From Camillea tinctor (lineage: Eukaryota; Ascomycota; Sordariomycetes; Xylariales; Xylariaceae): a stretch of DNA of 64,000 nucleotides. The position numbers and the translations under genes were made by a program. Below the pieces are notes generated by a model. It worked only from the letters and a program-made list of their open reading frames with translations. It did not search any database and was not told the DNA's origin. Below are positions 1 to 64,000 of this stretch, piece after piece. Location: assembly GCA_022578605.1 (NCBI GenBank), contig MU394115.1, positions 124,001 through 188,000 on the forward strand, read 5' to 3'. The stretch's first letter is position 1, and the number at the start of each line of letters is the position of its first letter.

Positions 1-3000
1 AGGCTGGGAAGAGAGAAAGTATGTACACTCTCAGCCTCTTTTTCTCAATCTGCTTACAGCAGCATTGCTTTCCACTGGCTTTTTAGGTTGCTGGGTCGAA
101 TTGGGTTCTGTAGTAGCATTGAACCTTCTTCCTCCTCGTTTAGGTTGCGTACAATGTGATGGTGATATGCGTTCATCAATGGCTTTATGTGACTATTGCA
201 ACCTCAATTCAATTCTACGTCTGATCACAAGTGACTAGTCGCAATTGACTTTGAAATGTTAAATGTAATTGTGTGGAGGAGAGCTGGTTATAAAATAAAA
301 ATGCGAGAGATAGAGAGAGACAGACAGAGAGAAATGCGGGCAGAAAAGATAGAAAGACAAGAAAACCAAAGTGTTGCCCAAGTTGGGGAAGTGGGATGAG
401 ATGGAGGAGGAATTGCTGTAAAGTGGAAAACGCGAGTTTGACGCGAATTGACGCGCTTCCTTTGGCCAATGCACCCCCGCAGACTCCGATGTCGACATAA
501 ACTTGTGGGTACCTGTGTGTATGTAGTTTTGTAGCCAGTGTCAATCTGAGTTACCCCTCATTGGCCAAATGCATGTACATTTTTAAAATTCTTAGGCGCT
601 TTTATTTTTTTTTTGGTAAGTACCTATGTACGTACATGCAGTGTAGTGTAGGTAGATTCCTATCCAAGAACCCAAGCTCCACATCTATATGATTGGCAGG
701 TAATGGATCCAGCAGGACCCATTGCCCACGAATTGATACGTTACTAACTCGTTTTGCTAGGTAGGTACTAGATGTACACAGCTACACTACATGATAAGTT
801 AGCCAAGGTGCTGCAAGCCCGAGACGACTACGGAAGAAACCAGACACAACCGAAATACGTACCGTCCTTGTAATCTTAATATGCCGATGGCCAGTTACGC
901 ATCAGGTAACGCTTGTGTCTGGTATCTTGTACAATGCCATTCTTTTTTTTCCTTTACCCCCTATCTTCTACATACTACTACTATTTCATTGAACTTTAGG
1001 TTAGGTCTTAGTATGCAGCTAAGTGAGGGGATTAACCTGGGTTACATAAGTAAGTAAAGCAAAGGATCGTGACCCGGGGATATACACTAGGTACTATACT
1101 ACAACGATAAGAGAAGACGCCGTTGAAAATGTACATACATACCTATCTATCGTGATTCGATATGCTAGTCATCCAAACTTGCTGCTTGCTGCAGGCCCCA
1201 ATCGCTCCACTCGGCTCAGCACGCACATGCATGCCCAGGGCAGGTTGGGTCTAAGAATGTCCACGTGGAGTACATACATACGTGTACCACGGAATAACGC
1301 CTTGCTCTATCATTAAATACACTGAATAGGCAAAAACAACACTGCGATTTTACCAACACTTAGATGTATGGATACATTTTACAATCCGCCGATGCAGGAA
1401 CCTTCGACAGATGCAAGCCACTCGGCCTTATAGCAAGCCGCTCGCTCAAATTATACATGACCAAGTCATAGTATCCAAAGGCAGTGTCCTTCTCTCATGT
1501 CTGGATTAGGTTAAGCCTTACACATTCGATCCTCAAATCCCTCAATGTTGGTTGGGGCTCCGTCGCCGTGGTGGAGCAGACACGGCAAGGCAAGGTAGGT
1601 ATATGAGCCCTGAAGTTTGGTTTACGGGATATCGCTCAACACGTGTTCGCAACAACGCTACCTAATCGTTGGTTCGAGCGACGAGGCTACTCAACCTATT
1701 GATACTAAGAATCTTAGGTAGTCTACACAACTGACTATATGCTAGACTTATGGAAGCGCAACACTATTCTCTATGCTCGTCAACTATCCCAGCTGTGTCC
1801 CGAAAAGGCTCTTTATTATTTTTATTATTTTTATTTTTTTCTTATAAAAGAACTTATAAGACGATGCGCACGCACGCGCACATTGATATTGGAGCTCTCT
1901 TTTGATTAAGGCCTTTCAAAATGGATTGTATGACATGTCTTAACTCTATGCTCGCTCAATTCCCTCTAGCCTGTGAAGATTAAAGACACCCACCCACTTA
2001 TTCAATTCACTATACGAGATATGTATATGGTGGGAATTCTTTCACGAGCCAAAGTCGCCATAGTTTTGACGGTCTTCCTTTGGTGTTCCCCCCTATATCC
2101 GATATAGGGGATAAGCCCCGTTACCACCAAATGCTACGAGATTTCAGGAGAAAAGAGACACAGTTCGTCGCTTATTCAGTGGCAATGACAATCGATAGTG
2201 GATTCGACGGAAGTGCAAGTGCGATAGCAGTTCTCTTGCAAACAGGAGTTGGATTGCAGGTTTTTGACGTTCGCTTGTGATCCTCCTAGTGGAGGTATTA
2301 GTAAAGTTTGGAATGCGCATTAATTACATCAAACTTGTTATAGAGACTGAGGGTAAATAATAATGATAACGAACATAGTCAACTTTAGAAGAGGGAATTA
2401 TTATGCTTAAGCTAATTTGTAAATAGCGGAATTGGGCATCACTGAGGTTGCACGATACAACGATCGGGATATAACCCAAGTCGTTTTCAAAACCAATGTA
2501 TCTTTATGAACGAGACCGGCGTGTAACAACCACATACACAGACCCATCCGTTACTAGAGTATCTCGAGACAAGTCACATCCAAAACTACGGACATAGTCT
2601 GTGAAAGTCAATCTACTGGAGATGCTATTTGTATGGCCAACCTCGTATATCTGCCCGCGTTGCTGAGGAACTTGGGGCGAATGCTATGCACCTGCTGCGA
2701 TATAAGGCAGCTTACTGCTTCCGTCTTACACACCCTTCAGAGGACATTTAACTTGCATATCGACCTTAGACACAGGAAACCGAGCACAAGAGGCTTCGCG
2801 GGCGCACGCCTACGAACTGAGCAGAATACCTAGGGCAAGCTACCCTCGTACTAGAAATAACCAAGTTGAGTACAAATTCATGTTACAAGCCGGCCTGATG
2901 GTGAGAACTGGTGAAAGTAGCTTCCCTTGTATATCGCTCCAAGGAGAGCGGGATCTGTTGGGTCGGTCGGCTGTCACACAGTCCTTGGTTCGCAGAGACA

Positions 3001-3831
3001 ATTGCGGTGGCGGGATAGACTCTCGACTATCACAAGCGATCATGGGAAGAACGGGAAAATGCAGCTAGGTATCTGGCCATGAGTAGTAGGGGTCTCGAGC
3101 CGAAGAGATTAAGTTGCGTCGGTTTGATGCCTCGGTTACAATTGCCAAGAGAGCGCTGCTTCACTGCTTTCCTTGTACCTCTCTCAGCTCTGAGTAACAA
3201 TGATAATTATAACTTGGTTGAACCAGATCATCTAAACGCCTGGCTGGTAGTAGCTTAGTACACATCCAACTTGCCAATGGAAGCATAGCCTAAGCGCCTC
3301 AAGTCCCTCGAGTTGCTGCTATTGAGCTACGTACATGTGATGATTTAGGAATCTGGAAGTTAAGGAGTGGTAAAGCCATTTATACGTTGTTTGGATACGG
3401 GGCCCAATTCAAAAACTAATTGGTAGCTTCACACGGCATAGAAGGAGGTTGGGAGGTTGAACTACGGAAGAAGAACAAAAAGGAGAACTGTTAATCGCAT
3501 GTGGTTTTGAAGTGTTGCCAATAGGGGCAGAGGGGGACATTTTTGTACTTTTGTACCTTAGGTCTGTCACCTGACAGCGACTGGCTGACACTGGAGGGCG
3601 GAGTCTTGCCCGTGATTGTGACATCAATCCAGACTTATTCCAAAGTCTAAAACTCTCCCCTCTCTTATTCAATCCACACACAGATATACTACTGCTACTT
3701 ACTACTTACCTACCAACATCCTACCTACCCAGTCTGTCATGAACCAGTTTCGCTCTTCTTGACCTCCACCTCCACGTTTGCACCCATTAGTCATAGTCTT
3801 TACCTGCAAATCATACGATCCTAGTGTCAAT
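1..3831. other. Intergenic region, no supported gene
   Basis: Only short ORFs of at most about 110 codons occur here. They have no family resemblance, no consistent splice sites and low-complexity translations. The stretch holds scattered TACCTA/TAGGTA-type motifs and a perfect 21-base inverted repeat at 2090-2110. The last few hundred bases are presumably promoter and leader of the RTG2 gene. No tRNA or rRNA was recognised. Confidence 0.6.
2090..2110. repeat. Perfect short inverted repeat
   Basis: CCCCTATAT (2090-2098) and ATATAGGGG (2102-2110) are exact reverse complements separated by three bases, giving a potential 9-bp hairpin or cruciform. It lies in an apparently gene-free stretch, so no function can be assigned. 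Confidence 0.7.
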
Positions 3832-5768
3832 ATGGCGTCAACTACCGATGTGATTACTCTCGAGAACTTTGCATCTAAGATGCCACCATGGGCTCCAGAT
3901 AAAACCAACCACCTCTATGCCTTGGTCGACATGGGAAGGTTTGTGACTTCAATGGCCCAGCCCCTTTGAGCACTGTCATCAATCTCCTATCCCAATTCGA
4001 AACCTGCTCATCTGCGCATTGATTGGTTGTGGTCTGTGAATTTGTTCTAAAAAACGGCAACTGGAATGTAGTAATGGCATCCGATTCTCCATTTCGGATC
4101 TATCACCGCCTTCGTCCCGCCTTCTCAAATGTCTATACCGCGAGCGTGCTGCTATCTCGCTGTTTGATGCGCTCAATAAATCATCGTCGAACGGTCCCCT
4201 TGTGTTTCCCCCCGAAGTTATCGCACAGGTCTCTCGGACACTAGCTCGGTTCAAATCTATTGCCGATGAATACGGCGTGCCAATGGAACATATCTCCGTG
4301 TTTGCCACGGAAGCCATGCGGAAGGCTGACAATGCTGCTTCGATGCTGGATGCTATCCTGACCCAATCTGGTCTTGGAGTATACATACTAGCTCCTGAAG
4401 TCGAAACTCTTTTCGGTGCTATGGGTGCTAGGAGTTCATTCACACATGTAAACGGCTTGTTCCTCGATCTTGGGGGAGGCTCGGTACAGATCACTTATAT
4501 GAACTCATCCATAGAGAACTATGAGCTTTTAGCGGCGCAAAGAGGCAAGAGCCTCCCTTTTGGTGCTGCGAAACTGATCAAAGTTCTAGAAAGTGGTGAA
4601 GAACAGGTCCGGGCTACAGCGATTAATGACTTGCAAGCGGGTATGCAGAGCGCATTTTCTAAGCTTCGGCAAGAATTTCCAACACTAGATGATACCCAGC
4701 GTGGCCCCAAAAGTGACGGTGTCGATATCTATCTCTGCGGTGGTGGGTTTAGGGGCTATGGAAGTATCCTCATGCACAACGATCCCATCCAGCCATATCC
4801 AATCTCTGCAGTTGGTGCATACACAGTCGATGAAGCGTCCTTCAAACAGGTAAGGGCTATGTACAGATTCAACATTACTTACGATGGCAAGATATTCGGT
4901 ATGTCGAAAAGACGACGGGCACAATTTCCTGCGATTGCGGCGGTAGTTGAAGCGTTGATACATTCCGTGCCTTGCATCCGCACAGCGACATTCTGCAGTG
5001 GCGGAAACCGAGAAGGTGCCTTGCTACTGAAATTGCCATACATTATCAGGGAAACCGACCCACTGCAGCTTTTATACCAACCCAACAGTAATATGACTGT
5101 CGACATTTTGCAGTCGGTCGCAAGCACCATACAATCCTCCTTGCCTGTCGAAGTCGAGTCATCCGGTGTTCCCACTATATTCACTTCCGGGTTGGGTCAT
5201 CTCTTTGCCAGCCAAATCTGGGCACATGTTGGTGAACCAAATGATGCTAATGCTGCCTCTGAAATTCACCGTGCCATCACACGAGACCCTAGTGCCCCCG
5301 GGTTTACGCATTTAGCTCGTTCGTTACTAGGTCTCACCCTCTGCCACAGATGGGGAGCCACGCTCGGGCCTATCGACCAGCAACTGTATACAAATATTCG
5401 GAGACTTGTCAACAAAACAAATGGAGAAGCAGCTTTCTGGGCCGAATATATCGGTGTCATTACTGGCCTCCTTGCCGACATGTGCCCAACTGTTCCGAAA
5501 ACACCAGAGAAGCTACGACGCTCTATACGGTAAGTAGTGCATCCATGACAATATCTCATGGCATCTAACATGATGTAGATTCAAATCCACAATAGTAAGT
5601 GGTAAAAAGAAACCCAAAATCGAGCTGATCGTATCGCTCTCCTCAGTTGCAATGCAGACTTTGGATCCACAAACCATAGTAGACACTTTCAAAAGTATTG
5701 GGAAGAGACAGGACGCCAATAAAGGGGACAGGAAGGTCAAAGTCATTGTGCAGAACATTCCATCGTAA
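3832..5768 (+). CDS. RTG2: Retrograde regulation protein 2 (Ppx/GppA phosphatase family)
   Basis: Exons 3832-3938, 4072-5529 and 5579-5768 give 584 aa, close to yeast Rtg2 (588 aa). Rtg2 is a cytoplasmic ASKHA-fold protein that senses mitochondrial state and frees the Rtg1/Rtg3 factors; in yeast it is also part of the SLIK complex. Seen here: the first phosphate-binding loop, YALVDMGSNGIRFSI at about residues 28-42, is rebuilt exactly across intron 1 (donor AG|GTTTGT, acceptor GTAG|T). The second nucleotide loop, LFLDLGGGSVQI, lies near residue 168. The start was chosen because the family N-terminus follows directly; an in-frame ATG 18 codons upstream lacks similarity. Intron 2 (GTAAGT...TGTAG) restores a conserved-looking C-terminus ending in TAA. 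The gene converges on the zinc-cluster gene across 452 bases. The family call is firm. Retrograde signalling in this fungus is inferred from orthology. Confidence 0.93.
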
Positions 5769-6220
5769 ATTCGTGCGTTTATCATATCTTTCAAGTCGAC
5801 ATAGTCGAGAAAACATACATGCTCGTTATTTTGGTTGCAGCCCCCCTATTACAACGACTGGCGAACCTGATCCATGACTCCTTGAGAGTGCATTGGCGAT
5901 ACAACCGCTAGCCAAGACGCTAGTCACCAATGACATGACGACATCTAATTGGGGACACTAGTCCCACAACGCCGAATCCCCAGCGAGCGTTGTTGAACAA
6001 GCGATATGCCTCTTACTGCACTTCCATATCATCAACCCAATCAGGCATGATGCAAGCTCAAAGACAACGAGTGGGTATCAGCCCTTCCAAACTCCTGCAC
6101 CGATCCATTTGACGTATACCAGGTCGTGGATAGCCTATTTTCACAAATCAAATCTCGCCGCCCCTATTAATGAAAACGCAAATGACAAAAGGAAAGTTGT
6201 CGGGATGGGGAAATATTCCC
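5769..6220. other. Convergent 3' spacer
   Basis: These 452 bases separate the stops of the RTG2 (+) and zinc-cluster (-) genes and presumably hold both 3' UTRs. No other feature was seen. Confidence 0.6.
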
Positions 6221-8157
6221 TCAGTTAGATCTCCTGGCTCGTTTTGGTGCTCGAGCGCCACATCCTGTTGAGCCCTTGTGGAGGACAAGTAATTGATGAT
6301 CTAGTGTCCATGGACGCTGACGAATTGCATCATCTATACCAGGTAGTCAGTCTCCAAGGTAGAAGTGGCCGGCTGGATAAATCAGCGTTCACTTACAGAA
6401 ATCGATGTAATGACGCTCGACCGCGACGAAATCGAGATTAACCTGGGACCTGAAGCTACTGCCATCTTCAACCATTGGCTCTGGCTTTTTCTTGCCGAAA
6501 TGAAGCTCACATGTCACAACGAGCTTGCTGAACAAGTTTGCGGCCATGCGAAGCGTCTGGTCTTGACCAGGATACCACGCGGCTAGGATTGTCAGTTATG
6601 TCCATCTACTGTAGTTTGAAAGGGAGGCGGGTAGGTACCTCGATGTTCCAATTGGTCGTACATATCACGGTAAAGGAGTAGCATTTGCATCATCGATGCC
6701 CAGATGAGCAACCGCTGCGGGGACTTGGCTGCGCGCTCTTGTTTTTCGAAGAACTCCAATATCTGGGGCTCGAGTCCCTTCATCCTAGACTTTGCGATAT
6801 TTCTCAGACCCTGGCGGATGGAATCAGGGACTTCCTCGGGGCCTTGGTACTTCTGGCAGAAAAACTTTTGTTGCCGCCATACCCTGTACCAACATCTCAT
6901 TTGGTATACCTTTTCGATAATGTCGAACTAGGAATAAGTTAATAAGCGTGTTTAGTCGATGATAAAGAAACGGTATACTAACATATGGTAGATACGAATT
7001 GCCATTATCGATGCAATGAGCAAGTAGGGTGTCAAGAGCAAACTGCAAGCCCCTCTCTCTCTCCGCGGACATTTGGCATGATGCCCATCTAATAATGTCA
7101 GAGTCTTGTGGAAGATTATGTTTATCCAAGTCGTGCTGAACCACGAGCCCATTGGCTAGGTTGGTATGGAAGCTAACGACTGGAACATCTATCTCTGAAG
7201 ACATAAGCATGCCGAAGGATACCCTCCAGACTGAGGGAGTCCCTAGGTGACTATTATTGGGTGTGAGTGGTGACCGATTCGCCTCGGTATCTATGAAGCA
7301 TCCGATTAGTTGTGTGTGACCAACACAGAACTGTGGGTCAATGAGGGTGACATACCTCCAATTGCCTGGAACACGCAGTCGTTGATATGGAATAGATGTC
7401 GAATGCACATCCGCTTGGCTAATTCGGTTGCGTCATCGCTGCAATACTTGGATGCGTCTTTAACGCAACGCGCACAGGGGACCTGCTCATTGCACTACAC
7501 CAGAGTCAGCAACATGGTTTTACCTGGTAGGTATGGGCAACTTACTTGGACCTTTCGTGTCTTGCAGCGGGAGCAGGCGCCGATTTTGCGAATTTCTGCA
7601 ACCCGAGATGCATCCTTCAGAGGACTGTTCCGCTTGCCACGGTTGGTTGGGGATCCCTTGGTTGCTGGAGCATCAAACGAGAGGGAAGATGTGCTTGAGG
7701 GCGACGACAATGTAAAGATGACACCCGTTGGACTATGGGCATCTGGTAGGCCCGAGGCGTTGGTGCTCGGTGCGTTATCTAGCTGGATCTTGCAAGGATA
7801 AGGCAGGGCACCCTTGGGGCGGATCTCCCGTTGTGGGACGGTGAAGCGATCATCCTGTTGCTTCACCTTCTTGACAGCATCTTTAAGACGATGGAAATCT
7901 ACATTGGGGCCAGGGGACGGTGCTCCATCTTCTTCGGATGAACCAGAAGTAAGTTCCGGGGTGGAGGAGGAATCAGACCGGCTCCGCGAGTCGGGATCAG
8001 CTCCCTGGTCTTCCCCGTAGAAACTGGAAAAGTCAAAAAAGGTATTCAGGTCAAGAGGGTCAAGAGGTGCGGGGTCCTGGGGCTGCCTTTTCTTGGAAAC
8101 CTCTTTAATCAACCCAGGGACCTGGGAGGCGAGCTGGGATAGGTCGTAGTTCCTCAT
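6221..8157 (-). CDS. Zn(II)2Cys6 transcription factor with internal zinc cluster
   Basis: Six exons on the minus strand: 8157-7546, 7494-7356, 7290-6983, 6927-6639, 6582-6397 and 6333-6221. They give 548 aa with every intron phase matching. Intron 1 splits the zinc cluster. After joining, the six cysteines have spacing C-x2-C-x6-C-x5-C-x2-C-x7-C (about residues 195-222), fitting the fungal Zn2Cys6 DNA-binding domain (the first half reads CSRCKTRKVQ). It is unusual that the cluster sits about 195 residues in, behind an acidic and Ser/Pro-rich region, rather than at the N-terminus. The C-terminal part is helical-looking (MEEW-free, with LLLYRDMYDQLEH near exon 4's end) and ends in a basic KRARRS tail. 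The start at 8157 (MRNYDLSQL) was preferred; an in-frame ATG at 8250 would add 31 residues. Target genes are unknown. Confidence 0.85.
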
Positions 8158-11100
8158 GTTGGTTGCGTGGCTCGTGTAAGTCGCCGGCACAAGTACCTTT
8201 CCCTTTGTCAGACTGTACACAACACGAATCAGCAGGCGCCGGCGGGTCACTCGTCGGGTACCTGAGTGGGGGAGATGACGATAGTGCTTTCAACCACCGA
8301 AAGGCGCAAATGATGAAGCGTCTGAGATTCCTAAGACATGATGGCAACGAGGACGGACACTTCTGCAATCTGCGAGTAACCTGAAAGTCCGTATTGGGGC
8401 TGCCATATCTGATTGGCCGTCCGCCCGAGCCAAGTTTCCCAATTGACCTATAGGAACCCCTGTCCACACCGAAAACGACAGCGTCTCCAAGGTCGCGAGC
8501 GAATGTGTCGCACACCAAGCCCAGTGCGGCCCCCGGATCATGTGACAAGAGAACCCCCGAATCTCTCGTGCTTCGACCGGCGACGCTTCAAATAATACTT
8601 GGGGGCCATTTTTTCAATATCAACACAGAAAGTGCAAATTGTTGTGAATTATGTTTTTTTGAGTTGAGTTATCTAGACTTTGGTCTAGTTGAGTCTTATT
8701 TACAGAGTCTTTGCAACTAGTTGTTGAGGCTGCAGGCTCACAAACTTATTAACAAATTAGGCAATTGGTCTGGGCTTTAAATGAGGGATCCTGCATGATT
8801 GTTTGCTAGGCTTGCCAGGTCACCCTGCAGCATCGCTGTCAACTTCATACCGTGCTTGTAAGTACACATTATAACTGACAATGGTTCGAGGCCTTGGTAA
8901 CAACCACACTGAAAGTAGACAAGTATCTATCTGGCCTCGTCCATGTATATAGATAGAGTACGTAGGTACACCCCTGACCCCCACGTAACCTTACTTCCGA
9001 AGTAATCCTACCTACCCAGGGTGTGAATAAATATGACTCTCTTGCCGCTGCAAAGCATGCCCGGTCCTTTACCTCCTAATCTCCAGCCGTGCCGTCTGAC
9101 TACTAACTCCCTCGCTACAAGTGCTGAGTGTTGTGACTCAACCTGATATCCCAACTACGAAGTATTTGAGCTTTATTATCTTGCTGCTACGAGAATTTAA
9201 GTGTCAACATATAGACACTGATACGGATATATCATTTTTATCCGTTCCAGTCCGATTCATCCGGTCCCAACTCGCAATGTAACTCTCTTTCACAGCTCGT
9301 GCTACAAGTGGACAAAGCCATCAACAATGTTGTGTCTAACGCTTCCCTCCTCAGATAGGATTGGGAAAATAAAATGACCCTTCGGGGAAAGTGATGCTAA
9401 TTAACAGGATGCCTTCAAAACACTAGTGACTTCTAATGAGGAAGTATAAAGCCTTCTAACACGGCTTAGATAATGTGTAACCTGATCGACCTGCCCAATC
9501 ACAGAGCAAATGCGACTAGCAGAGCGTCGATGATCAGCCAACCACTAAGAGAACCTCCTCGAGATTTTGAATTCGACTAGAGCGAGGACGACTAATCATA
9601 GCATGCGTTCAATTTGCAATGGCGCACGTGTGAGAGCCTAACTGGCTGGCCGATGAGGGCTGCTAGACGAAGTATGTGATTCGAGCTTCTACATTTATAC
9701 ACAGAGCTATAACTAGTCATCGCAGAAAAGGCGCCCGCTAGGATCTAAATCCTTGTCACCTAGTGCCAGAAATTCGGTATATTGGCGGTACCAGGTTCGA
9801 CGATTATATCTGGCTCTAGACTGTGGTGCGAATGCAAAGAGAAGCCAAAAGAAAGGAAGCCAAAAAAAAAAAAAAGTGCAAGACAGAGTAAGGAAAGAAA
9901 ACTCACGCTAGGTATTAGTATGTGTTGTTCCGAAGAGCTTTTCTGACATTCAACCTATTTAATCTTGCACGGGACGGAAACGACAGAAACTAACGCCGAA
10001 AACTCTCCTGAATCGGTGAACTCGAGGTTGGACAACAGAGCAACTTTAACGCTCACGTACGAGTCCAGGAGAGCACGTGGGAGCCTGCAATGTGTCTAAT
10101 TTCAAAGACTCTCGATATTTAGTAGGTCCTTAGTCTCCTCTTTGTCCTCCCTTCTAGCTCTTGTTATAGGCATGTAGTTGTTATGCCCCGAATCTGTTCT
10201 AACTTCCCTTATTTATTTTTGACGTGGCACCGTCCAGTCCGGCCTATAGAAAGCCGCAAGCTTTTTCCCGGATAGGCCCGCTCAGCTATATAAACGACCA
10301 AAATAGGACAACCGACCGGCTTTTATGAGACACGTAACCTGCATACTCGCTTAAAGAGTTCCGAATCCACCACCGGATGTTGGAAACTTAGGATTGGAAT
10401 TCGGGAAAGAAGAGGAGCCTTGGAGGGGGGGGATGTAATTATAGCTTGTGTATCCGCAGAAGGGATGGCACTATCGAAGCATACGTTGTAGGTGCATACA
10501 GTATACACCGGACCCACGCGTTTTTCACCTCACCTTGGCTTACCTTACCTTACCCACGTCTTGTCACACAAGGCGGGCCGATCCTGAAGGGGAGACGCAG
10601 GGCGGAGACGCACCTGGTGCATATACCTAATGCCCAAAGATGGTACTTATGTACTTGCCTGCCGGTATCTGTCGAGTGTGGAGACACAGAGATAGGTGGA
10701 CAAATCCGCGTGAGTACATCACCAGTAAAAGCACTTCTCAAAAGCTCCTATTCTTCAAGAAAAAGACGAGGTCCATGTTCTTATTCTTTTTTTTTATTCC
10801 AGGTACTACGATATTGTGATGGTTGCTAAAATCCCAGGTAGCATGTAATACTACTCCAGCCGTAGGGTTGATAACATGAGAGCCCAGTTCAATAAAGAAA
10901 AGAAAAAAACATAAAACTGACATGGTATGCCAGAAAAGCATACCACTTTGGTAGTCTGCGAGAACAAGGCACCTAGGCCAAGTTAAATATAATGGTTCAA
11001 GGTAGGGTTTGGGTTTCTTGTGTACTTCCATGGCTCTCCGGCACAGTATTCTCATCATGTTTTCAAAAGAGGTTCCCCCTTCTTGAAGGACCGCTCTGAG

Positions 11101-12725
11101 AGAAACGATTTCAGATTGTAGATGCTATGTATCTATAACCTGTTAATAGTATCCAGCCATACATCTCATAACTAAAACCGTATAACCTATCTGCTAGTAA
11201 GTGTAACAAGAAAACATGAGCAGATATCCGGTTAGGCATTAGAAAATCTATCTAGGTAAGAGTTTGCCAATGCACAGTAACTGTTTACGCTTGCAAGCAC
11301 GTGGGAATAGGGGTCATGCATTCGCGATTGCTCAGATATTCTTTTATCTTGATTTTGAAACTATCCCAATCCAGATCTTGCCTCGATACTCGAACATTAG
11401 TGGAGTGAAGGTAATGAGTTGCTGCCAAGCCAAATATTATAATCGCTTTCTCAAAAGTTGAAGGAGTAATTTTATAGGTTAGGGAAATTTACTAACCATT
11501 ATATTATCTTTATGTCCCCCCTCCCCCCAACACACACACACACACACTTTTATCTAATTTTTTTTTAAAAAAAGAAAAAAAAAAGCATCAATACCCGGCT
11601 ATAGGCCTGTTAATGATATGTATTATGTAACCATCTAACGTATGACTTGGAAATGTTTAGAATATATATGCTCGGCAGCTTTAATGTCTTAGTGGTGCAA
11701 AGCCTACGTGAATGCACTTATCTAAGACCATTCTATTTATTTTCAATCTACATGTCTTGTGTTCAAGAACATCATCTAGCAGTAGGTTAGTCAAGTTAGG
11801 CGGTCTTTGTCTCAAAAGGAAAAAAGCCCCCATTTTCACCGCTAAGCTAAAGCAGTACATAGGTAGGTACATACATATAGTACAGAAGTAGACTCACAGG
11901 TGTTCGTAGGTTAGATGCTAGTCTCATGCAATGCATGGATACTCAGAGTTATCAGATGAACGCCTACACACACGCATGCAAGCCAGGAGATACCTATAGC
12001 CCCTCACCTTGTGGCCAGCTTGTGCTTGAAGATGCTCGAAAACGGGGCTTGCACCTTTAGAGGAGTGTAACGTACGGGCATGTAGACTAACGTGGCCAAG
12101 GCCCACTCTATAGCGATAATCGGGTTAGCACAGTTGAGTCTTCTCTTCTACTAGTATGCGTAAACTACATAGTATCAAGCTACCTATTTAGGTACCTTGC
12201 CTTTTATTTTATTCTTCAATGTTAGATCCTACGTGGGCAGGTTACCTACCTAGCCTAGGTAAGTAAATGGCGTTTGAGCAACCAATATATACTGTTGTAC
12301 CGAATGTAGCACAAACAAGCCCGAAGTATTACACCTGATTGGTCAGAATAGGTACCTAGGTACTTAGTGCTAACGCAACCCTCTGAGACAGGACCAGCCC
12401 TCTGAGACCTCGGACCGTCATAGCCCCACCCTACCGGATAAGTCAATCAAGTAGTACCACTTATAGCTGGAGGGCAACAGATAAAAAAAAAAAAAACTCA
12501 AATCTGCTAACCACGGCATTTAAACCCGACTCACCTCTCTTTTTAAACAAGTATACCTATGTATGCGGGTAAATCACGAGGACGAATTTATATTTTACCT
12601 ATTAAAGATCAAGCGGTAAAGCTGTAATTCCCGTGGGCCAGAGCTCGAACGATACATCACGTTGAATTGGCTATTTTTATTTTGGGTTTATTTTATCCAT
12701 TTTGTTTATACATTAGGATTTCCGC
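8158..12725. other. Long intergenic region, no supported gene
   Basis: About 4.6 kb lies between the zinc-cluster gene (start at the left, transcribed leftward) and the pyrophosphatase gene. It holds only short random-looking ORFs, a CA run near 11530-11547, poly-A runs near 9857 and 12483, and dense TACCTAGGTA-type motifs around 12180-12365. It presumably contains both promoters. No tRNA fold was accepted. Confidence 0.6.
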
Positions 12726-13112
12726 ATGTCCCTCGCAAGAGTTACTCTGGAGGTTTTTCGTGTTCCCAGCCCAAATCTAACGAGACGGGCTCAACGACTA
12801 GTAACACAAATACCTTACCATACTCGAGCCAATCACAGCCTCGCATTCAAGCTGGCGGGTCCAGACAGCAACAGCGCCCCTCCCCCTCCTTCCACGTCCT
12901 CCTCACCCAAAATTCATTCTCTACAAACGGACACGCAAACGCTGCCTTCTTCTTCTTTTTCTTCTTCTTCTCCCTCCCCCTTATTCTCCTCCTCTCCACT
13001 ACCACCATCAACACAACCAATATCCAGTGTCGCCAGCCATCGCTCAGCCCAGCTAGCTAGACACTTCTCGACTTCTGCTCCATTATCTTCTGATCAACAG
13101 AGAGAATCTATA
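12726..13112 (+). CDS. In-frame N-terminal extension of pyrophosphatase (possible mitochondrial presequence)
   Basis: The reading frame of the pyrophosphatase start codon is open for 129 further codons up to an ATG at 12726. The N-terminal residues are Arg-rich and nearly free of acids (starts [12 protein letters not shown]). A Ser/Pro-rich stretch follows. Just before the canonical start comes ARHFSTSAP, which fits the mitochondrial R-x-F-S presequence cleavage pattern. This suggests a longer, mitochondrially targeted form made from an upstream start or by alternative splicing. The region is pyrimidine-rich, which lowers stop frequency, so chance openness is possible. Confidence 0.4.
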
Positions 13113-14272
13113 ATGGCTTCCCCTTATACCGTCCGCAAGGTTGCTGCTCCCAACACCTTGGAGCACCGAGTCTATATCGAGAAAGATGGCGTTCCCGTCT
13201 CCCCTTTCCACGACATCCCTCTCTACGCCAATCAGGAGCAGACTATTCTCAACATGATTGTTGAGATCCCCCGTTGGACGAACGCCAAGCTCGAGGTATT
13301 TATTCGTTAATTCCGCACTGCCTACTAAGCTAACATAGCCTCTCCTCTTGTCTATAGATCTCCAAGGACGAGCTCCTGAACCCCATCAAGCAGGATATCA
13401 AGAAGGGCAAGCTACGATACGTCCGCAACTGCTTCCCCCACAAGGGCTATCTCTGGAACTACGGAGCCTTCCCTCAGGTAAACAAGCTCACCGCCCACAC
13501 CACGATTTCATTCTTTCCTATTCCCCTCCTCTCCTCCCCCATCCGTGCTCGGTAGCTGACCCAGTTTTTCTGTCCCTCTTCTAGACCTGGGAGGACCCCA
13601 ACTCGATCCACCCCGAGACCAAGGCTAAGGGAGACAACGACCCTCTCGATGTTTGCGAAATCGGTGAGCTTGTCGGCTACACCGGCCAAGTTAAGCAGGT
13701 CAAGGTTCTTGGTGTTATGGCTCTTCTCGACGAGGAGGAGACCGACTGGAAGGTTATCGTTGTCGACATAAACGACCCTCTTGCTTCCAAGCTCAACGAT
13801 GTTGAGGATGTGGAGCGACACCTCCCTGGTCTGCTCCGCGCCACCAACGAGTGGTTCCGTATCTACAAGATCCCCGATGGCAAGCCCGAGAACCAGTTCG
13901 CTTTCACTGGCGAATGCAAGAATAAGAGGTGTGTCCTGCTACTGATAAGTTTCCTAATGAATCGCTCAGCTAACCGAACAATCAACTAGCTACGCTACCG
14001 ATGTCATTCGTGAATGTGCTGAGGCTTGGGAGAAGTTGATTACTGGCAAGACTCAGCCTGGTGGCATCTCTACGTAAGTAGCTGCGCAGATTTGATCGAG
14101 TCCGTTTGCATGGCTGACCATTGATTATAGCACAAACTTGACTGTCGCACACTCTCCGAGCCGTGTCAGTCCGGAACAGCTTCCCCCTCTGCCGCCCAAC
14201 GAGAACCTGGCCCCCGAGAAGATCGATGCCTCTATCGACAAGTGGTTCTTCATTAGTGGTGCTGCCGCATAA
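13113..14272 (+). CDS. IPP1: Inorganic pyrophosphatase, soluble family I
   Basis: Five exons (13113-13295, 13358-13477, 13585-13928, 13990-14073, 14131-14272) give 290 aa, next to yeast Ipp1 at 287 aa. The enzyme hydrolyses pyrophosphate to two phosphates using Mg2+, pulling polymerisation and aminoacylation reactions forward in the cytosol. The family signature DNDPLDV lies at residues 118-124 and carries metal-binding Asp residues. The N-terminus ([10 protein letters not shown]) and the residues near the C-terminus (DKWFFISG) match the eukaryotic family. All four introns begin GT and end AG with correct phase. The frame continues open upstream toward a possible mitochondrial leader (12726-13112). 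The start at 13113 was chosen for family length. The gene converges on mL53. Confidence 0.96.
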
Positions 14273-14987
14273 ATCCCGGTGGTTAGGTCTGTTAGATAAA
14301 AGTTCTCTACATATGATTGACCAGGAGAAAAATGAATAAATAAAGAAAAGAAAAAATGGAGCCAGATTTGGCGTTGTTTCTGGTATCATGATTACCATCT
14401 GCAAATACTTCAAAGATTAAATCCCTCATGGTAGGGAGAAGTGGATGGTGGCCTGCGGATATTAACACCGCCAACGGACAGAATAAACCAATACATTATG
14501 AGACTGCGAGTTTCATTACGATTCTTCGGGCGTAGCCTTGTGATATGGCTTTTCAAGCTATTTTGAATCATGTTCCCCATTCATTCCAACCCCATAGTCC
14601 CAATATTAAGGGTGTTCACCATATGCCGGCCTGCTTACAATAGAAAAGACCTTGGATGTGCCTAGCGTAGAGAGAGGAGGCATCAGAGGAGGCAGCAGTA
14701 GTATTACCGGAAGTCGGTTTGAGGACTCTTCAGTGTACAACTTGCATATCGTATAGGTATTCCCCATTGTAATGCGCCCACAGCCCTAACGCCTAAAAAA
14801 AAAAAACAAAGAAAAAAGAGAATATGCGTCTTTGGGAATTTCATTCCCCTCTCTTCCTTTTTCTTTCATATTCTGTCTTGTCTCATACATTATACCTAGG
14901 ACAGTACATGTGATGATGAGATGATAATATATGGGGAAAGTAGCAGTAATAGTAATGATGATAAGTAGTAATGTGGGGTTTGCTCTT
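14273..14987. other. Convergent 3' spacer
   Basis: These 715 bases separate the pyrophosphatase (+) stop and the mL53 (-) stop. They include an A-rich AATAAATAAAG element at about 14334, a plausible polyadenylation signal for the pyrophosphatase. No gene was seen. Confidence 0.6.
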
Positions 14988-15453
14988 CTAACCATCAGCC
15001 AAGTCGGCCTGCTTCTGCAACGCTCTCGAGTGTCTATCGACTTCTTCTATTATACCCTTTATACCTAGCTTCTCACAATCTAGGTCCATTTCTTTGCCAT
15101 CTTCTGTAAAGGGGGAGAGAGGAGAGGGGAACAAAGGGGCGACCTGTTAGCGAATTGCTACTATAGAAGAAGGGGGAGAAGGGAAGGATGGAGGAGGATG
15201 AAGGGGAGGGGGTAGAAGCAGTAAAGCGAAAGGGAGAAAGAAGGATCAATAACAATAACCAGGTACACGCACTGAACTTGACGTAGAGGAGGCTCGGGCC
15301 CGTGGCGCTTCGGGGCAGAACTTGGGTCGTGATCTGCATACCGGACTTGCGGGCATTGGGCGGGAGGTAGTTGAGAAATAGCCTGGCGGCCCGCGAGCTC
15401 GTAGAGAAGGGATTGAACTTGGTCTTCACCTCGGTAATGAAGCGGGTTATCAT
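14988..15453 (-). CDS. MRPL44: Mitochondrial large-subunit ribosomal protein mL53 (Mrpl44 family)
   Basis: Two exons, 15453-15273 and 15103-14988, give 98 aa, the same length as yeast Mrpl44. It is a component of the mitochondrial 54S large ribosomal subunit. The start MITRFITEVKTKFNPFS and the internal ARLFLNYLPPNARKSG segment are characteristic of the family. The 169-base intron is spliced GTGCGT...TTTACAG. The join restores VKF-KDGKEMDL, a beta-hairpin region typical of these proteins. The second exon is a Lys/Glu-rich helix ending QKQADLADG. The gene is divergent from SEC20 with 568 bases between starts, so the two probably share a promoter region. Confidence 0.92.
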
Positions 15454-16021
15454 TGTGGTGGTACTTGTTTCTCTTCTTTTTCTCTTTTTCTTCTACTACC
15501 TCTCTCTATTGCTTCACTGACTGAATTAACTGCCTTAAGAGCCCTGGGGAAATTTGGGGGATTAGAAAAATACTTGATCAGATGTTTACATAGAATTTAT
15601 GAGAATCCATACTTATTTTATCAATTCCAATTGGTTTTTTTTCTTTTTCTTTTTTCAACTTGAACCAGCCACAATTGTGATGTTTGAATGTATGTCGTCC
15701 TGAGATTTTCAACCAATCTTCACAGCTGCAGCTCATTCTAGAGAAAATGAATGGTGGCTGATGAGGCTGCAAGGTATTACACAGAGGACCCAGGGAATGG
15801 GGCGTGGCGGTGCGCTCTCATACTAAAAAAAAAAAAAGCTTAAGCCACCTCATGGTGGAATTCTACAAAGTACCTAGGTACCTGGTCTTTTATTAGAAGT
15901 TGCAACGTCACTGGAATTGCTTCTACACTTTACACCTTACTCTACACTTTACTCTACACTACTTCATCTTAATTTCCCCTTCCCACCTCTAGAATATGGA
16001 TGACGAGTTTTCTGCCCTAAA
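15454..16021. promoter_or_regulatory. Divergent promoter region, mL53 and SEC20
   Basis: The 568 bases between two divergent starts contain a TACCTAGGTACC palindrome at about 15872-15883. A short repeated pyrimidine element, TCTACACTTTA, occurs at about 15922 and 15941 with a partial copy at 15953, directly before the SEC20 leader. No TATA box was convincingly placed. Confidence 0.5.
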
Positions 16022-16040
16022 ATGTCACTCGAGGCCTTAG
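15996..16040 (+). promoter_or_regulatory. Upstream ORF overlapping the SEC20 start
   Basis: An ATG at 15996 opens a 14-codon ORF (MDDEFSALKC...) in another frame that ends at 16040, beyond the SEC20 ATG at 16022. Ribosomes using it would bypass the SEC20 start, so it could dampen translation. It could instead be a remnant N-terminus in a mis-modelled exon, but no splice pair was found to support that. Confidence 0.45.
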
Positions 16041-17420
16041 AGAAACGATTCTCCGACTTGCAGGACCGCCTAGCTACTTTACAAGATGCCACGAACCAGC
16101 TCAAGGAGCTAATCGATCGCCTTGCCAACTTTGGCTTCCAACCTGGCTCCGTGCCCCTCGACGCAACCGAAGACGACAATGTCTCGTCCGAGTTAAGCGC
16201 CGAGATAAACCAGATCCTCCGAGAGCAGGAGGAGGAGCTTGAGCTGTTGAACGAGGAAATCATCGACATCCGACCAGGGAAATCCGGGGGCGAACGGCAG
16301 CAACATGACAAGGAACGCCTGAAAGATGGTGCGCAGCGCCTCGAGCAGGACCTGAAAAGGTATGCGCCCTCTCCTGAGCAGATCAATATATTATCCATAA
16401 GGCAACTAATCTCTGATCTTGCTGCTTAGTTGTCGCAAATCGTTCCGTAAAGCGCAAATCTCGGCGAAGCGCAACCTACAGCTTGCCCAGCGACAAGAAC
16501 GGGAGCTTCTCTACGCCTCTTTCGCAAACCCACGATCCGGTACCTCCTCGCCAATGCCTGCGGCCCCGCAACCACGACGAAAGCAGCAAGTGACCTCGGA
16601 AATGTCGAAGGAAGAGCAGATGATTAGTGCTAGCCACGATGTAACCCAATCGATGAGGAGGACGCACGACCTTATGGCCGCCGAGCTCTCCAAGAGCGAC
16701 TTCGCGCACAACACTCTCAGAGAGTCCACCATGGCCCTGTCCCAGCTTTCCGAGAACTACTCTAGTCTGGATACGATGCTCTCCAGTTCGCGCGCACTGC
16801 TGGGCACGCTGCTCAAAAGCCAGAAGACCGACACTTGGTACTTGCAGTCCTCCTTCTACCTCCTGCTCGTTACCCTGGGCTGGCTGATATTCAGACGCAT
16901 CCTCTGGGGCCCGACCTGGTGGCTCGTCTGGCTGCCGCTTAAGCTCCTCTTCCGCAGTGCTGTTGGAGTATCGAATACCGTGGGCCCGTGGGGTTCTCAG
17001 AACGACCCGGGGTCGGACTCTGCTAGTGTGAGGTCCGGCTCCGGCTACCAACAGGTCCAGATGAACAACGAAGACATTCCCACCATTCAAGTTGACCACG
17101 GCCATCACTATCAAGATACAGAGAAATCTCAAGAGCCGAGTGCCCAGGAATCAGAGGAATCCATGATAGAACAAGTTGGCAAGATTATTGATGGCGAATC
17201 CGAGAGAGATGCGAACCCAGATCAAGTTGAGGATGAAGAGGCCCATACCCCTAAGGAAGATACTATCAACATCACTTCAGACCCAGAGGATGATATCAAA
17301 GGAGAACAACCCGGGTTAAGAGAGCGCCGAGCCGATGAAAAGTTCAATCCTAAGAAGAGGATGATGGAGACGGAGCCAGACGCCCATCAAGGAGATCAGA
17401 GGGTCAAGGACGAGTTATAG
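16022..17420 (+). CDS. SEC20: SEC20-family SNARE for Golgi-to-ER retrograde transport
   Basis: Exons 16022-16359 and 16430-17420 give 442 aa. Sec20 is a Qb-type SNARE on the ER membrane, acting with Ufe1, Use1 and Sec22 and with the Dsl1 tether in fusion of COPI vesicles. Seen here: an N-terminal coiled coil, a Sec20 domain with LKSCRKSFRKAQISAKRN restored across the intron, and a SNARE-like helix (HDVTQSMRRTHDLMAAELSK). A hydrophobic membrane segment at about residues 248-285 (WYLQSSFYLLLVTLGW onward) follows. A long acidic lumenal tail of roughly 150 residues then ends exactly in KDEL. A C-terminal ER-retrieval tetrapeptide fits the family; yeast Sec20 ends HDEL. The tail is longer than usual and very acidic. 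The intron begins GTATGC and ends CTTAG. Confidence 0.92.
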
Positions 17421-18124
17421 AGGGCAGGGATTCTCCGGGAACGATCGGATTGCAATAATAAAATAATAATGATTACTGAAGGCTTGACGAACTACGATTA
17501 TCCGTGGCTATTGTTTTATACACCCCAGTGATATTGTGCTACATGATATACATCGCCTACGACGTTAATCACGATAATTATCCATCACTTTCACATAGTC
17601 ATCGACTGGAAACCTATTTACCATCATTTATAACCAGAGCCATTTGGGATTTCATTTTATTCATTGCTATTCGCACTTATTTGCCCCTTTCTCTCGGAGA
17701 ATTATTTCCCCGTGTTGCCATCATACCGAATAACCATTGGGAACACTACAGACGTTTTTCTATTTGCAAATCATGCGAAATCAAAATCCCTTCTCCTACC
17801 ACAAGACCCCAGCCCAAGAAGAAGAACCCTGGGGTATCAAAACCAGAACCCAAAGAGAGAAGTATTCAGAAAGCCCCCCAAGAAGTCTATCCAAATCCAA
17901 GAATGATGATGATGATGAAACCCAAATTGCCATCTTGCTATTCGCCAATGTGACAGTTCCTTCTGATTCCCTGAGGCAAACAATACAAATGAAAAGTGAA
18001 TAAGAAAAGGCAGTATCATGTATGCCATCCACGCATATAAGAGTTATTGCCGTTGATGGTGGAGAGAAGATCGTCGCTTGCTGAGCTAAGCTTGCTCAGT
18101 GACGATGATGCCATGGGAAACGTT

Positions 18125-18168
<44 letters not shown>

Positions 18169-19086
18169 TTCGCAATACCCTTGAACAAGACAACATGCAA
18201 TGCATACCACATACACACGCACCACACACAAACACATGTTACAAAAGAAAAGGGAGGAAACGACAAGTCGGAGAAATCAGTTTTCTCGAAGAAGAAAAAA
18301 CAATAACACACAAAGAATATTGATAAGTACAGGTTTATTCATTTCAACCCCTGTTCCTACTCCTACTGTCTCGCCCTCCACCTCTTCTCATCCCTTTCCC
18401 ATTGCGTATTCACTTAATAAAACAAAAACATAAATGCCCCCATCTATCCAATTCATGTTTCCTTGTTTCTCCTTCCATTTACCCCTTCCCCTCCTCCTTG
18501 AATATGTGTCCTTCTATCATCAATAGAAGGGTGGTTGGAGGTGGGAGCTGGATATTGTGGGAGATGGGTGCTGTGGGCGGTCGTCTAGAAACCACCTTGA
18601 ATAACAAATAATAATGATAAAACAAAAAAGACAGAAAACACACTATTTTTTTCTCACCTCCTTTCTTTCTATTCTTCTAGTTTTCTCTCTCCTTCGTTCT
18701 GTGATAGGTAGAAGGAAAGGGGAGAGAGAGTTGGGGTTGGCGAAGTTATGAGTTGTCCTCTTAGTGACAGTCAAGAGGGTTGGGTAGGTAGGTAGAGAAA
18801 CGAAAGGAGAAGAACGGAAGAGTAGAGGAAGATGCAGAAGCGAAGAGTAAGCTGGAATAAAGAGTGTAAGCAGCCTCCTCCCCTCCCCCTTTTCTACTCT
18901 TCTCTTTTTCCTTTCCAATTCTGAACAGAGGCGGAGAAACCAAAAAGGAGAAAAGAAAAAGGAAAGAAAGAAGAGTAAAAGAAAAGGTGTCAGAAAGTAG
19001 TTCCTCCCAAGCCAAAGAGAAGCCACGCAGTAGCCTAAGGGGAGAAGCGACTGGAGCATAGCGACTCGGGGCTCAACATTCCCCTT
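17421..19086. other. Convergent spacer with low-complexity DNA
   Basis: About 1.7 kb lies between the stops of SEC20 (+) and the HMG-box gene (-). It contains the CA microsatellite at 18127-18164 and purine/pyrimidine-skewed runs around 18640-19010, which create long but meaningless ORFs on both strands. Probably 3' UTR sequence. Confidence 0.6.
18127..18164. repeat. (CA)n microsatellite
   Basis: An uninterrupted CA run of about 38 bases lies in the SEC20/HMG 3' spacer. It is likely length-variable between strains. Confidence 0.95.
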
Positions 19087-21530
19087 TTAGCCGGGGCTGC
19101 TCCCCGTCGTCCCGAGTATCTGGTCAATGTCCTCGAGCTGGAATTCTCCGCTCTCGCCCAGCATCTCCCAGTCGCGGCCCAGCTTCGTCTCGTCGGCCGC
19201 GGCCGCCGCAGCCGCCGGATCCTCCTGCCACTGCGCCCCTACTCCTCCTTCTTCGTTACTGCTGTGATGGCCCGCCGCCGCGTCTTTGTGCTGCGCCGCA
19301 GGAGCATGCGCGGGCGGCTCGCCCAAGTCGTACGATAGCATGCCGTCCGCGAACTGGCCCCCGTCCTGGTCCAACCCCAGCAGCCCCAGGTCGTCGTACG
19401 CGTCGTGGTGCCCGCCGCCGCCGCCGCCGCCGGCCTGCGCCATCAGCGATGGGTCGATGGGGTTGTGGTACTGCGGGTGCGCGGGCGGCGGCGTAGGCGT
19501 GTGGTGGTGGTGCTGGTGATGGTGCTGCTGCATCTGCTGCATCGCGCGGTGCGTCGCGGGAGGCGCGTACGGCGAGCCCATCAGGTCGCCGTAGGGGTCC
19601 ACGGGCGAGGGCTGGTGCTGGTGCTGCTGGTGCTGCTGCTGCTGGCGGTGGTGGTGGTGGTACGAGGGCGAGTTCGTCTTGTTCACGTACACGTTCTCCA
19701 CGAAGGCGGGCACCGCGTTCATGCCGCCCGCCCCGTACGCCGCGCCTAGGTGGTGCGGGTACGCCGTCAGCAGCCTCTCGCTGTGCTGCTGGTAGTACTG
19801 GTTCTGCCCCAGCCCCAGCCCGTAGTCCCCCGGCCGCGGCTTGCCCGGGTTCGAGTACTGGAACGACGACTGGTACGCCGCCGCCGCCGATGATGGCTGC
19901 TGCGCGCCGCCGTACGAGAGCGCGTGGTGTGCCCCCCGCTGCTGCTGCTGCTGCTGCTGCTGCGCCTGCGCCGCCGCGTAGCTAGCGTAGGTCGTCGGTA
20001 TGCCTCGCGGCGGCCGGTACTCGCCGTCCGGGTCGCCGTAGAGCGAGGATGACCGCGTGCCCCGGGACGCGTTGCGCGAGGGGGGCGGGCTGTCGTAGTT
20101 GTACTCCTCGAGCACGGGGCCGTCGTCGACGAGGTGCCTGGCGGCGGCGGCGGCGGCCTCCTCCTCCTCGACCTTCTTGGGGGCCGGGTTCTTGGTGGGA
20201 GAGAACTTGTAGTCGGGGAAGGCGAGGCGGTGGTTCTCGCGCTCGATCTTGGCCAGATCGTCGAAGCGGTCGCGCAGGTCCTGGGGCTCCATGTTCCAGC
20301 TCACGCCGCAGACCTGCGAGATGAACTGGTGATTGTGCTGCTTGCGCAGCGCCTTGGTGCGGTTCTGGTACGCCTTGCGGTACAGCATAAACGCGTTCAT
20401 CGGCCGCTTGATCTTCTGGTCCTTGGACGCCGCTACCTCTGCCCGCCGCTGCTCTGGGCTCCGCCGCACGTATTCGTCGATGTCTACGTCCGTCCCTTCC
20501 TCTAGCTCCACGTTCTTGCATAGCACACTCAGAGGGTCTGCTAGATCCACCTCCTTCGCTCCGCCTGAGCCCGCACCTCCTTTGCCCTGGCCACCTGCGC
20601 GTCGGTTCTCTGCTCTCCGTCTCTTCTTTGGTCGCGTCGGTTTAGCCACTCCCGAGCTCTGCGGTCCGAGGGCCGCCTCCCCATATGACCGTGTTACGGT
20701 ACGCCCACTACGCGTCGTCATGGTCATGGAATCGTTCTGGAGGGACGCTGGGGGCGACGTAGCCGGTGTGCTGTAGGCATTGTGGGGTGTCTGGAGTTGG
20801 GTACGAGAAAACATATCACCACTAAATTAGCCCCTTATTTCTTGTATGACCGTATTGTGTCTCTCTTATGAATGTGTATATGAGTGTACCGAAAGAGTAC
20901 GAGTTTAAAGAAAACATGGTGTGAAAAATACTTATGATGGAAGGAAGGGGGGCTAGAAGACGGAGAGCATAGACGGAGAAGAAGAAGAAGAAGAGAAGCA
21001 CATACCGTTGATGATCCTATGTCAGGTAGTTGAGGATATGGGCTAGGATCTATCTGATATCCCCCGTGCTGGTACAGCCCTGCTCCGGGATACGAATGAG
21101 GATGGGAAGGTGGTTGGGGGTAAGGCGAATGTGTAAGAGGTGGTGATGTGTTGAATTCGTCGTCCGCGAGAACCGGTACTCCGAGACGCGAGTCTAGCGC
21201 TGGGCTTGAGTACCGAGAGTGCGGATCCGATCCCATGTAGTCGTGTAGATCGACATTGTATTGCTGCGATGATGGTTGTTGTTGGTGCGAGTGGTATTGG
21301 TAATCATCATTTTGCGGTTGTGAGTGTCTACTTAGCCGGTGTTGTGGCTCGGGATATGATGTGGAAGGTGTCGGTGTTCTCGCAGTTAGGGGAGTAGGTG
21401 TTGCTGTGGCATTATTATGTTGGATTAGCTGCTGGAAACCGTCGTTGAGGATGGCGTCTTCGGTCTGGTCTTTGTGGTTGCCATTGCCCTGGTTAGAGGG
21501 CGCTGGTGATGGCGGGTCGCCTTTCTCCAT
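19087..21530 (-). CDS. HMG-box transcription factor (MATA_HMG type)
   Basis: Exons 21530-21006 and 20790-19087 give 742 aa. One HMG box lies at about residues 302-372 (KIKRPMNAFMLYRKAYQNR onward, then QFISQVCGVSWN and FPDYKFSPTK), of the sequence-specific class found in fungal mating-type and Ste11/FMF1-like regulators. A basic KPTRPKKRRR tract precedes it and could be a nuclear signal. The flanks are Gln-, His-, Pro- and Gly-rich, with a run of eight Gln. The 215-base intron starts GTATGT. An early AG three bases after the GCTAAT branch site is too close, and the next AG (ACTCCAG, ending at 20791) gives matching phase 0. Starting instead at an ATG at 20814 would give a 575-aa form. The very long 5' region suggests a developmentally controlled regulator. 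The specific ortholog is not identified. Confidence 0.85.
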
Positions 21531-24500
21531 CTCATCAATTCTCTTCTCTCCGTTCTTATCTCTCTCTCTCTCCCTTGCCCCTATTATTCTTCCTCCTATT
21601 GATTCTTTTTGCCCACCTGCGACTATTTCAAGCAAGGCAAGTAAATGGATGAAAGCTTATGAAGGGAGAAGGGACCTCGATCTAGTTCAAGAGCTGGATG
21701 GGATCAGGACCAAGGGGGTGGATAAGGGATTGGAATAGGTGAGTAGGTATAGCCACTAATGTACTTCCTTAAGGAGTACCTGTTGCTTTAGTTTGTCTCC
21801 TTTTTATCTCTTTACAACATAGAGGGATGTAAAAGAGAATTCAGTGATTGGGGGAGAAAGAAGATGTTGTTTTCCTTGAGCAATTTTAAGTGACGGCAGT
21901 GATGCGTCGGCACAAGGCAGATTGGCAGTTGCTAGGAGCCACCGCACGCACACACATGAGCAGGTCCAGGTCAATTTGGTCGCAAATAGCTGATTCTATT
22001 CGAGAATAGGAAAGGGAGTAAATGTTGGGAAATGAGGGAGGTTGCGGAAGTGCCGTTGTCGGTAGTAGGTAAGACTACACACAAGAATAGGGAGGTGCTT
22101 GACCCGCACAGGTTGTAGCAACAACATGAATTTCTCGACGCGTGTGGTTGACGACTTCGTTTTGGGGCAGCTCCCTATTGACTTGCTCTACCCTTAGATA
22201 TATTGACTAAAATTGTCGACCGGACTGAATTTCTCCAAACAAGGTAGAAGAAATGCCAGAGCAGTGAAAGGCCTTGTTCATGCGGGAAAATATGTGGTTT
22301 ACCCTCCAGCACACCTAGCGAAAAATAAAGTACCGACAAATTGCTCGGGCAACCAAATCGATATGGCAACTAGATAGGGCAATTCGAGGGGAAGAAGAGA
22401 TAGGAAGGTGACCTAGATTTGTTTCCTGCGAGTAAGTTAGTCCAGCCCTCAACGTCATAATCTCTACCCATCTTCTAGCTGCCCATCAAGCGCTGAATCT
22501 CCCGCTCTCTCCTCATAATCTATGCCTGGCTATACTAGAGACCAACTGCTTATTGGTTGGTAGCATAGCCGCATTGCTAGCTAACAGGCAAGCATGGCGG
22601 TAGATAGTCTTCATAGCGAAGTAAGCCATAGCAGCGCAGCCAGCACAGCATCGGATCTGTCAGAAACTAACTGACCGGGGTTTGTCTCTAGCAGAGGTGC
22701 AGGACACATGATACAGGACAGGACAAGCACGGGGCATAACAGGGCAGAAATAGGGAACAAGCCGCGGGAAAATAAAAAAAAAGGGGGGGGGGGGTACATG
22801 CAGCATTGATCAGTCAGGTGAAGGAGAAGCTTCTAAGTACGAACCTATAGCAAAATTGCCCGCTCTCCAGATATTCAAGCGAACTCTGAGAGGGATAGAT
22901 CGACTGAGCCACTAGGCGTGTAGTTCCGCACACCTTAATTCGATCCCTTTTCCAAGAAAAAAAAAACCTTTAATGTAATGCACCTGATACCACGTTCTCT
23001 CGTTCCCGGGAAATGGAGATCTTGTACTAAGTAGTGTTGGGTATCTAGCACCGCAGCGTCCAAGCTAGAGCCGTTGGAGAGAAGCAAGAGGCGTGTACGG
23101 ATGTGCGGACGTAAGTGTAGGTAGAGACCAGGGCTTTCCTTGACGGTTGAGGTAACGCAAGTTGGGTATTGTTGATGAGCCCACGCCCCCCTCCTGTTAT
23201 TGTGAGATTACGCTCTTATTATGGTCGGCGATATGCGTAGGTATAGACAAGTTCCTCCTCTCTAAAAGATAGCGGTCGATGTAGTCTGTGTTATGTACGG
23301 CTCGCACGAGATGTCTTTCTTTCTCCTTTGTCCCCGCTCTCTCACTTCGGAACATCAGTTGGATAATTCTGCAGCTACAGGAGCAACAAGCCATGTTGGT
23401 GTTGCAAGGACCATGTTTATAATGGGTGGCATTTGTTAACTTACTGAGAAAGCTATTGGGGAGAGTGAGTAGAACACATAGGTAAGAGTGTAATGTAAGA
23501 GTTGGCTGAGTGTTGAGTTGGACTATAGTTGCTAGGATACCTTGTGTAAACTCTCGTAATCCTCTATCTCTTACACGGCGGTTGCATATGTTGGATGTGA
23601 GATATGGCGGTTGGATAATTACAAAGAAGCGAGAGGGACTCGCGAGTACTGCTGAATGCCGTCTTTGTTCAACCAACAGCTAATCAACAAGGACGGGGGG
23701 CAACAAAAAGACTTCCTCCCCCTCCGCTCCCCCCCCCGAAAAAGAAAATTCTTGGGACTGTAGTTATTTGTATTGGTTTGCCTCTTCTTCGCCATTGCTT
23801 CTGTATGCGTATTACCGCATTCGGAAAGCCAAAGGGCTTAGATGAGCGAAGAGGCAAGAAACGTGAACACTGAGCTAAAGACGTGCTCTCTGTCTTCCAC
23901 CCAAAACTAATCTGGATCACTTACGGAGTTGCTTCCTGGCCGTGTTCGGGGAGACGCTAGAGAGCAATAGGCAGTACTCTCCTGCTAAGTACAAGTACGG
24001 AGCATTCCGGACCATGGGGATTTTCTCTATTATGCTATGCTCTGCTATGCCATGCTTCCTGTGGCCTCCTAGCATAAGGGAGGGGCGTGTGTGATTGAGA
24101 GAGTGTGTCTCTGGTCTTAATCCCGACTATCTACCCACTAGGGCAAGACATCAAGCAGTTAGCATTGCAGACAGATATCCCCACATCATGTCGACGGCAG
24201 CATATTCTAGTGCGTATAGGAATGTGCCATAGAAAACTGTAGCTGTGGACGATATGAGTGGAAAGAGTTCGGTCCAAAGCTGAGATGGTTCGCGCAATGA
24301 GCCGAATAGGCCCCCACAACTATATCTAGAAATCCGGGGTCATAACATCTTCTCGAAAGAAACGGCTGGTAGGCCTGAGTTTGCCTTGGTCGGCTTGATG
24401 CGGTTTCCTGGAGGCTTGTTGCTGTTCTGTAGCTGTTGGCTTGCTCTGGAATGCTAGTACCTGGATACGCCGAAAACGTGCTCCTGACACACAGATTCTT

Positions 24501-27048
24501 CAGTAGACGATGTCTCACATCTTCCGCATTCCTTTGATTATTTTTTTTATAGAAGCTAAACCAAACGCAGGTTTCTTTTTCTGGATTGCTCTTATTCTTT
24601 CGCAACTAGAATATGCCTAGGAAAGGAGTTCAGTGTGGATGTTTGGCTGCCCTGTGTCCCCCTTTGGTAACTCAGCTTATTCTATGACCCCCGTCTTTAC
24701 GCCATTAGATATACGCCCCTGTATCGTTGTCTACCTCATATTACTTTAAAATAGACCTGAGAGGAAGGGAGAGCCCTATTTTCAGTTAGTCAATTCTACC
24801 AATCGGCAATAGGTGCAGACAGAGTTGCTGCGAGACTTGGTTCCTAGTAATTCTCCTTGGGGTATTGATCAGCCCAAGATTGTAGACCTGTTTGCAGCGT
24901 CTATCCTTGTTACCACTACGGCTACTTGCATTAGTGATGCTGGCTGTTTGAACGTCAGTCCTTGCCTGTTGTAATTGGGGAAATGCTAAAGCATATGTTG
25001 AAGTAAAAAGAGGGTGCATGGAATATTAATCGCATTTATAATTAGCATACGGTTTACCGTGCGTGAGGAATTCATATAGCTGAAGTGATTATTCAATCTG
25101 TACCTTGAATTTATTTGGGTTCTCTAGGTAAATAGCAGAAACGTCCTGTGAAGTAGCCTGCGATGAAAAAAGGGGGTGGAGTACGCGTACATATACATAT
25201 ACCAGATGCCGTTATGAAAGACTTATATGCAATATATTCCTTTAACTACCCCCTTTACCTCTTTAATCTTCTTGCTGTCTTTGAGGCTATCATACTAAAT
25301 GTTCCTTAGCCAGCTTTTGTTTTCCACAGCTACGTGGTTCACCTTTGCCTTGTTTGTTACTTGGTATATATGACAGAACATCGTGATCGGCAATAACTGA
25401 AGGAGCAATAGCCCAAAACTATGATTATAGCCCCTATCATCTCTTATTTTCTCGCGGTAGCTTACGCGCAAAACTTGCTAAAGTCGAAGAACTCCTTCTA
25501 GGAGGGTCTAGCTACCTGATTGTTGTCTCGCATTCTCCTACCTCTCACTTCTTAGCCGAGGAGCTAACTTGAATATCACGTCCATCCATCAATTTTGAAA
25601 ATAGCGTTGCTCGTTAGACTCTGTATGATATCTATCCAATCCTACATTTGTTTTTGTAATTCTCCACCCATCCTTTATTAAAAAGAACGTAGCCACTTCC
25701 CGTCATAATCCTGTCTCAACGCCCTGACCAACAGTTCGTGCGCGCTGTCGGGACCTTGTGTGACAGCTCAACTTCAGGTCGTCATTTCTTATTAAAAAAC
25801 CCCCCTCGCCTAGCTTGGGCATAGAGGATATGTTATTGACCGGGCCGTTTTGGTAGCCCAATTACTAGGCCGAGAGGTATTAGGATGGGTAGCTGGGGCG
25901 TAGTAATGCTGGGATTGGCCTACTCCTTCGTCTCCGTCCCACGAACTATTGGAAAGTCCTCTAATCATAGCACACTTATAGCAGTAATCACCCCTCCTTT
26001 GACTAGGTACCTTAACACGTTCGCTTGCCTTCCCATATATCCCATGTTTCCTGTAAGGCTATGGGGTCTAGGACGTGACTAAGAGTCGGTGTGTCCTGCC
26101 GTATCCCGCTGAATGAGCCTTGAACTAGATAATAAGGGGCGGTCTTTTCCGAGACTGCTTCACCTAACCTTGATTCAATGGCCGAGCTGGAATACAGGGG
26201 GAGGGCCCCTTATTGATCGTATGGACAGACTAGGTATGGCGATCGCGTGAGGCCTTCTCTAGAGAACTGGCGAACGAGACGTAGCTTGTCAAGTAGCAGC
26301 GACATTGGTCCACGTAGCGTGCGGCCCTTGGCTGTGGGAGTAAGTCGTTAATAAGTTAGGCGTTCCATCTTGCACATATTATGCGAGTGTGTCCTGGCGG
26401 TGAGGCTTTCCTGCAGGCCATTTAGTGTGACCTCCCCTAGACAACCACCCATAGGTCCAACCCTAGAAGGTATGCAAAGGATGAACTGTCAAGTCATCTT
26501 CCATAATACCTTCCTATCTCATACTTTATGTTGAGTTAAAATAGTGTGTGTAGAATCCAGAATCACTTGTCAATATCGTGCACCGCAGTGGGAGAGAACA
26601 TACACATTAAAATTGGGTGGTTTTCTTCTAGTCTACAATTCGAAGCGTCCTTTTCAATGCATCGTAAGACGGATCACTTCTCATGCAATTGTCTGAGATC
26701 TCTCACAAAGATCATCCATCCCCTATCCATGGTGACATAATTAGACACATCTCATCCATGACGTGTGAGCCTTTTACCGTCGGGTAGACGTATACTATCG
26801 GGACCAGACCAAGTCCATAGCATTTCGGCATGCCGAGACAACAATCTGCTTCTTCTCCAGATTGCCACCTTCACCTAACACCCCGCTTACGGGCGTCATC
26901 CCTGCCATGCACCGCGAGTTTCGCCGACAATAATGACCAGTCTCAAACTGGTAGCAACACACATGGACTGTGCCCATCCTGGATCGATATATTCTAGTTG
27001 ATCAAATGAAAATTTAAGTCTATACCTCTATATCTGAGGGGCTCTAGT
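21531..27048. other. 5.5 kb region without a supported gene
   Basis: This is the upstream region of the HMG-box gene plus the 3' side of the PHD-finger gene. All ORFs are short. The longest, 159 codons at 23197-23676 (-), has a random-looking composition. No TAG-interrupted reading frame comparable to the 48871-53013 trio was seen. A G-run lies at about 22783-22793. It likely holds a long 5' leader and promoter for the HMG gene; a non-coding RNA cannot be excluded. Confidence 0.55.
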
Positions 27049-29753
27049 TCATCCATCTGTATTAAAACTTGATTGCTGCGATGCTGGTCGTGCGGGATCA
27101 GCAGATTTGACTGGGGGTGTCAAGATCTGTTCCGAAGGGGATGGGGAAAGGGCTGCCACAGGTGGAAGGATCGCGGGTGCAGGTGAGGAATGGACGCCAC
27201 CACTTGATGGGTGCGGCGGTGGGGAGCGCTTCAATGGTGAAATTCCGTTCCGGGTGGGTGGAAGCGTGGGCGTCACATCACCTCGGCGTGGTCCTGTCTT
27301 GTTGAGTCTTGGTGTTGACAGCGTGATGTTATGGTTGTTAATACTCGTGCTAGGTGTTTGGATAGGGGGAGGGGGGAGTGATACAGATGTCGCAGTAGGA
27401 GGCGAAAGTACTGTCAAACTATTGGCCGCCGCTTCTAAGGGTTGCTTTAGAGGCGAGTCGGACCTGGCTGCTACAGGCGGCACGTAGGCATCAGCGTGAG
27501 GGGGTAGATTACTTGATGGTGCTTGAGCGATGCCGTTAGGTTTCGGGGAAACGTGGAACACGCCCTTCTGAGGCAGCTTAGCTCCCGTAGACTGCCCAAG
27601 GCCACCACCGACAGGTGGAGACGAATTAAAAAGAGTTGAGTAGGCTCTAGACTTGTTTGGTGATTGCTCTGGTGGTGATAAAGTTGGATGAGACGAAGAG
27701 AATGGATTGGCCCCTTCTCCATTAGTATAGGGTAAAAGAGTCGGTGGTCCATTAGCTAGCCCAGTAGGTTTGATGGGTATGCTTGGGTAGCCTGAGGTCT
27801 GAGGACTTGGTTCGAGTTGTGATTTCTCAGCCAGCGTTGGTTTTTGATGTAGCTTAGAGATGTTGGTGACCCCGAGGGGTTTGCTGGGGATTTCAATGGT
27901 GTCGCCGGAGCCCGGCACAAACCCAGGGTTTTGCTCTTGCTTGGCTGTACTGGCCGCATCTGTGGTGGAGTGCGAAGAGGAAGTAGTATCGGGTCTATCC
28001 GTCCTCACTTGGATGACGCTGGCTTTTAGGTCTTCTGTCTCCAATGAAAGTTTGCGCTGACAAGTTTTGCATAGGTAGTGAAAATGGTCACTCTCTGCCT
28101 CCTTTTCGCTCACGCCAATACATTTGCTGTGCTGCCAGACGTTGCACCTTTCACAGGCGACGCTATGCGTACCATCATCAACCTGGCCGTAGACACCACA
28201 GATGCAATCGAAAATCCAGTCATCCTCTTCCTCCTCCAGTTCCTGCAGGGCTTGTTTGTTTTTCTCTATCTCTGCCTTTAACCGGCGTTCTGACAGCCGT
28301 CCGTTGCCGCCGGTCAGGCTTTTGCTGTCTTCGGAGAGTTGAGCTAATTCCTCCTCATGGCGTAGACGCCGAGATTCTCGTTCTTTCAGACGCTGCTCCC
28401 GGGACATCAGCCTATTGTCGCGTTCTTTCTCCATCTTAAGGCGTCTTTGTTCCTCTTTCTTAGCTGCGGCCTCCTCGACGCGACGTTTCTGCTCCTCTTC
28501 CTTAGCTTGCTCTTGCATTTTCTGCTGTTCAGCCTTGTTAGCGATACGGCTAGACCGTTTGGCGTGAGCCATCTTCTCAAGATTGCGCAGCTCTTTTTCT
28601 CGCTGCAAGGCCTTGCGCTTCCGAGATTCTTCCTGCCTTTCAAGGATGGGTAATAGGTGGTCTTCAACGGCACTTCGAAGGACCTTTTCGTTCTCATCGC
28701 GAGTCTTTCGAATAGTGGTCAGAAAAGCCCGGATATCCTCTAAGCTTACACCTATACACTCCCATTTGGCACCACCCAGCCCATCGTCTTCAGGCTCAGG
28801 CACAGCTTCGGTATCCGAGGCTAAACTGTCATCGGCCTTGTCACTATCGTGGGCGGCGGATCTCGATACTCGACGTCTTTTAGCGGCTCTCGCGGCCGCC
28901 TTGGCCTTCTTGGTATTCTTCTTCGGCTTCCACGCCACGGGGGTCGGCGGCGCTTGTGTCATACGATAAAGTCTGTTATCATCAAGAATGTAATAGGTGC
29001 GGTCGTCGCTGTCCCAGCCGGTAGGCTCAATTCTCTGCGTACATGTCAGCCAGCCTCGATAGCCACGGGTGCCAAAAAGAGCAGACGAACCCAGTCTGTT
29101 TGGTCGGTGGGTTTCTGTTCATCCATCTTTTCCCGAATGCGCTCCGGATGTAGCATGACCCACTGCGTAAGCTGTTGTAATACTCGGATCTGCGTATAGC
29201 TGTCAGCAAATATTATCTAACGCGCCTTGTGGATGACACACCTTCAAGAGAGGATCGAAGTCGTCGAACTTGGCGGGAGCCTCGCCGGTACCAAATGGGT
29301 TGCGGTCCGGGGCTCTGGCGACATATTGTCGGCGGGTATACTCATCAAACAAATCTGGTCTGGTACAATAGTCAGCACTGCTTCTCCAATATGATTGTAT
29401 GTGCCATGTCTTACGTTAAGCCGCGATGCGATGATACAAACTTTAGTAGAGTGAGACCGATTTCGACAAGAAGGGCGGAATGAGGCTTCAAGCATTCGGC
29501 TTCGAGATCCTACAGAAGACGGAGACGGTTAGGCTGGCCACGAGTAATTACTAAGAAGGGGATGTTCTCTTACGTCTATATCGATGCTTTCATCTATCTT
29601 GACTACCTTGCCAAAAAGGTAAATCCACTGGAACAGGTTGGCAAACTGCCAGGAATTCCTGATGCGCTGCAAGGCGGCTGACTTGACGGCTGGGTCAGGA
29701 ACAGCTGCGTCGGGCTCCACCTCGCGCCGGGCGCGTTTTCGGGATGACACCAT
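27049..29753 (-). CDS. DDT/WHIM-type PHD-finger chromatin protein
   Basis: Five exons (29753-29574, 29509-29415, 29359-29242, 29189-29091, 29034-27049) give 825 aa with all phases matching. The N-terminal 190 residues look like a DDT/WHIM module of ISWI-partner proteins (QFANLFQWIYLFGK, then TRRQYVARAPDRNPFG, then RIEPTGWDSDDRTYYILDD rebuilt across intron 4). A long charged coiled coil follows. Next is one PHD finger starting CICGVYGQVDDGTHSVACER with Cys4-His-Cys3 ligands, which likely reads histone H3 tails. The last 300 residues are Pro/Ser-rich and disordered. The fold suggests a subunit of a chromatin-remodelling complex resembling RSF1/CECR2-type partners; the exact complex is inference. 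Divergent from CCH1 with 2.8 kb between them. Confidence 0.87.
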
Positions 29754-31135
29754 AGCTGCGATGGCGATTGTGATGCAAGGGGGTGAGATAGATGCGCAAT
29801 AACGAGCTGTGATCTAGGTGGATGGCGTTGAGGTAGATAGTCGAAGAAGATGTGGACGTCAAGGATTGAATATGAAGGTGATGGTGACGGTGACGTCTAG
29901 AAGCACAGGGAAGAGACAGGTAGGGACAACAGTAAATTTCTCATGGCCGAGTCGATAAGGCGCAAATAAAAATTATTAAGACCAAAATATTGTTGGTTTA
30001 TTTCGCAAAAGCAGTTCGAGATGAATGAGTTTGCGGTTCGCAATTGTGTGTAGTGTAGGTTAGGAAGGTTTAAGTGACGTCGGATGTTGAGGTTGTTGGA
30101 AAATCAAATGCATGTGGGAACTCTATTTTGGGGAACACTTGCACACACAGTAGGTTAAGTTAAATTTCTGGCGTATGGCCCTGGGTCGCGGTGAGAGTTC
30201 CCGTTTGACGCGACGAGGAACGAGCCGGCTCCAATTTTCTGTAAGGTTAACTTAGGTAAGCAGCTTATAATGTATGTAACCTGCTACTACGGAGTAAGGG
30301 TTAGTAGGTACGTTAGGTACACAGTACCTATCTAACCAGCTATATACGTACCATTTTGTATGTATGCACTACCTACCTACAATAGTACTATGTATTTAGA
30401 TGTATGCCCCCGCGACATGACATACCCGACGCAATAGGTGACGTCCAATCATCTACAACAGGACTCACTATCTACTGTGTACTTAGTGTATCGATGTGTA
30501 TGCAGTGTAAGATAACAAAAGAAGTCAATCATAACATACATACATGCCTTATTGGTAGTTGCTTGTTATTGCATTTTTTGTTTACACCAGATTAGGTATG
30601 TCTCTACCTACCAGTCCTACCTACTACTTATACCCATTATTTCTTGGTGCGAGGCCGCCCACGCACGATGGAAATTGCCGAATTGTTTATTCCACTCCAC
30701 GAGCTGTAAAGTAGCTGAGAGTCAGTTCCTTGGTGAGGTTTTATTATCACTTTTAAATATCTTTCTGAAACACACATAGAAACAAAAGGAAAAATAACCG
30801 CATCTAGATGACAGCAGAATTCTCTCGACAGTCCCCTCCCCCCCCTTCTTCTCCATCACTCTATGAAGTCATATTTTACCAGTTCCTTGGATTAGGTGTC
30901 GACAATGCACATGCACATCTATATTTCCTTACCTAGTATTCAATTATTCAATAGAATGATATTCAAGTGAAGACTGATCAAACGTTATATTCATTGTTCT
31001 CGAAAAGCAGACAGTCTAGGTTTACAACACTAGCGCTTTTCAGAGTCCTGTTTCAGTTCAAAACACCAACTCATCGAGAATTCCCTCCCTGTATCTATAT
31101 ATGTCATAGCCAAGACTTCCTTCCTCTACATGATG

Positions 31136-31168
<33 letters not shown>

Positions 31169-32569
31169 ATCATTAGAGACGTACACCAAAAAAGAAATAA
31201 AAGGGCTCTTCGAACCCCCAAGCAGCAATGACAAATGAGATGTTGCGATTATGCGAAGGAATAAGACAAATAGGAACTAGTTTAGTCTTGGTCTTCGTAT
31301 TTTTTTTCTTCTTCCGCCCTTTTTTTTTTTTAAATCTTCAACATTGAATGGATCTCTGTACTGATAGGCTAGAGCGGCAGTGCCTGCGGATGCGTGCAAG
31401 CAAAGCCAGCCCAACAGGGTTTCAAACGGGCAGACAGGGTCGATCAATATCCTAGTCGCTGTCAGGGGTTGGTACCAGAGATGCAAAATGGGATGCAATT
31501 GTGGCGGGGGCTAGTGTATTTGTAGGTAGAGGGTAATAAATGGCACAGGCAAGTTCACGCATAAACACTATCAGACGGTACCTAACCTACCTAAGCTGCC
31601 TAACCTGCATAATACAGAAAGTAAAAAAAGTTGGGAAGGTTTACACTACGCTAGGTACATACATTACACATATGCAGGTCTTCTTCTCCAGTTCGCTCGT
31701 GCCTGGTCCCACTTTAAAACCGCGTAAGATGTGTCAAGAGAGGCTGAGCTTTTCCATCCAGTTTTTGTTTGACACCAATGAACTTGCAGCACTAACAACA
31801 CTAACAACCCTCTTCTCTTTGCTGCCACTTGCATCTACTCCCCCATCTACTGTGTAGATGCAGAGTAGTAGCTTCAATTGCGACAACCAGGAAAGATACG
31901 AATCCACTTCCATAAACGGGCAATTTTCCTTCTTTTGCTTTTTTTCATTATTACTATTTTTTTTCTTCATCTTCTTCTACCTTCCAGGTCAGCCAGAATA
32001 ATATACTACTACTCCCTATCCATCGTTTCTTCTTCGATACAACGCCGTGTGCGATTAATGTGTCAGATCGCAATATCATTTCTTAATTGCATCTGACCGA
32101 CCCCTCGCTTGTTTTTCCTTCTGCTTAATTAATACCATTGCAATCTACGATTCTTTTGTTCTTCCTCGTGCTTCCTTCACCCCCCTAGCTCTCCCCAGAG
32201 TGGAACGCCGTACCGTACCAGACCCAGACTGCTTGGATCGAATTCACGATAGATCGAATGGGATGCCATTGATACCGCCTTAACGACTGATTCGCGAGTG
32301 CGCTCGCGCATTGCTCTACCTGTGCCCTCCTTCCTTGCCCCGGAATCATCATCCTCATCCTCCTCCTCCTCATCGTCATCATCACCGCCGTCATCACCAT
32401 CACTACCATTCTCATTCTTTTTCTTTTTTCTTTTTCTTTTTCCTACCCCCCCTCTCCTCTCCTTTCCTCCCCTCCCCCATTCCCCATATATAATCACACA
32501 TAACGCATACATACTACTTCTTCCACATCTAATCCCGGTTGTCATCTGGATGACACAAGATCTATCACC
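29754..32569. promoter_or_regulatory. Divergent promoter region, PHD-finger gene and CCH1
   Basis: About 2.8 kb lies between divergent starts. It carries dense GTAGGTA/TACCTA motifs at about 30240-30400 and a (TA)n(TG)n microsatellite near 31137-31168. A long pyrimidine-rich leader (about 32330-32490) directly precedes CCH1. The ORFs inside the pyrimidine tract are low-complexity artefacts. Confidence 0.55.
31137..31168. repeat. (TA)n(TG)n compound microsatellite
   Basis: An alternating TA run passes directly into a TG run in the region upstream of CCH1. Such purine-pyrimidine alternation can adopt Z-DNA, which is general knowledge and not tested here. Confidence 0.9.
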
Positions 32570-32573
32570 ATGA
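32550..32573 (+). promoter_or_regulatory. Short uORF with ATGA overlap to the CCH1 start
   Basis: An ATG at 32550 encodes MTQDLSP and stops at TGA 32571-32573, which overlaps the CCH1 ATG (32570-32572) as ATGA. The same frame is open further upstream to 32298 through low-complexity sequence. The overlap could couple termination to reinitiation at CCH1. Confidence 0.5.
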
Positions 32574-35500
32574 CCAGGTCGCCGACCGATCCTCGACAGT
32601 CGCAGCAGAACCCTTCGTCCGATTCTTCAAATTCGCAATCTATACCTCTCCAGACCCTGGGTCGACAACCCAATCAGCCGCATGGCAATGACCGGCCAGG
32701 AGGCGGATCCCTTGCGGATCCCAACTTACCAAGTATCTCAACTTACTGGGAGGGATATCCTCCTCAACACCAACACCAGGATGAGCCCGACCTGAGTTCA
32801 CACTCTCCCATTGATCCCTCGGCTCTTCAGTTCGCCCTCCCTCCCGATATCAACCCCCCCGCTTCCACCTTCCCCCGACCTGCACCGACGCCCGCGAACC
32901 CGTATGCTACTCAGGGTTCTTTTTACGACGACAGCCACGACGACTATCTCGAATCCGACAGAGCACCCTTGACTTCTTCGGCCCAGCCGATTTCAGGCGC
33001 CCTGGCGACTCCTCAGACCCCGTCCCATCCTAGGGACAGTTTCCAGACGGTTTCCGACCTGGGCAACAGCCCTTCCGCCAACCGGGGCCGCTCCACCCAG
33101 ATGCTCGGATACGACTTGGAACAGGGTGGCCGCCACCGCAGCTATGGCAACTCCCTCATGCCGAGCGACAACCGGTCGTCGCGAAGCCCCAGCACCATCG
33201 GTGCCGGTGGTGCTCTGTATAGGGCTGGATCTATTGTGAGGGCTATGTCGCAGCGTGTCGTCAACATTAGTGGTGAAGGCGAGACCCTCGAGCAAAAACA
33301 GAAGCGCCAGCGATCGAGATCTCCAAGTGCCGATGGCCGGAGGCCTTCTATCAACCATACTTCCTTTCTCATGGGCGATGATACATCGTACCCATCCCAG
33401 GTCTATCCCCCGTCGCCCGGAGAGAAAAAGGGCGGGTTTTCATGGTCTGAGGAAACCTTTTCTCCTCGTCGAGGCGCGCCATTGCCGAATCCTTTGAAAG
33501 GGCGTTCGCTGGGTATATTCCCGCCCGATAGCTGGATTAGGATGAAACTTTGCGATATCCTGGTGAATCCCTACATGGAACCCATACTCCTTCTCTTGAT
33601 TGTCCTTCAAGCTATATTGCTCGCGGTCGAGGCTGCGAATAATGTCTACGAACCTGGCTTTCAACGGCGGCCTGTCTGGGACGTCAGATCCAAGTTCAAC
33701 TGGGCGCTCCTCATCCTCTTTATTATATTTACCTTAGAAATAACGGCCAGGATCATAGTATCGGGCTTCATTTTGAATGCTGCCGAATACAGCACCATTG
33801 ATCGTTCGAAAGGCATTCGTGGCGCTATTCAAGACCAGTATAATGCTGTCTTCCGGCCCCAACGGCAAAAGTCTGTGAAAGGGAACCGGCAAGATAGCTT
33901 TGGGCCATCCACGTTCGCTCGATCGTTTACTATGATGCATGGCATGCCTGAGACGGTTGAAGAGCAGCAGAGGATGCAGCTTGCTCGTCGTGCGTTTTTG
34001 CGCCACGGATTCAACAGACTAGATTTTATTGCCGTCGTGTCGTTTTGGATCTCGTTTGTGCTCAGTATAACCGGACTAGAGACGGCACATCACTTATATA
34101 TCTTTCGCATGTTAAGTTGCCTTCGAATCATTCGGCTTCTGGCCCTTACGAATGGTACTGCGGTAGGTCTAGTCATGCGGCAATCTCTTTCTACCCCCAT
34201 CCTCCTTTTCCCTTTTTGTCTTTCAGAGCTACATAGATTAATTTGCTGCATAGATCATCCTACGAAGTTTGAAAAAGGCAGCACCTCTTCTTGTTCGTGT
34301 CTCTTTTCTCCTTGGATTCTTTTGGTTATTATTCGCTATCGTCGGGTTGCAAAGTTTCAAGTCAAGTCTAAGCCGACATTGCGTTTGGCTAGATCCCCTA
34401 GAGCCGGATAATTTCGATGCAGCATACGTGAACGAAATGTCTTTCTGCGGCGGCCACATCAATAATACAACAGGCGACCAAGCACCGTGGGTCCGGTTCA
34501 AAACTCCAGGATCATTAGAGGATTTAGAACCACAGGAAGGTAGTCCAAAGGGTTTTATTTGCCCGCGGCAATCAATTTGTCTCGAGTTGCAAAGCCCCTA
34601 CAATGGCACTGTTAGCTTTGATGATATTATCCACTCCCTGGAGTTGGTTTTCGTCATTATGAGTGCCAATACCTGGTCCGACCTCATGTACTACACCATC
34701 AGTTCGGATTATACCGCCGCGGCTCTTTTCTTCGGTGCCGGCATCATGATTATGATGTTGTGGCTTACCAACTTGCTGATTGCTGTCATTACCTCATCTT
34801 TTCAAGTCATTCGGGAAGAGAGCAAATCCAGTGCATTCACTTCGGATCAAGATTCTCTTACTGCGGGTCACGAGGAGGAGCGACTCCGGAGGGTATCGTC
34901 TCTGCAGAAGATATACGACCGAACTAAAATCTTTTGGATCCTTCTCATCGCCTATGAACTTATGGTTCAGGCTTGGCGAAGCGCCGATATTACACCTGGA
35001 CGGAAAGCCTTTGTCGATATCAATAGTGTTGTCGTCACGATCCTTTTGGATGTTGAGATAACTATTCGTTTCTTTGCTAACTGGAAAGCTTTCCACCGGC
35101 ACACTCACAATAACGTCGACTTGTTGCTTGCCGTTGCGAACACAATCATTATCCTGCCACCGATACGCACCTCGGGCCAGACATATGCATGGCTCACGAT
35201 TTTCCAAATTGTCCGAGTCTATCGAGTAGTCATGGCGATTCCAATTACAAGAAAGCTGATTGTGTTGGTTCTCGGAAATGCATCGGGTATCGGAAATCTT
35301 ATCATATTCGTATTTCTGATTACGTTCATTATGGCCATCTTCGCTGTTCAGCTTTTTCGAGGCGAGCTTCCGCTCTACAGCGACGATGGCGAGCTAGTGA
35401 GAATTTCTTTTTACAACATCTTCAATTCGTTCCTCGGCATGTACCAGATTCTCTCTAGCGAAAACTGGACTGCAATACTCTACGACGTCACGACATACAC

Positions 35501-38500
35501 GACTGGCCGGCACACCTCGTGGTATGGTGCAATGTTCCTGATTGCTTGGTTCATTCTTGCTTTCTTCATTATTGTCAACATGTTCATTGCTGTCATTCAG
35601 GAGAACTTTGATGTGTCCGAAGACGAGAAGCGGTTGGAACAAGTCAAAGCCTTCTTGCAACGCAAAGAGCTGGGTAGCACTGCTGGTAGCAATATTGCAC
35701 TTTCGGAAATTTTCTCTTTTGGCAAAAACCGGCGGGTGAGAGACCCCCTCGACTATGGCCCGGCCACAATGGAGATGTTGTTAAAGGACGCAGTGGTCCG
35801 AGAATTTCTTGACGATACGATGGACGCGCTGCAACAGAGCCAGAGCCCAAGCGGTACCCAATCGCCCGAGCAAGGACCTGAGGTTCGGCCTGGCCTAATG
35901 TCGACGGCATGGGGCAAGATTCAGAGGCTCTTCACCAGTAGGGAGCCGAACCCGTTCTACTCGAATATAAAATTGAATCACAACCCAAGTGATGCTCTAG
36001 ACCCCCGGCAAATGGCTCGTCAAGCGGTGTCTGCCACTGCAGAACGACGCAAGGCTCAAAGAGAGTATCTAGCCCGGCACCCTACCTATAATAATTCTCT
36101 TTATATATTTACCCCTACAAATCCGATTCGACGACTTTGCCAGCGCATTGTTGGCCCTGGTCGAGGTACTGAGAGATTCGATGGTGTAGAACCGTATAAA
36201 GTTGTTTGGTATAGCTTTTCGGTATTCATCTACGCGGCTATCATCGCTATGGTGATTCTCGCTTGCATCACTACCCCGCTATATCAGAAAGAATATCTCA
36301 GATTTCATAATATGTCAGATCAGGATCGATATACCTCCTGGTTCGTCTGGATCGACCTTGGTTTTGCTGTACTATTTACAGTTGAGGCTGCCATTAAAAT
36401 TATTGCCGATGGCTGGTTTTTCACACCAAATGCATATTACAGGAGCTCTTGGGGCATCATTGACGGATTGGTGCTAATTACCCTATGGATCAATGTGCTC
36501 ACCTTGTTGGTGAGCGATGGGGACGTCTCTAGAGTCGTCGGCGCCTTCAAGGCTCTTAGAGCCCTTCGCCTACTCAACATCAGTAATACCGCTAGAGATA
36601 CATTTCATTCGCTCATCATCGTGGCTGGATGGAAGATCATCAGTGTAAGTTCACCCTTGCCCCCCTCCCCAATATCGTCATGAGATCTAGTTCTTGAAAC
36701 TTATTATTTTTCCCAGGCGGCTTTCGTTTCATTATCCTTGTTGATTCCATTTGCAATCTATGCGTTGAATCTCTTTCACGGACAACTCCAAGCCTGTAAT
36801 GACGGCGATTTGGACAGCCTCAATGATTGCTTTGGCGAATATGAGGCAACCCCTTCTAATTGGCCGGTCCTTGCCCCTCGAGTCGCCGCTAATGACTTTT
36901 TCAGCTTCGACGACTTCCCTTCTTCTCTGTTCATTCTTTTCCAGATTGTATCTCAGGAAGGCTGGGTTGACGTCTCCTTCGCGGTGCAGTCAATCACAGG
37001 GCGTGGTCTTCAACCTAAGGAAATGTCAGCCCAAGGCAACGCGATGTTTTTCGTGGTGTTCAACTTGCTTGCGACTGTGTTCGTCCTAACTCTGTTCATT
37101 TCTGTCTTCATGCGAAACTACACGGAACAGACAGGTGTGGCATTCCTAACAGCTGAACAAAGATCATGGCTTGAACTTCGGAAGCTGCTACGCCAGATTT
37201 CCCCTTCGAGAAGTTCATACGATGACTCCGAGAATAAATGGAAGAAATGGTGCCACAAACGAGCAATCGAGAAGCGAGGCACATGGTACACTGGCATCAC
37301 AGTTGTGCTTGTACTCCATTTGATCTTGCTAATGCTAGAATACTACACAGAACCGGTAGCCTGGACGCTGACCAGGTATGGCTTGTTCTTAATCTTCACC
37401 TTGATATACATCGCCAACATCGTCGTCCGCATTGTTGGTCTTGGTTGGACCCGGTTCAGAAGAAGTTCTTGGGACGTGTATTCACTTATCGCCGTCTTCG
37501 GAACTTTTGGCACGACCGTGTTGTTGCTCACACGACGAGATTTTGAGGCCTTCGTCCAGCTTCATAAATATTTCCTCGTGAGCATCGTTCTCCTTCTCAT
37601 CCCTAGGAATGACGCGCTGGACCAACTCTTCAAGACCGCGGCAGCCAGTTTGACGACAATTATCAATCTACTCGCTACCTGGCTAGTATTCTTCCTCGTA
37701 TTTGCGATCGCCTTGACACAAACGTTCAGTCTGACACGTTTCGGTGGAGAAGAGGATACCAATGTCAACTTTAGGACAGTTCCAAACGCACTTATTCTAC
37801 TTTTTCGAATGAGTGTCGGTGAGGGCTGGAATGCAATTATGGAGGACTACGCGAACATCACCCCTCCACTATGCGTCGAAAGCGACGATTTCTTCGACAG
37901 CGATTGTGGCAGCACCTCCTGGGCAAGGTCATTGTTCATTGCGTGGAATCTTATTAGCATGTATATATTTGTCAACCTTTTCATCTCACTCATATTCGAA
38001 AGTTTTAGTTATGTGTACCAACGCTCTAGCGGGATGGCAAACATCGACCGAGACGAAATACGACGATTCAAGGAGGCATGGCGGAGTGTGGATCCTGCTG
38101 GTACGGGCTTCATTAGCAAGGATGCATTTCCCAGGTTGCTCGGGGAGTTGTCTGGTGTCTTTGAAATGCGAATATACGATTCAGAAGACTCTGTTCGTCA
38201 AATCCTAGAGGACATTCGAAACGAAGATGATCAGCCTAAGCGACACGCATCTATGGCCACCTCCAGTGGGGTTAACGGGTTGGATGTGAGGCGGTTGAAC
38301 AACCGTCTCAGTCAGATTGATGTGAAGAAGGTGCAGGAAAGACGACGCCGGTTCAATATCTTCTATGAAGAAGTGATGGTGTCCGCAGACCCGGATAGAG
38401 GAATTTCCTTCACGACGGTTCTCATGATCATGGCCCACTACAATATTATCAGCGACAGCAAGAGTCTGCGGTAAGTTATTTTCATTACCTCCCTTTTCTT

Positions 38501-39189
38501 TTCATACCACATTGTTTGACAGATTTCTAATATCACATTAGGCTCGAGGAGTTCTTACGACGAAGAGCACGGCTCCAACGTATCGAGGAAGAAGCACGTC
38601 GGAGGGTGGTTCTTGGGTTCTTTGATACGCTGTGAGTGTTCGTGCTGACACTCGCATGATCCACTATGCTAACAACGCATTTAGGTATTGGTCTCGAAAA
38701 TTCAAGAGGCACATAGAAAAGAAGAAATCTGCTCGTATGACGGCAGTCCCACAATTTGGTGTGCCGGATATATATGTGGATGACGAAGAAGAGCGACCCC
38801 GAGCAGCTCAGCAGCGTAGCACCCTAGCAACTACACCAGCTAAGCCCAAGCCGACGGATTTCCTTGCTGCACCTGATGCCCTGCGGCCACAACATAAGAG
38901 CTGGTCCTCTAGCACTGACCTGCCGACGTATGATCCCACATACACCCACCCCTTGAGTCTGCCTCGGTCATCTCCTGCCGGGCACCGGTCCGAAGAGTCG
39001 GCATACAGTTTCGAACTGCAGGATGCATCAAATTCAGGTGAAAACACTAGACGCGGGAGTGCAGTCAGTCCATCTCAGGTGAGGTATTTCCTGGATGACT
39101 CGGTGTGGGTCGAGAGCATAAGACGAAGCGCAACAATAGCGGCCCGGAAATCGGTACGAAAGTCAAACCAGGGCAGCAGCCGTGACTAA
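32570..39189 (+). CDS. CCH1: Voltage-gated high-affinity calcium channel alpha subunit
   Basis: Five exons (32570-34162, 34254-36644, 36717-38470, 38542-38631, 38685-39189) give 2110 aa; yeast Cch1 has 2039. It is a plasma-membrane channel of four homologous six-helix repeats that admits Ca2+ with its partner Mid1 during stress and polarised growth. The first 320 residues are a disordered cytosolic region. S4-like segments are visible (RMLSCLRIIRLLAL, IVRVYRVVMAI, FKALRALRLLN), with repeat IV poor in positive charges. The pore residues are Asn670 (SANTWSDL), Glu934 (SSENWTA), Glu1409 (SQEGWVD) and Glu1697 (VGEGWNA). An EF-hand-like segment lies near residues 1771-1806. The intron-1 acceptor was placed at CATAG (34253), giving TNGTA-IILRSLKKAA. 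A 7-codon uORF overlaps the start. Confidence 0.96.
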
Positions 39190-42100
39190 CGCATGCTACG
39201 GCACCGTTACGATTTTCTTCATCAACATCACGAAATAAAACATGGTTCCGAAAGGGAATCGGGGGCGGGGGGGGGATCTATGTATAGAACAGTTCTACGT
39301 CATCAAACCACTGGGGGTCTCGACGACAGATAATCAAAATAAGGGGATAGGACGAATTGGACGAGACAAAAGGAGCATATGGAGTTCAGGCACCGAGCGA
39401 GTGGTTCGCATTCTACTGGCGTCATGTTGTTGTTTTTTCTTCATGGTCGCTTCTTCTATTATAAAAGAGAAAAGGTTTCCCTTTTTATTGGTAAAATTTT
39501 AGCATCGTATGGGGGTCTTGACAAGGCCTGGTATTGAGTTGGTTTTTTTTTTGTTCGGTCCAGAGAGCATTAGAGGAGCTGTTCTGTTTTCTACATCTAT
39601 ATAGTGGCAAGGGTATGATCAACGCCAACCAGGCGGCCCATTGAGAGGGGGTTCATTCATGTATTTTTCACGAGAGCGGTTGCTTCGGAAAGAGATAGCC
39701 AAGAATAAGGGGTGGAATGCAGGAAGGCGTAATACACGTGCAAATAGAAAAGAGAGGCTTTTGACTTCTTCGAAAGCTATGAGGCGCATATAGAGGGCAG
39801 TTGGCGAAATACCGTTGAAGCAGATATTCCCTGTTTTGATACTTTTTTTTTCCTTTCTGTGTCAATAATTTGAAAAGTGGTCAGATACCTCTCAGGCTTT
39901 TGTCGAGTCTTGAACACCCTTTTCTTTTTAGGTTTTTTATATATGCTATGTACTAGATGTTGTTGAGGCAGACCTTCTCGTCTTTTCTTGTTTTGGTTAT
40001 GTGATAGGGGTATAACCACAGGGTCTGGGACGGATGTAGTCTGATGTGCGCAGGATATTATAACTTCTCTAGGTTCCATAGTGATTCGGTTCGATCGGGC
40101 GTGTGTGTATGGAGCTTGATAAGGGGGAAATCCGCTCTACCCCTTCACCCTTGTATACTTGAATCTGTGTTTTTTACCTATCTATGCTGCTATGCATGTC
40201 TATCTCCCTATCTGCTTCGGCTCCTTTTCCCGGGTTTGTTCCCACAGCCCTAGGGCAAGGGGGCTGTGATTATATGCTTCATCATCGACATGTATACACC
40301 TAACTGCAAACAAGCACACATCATCCACCCCCTTCCCTTTTCTCACAACAAAAACCGAAACCCCGGTCTCTTTCCTTTCGGTGGGATTTAGGTGCATATA
40401 CTCCGTACGGTTGGTTTCGCGGGAATTGCCTAGGTCAGTATATACGTGTGGGTTTTGTTGATGCAGTGCGTGCGATTATTGATTTAATTTCTCTTCTTTT
40501 TTGACGATCGCATGTTTGATCGCCATCCCCATGCTCTCTTTTACACTCTCTACCTAACAATCTTCCTTTACCCTTTCCGCGTTTACACTACTACCTAGTC
40601 GACAGCACGGATATATAGATCTGATATTTAGTAATAAGGAGGATCAAGTCAAGTTGCGCTGTGAAGGTTTTACTAACATTGGTACTGTTAATGAATTAAT
40701 TTAGTACTCATAATCCTCCGTCTGACCTCTCTCCTAGCAGGCTGATCTTTTGTTAAACATATGCTGCTTATTATAACCTGCACTGAGTAGATAGATAGTG
40801 TAGATTCTGAGAGGTGTTCCTCCAAGCTATCGATAGTTCTACTTCCAGCAATTAGAGGTGCGTCAGGCGGGTGCATATTAGTATTTCTATTGATTTTCTG
40901 AGGAGGCGGGGTGGATCAACAACATTCCCGTGTACGCAATGAATAGCACGGATATGCTCTTCTATAAAGGTATTCATCCGAGTATATACCAAGCATTATA
41001 TTGATCTAGTAGGTACGTCTAAAAGCATATCTCGTGTGAGTCTGAGATGTAGGGGTTGCCAAGAGTTCTCTCAAGTCTTAGTCTCTTGATGATATCCGTG
41101 CGTTGGCCCCGTGTTTCTCCGTCCTCTGGACAACCAATGTCTGTGACAACTCCTGTCATCACCGTCGTGAACATTTCTATGTTAGGTGAAACTAATTATT
41201 ACTAGTAGGTAAAGAGAGGAAGAATAAAAATAATAAATAAAAAAGAAAGAAGCTGAAACGAACGCGGCCACCATAGTCTTGCTGGGGAAGTCTAAGTCGC
41301 GTTCTAATATAAGTCGAGCCAATTAGTTGAACATCAAATTCCTGCTAACATCGTAAGTGTTTTGCCTTTTTTTCTCCCTTCCAGAACTCTTCCTTTCCTC
41401 TCTTTACAAACGATCCAGAAACGTATAAATTCCGTCTCCCATAGATTAGCACTGTCCTGAAACGATACTTCGACCGAGCCAATATCCTGGTCCTCAGACA
41501 AGCAGTTCCATGACCTGAATCACGTATTCCCCAAGAATCCCTGATCCTTGTCGAAGATCAGACGCACCAGAGGCGATTGGCCTCGACAATCCCTGCTTTT
41601 CGTCAATTTTTCTGCTACAGACTTATCTAGACTACTAACAAACTAGACAGACTTTTTTGTCTCCCTCTCTCTCTTCCGTAGCAATAATATTTCTATCTCA
41701 GCGGGAAGGGTAAATAGTGTACAGTGGGGTAGGAAAGGAAAGGAAAGGGGAATAGGAATAGGGAAAGAAACGGGAAAGGAGATGAGAAAAGGGAGACAGC
41801 AAGTACGTGAGCAAGCTAAGATCGGATCGAGAAAAGAGCTCTCTCTGCTCGGGTTGCATATTTGCTAGTTCCCGTCTGCTACAGTACGCGTGTCGTACAG
41901 ACAGCATTAAAAGAAGGACGAACACGAGAGAGAAGTGGGTGTAAGTGTGAAGTGTGGTGAGTGCTCATTTCTTGTTTCACCAGCACCGCGACCCGACTAA
42001 AACAAACAAGCCACTATTTATTTCTTTACCCTTTTTTCTACGTCTCTATGCAGTATAGTTGATGTCTCTCCCTTCCCCTTCCTCACGGAAGCGAGCAAGC

Positions 42101-42922
42101 AGATCCTCTCTCTAGTGTACACTACCTGGTAACCCCCTTCCACCCACCATCATATGGCATGGAGGTACTTACCCACGTACGTATCTAATGACGAGTAGTC
42201 GTAGGTATGTAATTCCTCGTCACCTGCAGTCACCCATTCATCCTCCACCCCCCAGGAGGCATGAATCCCTGACTAAAGTGCTAGTCCATCGCATGAACCT
42301 AAGCCTCGGGGCTCAGCCCACTTCCCTTCCCCTGCACCATTTGCCCTTCTGTTCTGGGTGACGGTAACATCTATCGTTATACCTCCCTGCTCCCTACACC
42401 TTAGGCCCCTCCCACAGATCCGGCTAGTGTTTATGGTTTCGTTCCATTCCTGACCCCGTTACGCACTATGCTATTTTGAGCCCGCACTCAAGAAACCCTC
42501 CACTTTCACGCACTGGTCATGCGGCCTCTTCTACCCTGACCTGCATCATACTTAAATATATCCGGTCCACTCGATCTGTGTTTCTATCTTCTCTTTTAGA
42601 CTCTCTTCGTAGTGTCCTGCTCGTCGGCCTCCGTCTCCCCCTCTCTACGACCTCGTCGTCTATCCAAGTGTCCTCATCTATGACTGCTTAATCTAGCTCT
42701 ATTCCTTGATCCTACTAGAATAGATCGTCCTATCTTTTTTCCCTCTCTTCCCGAGAACAACAAAACAGCCAACTATCAAGCCTTTCGCTTCTTATTATTC
42801 TTCAAACCCCCTACAGGCTGTGCCTCTTTTTACTCACGCCCTTTTTTAATATCCCCGTAAAAGTCTCTCGTTGTCTAGACCAACCTATCACACTTCCACA
42901 AAACCCAATCAACTCAGTCAAG
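39190..42922. other. 3.7 kb region without a supported gene
   Basis: This is the CCH1 3' flank plus the long CT-rich leader and promoter of the small gene at 42923. ORFs are short and random-looking. There is a G-run at about 39268. The segment from about 42480 to 42920 is strongly pyrimidine-rich, as in many fungal 5' leaders. Confidence 0.55.
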
Positions 42923-43213
42923 ATGCAGTCATCACGATTCCAGACTATCCGCTCCCGCTTCTCCCCCAGCGGTCTGCGCACCTCTTTCCGCCGCCGGTCC
43001 TCCTCCGCCTCGTCTGAGACGGCCAGCTCGTGCCACTCGTTCGGCTCGAGCTCTGCCTCGCCTGTAAGCACGATCAACGAGGTGCTGTTCCGCCAGCCGT
43101 CCATCGCCGACTTAGAGGCAGAGAAGCGCAGCTCCGGCCCTGAGCTTAGCATGCTCGAGCCCAGACCTATTGTCTACTGGGGTGGCCTCGAAGAGCGGAT
43201 GGGCTCATTCTAA
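42923..43213 (+). CDS. Small Ser/Arg-rich hypothetical protein
   Basis: A single exon gives 96 aa. The N-terminal half is basic and Ser-rich (MQSSRFQTIRSRFSPSG, then FRRRSSSASSE), with many potential phosphorylation sites. The second half is more ordered and ends in PRPIVYWGGLEERMGSF. Reasons to accept it: a clean CAAG-ATG start context, a GC-rich third-position pattern unlike the flanks, a long pyrimidine-rich leader of the kind seen before other genes here, and a C-terminal tail that looks like a conserved motif. No domain is recognised, and there is no signal peptide or membrane segment. The function is unknown. It stands alone, with 3.7 kb upstream and 2.5 kb downstream free of genes. Confidence 0.7.
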   Translation: MQSSRFQTIRSRFSPSGLRTSFRRRSSSASSETASSCHSFGSSSASPVSTINEVLFRQPSIADLEAEKRSSGPELSMLEPRPIVYWGGLEERMGSF

Positions 43214-45747
43214 GGAACTCACGTATTATTATCATCACCACCACCATGCTCATGAGTACGAACGATGGGGGAGTTTCACCCGAACTTCCCAGTAACACCG
43301 TGGTTTTCTCTTCAGATAAGGGAAAAAGACCAATGGTCATGCGAGAAGACGTCACGCCCTTCATGAATGAAAAACCTCCACGCCCTTCTTGAACCCGCAT
43401 GCATATATGTATATGCTACAACACTAGGATATTCCAACACAAACTCACGCAAAGAGTAATAACAAACTTCTTAACACACCCTAACTCTACATTGGCGGGC
43501 CGGGAGAGGGAAACTTGGGAGAGAAGAGAGAAGGCGGGGGTTATATGCGATTCCTTGTTGTAGGAACAAAAAAACCGGAGAGACCAACCCCTGGAGAAGA
43601 GAATCGTTGACGATGATTTTGGGTTATTTTCTTTTTCTTTTTCTCATTATCACATTTCTCTACCTTATGATGCGACGGGATTTATTGACTTGAAAGGATT
43701 TCTCTATCTCCTTTTTTTTTTTTTTTTTTTTACCTCTTCTATCCTAACATCCCCTCTTCTTTCCTGTGATAAGGAAAGACAGAAAGGGGGGTTAGGATAG
43801 AAGGTAGTTATTTTATATATACACTGTTTTATCCTATTTTGGGCTCTGGGGCAGTGTGGTATATCAGATCTTGCTTTTGGTTTTCAAAGATATTGATAAA
43901 CACCACCGCCAATCACTCTGGTTCGAGGTTGGATGGAGGGGAAAGAGGGTATATGGCGGTGTTACGGTTTAATGGCGCTTTTTGGAGGAAGGGTCCGTTT
44001 GAGGGAACGCCGGCTGGGATTGAAGGCTACTTCGGTCTTTTGCTTGCTAGCTTCACTGCTGCAATAGTAAGTTAGATCGCTAGGAGGTAGGGGAGGGAGG
44101 GTGCTGTCCTTGCTGCTGCGAATTAGAGAGAAGATAAAAAAGAGAATACATGAATAGAAGAAGCAATTTTGTCTGGTGAAGACAAGATGCCTAGTTATTC
44201 TGAAAAATAGCTCTGGGTTACCGAGAGGTTCGTGTCTCCTGATAAAGCTTGAGTGAGATGATTGCGAACAGAATTAATGATACATCCTGAACCCCTCACC
44301 CCTTTTTTCTATTGCCAAACATATGCAGTATGACAAAACACGATTTGGGAGGAATTGGGTTATCCCTTGCTTTCCCCCCTACAATACCCCTCGTTGTCGC
44401 TGTGCTCCCTTCCCTCGCCCGCTCATTTCTTTTGCCCACCCGTCGCCGTTATTGAGTTTTGTTTTCTCACTCAAATTCGCATGATGGGATTACGAATCGT
44501 TTCCATCTCTTTGTACTTAATGTGATACATTTGTGGATAAAGGAGGAATCGTATAACCTACCTATATTGGATACCGGGGACGTCAAATTCTATTCGTAGC
44601 TAGTCAGCTTAAGCAAGGGCGTGTAGTCAATTTTACGACAAAGTGAATTGTAGCGGATATATGTGACCCTAATCTAGTTGCCGAAAGATTGGGACTTGAA
44701 GAGAACGACATATGCAGACATATACAGATGTGCAATTGGCTATGTTAGATGCAACCCACTATGGTAAGCCTGCGTGTTTAGCTCCGGTGACCGGTCGTAC
44801 ACTTGACCAGGGGAAGGATAGTAACGTTGAAGCTACTATGTACATAGAGAGTTATAAGTGCTAACACTAGACTTCATATATTACCGTGCAGAAGCCTTCG
44901 AGGCATTATATGCACTGGTTATACAACACATGAAAGTATCACCAAGAGCAACTTCTTGTTACTCTAATGGAAGTGAATCAAGTTTCTCGCAGGCATAACA
45001 TGTCACATGTGCAGTCTAAGTGAGTCACTTAACATAGCAAGCAACCGGTGTTGGAGACTTTATATAAGGTCTCCTTTTCTCAGCATGTTCTATAGACCAT
45101 CTAATTCATGTTCATAATAATCTCTATATCTAAGTATCCCAACTTCATAGAGAATAATAAATATCAACCTGAATGATTATCTGACCACCAATTAGCTACG
45201 AAGAAAATATGGCGATCTATGTCCAATACGCAGGGTTTTCACGTCCGGATAGGTTAAGGCTCCTCAAAAACCCCATCAGGATTCTTCCTCGTAGCGGCAT
45301 CGGCTGCTAGAATGTCGCAATTGATCGGAGTGACTCCGACGGCGAGCGCACGCAAATACACGCAAGTCGAACGGTGCGTCAATACATGTGTAGATAGGTA
45401 GGTAGGTAGGTTAGATAATAGACTAATGAATTTGAAGCGCATTTTCTATTTTCCCTTTTCTTCTATCTACTTTTCAACTTCAGTGACTTCTAAGTTAGTA
45501 TTTCAACCCACTCACTAAACTACCCTAGGTAGTTTGTTCGATCAATTCATGAACTCAATTCATTTGCTCCCCCTCGAGTTTGAGTTCGGCTCTTTTTTTT
45601 CTTCTTGGTTTATGAGCCAGTCTAGCAAGATAGGCATACACGGAGAAGCCGGAAAATAAGGGGACATATGAGAAGGGAGGACACAGATAATTTCTAGAAT
45701 TCTAGTTAGGAAGATCCTGAAGATTCTAGATCCTCGATCGCCAAAAC
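43214..45747. other. 2.5 kb region without a supported gene
   Basis: The 3' flank of the small gene includes a poly-T run near 43710-43730. The rest is anonymous sequence up to the ferroportin-like gene. A 78-codon ORF at 43839-44075 has no support. TAGGTAGGTAGG repeats lie at about 45395-45411. Confidence 0.55.
43710..43731. repeat. Poly-T tract
   Basis: A homopolymer of about 20 T lies in the presumed 3' flank of the 42923 gene. Confidence 0.85.
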
Positions 45748-47808
45748 ATGGCGTCCGACAACGAACTCCGATTATCGTCAGACGATGACCGTAGTTCAAC
45801 CACCACTACTACTAGCACCGGTTTTACATTCGAAGAAGTAGTAGGAGTAGTAGAAGGAGAACAAGATCAAGATCAAGAAGTGTTACTGCCAAGGCCCGGC
45901 CTTACCCGGTCTCAGGCTTTCAACCTCTACCTCAGCCATGCGTTCTCTACTTGGAATGCGCGAGGTTACGAGTTCGCAGCTGTAAGTGATACTAGCAACC
46001 GTACGCTTGCTTCGCTTTGCTTTCTCTCCACCCCCCCCCCTCTTATAGGCGATACCTAATGTCTCCTTGTAGGTCCTCTTCACGGCAGCCGCCTACCCGA
46101 ATACCCTCGTGGCAGCAGCCTTGAGGTAAGCTTCACTTCACCTCCCTGGTCGCAGCCAAGTCCTTCCGTCATGCATAGCGAAGGTCTAGTTTCACATGTT
46201 ACACGCATATCAATGGACACGGCAGCTCATATCCCAGTTTAGAACCAAAGTGCATAGCTAACACTGCAGGGCAACGATAGAATGGTCATAGTGTATTTCG
46301 CTATGATTCTGTTCTCGAGCTACGTGGGGCACTGGGTTGAGCGCTCGCCCAACCGGCTCCGTACCCTGCTTTCAACCATAGTCTGCAACCGCAGCTCCGT
46401 CATCGCCGGCTCTTTCTTCTGGCTGTTGATCCTCAGCCAGGAGGACTTGGTCGGGCCCGACGCCGTGTTCGTCATGCCCAAAAACTATGTCCTCAAGGGC
46501 GCCGGCTTTGCGGTCGCCATGACACTAGGCATCATTGAGCGCCTAAGCGCATCGGGTAACCTGATATCAATGGAGCGCGACTGGGTGGTGACAGTTGCAG
46601 CTCCGGCTGGTAGTCCCTATGACTTATCGCACCTCAACGCCGTGATGCGCAGAATTGATCTCGTCTGCAAGCTACTGTCTCCTATCTTAATCTCGGTTAT
46701 TATCACGACCTTGGATTCCGTCCGCATAGGGGTGATCTACACAGGTCTCACGAGTTTTGTCTGTATTCCCGTGGAGTTCTTCTCCGCAAAGAAGGTGTGG
46801 AGTCATAACGCCGTCTTACAAGTGCCCAAGCCGTTGCCTCCACAGCATACAGCGTCAGGGGGGGAGCCGCAGGCCGGTACGAGATCGTGTATGGCTCAAC
46901 TGCGCCAATTCTTCAAAGGCTTAGAGTTGTACTTCAGCACTCCCGTTTGGATTCCCTCGATGGCGTTGGCGCTGCTTCACTTCAACATGTTGACTTGGCG
47001 AGCGACGTTCATAACGTACCTTATAAACATTGGCTACTCACTCACGGTTATCACGGTCGCGAGGGCCATCGGCTCGGTGTTCGAGATCAGCAGCACTGTG
47101 ATAACGCCTCGTGGAATTGAGTACATGGGCAAGGCCCATCACCATGGATATTCACCTGTAACCAGAGACGACGACGACGAAGCAGGGGTGAGACTAATCA
47201 CGGATGATCGAGAAGAGAACCGCAATGTCCAAACCCTGACCGGCCTACAGCGATTCGGCCTTTGGGGAATCAGCTGGCAGCTTATCAACACAGTAAATAG
47301 GCACCACACTAATTCGTCTATCAGACAACCCCTATTTTGCTAACTAAATCTACAGGTACCCGTCGTGCTCGCTTTATGGGTTATCGCGGCTCAAAGAGAC
47401 GAGGCTGAGAACCTACCCACATTCGTTAAGCGCTTCATAGCCGAGAGACCACCGCTCGACATAGGGTGGAGCATCTTGTTGTTCTCATTTCTTGCCTTTT
47501 CGCGCCTCGGTGTCTGGGTCTTCGATCTCACGACCCAACAGTTAACTCAGACGCTCGTCGCCCCAACTCAGCGCTCGAGTTTCGCTGGTGTCGAGAATTC
47601 GGTCGTCAATGTGTTCGAGCTGCTAGGAGCGGGCACCGCTATCGCCTTCCCGCGGACGGAGCAATACCGGTGGCTTGCCCTGGCGAGCCTTGTTTCTGTC
47701 GTCGTTAGTTGGCTAATGTATGCGGTGTGGGTGCATAGACAGAGAGGTCATCTTGTTCATTGGGAGAAGCTTGGGGAGGGTTTCTGCCTAAGAAGGGGGA
47801 ATTGGTGA
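45748..47808 (+). CDS. Ferroportin-like (SLC40) metal exporter
   Basis: Exons 45748-45981, 46073-46125, 46281-47292 and 47356-47808 give 583 aa. SLC40/ferroportin proteins are major-facilitator-type membrane carriers that export Fe2+ and related divalent metals. Family hallmarks seen: LYLSHAFSTWNARGYEFAA opening helix 1, SMERDWVVTVAAP, FRLGVWVFDLT-type helix (here FSRLGVWVFDLTTQQL) and a RSSFAGVENS loop. About ten to twelve hydrophobic segments are spread over the length, with a charged cytosolic loop containing an Asp/Glu run (RDDDDEAG) near the middle. The N-terminus is acidic and Thr-rich. The exon-3 acceptor GATAG at 46280 was chosen because the earlier CTGCAG does not keep frame. Whether iron is the real substrate in this fungus is inference. 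A vacuolar or plasma-membrane location cannot be told. Confidence 0.85.
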
Positions 47809-48870
47809 GGTGTAGTAAGAGGGGGCTAGATGGAAGCGAAGTCATTTGACCTAGCTACCCTCTTTCCCCGTCGATGTTAGTGTTCGTGTCGTTGTTCGGA
47901 CCGCCACAGACAAGCTATCGTGTCGGATGAACCAGAAACAAACATGTCTAGTGTCAGTTCCTAATTCTTCTCCACTCGGCTTTTATGATTTCATGTAATG
48001 TCTTCTATATAGACTTATATTGACTACCAAACATTAGTCCTACAATCCTATGTAGTGTCTGTCGTCCTCCTTCGACTCTCGTACACCCTCCTTCCCCGTA
48101 TCAACAAGACCCATAGAACACCATCTCCGGGTCATTTAGGACCATTCACTACATAAATATCGTGCCAGCATTTTCCACAGCGCAAAGCAAACCGGCCGAC
48201 CAGATGGTAATGCTCTTGTGTTTGCAAAACCATTAACCTCTAGAACGCTAAACAGATTATCCCTCTTCCCCTTTCGTTTTTAATATAAAATTCCATTCCC
48301 CTCTCTACTTCTGCATCCTGCCTTATCCTCTAGCAACACCATCAACAAAACTACAACTTCGTCCGCTGCAAAAGAAGCTGTAAGTGTTTTTTGCTTCTGT
48401 CATCAAACCTACACCCAAGGGCAACTAAAATCGCTAACAATGACACATCTATAGAGTACCTGTCCTTCCGCATCCCTACCTTGTCTACTTACTCTACCTC
48501 GTTGTCGTCTTTTTTCCAAGGCTAGTCTGCCTCAACACAGCTCAGACCATCTTGACACCCTTGCCCTAAAAAATTCTCACGCACATACACATGCTATTTT
48601 CCCCCCTCTTCTAACAGATACATAACAATATATCAAACCCCTTCCCTTATATCATATAAATTACACAAATCAATACGAATTCCCTTCGCATCTGCACCCA
48701 CATATTGACCTCGGCGTCTCGTCGTAGCTAACCTTCGTCCTAAGAGCTCCTGCTATAGCTCTGCAACCAGCATCTATAGTATCAACTCTCTCTTGTCCAT
48801 CATTCTCGTATACTTATAATTACTGCCAACCACGAGGACTTTATTCTAGCTCATCAGCAAACCACCTAAG
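47809..48870. promoter_or_regulatory. Leader and promoter of the first TAG-interrupted gene
   Basis: About 1.06 kb. The last 600 bases are pyrimidine-rich like other 5' leaders here and include a well-formed intron candidate at 48380-48454. No other gene was seen. Confidence 0.5.
48380..48454 (+). other. Putative 5' UTR intron
   Basis: The donor GTAAGT, a CGCTAACAA branch site 19 bases before the acceptor, and the CTATAG acceptor make a textbook 75-base fungal intron upstream of the ATG at 48871. It supports that the locus is transcribed as a spliced mRNA. Confidence 0.5.
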
Positions 48871-49827
48871 ATGGCTGAGTTAGGTCCTCTCACCCCGCCT
48901 AGTGTCCCCGGCAGTTTCGACGAGTCCCCATCCCCTCCGGCGCGAAACAGCCTTCCTACGGATACCACATCCGAACATGCCCATGATCATACTTTCAGCA
49001 ACCACTCGTCCTCACCACTAGATCAGACTTGGGCTCACTAGGAGGAGCGCACGTCTGACTTGCACGAGGTCAATGGGCAAGCACATAATGACGATGCTGC
49101 TACGTCTAACGATGAAGACGACTATGGCTTCGACCTGACTACATTTGACCTCGCTATGGAAGAATGGGATGCCATCAATAATTACAGAGGCGTCGATTAT
49201 AGCGACCCAAATGCCGTTCTCGATGCGTTTGACGAGCCCCTGTCCCGACCGACTTTAGGGAGTATTCCCCTCTCCAACTTAGGGAACATCAATGATGTCT
49301 ACGAATTCGGTGGACATCAAGACGCCGATGCTGGCGATTCTCCTGAAGTCCCATGTGATTTTGAGTTTATCGTTGATCCGAATGGGGATGTCTCCGAAAC
49401 TAGATATTTCTCTAGTAGCCATGATGTAAGCATATTCTCAAGAATCTACCACACGTGCCCATTACCACTAATCCCCGTGAACCATTATCCCGCCCGAACA
49501 AGCAAATATTAATATTCTACGGCTGCACAGGGATCATATGTATGGACGGACATGTCCGATAGTGGTGCCGAGTCAGACTTCCTCCAGTTCCCTCCTCATC
49601 AACGCGTTCATTTGGCACAATACTATCTCCCATTCTGTAAGTATCGACGATATGTTTCAGATCACTACAGATCGTACTAATTATATGCACATGTAGACGT
49701 GGAGTTCTTCGGTCTTAGTGCGCATCGTATAGTCATGGAGAACGTGCAGCAGAGCTTTATCCAGCTGCTTTGCGGGGCCTATGATTTTGCTGTACGGCGA
49801 CAGCTTAGGGTAGAGGGTCATCAGTGA
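48871..49827 (+). CDS. Acidic hypothetical protein with in-frame TAG at codon 57 (candidate edited gene 1)
   Basis: Exons 48871-49425, 49531-49636 and 49697-49827 total 264 codons. The ATG opens MAELGPLTPPSVPGSF. After 56 sense codons comes TAG at 49039-49041. The same frame then runs through the rest of exon 1 and through two correctly phased introns (GTAAGC...CACAG and GTAAGT...TGTAG, phases 0 and 1) to TGA. The downstream part is rich in Asp, Glu and Ser (DYGFDLTTFDLAMEEWDAI) and ends in a helical segment (FIQLLCGAYDFAVRRQL). No domain, signal peptide or membrane helix was recognised. Around the TAG it resembles the next gene (SNHS..SPL, then the stop, then E.R..D..E). The intact spliced frame argues against a dead pseudogene. 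If the UAG is edited to UGG, the protein is 263 aa with Trp57. The first Met after the TAG is deep inside, so a downstream start is unlikely to give the whole conserved part. Confidence 0.75.
49023..49058 (+). promoter_or_regulatory. Predicted RNA hairpin with the TAG of gene 1 in its loop
   Basis: The 14-base arms TCAGACTTGGGCTC (49023-49036) and GAGCGCACGTCTGA (49045-49058) form 12 Watson-Crick pairs with two single mismatches. The 8-base loop ACTAGGAG (49037-49044) contains the TAG; the candidate edited A is 49040. Confidence 0.75.
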
Positions 49828-50356
49828 TTTGATCATGTGCTCGGAGAGCCGGGCATGGTACTACAAAAGAAGCACAGGGATGTCTCTGTAGCCCTTTGCA
49901 TTGATATGTCGCTGTCTATATCGTGTAATACTATAAAGTAGCCATATAGATATACCGAAAGTGCTGTTAATGACATCGTTTTATAGATGAATATGTTCTA
50001 TAACGTCTTTGATATTATTTAAATAGCCAAGTGCAATAATCCTAGTCAATATAACTCGAGTTGACATCAGGGTGTTCTCTTCCTAGGCAGCTAGGATATC
50101 AGACCCCACAACTCTGAAGAGTATTCTTGACTTTGAATATTGCCACTACCTTATTCTGTTTCCCCCCATTGCCAGAGGTCATGTGTAAAATGTTTCTTTC
50201 TCACATGTTGACACAATATCTGAGCTTTGACCTCTGTTTGCAAGGTTGTCTCATCTGTATCTTTCTAGCTACTCCTTTCCTGCCATACCATCATTCTGTT
50301 TTCTTTTTCTTCTTCTTCTACCGTTCCATTACATCAGCATCATTCCTACCACAACG
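49828..50356. other. Spacer between trio genes 1 and 2
   Basis: 529 bases that end in a pyrimidine-rich leader (about 50280-50330). They presumably carry the 3' UTR of gene 1 and the promoter of gene 2. Confidence 0.5.
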
Positions 50357-51219
50357 ATGGCTTCCATCAACCTCGACAACTTTCGGTCAAGTACTCTCGC
50401 GGAGCAGATGGAACTCCGTCTCTCCAACCACTCTCCTCTATCCCCACTAGGCCTAGCATATGAGCCATAGGAAGGCCGTATGTTGGATGCTTTTGAAGAT
50501 GACGATAGTGAAGGTGATGACGTCTCATCTTGTGGCGAGGAACCGTTCGACCCAGTGATGTTCAGAGCTAGCGAAGCCGAGCAAGACGAGTTTAAGGATC
50601 TCTTTTCAACCCACCTCTCGTCCAGCACCATCGCGGTCCATAAAGGTGATGCGAGTTATGGTGAGCCTTCAGAAAGCTGCAACTCCAAAAAAGCTGGCTG
50701 TTCTAGTTCTCCAGGAGTCTTCCGACCGAGACCATCATTTGGTAGCTCATGTGCTAGATACACTACCAAGGAGACTGATGGCAGAAACCTGGGCCATATG
50801 AGCATCATCTCGTGCTCACCATCTATTTGGGCCAAGATGGAAGAGGATGTGGGTGACAAATATGCTGATGGCGATCGTTCCTCTGAGGACATCATAGGCG
50901 AGGAATATGATGCCTTAGATGATTTCGTCCAAGGTAGTGATAATGTGAGTAGTGTCCTGTTATATATTTATACTACGTAACATTTACTTTGGCATCAAAG
51001 TCAAGCACTAACTCAGTTGAATGTGTATAGTGCTCGGTGTTGTCCTTTGAATCTGACGAGCATATCGATAACCATGGAGTTACTACTGCGTCGTCTAAGG
51101 TCAGGAGTGGCTCGTTGTTTAGGGTTCCGAGTCTTGATAAGGTAGTCAAGGGGCTTTGTCCAGCAAGCACGCATGCACATCCTCTCTTCACGGTCAAGTA
51201 CGGGAACGTCCTTGATTAG
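50357..51219 (+). CDS. Acidic hypothetical protein with in-frame TAG at codon 38 (candidate edited gene 2)
   Basis: Exons 50357-50944 and 51031-51219 total 259 codons. The ATG opens MASINLDNFRSSTLAEQMEL. TAG at 50468-50470 follows 37 sense codons. The frame then continues uninterrupted for 158 codons, through a phase-0 intron (GTGAGT, CACTAAC branch site, TATAG) and a 62-codon second exon to TAG at 51217. The post-stop region is strongly acidic (EDDDSEGDDVSS), then Ser-rich, with an Asp/Glu-rich exon end (EEYDALDDFVQGSDN). There is no recognised domain or targeting signal. The sequence on both sides of the stop resembles gene 1, suggesting tandem duplication with the stop kept. A UAG-to-UGG change would give 258 aa with Trp38. 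The alternatives are readthrough, or initiation at the Met three codons after the stop (MLDAFED). Confidence 0.75.
50454..50486 (+). promoter_or_regulatory. Predicted RNA hairpin with the TAG of gene 2 in a 7-base loop
   Basis: CTAGCATATGAGCC pairs with GGCCGTATGTTGG (50474-50486), giving 13 pairs including three G-U and one bulged A. The loop is ATAGGAA (50467-50473). The candidate edited A (50469) is the third of seven loop bases and follows T, as A34 follows U33 in an anticodon loop. Confidence 0.7.
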
Positions 51220-51306
51220 CAATATTTGCTAGGTTCACCTTTACAAGATGAGCAAGTTATTATCTTGATGTAAGGTCAGCTCCCTTCATTTTGCTTGAGT
51301 CGACCT

Positions 51307-51351
<45 letters not shown>

Positions 51352-52060
51352 GCACGCACGCACACATACAAGTTCTCATGTATAGCTAGGTAGTTGCTTT
51401 CGGTCAACAGCAGAGCCTTTTTCTTTTCTATGTTCATGTTTCATCACGAGCTCGACGCATTCTCCCCTTCTAGTTTTAGGTTGACTTGACCTATGTCAAT
51501 GGTCTGATGCCCAACACACCTCTTATAAGCCACCTCCGTCTTTAGAGTTCTTTATGGTGGCATCTTGCTAGATGATATCTTGAAGTCGATTATGGTTATA
51601 TGGGCTTGAATATCAGTTTTTTCTCGAGTAAATAATAGCACCTACCTGAATAGTAAAAACAATGTTGGGTCGAAGTGCCTGGCAACAGCATTCTTGTATA
51701 CCTCTAAAGTACATAGATGTACCTACTTCGAAATACATTATGCTTTATCGACACCCTTTCATTGTTGATGGTACCGAGACCCTTCTCATCGTCGTGGCGA
51801 TATGCCTTCTTCTCCACCTTTAACAATAGGCACTCTACGCATTGTTCCCATAGTGCACAAGCACACCACCCTCCCCCACGATATAACCTACATCATTCAA
51901 TGCAAACATTCCTTCCACACACGAGTATTTTATGCCTTTTGGGGTCACTGGCTTTGACCCTTAAATATTCCTTTTCTCCCGCGATATACCATATCACCAA
52001 CTACCTTACGTCCGAATCTTCTGCTACTTGCTCTTTCCTGCGCATCCGACATTCGTGGCA
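51220..52060. other. Spacer between trio genes 2 and 3
   Basis: 841 bases with a CA microsatellite (51310-51367). The 5' leader of gene 3 has a pyrimidine-rich composition from about 51780. No other gene is supported; the ORF at 51717-52154 is in another frame and low-quality. Confidence 0.5.
51310..51367. repeat. Interrupted (CA)n microsatellite
   Basis: CA repeats with short TA and CG interruptions lie between trio genes 2 and 3. Confidence 0.92.
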
Positions 52061-53013
52061 ATGCCATCTGCCAATCCAAATCCTCCCAAGGGTGTTTTTC
52101 ATCCACCGGGAACTACTGAGCCAACAGATACAGAAGCAGCGGAGCAGACGCTAAATCTACCACCTGTTAACCTTCCAATCTTATCTTACAGACGGGCGCG
52201 TGAGCTTTAGGAACCTCACACATCCTCCGCGTTTAAGAGTTATAGTACAGAGGACCCTTTCATGGGCTATTCCCCTGATTTCGCCTCAACTCTCAGAGAG
52301 GCTGAAGAGCATAAGGATCATAGGACTACTGATTACTTGCCCCACTGGCCATTCTTACCCGATGAAGATGAGCAAGGGTTAGAGTTGATCGATTTCGATC
52401 GCATTGACGAGCCGGAACCCCCTTTACCTTCGGTTCCCACCAGCAAGGAGAATACATCTCGTGGCAATGAAGGCGATGGTCCCAGCTTGCCAGACCTCAG
52501 CTTGCTGAACAACAAGAACCTCTCCCGCGCTGGCCTGAAACCAGACCGTCATATAGATAGCGATGCTACTATATCTGTTATTTCCAGTGCCCCGGCCAAT
52601 GAAGACGATGTAAGTAATTACTCTCCCTACTGCTTATTACTACCACCCCCTATACATCCTAACCTATGTTGGGAAATGTGCTACAGTCCCTTTCTACTAA
52701 ACATAACGTATTGTACCCCTACCTATGCATCACAATACCCATTGCCTAAAGAACCCCCCCTGCCTGACAGCATAACCAACCCAGATGCTAACTTAATATG
52801 CTATTGCAGTGGGTTCATGTATCATCACCATCGCCTGGCCAACCCAGTGGCAACCAGGAGGAGAGAAACCGAACACGCACCTTTCAAACAGAGGGAATTC
52901 CAGTCAATCCATTCAGCAGCGATCCCATCCTCCCTCGAATGTCGAATAAAAGAATGGGTTCCCCGATCGAAAGCATATATGATGCCGAGTCTAAGCGCCA
53001 GCGACTGGAATAG
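52061..53013 (+). CDS. Acidic hypothetical protein with in-frame TAG at codon 50 (candidate edited gene 3)
   Basis: Exons 52061-52609 and 52810-53013 total 251 codons. The ATG opens MPSANPNPPKGVFHPPG. TAG at 52208-52210 follows 49 sense codons. The frame stays open for 133 more codons to the exon end, crosses a phase-0 intron of 200 bases (GTAAGT...ATTGCAG), and finishes with a 67-codon exon ending KRQRLE. The region after the stop is acidic (LPDEDEQGLELIDFDRID) and Pro/Ser-rich. The layout matches genes 1 and 2: a short N-terminal piece, TAG followed by GA, an acidic body, and a phase-0 intron directly after an Asp/Asn. Sequence similarity to the other two is weak, so paralogy is suggested rather than shown. 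The basic tail SKRQRLE could be a nuclear signal. UAG-to-UGG would give 250 aa with Trp50. Confidence 0.72.
52200..52219 (+). promoter_or_regulatory. Predicted RNA hairpin with the TAG of gene 3 in its loop
   Basis: GTGAG (52200-52204) pairs perfectly with CTCAC (52215-52219). The 10-base loop CTTTAGGAAC contains the TAG; the candidate edited A is 52209. A few more pairs form outward (GGG 52194-52196 with CCT-type partners 52223-52225, around mismatches). It is the weakest of the three hairpins. Confidence 0.6.
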
Positions 53014-53745
53014 ACGGGTTGACCTGGAGGTATGCTTTTCACTGCCACTTCATGCTGCCTAACTGCTGGATACATCCGTGGTTGTCCTCCGAGCCTGCAT
53101 TTTCTTCATTTCTATGATTCCTTTTTTCTAACTTGCTAGGCTTTCTCTGCGGTAGGAATATGCTAGAATACTAGCCTTCTGACGTGCACCGGAACGGCTT
53201 TCTCACCATATACCATGGCTTGGACAATGTGGATTGGACTTGGGGGGTTAGATATCCTGGATGTTTGATCAACAAGGGTTGACATATAGTCATTGGTTGA
53301 AGAAGGCCTGTTATTTGTTGTACACTCACCTTTTTTCTCTTCCTAGCTAATAAATTCGCAAAAGTCACCACATACCTAGAACCAACTTACGATGGAATAG
53401 TCATTCATCCGAAAACAAGTGGCCATCCAAGAACAAGGCAGTTTCTCGTCTTGACCTCGTCTTTTCAAACAAAACGGTTTGCTTCTACCAGGTCACGGAT
53501 GAGTTGGTGCTCGATAGCGTACTAATTGCTATTCATAGTGACTGTGACTTGAGTATTAAACATAGTATCCCCCTACCCCCTTACACCCACCCTGTATAAC
53601 TATTATAATACCGACAGTATGTTCTTCATGGTGTAAATAAGGTCAAGCCTACAGAGTATAAATCTCCGCTTCTGTCTCTTCCCCTTCATATACCTACCCA
53701 CTATACCATCGCTAAGTTACTACAAACAGCAAGAACCAGCCTAAC
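53014..53745. other. Spacer after the trio
   Basis: 732 bases of anonymous sequence with the 3' flank of gene 3 and the leader of the next small gene. No gene was seen. Confidence 0.55.
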
Positions 53746-54147
53746 ATGCCCGGTCCCAAATCAGACGTCGACCCCTCAACGACCCCCTTCCCCTCCTCCT
53801 ACTGGCTCATAGTAGGCGGCATAGGCCCCCCGCCCTCCTCGTGGGCGAGCTTCCTCCGCCTAGCCTCCGAGCGCAAGGCCGCATACCGAGAAGCTATTGC
53901 CTGGTCAGAGCAGCGCGCCGTGGTCCGGGCCGAGTGGAAAACCGAAGAAGAGGAGTGGAACAAGAGGAAGAGCAGGCCCCGGCGCTGCAAGGAGCTGATG
54001 GATAGGTTCGGACCGCAGGGCACGGAGAGGCAGAGGGGAGATGATGCACCGAGGCGAGGACGAGGGACAAGAGGAAGTAGTGGTAACGGAAGTGGTAGAT
54101 CGGGAGGTGGACAACATCCTAAGCCCGAAGATGCTGCTTCTGGATAA
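53746..54147 (+). CDS. Small hypothetical charged protein
   Basis: A single 133-codon ORF opening MPGPKSDVDPSTTPFPSSYW. The first half has a plausible ordered segment (YWLIVGGIGPPPSSWASFLRL). A Lys/Arg/Glu-rich helix follows (about residues 40-90), then a Gly/Arg/Ser-rich tail. Codon use favours C-ending codons, as in other genes here, and it has its own leader. Another frame is open over 54041-54382, so an intron joining the two frames is possible, but no convincing donor was found. Unlike its three upstream neighbours it has no internal stop. No function is assigned. Confidence 0.45.
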   Translation: MPGPKSDVDPSTTPFPSSYWLIVGGIGPPPSSWASFLRLASERKAAYREAIAWSEQRAVVRAEWKTEEEEWNKRKSRPRRCKELMDRFGPQGTERQRGDDAPRRGRGTRGSSGNGSGRSGGGQHPKPEDAASG

Positions 54148-55585
54148 GGTGCTCCTAGCGGCAGCGCAGGAGGAGGAGGAGGCAACCCCCCGGATAACAA
54201 CGAGGGTAGCAACGACGCTGACCAGCCTGGTCAAACTGGCGATGCTGGTGCAGCAACAGAGCAGTAGTGACGATATCGACGGTACCAAGAACAAGTTAGC
54301 TAACCCACATAACCAAGTTCACTGCCAATATCTAACCCCCCTCACATATCAACCACCAATAATGAGCTCCAAACATCACTAATGATATATATGAATGCAA
54401 GAGATATCAATAGAAAGGTCCGTAAGTGATACCTAGTTGTATTATTACTTCGGTGACTGTAAACTCTATGATGCTTTATAATATTAGGCTTCCCCCCCTT
54501 TTTTTTCTATGCTAATACTCTAACCTAGCCTAAACAGCAAAAATATGATTATTAAAAGAGGTATACGTACATAGGTAGCTTTGTGCTGTTTAGAAGAGAT
54601 AATAAGTGCGAATAGCCTCCGAGGGTCTGTTTGCAGCCAATATCCACTGTAGTATTGGGGATACCAGATGTGGCTATTTCCATCCTGGTGAACTTGGCTT
54701 GCTAGGAAGAGAAGTGGGTGGTCTAGATGTACCATTGAAACCCTTTTTAAACCTTGGCTTGGGTTGACTGGCAAGAGCTGACAAGATGGGTCCAGGGCGG
54801 TCGAATAAACCGAGCAGTTACTGGGAATAAATGAAAAATAATAAAGACAGTGACGCATATCACGACTAGGCCATATTCCCCAGTTGTGTAATAGTGCATG
54901 CTTCTCTTTTTTTGTAGTCCGACATTCCTCTTTTTGTCACAACATAATATGTACAATGCATAGCCCTTCCCAACCGATGCCTTGCCTACCTTCCTTCCTT
55001 TGCCTGCTCGCCAGCTACAATGCAATCAACCCACTCCTCTAATGACCTCTCTCTCAGCAGAGCTATTAGAAATGTGGTAGTCAGAGACCTTCCACAAATG
55101 AAGACGAAAGAGAGCCAGCCTGGCTAGAAAAAAGCAGGAAGCCATGCACAAATACAACTAGTCCAGTAAATTTATGGACCATCAAAGTTCTGAAAAAAAA
55201 AATCAATACGCGTTGCCACCTCCCTTGAACGCCTGACACCATTGCCGCGAACGCCACGTGCCAAAAGCATAGTGGCGACAAGAAGAATAGAACGATGCAT
55301 CAACCAGGCTGATAAGTAGTCATGAACTACCATAAGCCAGAAAAGCAAGTCAACTATGTCATTAAGCACATCGCAGAAGCAACAGCAACCATGGCATAGA
55401 CGAACGAGATATCCGTGAGGATATCAAAGAGGCTCTGTAAAGAGCCATTATCCGCAAACGTCATAAAAGGTGAGGTCGTAAGGCCATCCAAGGACCTTGG
55501 GTATCCTGACACTTAACAAGGTTCCTAGGGTAGGAATATCATAACGGGTGAAAAGTAATGAAGCTCGTCACAATATAAGACAAGA
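54148..55585. other. Spacer between hypothetical gene and cyclin B
   Basis: About 1.4 kb between convergent stops. Only short ORFs with no resemblance to known proteins were found. Confidence 0.55.
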
Positions 55586-57328
55586 TTAGTCAGATGCAGA
55601 GATGTCATCCAAAGTCAAATGACTATCTGTGATGCCAAAGTGATGAGAGTTTCTCTTGGCCCATGCACGAGTCATAATAGATGCTACGAACAGTTAGAAA
55701 CAAGGAAGTCCAGGATGCAGAAGGACGGACGATGACATACCTTTCATGAATTTCTTATTGGCATACTTCTTGTAGAAGGCCTCATGAATGATAGGACGGA
55801 CAAGGTAGTCGACCATGAGCTCGAAGACAGGCTCAATCTCCTCCTCAGAGTAACCTGAGTAGTAGGTGATAGTAGCGTCCTAGGATAGGTTAGTCAATTG
55901 AAAGCTGAAACAACAAGGAAGCAGATCACTTACCCATTCGCCTCGGTCCAAAACTAGTCGCGCCATGTACATAGCGGCGGCGGCGACGTGGCTCGGACGA
56001 TAAGCCATGAAACGATGGTCAAGGAGACTGATCTCCATGAGGTACTTCCCGATTGTTCGAGACTGGATATCATAGTTGTCCGCCTTCGAAATCCGACGCA
56101 GGAAGTTCATGGGGTTGGGATAGCTTAGATCATAGTTAAGAGTGGTGAGGATAAAACGCTCAGCACTCAGGATCTCAGCAGTGGTGAAGCCATTGTCGGC
56201 AATATGCTCGAAGTTAGAGACATGAGGAGATAGAACCTCCTCATACTTGGAGGCAATGAACATGGCAGTAATGCCGACAAGCTGAAGACGGTCCAGCTGC
56301 ACAACCTTCTCTGATAGGAAGCGGTCGATAATGTTGATGGCTAGGAAGAGGGTCTCGGGAAGGAGATGGAAGCGGGTGTGAACCTCGATCAACCAGTCAA
56401 TCAGAATGCCGCGTGTCTTCCACTCGAGGTCATCCTGGTGGTGCATGTACTGCGGGTTAGGTTGAGACTTAACCTCAAGATCGCGCATGTACTCGAAAAT
56501 ATCCGTAGCGTACTCCGCAGCCATAACAGGATCGTCCAGGTCCTCACTGTCCAAATCCTTAACGCCTTCGGGGTATACGAACGGAACGGGAGCAGCTGCT
56601 AGGAACTCCTCCTCAGCCTTCGCAGCAGCTTCCTCGAGCTTCTGCTTGGCCTCAATAGCCTCTTGCTTCTTCTCTGCCTTCTCAGCAGTGTGGGCCTTCT
56701 TGCGGACCGGCTCGCCTTCCTCGGTGCTGTCCTGCTTGACAGTGGTGGCGACAGCAGCTTTTCTCTTGGAGTAGGCAGCACCAATGGCGCCAGAACCAGA
56801 GCCAGTTCGCTTGACTTCGGTCTTCTTCGTCTCCTTGGCAGCTAGGGCAGTTCGGGTAGTAGTTCGTGCATTGCTCTTCTGGACACCAGCGGGCTGAGCA
56901 GCCTTGGAGACCAAGCCCACCTTGCCAGCAGCTGGCTTCTTGCCCTCGGCAACCTCGCCCTTTCCGACATTGCTGACATCGCCCAGAGCAGCGCGCTTTC
57001 GGGTAGCGCCAGTGTTCGCGTTGGTGGCGGCCTTCTTGGCCTGAAGAGGTTGCTTGGCTGGTTGAGACATAACATCGACATCAAGGGCTGCTGCCTTAGC
57101 GCGAGTCATCCGAGTCGAGCTGACGTTCTCATCGTTCTCGTTGGACACGACGCGAGCTCTGGCAGGACGTCCCTGTAATTGAAAGATTAGCAAGCGTGCA
57201 AATACGCGCTTGGTTCTGGGCCTAGGGAGGGATGCTGAATAGAGGGAGAGGGGAAGTATTGAACTGCAAGAACAGTCCAATGGTAATGCAGCAAATCACA
57301 AGCTATGGATGCAACTTACAGGAGGCAT
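55586..57328 (-). CDS. G2/mitotic B-type cyclin
   Basis: Four exons (57328-57320, 57172-55934, 55879-55741, 55683-55586) give 494 aa. It is a regulatory subunit of the Cdc2/Cdk1 kinase that drives mitotic entry, equivalent to Aspergillus NimE and yeast Clb proteins. Exon 1 is a 9-base micro-exon coding MPP. A destruction box RAALGDVSN (residues 63-71) matches RxxLxxxxN for APC/C-mediated degradation. A Lys/Ala-rich linker follows. The cyclin fold begins near residue 230 and includes TRGILIDWLIEVH (the MRxILIDW-like cyclin box), KYEEVLSPHVSNF and a second box after YMARLVLDRGEW. The C-terminal exons were joined by phase (GAATGG|GTAAGT and AAAG|GTATG). An alternative start at 57280 reads through intron 1 and was rejected. 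Divergent from uL2m. Confidence 0.95.
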
Positions 57329-59323
57329 TTTGTTGGTGTTCTAGGTTACCAGGGTAGAATAGGTGATTGAAGTAGAGAGTTGCTAAAAGGAAGTGAGAGT
57401 CAGTGAGTTAGTTTTAATTTGTATGGTAATGCTGGTGAATGAAGAGGCCTGCATGTGGGGTGTGCATTGCTAAGTACGCGCTTGGTCCTGTCGAAGGATC
57501 AAGACGCGACGAGACGACCGAGCATGGACATGCACATTTGGTCAAAGTGCCAGTGCTGGAAGAGGAACATGGTAAAAAATGTAAATGAACATACCTCAGG
57601 AATATTTTCTAGTCCGTAGACTTTGTGTCACCAGTGGTTGGTATCAACAAGAACAAGCTGGTACCAATGTGTGGTTAGTGGTGCTTTTGTCACGAGGTAA
57701 ATAGTCAGGTTTGCTTGAAAACAAAAAAGTCTGTAACAGGACGATGTCGCGTCGATGTAGGAATGGGGTATCAGGTAATAAAAGAAAGAGAGTAATACAC
57801 ACACACACGCAGGGAGAGAGAAGAGAAAATGGAAGTGTAGTAGGGTGTATGTGGTATGTGTGTGTGTATGATGTATGGTGGGTGTTGGTGTTTATGGTGG
57901 TGATTGTTGATGTTATGAGATCAGGTGAAGTAAGGTAAGGTGTAGAGGGAGAGCAATGCTAGGTAAGGTTTTTTGGAGAGGGAGACGTGTGGAATATGTC
58001 TGATTTGTCTAGTGGTGCTAGGACCAGCGGAGCCTTACCTTGTCCGATGTGAGGGATGCTAAAAGGTGGATGGATGTGTGCCCAGGTGTATTTGTACACG
58101 CTCAATACACGGTTTCTTAGCGTGAACGAAGATCCCTGTCAGGTAACCCGCTCTGGATCGGCAGCCGGAAGGTACGCGACGGTGAGAAGAGGGCGGGGAG
58201 GAGCACTTGAAAAATAAATAGTGTAGAATCGGGAAATGGATTTAGGTTCAGGATATTGTGCAATTGTGCAGAGAAGACGAAGTTTAATTGTCAAATTGGT
58301 TGGAATAGAAGATTGGATCCTCTGCTACTTCTCTTGTTCATCAAATATCAAATAAACAATGACCCTAGAAGTAGTAATGGTGGGAAGGGGGAGAGAGAGA
58401 GAAATGGGAAGAGGAGTTGAATATGAGATGTAGATGAATGATGGAATCGAAAATTAAAAAAGGTGTAGGGCAGAGAAGGGTTAAAGTAGTTACTGGCTGT
58501 ACTAGTACATTCAACTTCCCAAACTACGAGACAAGACGCGAAGTGAATACAGCTAATATGTCCCGCTCCTGCCCTTCTCTTTTTTTTTTTTACTTTTCTG
58601 CGCGGCACCGTGACTGGCCCCACCCAATACCCGCAGTCAACACTGGCAACCGCGGAGCAACAGCTGTTCGATTGGCTGCATATGCCCCTGCTTAAGAAAT
58701 TCCCTTCTCAGCCAATCCAGTGACGTGATCCCGCGTCTTTTGACAAGAGTGTGGCTGATAATGGAAAGGCTGCTCCTTCAGCCGCATCAAAATTTACAGC
58801 TCCAGTCAACTCAAGCTTCAATGTTTTCTTCCAAGTACCTATGTACCTTATCTGATATAATCGGTAGATTTTCGGGTTATATGTTATGCATCAATACTCC
58901 GTATTCATATTCAACTTTTTTAAGTTCTTCTCTTCATTGAATTTATAAAACTTCAATGGGCAAGCTCTAGTTGAGCTCTACCCGTTCAGTAGTAGTAATA
59001 GTAGTAGTAACTTGAACTAAGTACTTACTACTTATGTTTAAGTACATAAGTAGAGACCTATGACCCGTTCAATTGATGTTCCACATTCCATCGGAATAAC
59101 CTGAGCTCGGAGGATCCACTCCACCTGCACCCGCAGACCCCGTTCGAGATCGTTAAGAAAGTCCATCTTTTGCTTGTGTAAGTCCAAACCAATCCGCATT
59201 TGCATTTGCGCTTCTGCCAGTACCCCCCTCCACCCCCCTCCCCTCCCTTCTCCATTCGTGGTGTCTTGCATCATCAATTGACACAGACACACGAGCCCGA
59301 CGGCAGGTCTGCAAAGTGTCGTG
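57329..59323. promoter_or_regulatory. Divergent promoter region, cyclin B and uL2m
   Basis: About 2 kb between divergent starts. It contains short ACAC and GTGTGT runs (57800-57860), an AG-rich stretch near 58385 and a poly-T run near 58580. Several GTAGTA repeats lie at about 58990-59010, next to TAAGTACTTACTACTTA. No gene is supported. Confidence 0.55.
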
Positions 59324-60591
59324 ATGCTGCAATCACGAACACTTTCCCTCTCCACTCGGAGGCTGCTGGCCTGCTGTCAATCCTCCACCTCCTCCTCCGC
59401 ATTCGCCTTCCGAACCTATGCCACCGTTCAAGAGCCCGTTCAACAGCCCGTTAAAGAGGTTACCCCCGCCGTGCGCAAAGCTGAGAACTCTGATGGCGTC
59501 CTCCTGCGGTCATATAAGCCTAGGACACCCGGTCTGAGACACTTAAGGCGGACGATCAACGATCACTTATGGAAGGGCAGGCCATATTTACCATTGACCT
59601 TTCCCAAGAAGGGTATGGCTAAGGGTGGCCGTAACAATAATGGCCGTATTACTGTTAGACACCGCGGTGGTGGTGTGAAGAGGAGGATAAGGACCGTTGA
59701 CTTCCACCGTTGGGTGGCCGGGCCCCATCATGTCGATCGAATCGAGTACGACCCGAACCGCAGTGCCCATATCGCCCTCCTGAGCGAGGAGGCAACTGGC
59801 AAAAAGTCATACATCATCGCTGCCGAGGGCATGCGGGCCGGTGATGTTGTGCAGAGCTACCGGGCTGGCATCCCCCAGGACCTTATTGAGAGCATGGGTG
59901 GTATTATCGATCCCGGTATTCTGGCTGCCAAAACGGCGCATCGAGGCAATTGTCTTCCCTTGCACCTGGTACCTGTTGGTATGCCGGTGTATAATGTCGG
60001 GTCGCATCCGAAGGGAGGGGCTGTGTTCTGTCGGAGTGCAGGCACATTTGCCCTTGTAGAGAGTAAAGAAGAAGAGACCAGAGACGATGGTGTCAAGGTC
60101 ATGACGGGAAAGTATGTCAACGTAAGATTGCAGAGCGGAGAGGTGAGACGGGTGAGCAAAGATGCTTGCGCAACGATCGGCATCTCGAGCAACCCTCATC
60201 ATCACTACCAGCAACTCGGCAAGGCCGGTAGGAGCAGATGGTTGAATATCAGACCAACAGTCCGTGGTGTGGCTATGAACAAAGGTATACCCCATCCTTT
60301 AGTGTGGAATCTAGATACAGATCTGACCAGCGCCTTCTAGTGGACCATCCTCACGGTGGTGGTCGTGGTAAATCGAAGGGTAACCGACACCCCACCAGTC
60401 CTTGGGGTAAACCGGTATGGCCTCACCAGCTCCCCAAGTTTTCTATTAGTAACATCTATACTGACTCCCTACTCTAGGCGAAAGGTGGTTACAAGACGCG
60501 CAGAAAGAACAATCCCAACAAGTGGGTGGTTGTGCCTCGTGCACGAAACATGGGCCGGCGTAAGAGCAAGAAGAGTAGCAGTTCGACATAA
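59324..60591 (+). CDS. Mitochondrial ribosomal protein uL2m
   Basis: Exons 59324-60284, 60341-60414 and 60478-60591 give 382 aa. It is a core protein of the mitochondrial large ribosomal subunit, next to the peptidyl-transferase centre. The N-terminus is a mitochondrial presequence ([20 protein letters not shown], then FRTYATV). L2 hallmarks are [16 protein letters not shown] near residue 110, [10 protein letters not shown], and the rRNA-contacting [12 protein letters not shown], which is split by intron 1 (phase 1) and rebuilt on joining. Intron 2 falls after [12 protein letters not shown]. The end is basic ([13 protein letters not shown]). The ATG at 59324 is the first in frame. Confidence 0.95.
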
Positions 60592-63500
60592 TAGCTTTTT
60601 ACCATGTGAAATCATCCACCTGCCCCGTCCACCTTGTACAAACCATCGGTCTCTTCAGACGAAGGCAAGATTTGTTGTGTATAGACCTGTATAATACTGA
60701 ACTGTAGCAACAACTGTATGGCCCTGACGCATCAAGAGAAGAGATTAAAAAACAGAACCAGTTATACCCCTCTTTCATGGACAGATTTTTGATGGGGCCA
60801 TTACGGCTTTACTATCATCATAAATACTGTACTGAGCAGTCCGTCTGTTGTGCCAGCCATCAACTTATGAAATCCCCCACCATAAAATGTGCACAGACGC
60901 CAATGAAAGCTTGAGCATAGTTCATCTACTGCACAATGGGGAGTCCCCCTTTTTCCAGAAGGACTTAGTGCTTAGTTAAAATACCTACATATACTACCGC
61001 TACCTAAATCACAAGCCAGCCAGCCTTATTCCGAAACGCAGGTACATGGATACATTAGGATCAAGATTCAATAATCCAATGAACTCCCTACTATTGCCAG
61101 TGCCCCACAATATATGTCTCCCTATTTGCGCCTCGTCGAATTAGGAGAAATCATCGACATTGATGAGGTTCAAAGCAAAAGATCTTGTCCACATATTAAA
61201 CAGAGATATGTGATGAATATATTTGTATGTTTCCCTACCTAAATGGCCACTCTGGAACTAAGGAGGAAGGCAGGTCTCCATGGATGCATAGTGGCACCAA
61301 TTTATCTGCATATATGTAGTCTAACTACATCCACGTCCACACTAGGTATATAAATAAATAACCTAAATAGGTAGTGTAGATGCATGGTGTAAGTGGTTCC
61401 AACGATAATGCAGCGAACACATGCAATTTGACTAGCTGGACAGGGTTAAGTAAGCTGAGCATATCAGATCGTGTGCTTCGTATGTGTCAATAAGACAGTA
61501 TAATTAAACAGGGAAGCCCCCCATAAAGGGTACGTGATCTTTTATATTGCACGGCAATGCGAATGCGAATTGAGTATATACACACAACACTGTATAACAT
61601 GGAATAGAAAATGGCAATAGCATAACGGTAATTAGCATTTTTGATGTTTTGTTATTCTTTTGACATTTACAAAGCTATGCAAAACCTCCCTTTAAGCCAC
61701 CTCACACCAAGGCACGTACAATACATTGGTAGCTTAGCTCCCTGACCACCTACCTAACTATAGATCCGCTTTCTACCTGTGACGATCCCTTCATCCAACT
61801 CATGGCATGCTATAAGGCAGACAAACAACTATGAATTATCCAAAGTAAATAGATAGACCGACACGCCTACCTGTATCCAAAATGAAGGTCAACAAAGCAT
61901 TTCTCTACCTACTTATCTAAGGTTGTGTGAGCTGTCACGTCCTGTCCTGCCTCCTTCTCAGACCCTCCTCAATCTAGGTATTATCCCACCGCCATACTCA
62001 CCACCATAGCCATGAGCAAGAACCACCGCCACCGTCGTCGTCACCGTCACCAACCGATATCCCCCCTCCTTCTCCCCTTCCCCCGCCCTCTTTCCAGAAA
62101 ATCTTCTACCCCTTCCAATACCGCCCATTTACCTAACCCCCTGCCCCCTCTCCCCGATAACATCTCCATCGCCGCACCGCTCATCGCACAACACACGTGT
62201 TCTACCCTAATCTCAACCTAACTAACCTAAGCCTAACCTATATGCACAAGCTGCACTACATCTACAACACGCGGGTATAGTTTACCATATCATTCCACCC
62301 AAAAAGCCAAACCCAACTTCAACCCAACCTAACCAGTCCGAGCTGAGCTGAGCTGAGTTGGGGAGGGACGTTCGTCGAACAACCATATAAGTGGGATCTG
62401 TGGGAACCACCAAACTGTGCCTGTGCACGGTTGAGCGTTTCGTTCCCTTTTAAAATCCACGAGCGCTCTCTCCCACATCCCTTTTTTATTTTTTATTTTA
62501 TTTTTTATTTTCTCTCTACTACAAAACCACTAACACACGTGTCCCTTGTTCTACCTAACCTAGTACTACGAGGTACCGGTACCTGTGTCGGTGTGGTCTA
62601 CGCTACAACCTGGACTGAAACCCTCCCCTCCCCAAGATTAGGGCATACACGGTTCGCGTGCGTGTGTGCGTCGTGTCATGTCGTGGCGTGTATCACCTTA
62701 TTTTCCCCTTCTGCACTACAAGCACATATCCACATACGAGAGATCTGACGGGTATGATAAAACCCTCCTCTCCCCTCGTGACCTAAATCCCTTTTTTTCC
62801 CCCTCCTTACCAAGAAACCTAGAGAGAAGCTCCTTGCCCCATGAGTCTACTAGGTAGTAACCTACTTATCTATGTGTCAATCACATAAGAGCAAACGCAA
62901 TGTAAAATGTCCGTCAACACCTCAAACAAGTATAAAGAGGAAACAATGTGGTAAGCTGTACGATTTGCAGTAAAGAAGAGCGGTAGTCGTCGCCGACATG
63001 TACCTCAAATACAGAGCAATACCTATCCTACATACCTCCCATGAATCCCCATGTAATAATGATAGTGATTGGTGATACCAGTTAGAGGGGAAAGCCTTTT
63101 ACATAACCTGGGAACATGGGGCACATAAGCGATGAACGGACGAAAAGAACCATCCAACTCGCAGCGTGCCATTGGGGGCGCTCCTCCTGCATGTGTGTTT
63201 CCTCGTATCCAATTCTACACTCTTTCACAGCGAATAGGAAGAAGAAGAGAGAGAGAGAGAGGATTATGTATTATGTGCGTATGTACCGATATACAAATAC
63301 ATTCATGACATCGTATACCTCAGGATGGTAACTGCTATATACCCAAAAAGAGGAGGACCCGTGCCCGATAGATAGGCCGATCCTCGCGCTACGTAATTTT
63401 ATACGATCCTCCAACCACAAAACGCATTTACTACTTCCTTATAGACCCCCTATACACGTATACCTATGTCCGATGCTATGAACTATCCCCTTTTAACAAC

Positions 63501-63775
63501 ACGCTTTCTCTCTCTCTTGCCTTCCCCCCTTTTTTTTTTTTTTGGCGATCCCTCCTCGCTTTTTTTTTTTTTTTTTTCGATTTCCGATCGTCCCGTACAC
63601 TGACCACTATTGACTGCATGTAAACTCAGACCGGTTCCTTGGGTATGATTTCCACCTAAAAAAACAGAAAACATTATTCTAGAAGATCCCCACTCAAAAG
63701 TCCCGCGGTGCTGCCGCCCAAGAACCCTGATACTAAGGAGCACGAGCGTGAACGAATTGGTTGTTTCCAGTATCA
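60592..63775. other. 3.2 kb region without a supported gene
   Basis: It begins with the uL2m 3' flank. The rest has short random ORFs, poly-T runs at about 63531-63543 and 63561-63577, a (TTA)n run near 63797-63811 just beyond, and a GAGCT-type short tandem repeat at about 62340-62357. No RNA gene was recognised. Confidence 0.55.
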
Positions 63776-64000
63776 CTAGCTAGGCGGGTTCCCTTTATTA
63801 TTATTATTATTTTTTGGCGGGTGGGTGGGTTTGCTATGGTATTCAAGAGATGGGTGGGATTGATAGTCGCCTTCGTCACGGAGCTCCCGGTGGTCGCCGT
63901 CGTTGCGGACCGGGTGCTAGACCGGGTGCTTAGCTCGGGCGAGCCAGTGATTACCCCGGTTGCAGTAGTGCTCAAGCGCGAGCTCGAATTTATTATGCCT
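63776..64000 (-). CDS. Possible C-terminal end of a gene crossing the right edge
   Basis: Read leftward from 64000, one frame gives 27 sense codons (with FELALEHYCNRGNHWLARAK), then TAG at 63919-63917. It then stays open for 46 more codons (NDGDHRELRDEGDYQSH) to TAG at 63778-63776. The second part runs into the (TTA)n repeat as a poly-Asn. A second frame is open and Ser/Thr-rich over the same stretch down to 63733. Which frame codes, if either, cannot be decided without the sequence beyond the edge. Confidence 0.25.

Follow-up and report, generated by a model that had tools for sequence, protein, structure and literature searches.

How can three neighbouring genes be expressed in full when each carries an in-frame TAG a short distance into its reading frame? 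The genes, g1, g2 and g3, lie on the plus strand of the window, a 64,000-nucleotide stretch of the Camillea tinctor genome. The host is a sordariomycete, as the original prediction had assumed. C. tinctor is a wood fungus.

Organisation and coding potential of the three genes

The gene g1 (48871..49827) has exons at 48871-49425, 49531-49636 and 49697-49827, runs from the ATG at 48871 to a final TGA, and is 264 codons long with the internal TAG and final TGA included; the internal TAG is codon 57 (49039-49041) and is followed by GAG. Its neighbour g2 (50357..51219; exons 50357-50944 and 51031-51219) starts with the ATG at 50357 and ends with TAG, a length of 259 codons including both TAGs, and the internal one is codon 38 (50468-50470), followed by GAA. 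The third gene, g3 (52061..53013; exons 52061-52609 and 52810-53013), starts with the ATG at 52061, also ends with TAG, and is 251 codons long on the same count, with its internal TAG at codon 50 (52208-52210), again followed by GAA. There are thus 56, 37 and 49 open codons before the internal TAGs of g1, g2 and g3, and 206, 220 and 200 in-frame codons after them; these coordinates and counts confirm the earlier description of three plus-strand neighbours, each with an ATG, 37-56 codons, a TAG and about 200 further codons. All four introns are of the GT-AG type, the reading frame is maintained across each, and a CTRAY site is present 20-23 nt from the intron end in three of them, the first intron of g1 being without one. 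Because g2 and g3 terminate in TAG, this codon is still a functional stop here, and the annotated Camillea g2 protein ends at its final TAG.

The stretches before the internal TAGs have a coding signal that exceeds chance. Their in-frame per-codon scores are +0.185 (g1), +0.143 (g2) and +0.078 (g3), and the five alternative frames of each stretch all give negative values, as do the three forward frames of the 40 codons 5' of each ATG. The in-frame score is positive both before and after the TAG in all three genes.

The post-TAG proteins of g2 and g3 are conserved across genera, in Biscogniauxia, and no relatives of g1 were found among 394 candidates. The original prediction placed the genes in a tandem family, and this part of it did not survive: BLASTP of g1 against g3, the one pair compared in this way, and hhalign comparisons among all three (probability <1%) gave no homology, and there are no paralogues elsewhere in the C. 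tinctor genome. No Pfam domain scores over its cut-off in g1-g3, and a DUF3775 match to g3 was set aside (E 0.003, 17.9 bits against a cut-off of 27).

Context and predicted structure of the UAG codons

The internal stops share a local context, reading TAGGAG in g1 and TAGGAA in g2 and g3, with U at -1 and purines at +1 and +3 in all three. The codon that follows is G-purine-purine in each case, and since such codons make up 8.75% of codons here, the chance of three in three is 6.7e-4. Each TAG is also predicted to be presented in the loop of an RNA hairpin on the plus strand. In g1 (49023..49058) it lies within an 8-nt loop at 49037-49044, in g2 (50453..50486; 13 pairs) within a 7-nt loop at 50467-50473, and in g3 (52191..52227) within the apical loop of a predicted hairpin weaker than the other two. 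With 30-nt flanks, the modelled ensemble values for the A being in a hairpin loop are 1.0, 0.998 and 0.84 for g1, g2 and g3, respectively. As modelled, the three hairpins stand out from those at other TAGs (combined P 9e-5 to 4.5e-3) and are jointly more stable than synonymous recodings (combined P 0.0008-0.003). The g3 hairpin is not significant by itself (P 0.04-0.17, against other TAGs or synonymous recoding), and at 17-nt flanks the final TAG of g3 scores better (-10.1) than its internal TAG (-9.2). There are no Rfam matches at gathering thresholds between 48 and 54 kb of the window.

We consider it probable that the full-length products of g1-g3 depend on A-to-I editing that converts one UAG to UGG (Trp) in each mRNA. 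The editing dependence put forward in the original prediction is to this extent supported by sequence, namely by coding signal on both sides of a stop that is always TAG, the G-purine-purine next codon, the A in a predicted hairpin loop, the failure to find a canonical in-frame splice route, the Biscogniauxia conservation of the post-TAG parts of g2 and g3, and, in the DNMT5 gene, a TAG where Trp is conserved (see below). An unedited mRNA would yield only peptides of 56, 37 and 49 residues from g1, g2 and g3, and the loop A of each predicted hairpin would be deaminated by a tRNA-type deaminase, the candidates being an OLD-type deaminase or, in fruiting bodies, Tad2-Tad3 acting with Ame1. Because each stop sits in a predicted hairpin of the editable type, production of the full proteins is probably confined to conditions in which editing is on. 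We infer the edit itself, the stage at which it occurs, the enzyme responsible and any role that the three genes share.

Other routes to expression

Several explanations without editing need to be weighed. Translation could begin at the Met nearest downstream of each TAG (g1 Met95, g2 Met42 and g3 Met68), with the upstream reading frame acting as a leader or uORF, and indeed g2 Met42, just past the TAG position, is where the protein annotated in Camillea and the two B. mediterranea protein models begin, and the first 24 residues from it are identical. We think this unlikely, as the pre-TAG stretches code in the same frame as the post-TAG parts in all three genes, 37 open post-TAG codons in g1 and 17 in g3 would be discarded, and both the TAG-only pattern and the hairpins would be left unexplained; moreover, the edited gene CHE1 is reported to have been mis-annotated with just such a start beyond its stop. 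No likelier is that each TAG is a 3' acceptor (TAG/G) or lies within an unrecognised intron, or that g2 and g3 are fused as in a B. mediterranea model. All three stops are compatible with an acceptor in being followed by G, the inspected kinase rows with a single TAG (10 of 12) were all read as acceptors or introns, and the B. mediterranea model P0122 fuses g2 exon 1 to the residue directly after the g3 TAG. However, in a search covering canonical sites with donors up to 600 nt upstream, no GTRNG donor was present within that distance 5' of the g1 and g2 TAGs, the sole candidate intron in g3 (52200-52296; 97 nt) disrupts the frame, and CTRAY is absent from the 60 nt before each of the three TAGs. 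A g2-g3 fusion would require a 1.27-kb intron, and the junction right behind the g3 TAG is used in one of the two B. mediterranea models, the other having a different junction.

That the genes are decaying pseudogenes, through three independent nonsense mutations or loss of an older start, is very unlikely. Early decay would be expected to leave one stop in each gene, and the DNMT5 gene could likewise carry a null mutation, but the stop is TAG each time and each time followed by G-purine-purine, the 626 codons of the post-TAG parts have no other frame damage, and those of g2 and g3 are conserved between genera. Translational readthrough of UAG would let the unchanged mRNA yield full-length proteins and is the least credible of the alternatives, with hardly any probability. 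Known readthrough contexts after the stop are CUA and CARYYA; here GAA or GAG follows, and the stop is inside a predicted hairpin loop rather than ahead of a stem.

Editing of the three UAGs would also place the annotations in a familiar light, as the faults at g2 and g3 in Camillea and B. mediterranea resemble those typical of edited genes. The TAGs of g2 and g3 themselves may be conserved in B. mediterranea, to judge from its protein models.

Edited genes, editing machinery and other candidates

Edited fungal genes are already known, and what is new here is a set of three putatively edit-dependent neighbours together with DNMT5. In Fusarium graminearum, the PUK1-like premature-stop-correction (PSC) genes have an in-frame UAG edited to UGG, as detected by RNA-seq, with U at -1, purines at +1 and +3 and a hairpin loop at the site; they are mis-annotated, and the majority have no known domain (PMC4817773; PMC11156358). 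The trio resembles them in sequence context, predicted hairpin loop, mis-annotation and lack of a known domain, and differs in that its editing is only predicted and that no tandem PSC cluster was seen in the parts of those accounts consulted. A cluster of three PSC genes was likewise not found in a limited search of titles and abstract starts in the open-access literature. In OLD-ZAO modules and CHE1, production of the full-length protein is gated by a PSC UAG located in a hairpin loop; both ZAO and CHE1 belong to the C2H2 zinc-finger proteins, ZAO adjoins its deaminase, and the start annotated for edited CHE1 falls after the stop (PMC12754623; PMC11169179). The same annotation failures, a predicted hairpin-loop UAG and OLD-type deaminase domains in the genome are common to our case, whereas g1-g3 lack a zinc finger or other Pfam domain over cut-off and the deaminase genes are on other contigs.

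Two OLD-type deaminase domains score over the cut-off in the C. tinctor genome, and therefore Tad2-Tad3 is not the sole candidate editor. Matches to PF14441 (OTT_1508-type deaminase) are on contigs C2, C17 and C20 and g1-g3 on C65, hence they are not adjacent, and no zinc-finger gene with a TAG was recognised by eye next to the OLD deaminases. DUF726 (Ame1 family) genes occur at three loci and are Ame1 candidates by family only; among the DUF726 matches a TAG occurs in just one, at an exon edge.

It is possible, although doubtful, that the trio is one editing-gated module of young, acidic, lineage-limited proteins, silent outside the editing stage by a common lock and adjacent through joint action in the fruiting body; ascospore development, spore killing or virus defence are examples of roles that it may have. 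The rfk-1 spore killer of Neurospora is reportedly a single lineage-limited gene that undergoes mRNA editing during sexual development and for which drive is shown; g1-g3 resemble it as lineage-limited genes with, in their case, predicted editing, and differ in number and in the demonstration of drive. With editing as a gate, fungi may be able to withhold costly proteins until they reproduce sexually, and three neighbours under one lock suggest that a whole locus can be gated; they also offer a compact way to ask whether selection acts on such stops. Similar loci may go unnoticed elsewhere, since the protein models at these loci start after the stops or splice round them.

Searches among gene families for further edited genes recognised none among kinase, SPO22, DCP1, MFS and Fungal_trans matches, most of which were partly examined. 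Twelve of the 137 kinase matches have a single TAG, and the ten inspected by eye as PUK1-like candidates were those assigned to acceptors or introns above. One of 84 Fungal_trans matches has a single TAG, the 10 MFS matches (9 of 452 candidates scored) have no stop, nor do the single SPO22 and DCP1 matches, and the matched parts of RID-type methylases are also without a stop.

We also scanned 336 kb of the C. tinctor genome for stops inside coding frames. A laxer scan, lacking best-of-six scoring, returned 73 stops (38 TAG, 24 TGA and 11 TAA), a large share of which lay on the antisense strand of GC-rich genes, and was superseded by a stricter one requiring the best-of-six-frame coding score on both sides, a rule fixed only after the outcome of the laxer scan was known. 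This gave 13 stops, nine of which were explained by eye: seven as introns (window 47341 and 36681, L021, L025, L041, L050 and L056), one (L022) as a stretch 5' of a start codon, and one (L060, also TAGG) as the probable natural end of a MAP kinase gene, judged by a motif. The four without a simpler explanation are g1, g2, g3 and DNMT5, and all four are TAGG.

The DNMT5 gene has coding signal on either side of its in-frame TAGG. The predicted hairpin there does not outperform synonymous recodings (P 0.29-0.56). RID in Fusarium is gated by such editing (PMC12167651), and DNMT5 suggests by analogy that in Camillea, too, editing could gate a DNA methyltransferase; opposite the DNMT5 TAG, Trp stands in 96 of the 120 relatives among the matches listed.

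Three adjacent genes with one in-frame TAG each

The window lies at C65:124001-188000 (contig MU394115.1) in the 44.7 Mb, 154-contig genome of Camillea tinctor, which is, as the original prediction had assumed, a sordariomycete (Xylariales). Three consecutive plus-strand genes each have a single in-frame TAG with an open frame after it, and the coordinates and codon counts agree with those predicted. The first (g1; 48871-49827) has three exons with its TAG at codon 57, followed by 206 open codons; g2 (50357-51219) and g3 (52061-53013) have two exons each, with TAGs at codons 38 and 50 followed by 220 and 200 open codons, respectively. The upstream neighbour resembles what we take to be a ferroportin-type transporter and downstream there is presumably a cyclin gene, both read by eye from sequence motifs. 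A long CA/CACG dinucleotide repeat (51304-51375) is situated between g2 and g3.

Coding potential was scored with a three-phase Markov model trained on 85 long frames of the genome versus non-coding sequence of the window. Scores per codon before the TAG are +0.185, +0.143 and +0.078 for g1, g2 and g3, and those after it are +0.147, +0.109 and +0.179. The five alternative frames score below zero on both sides, except for one antisense frame (+0.003) in post-TAG g1, and the 40 codons 5' of each ATG are negative in all three forward frames. Because the limits for non-coding windows of 37, 49 and 56 codons are 0.02, -0.04 and -0.05 at 95%, and 0.22, 0.15 and 0.15 at 99%, the pre-TAG segment of g1 is above the 99% line and those of g2 and g3 are above the 95% line only.

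The genes had been proposed to form a tandem family. They are indeed clustered, but a family is not supported, as we found neither homology among the three nor paralogues elsewhere in the genome. No g1 relatives were found among 394 candidates from a database rich in Xylariales. Common to all three are exon-1 length (185, 196 and 183 codons), a phase-0 first intron and the in-frame TAG, and the predicted proteins are acidic (pI 4.2-4.8).

Sequence context and predicted hairpins

Fungal A-to-I editing is described as favouring adenosines in hairpin loops, with U at -1 and with A or G at both +1 and +3 (PMC11156358); G is likewise enriched at +2 of edited sites, as are purines at +3 and +4 (PMC4817773). 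The sites read TAGGAG in g1 and TAGGAA in g2 and g3, and all three share with fungal genes under premature-stop correction (PSC; UAG to UGG) the U at -1 and the purines at +1 and +3. Here 8.75% of codons are of the G-purine-purine type, and the presence of one after all three TAGs has a chance probability of 6.7e-4.

Folding with 30-nt flanks, the size used in PMC4817773, places the A in a predicted hairpin loop with ensemble probabilities of 1.0 (g1), 0.998 (g2) and 0.84 (g3); the predicted g2 hairpin, with 13 pairs and a 7-nt loop, is somewhat anticodon-arm-like. The background sets were 811 TAGs of long frames and 1,972 TAGs from either strand of the window, the latter counting the three sites themselves; across three window sizes they give g1-g3 a combined P between 9e-5 and 4.5e-3, and g3 by itself 0.04-0.17. 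Counting every frame, the three spliced coding sequences hold 32 TAGs once those that terminate g2 and g3 (too close to the CDS ends) are set aside, and the in-frame TAGs have the best three hairpin scores (-15.8, -15.5 and -9.2; fourth best -7.8; chance 2.0e-4). The g2 end TAG is in a stem; that of g3 scores -10.1 at 17-nt flanks, beating the g3 internal TAG, but falls within a stem once the flanks are 30 nt. If these two are included, the in-frame TAGs rank 1, 2 and 4 of 34; the codon after each end TAG is not of the G-purine-purine type. Relative to synonymous recoding of 12 codons on each side of the TAG, P is 0.0025-0.0045 for g1, 0.03-0.13 for g2 and 0.08-0.17 for g3 (combined, 0.0008-0.003).

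Splicing, downstream starts and relatives of g2 and g3

A serious alternative is that TAG/G is a splice acceptor rather than an edited stop: its sequence is compatible with an acceptor, and all 10 rows inspected, of 12 kinase rows with a single TAG, read as acceptors or introns. However, there is no GTRNG donor within 600 nt upstream of the TAG in g1 or g2, and the sole donor in g3 (GTGAGC at 52200) yields one branch-supported intron (52200-52296, 97 nt), with loss of frame. CTRAY is also absent from the 60 nt preceding each of the three TAGs. Splicing out of the TAGs was one of the findings that the original prediction had named as refuting it, and scoring of canonical sites (GTRNG donors, CTRAY) finds no in-frame route for it in g1-g3. 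Alternatively, translation could begin at a Met after the TAG, and Met42, four codons past the TAG of g2, is the start of the Camillea g2 model and of two Biscogniauxia mediterranea models. For CHE1, an edited gene, annotation faults of this kind are described, with the start placed downstream of the stop and an intron inserted to avoid it (PMC11169179), and the g2 and g3 protein models show similar faults.

When post-TAG g2 and g3 were used as protein queries, a 217-aa Camillea tinctor protein proved identical to g2 from Met42, and the first 24 residues from this position are identical in all three sequences (Camillea and two B. mediterranea). The B. mediterranea model P0122 joins g2 exon 1 to the residue directly following the TAG of g3, from which we infer that AG precedes that codon in B. 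mediterranea, most simply as part of the same TAG. The junctions of a further model, P0123, differ. Both seem to be false fusions of neighbouring g2 and g3 that probably serve to bypass the TAGs, and such joined models indicate that the two genes are adjacent in B. mediterranea too. A g3 block from GPSLPDLS to SSAP..ED.W is also kept there.

Other in-frame stops and candidate editors

Stops inside coding sequence were sought in 335,829 bases of the window and fetched loci (overlaps included, kinase-rich, <1% of the genome), using a best-of-six coding score on both flanks, a criterion tightened after a first scan returned 73 rows with many antisense frames among them. There were 13 matches (6 TAG, 4 TGA, 3 TAA), nine of which were classified by eye as introns, a probable gene end or a leader; this leaves g1, g2, g3 and a DNMT5 methyltransferase gene, every one TAGG. 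No further edited genes were recognised among kinases, SPO22, DCP1, RID-type methylases, MFS and Fungal_trans genes, several covered in part. The probable gene end (L060:1231, minus strand, contig C58) is a TAG, also TAGG, that probably terminates a MAP-kinase-like gene; 108 open codons follow it (coding score 0.26), and it is a possible stop-loss editing site.

The DNMT5 gene, on contig C32, has at least 245 open codons before its one TAG (C32:179636-179638; L070:737-739) and 1,957 after it. Its pieces include C-5 methylase and SNF2 domains and match PDB 7r76, which we take to be Cryptococcus DNMT5 (entry name 'DNA repair protein Rad8'). The residue opposite the TAG is Trp in the 7r76 chain and in 96 of the 120 relatives listed (of 273 found), including both Biscogniauxia species; many of the other 24 have a Trp a few columns off, through gaps, as judged by eye. 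It is a second candidate edited stop in the genome, although a null mutation of a single gene could also account for it, and its predicted hairpin does not stand out from those obtained by synonymous recoding (P 0.29-0.56).

Because known PSC genes are reported to be expressed mostly in fruiting bodies (PMC4817773), we favour a model in which Tad2-Tad3-Ame1 would edit the UAGs of g1-g3 in these structures. Ame1 is a DUF726 protein (PMC11087585), and three loci match this family (L050 on C19, L051 on C8 and L052 on C2). For OTT_1508, the domain of OLD editors (PMC12754623), the genome has two deaminase domains over the cut-off (L047:3629-5791 on C2 and L048:4204-5797 on C17) and one weak partial match, with none on C65, the contig of g1-g3. 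The gene adjoining the L048 deaminase resembles, by eye, a MYND zinc-finger protein.
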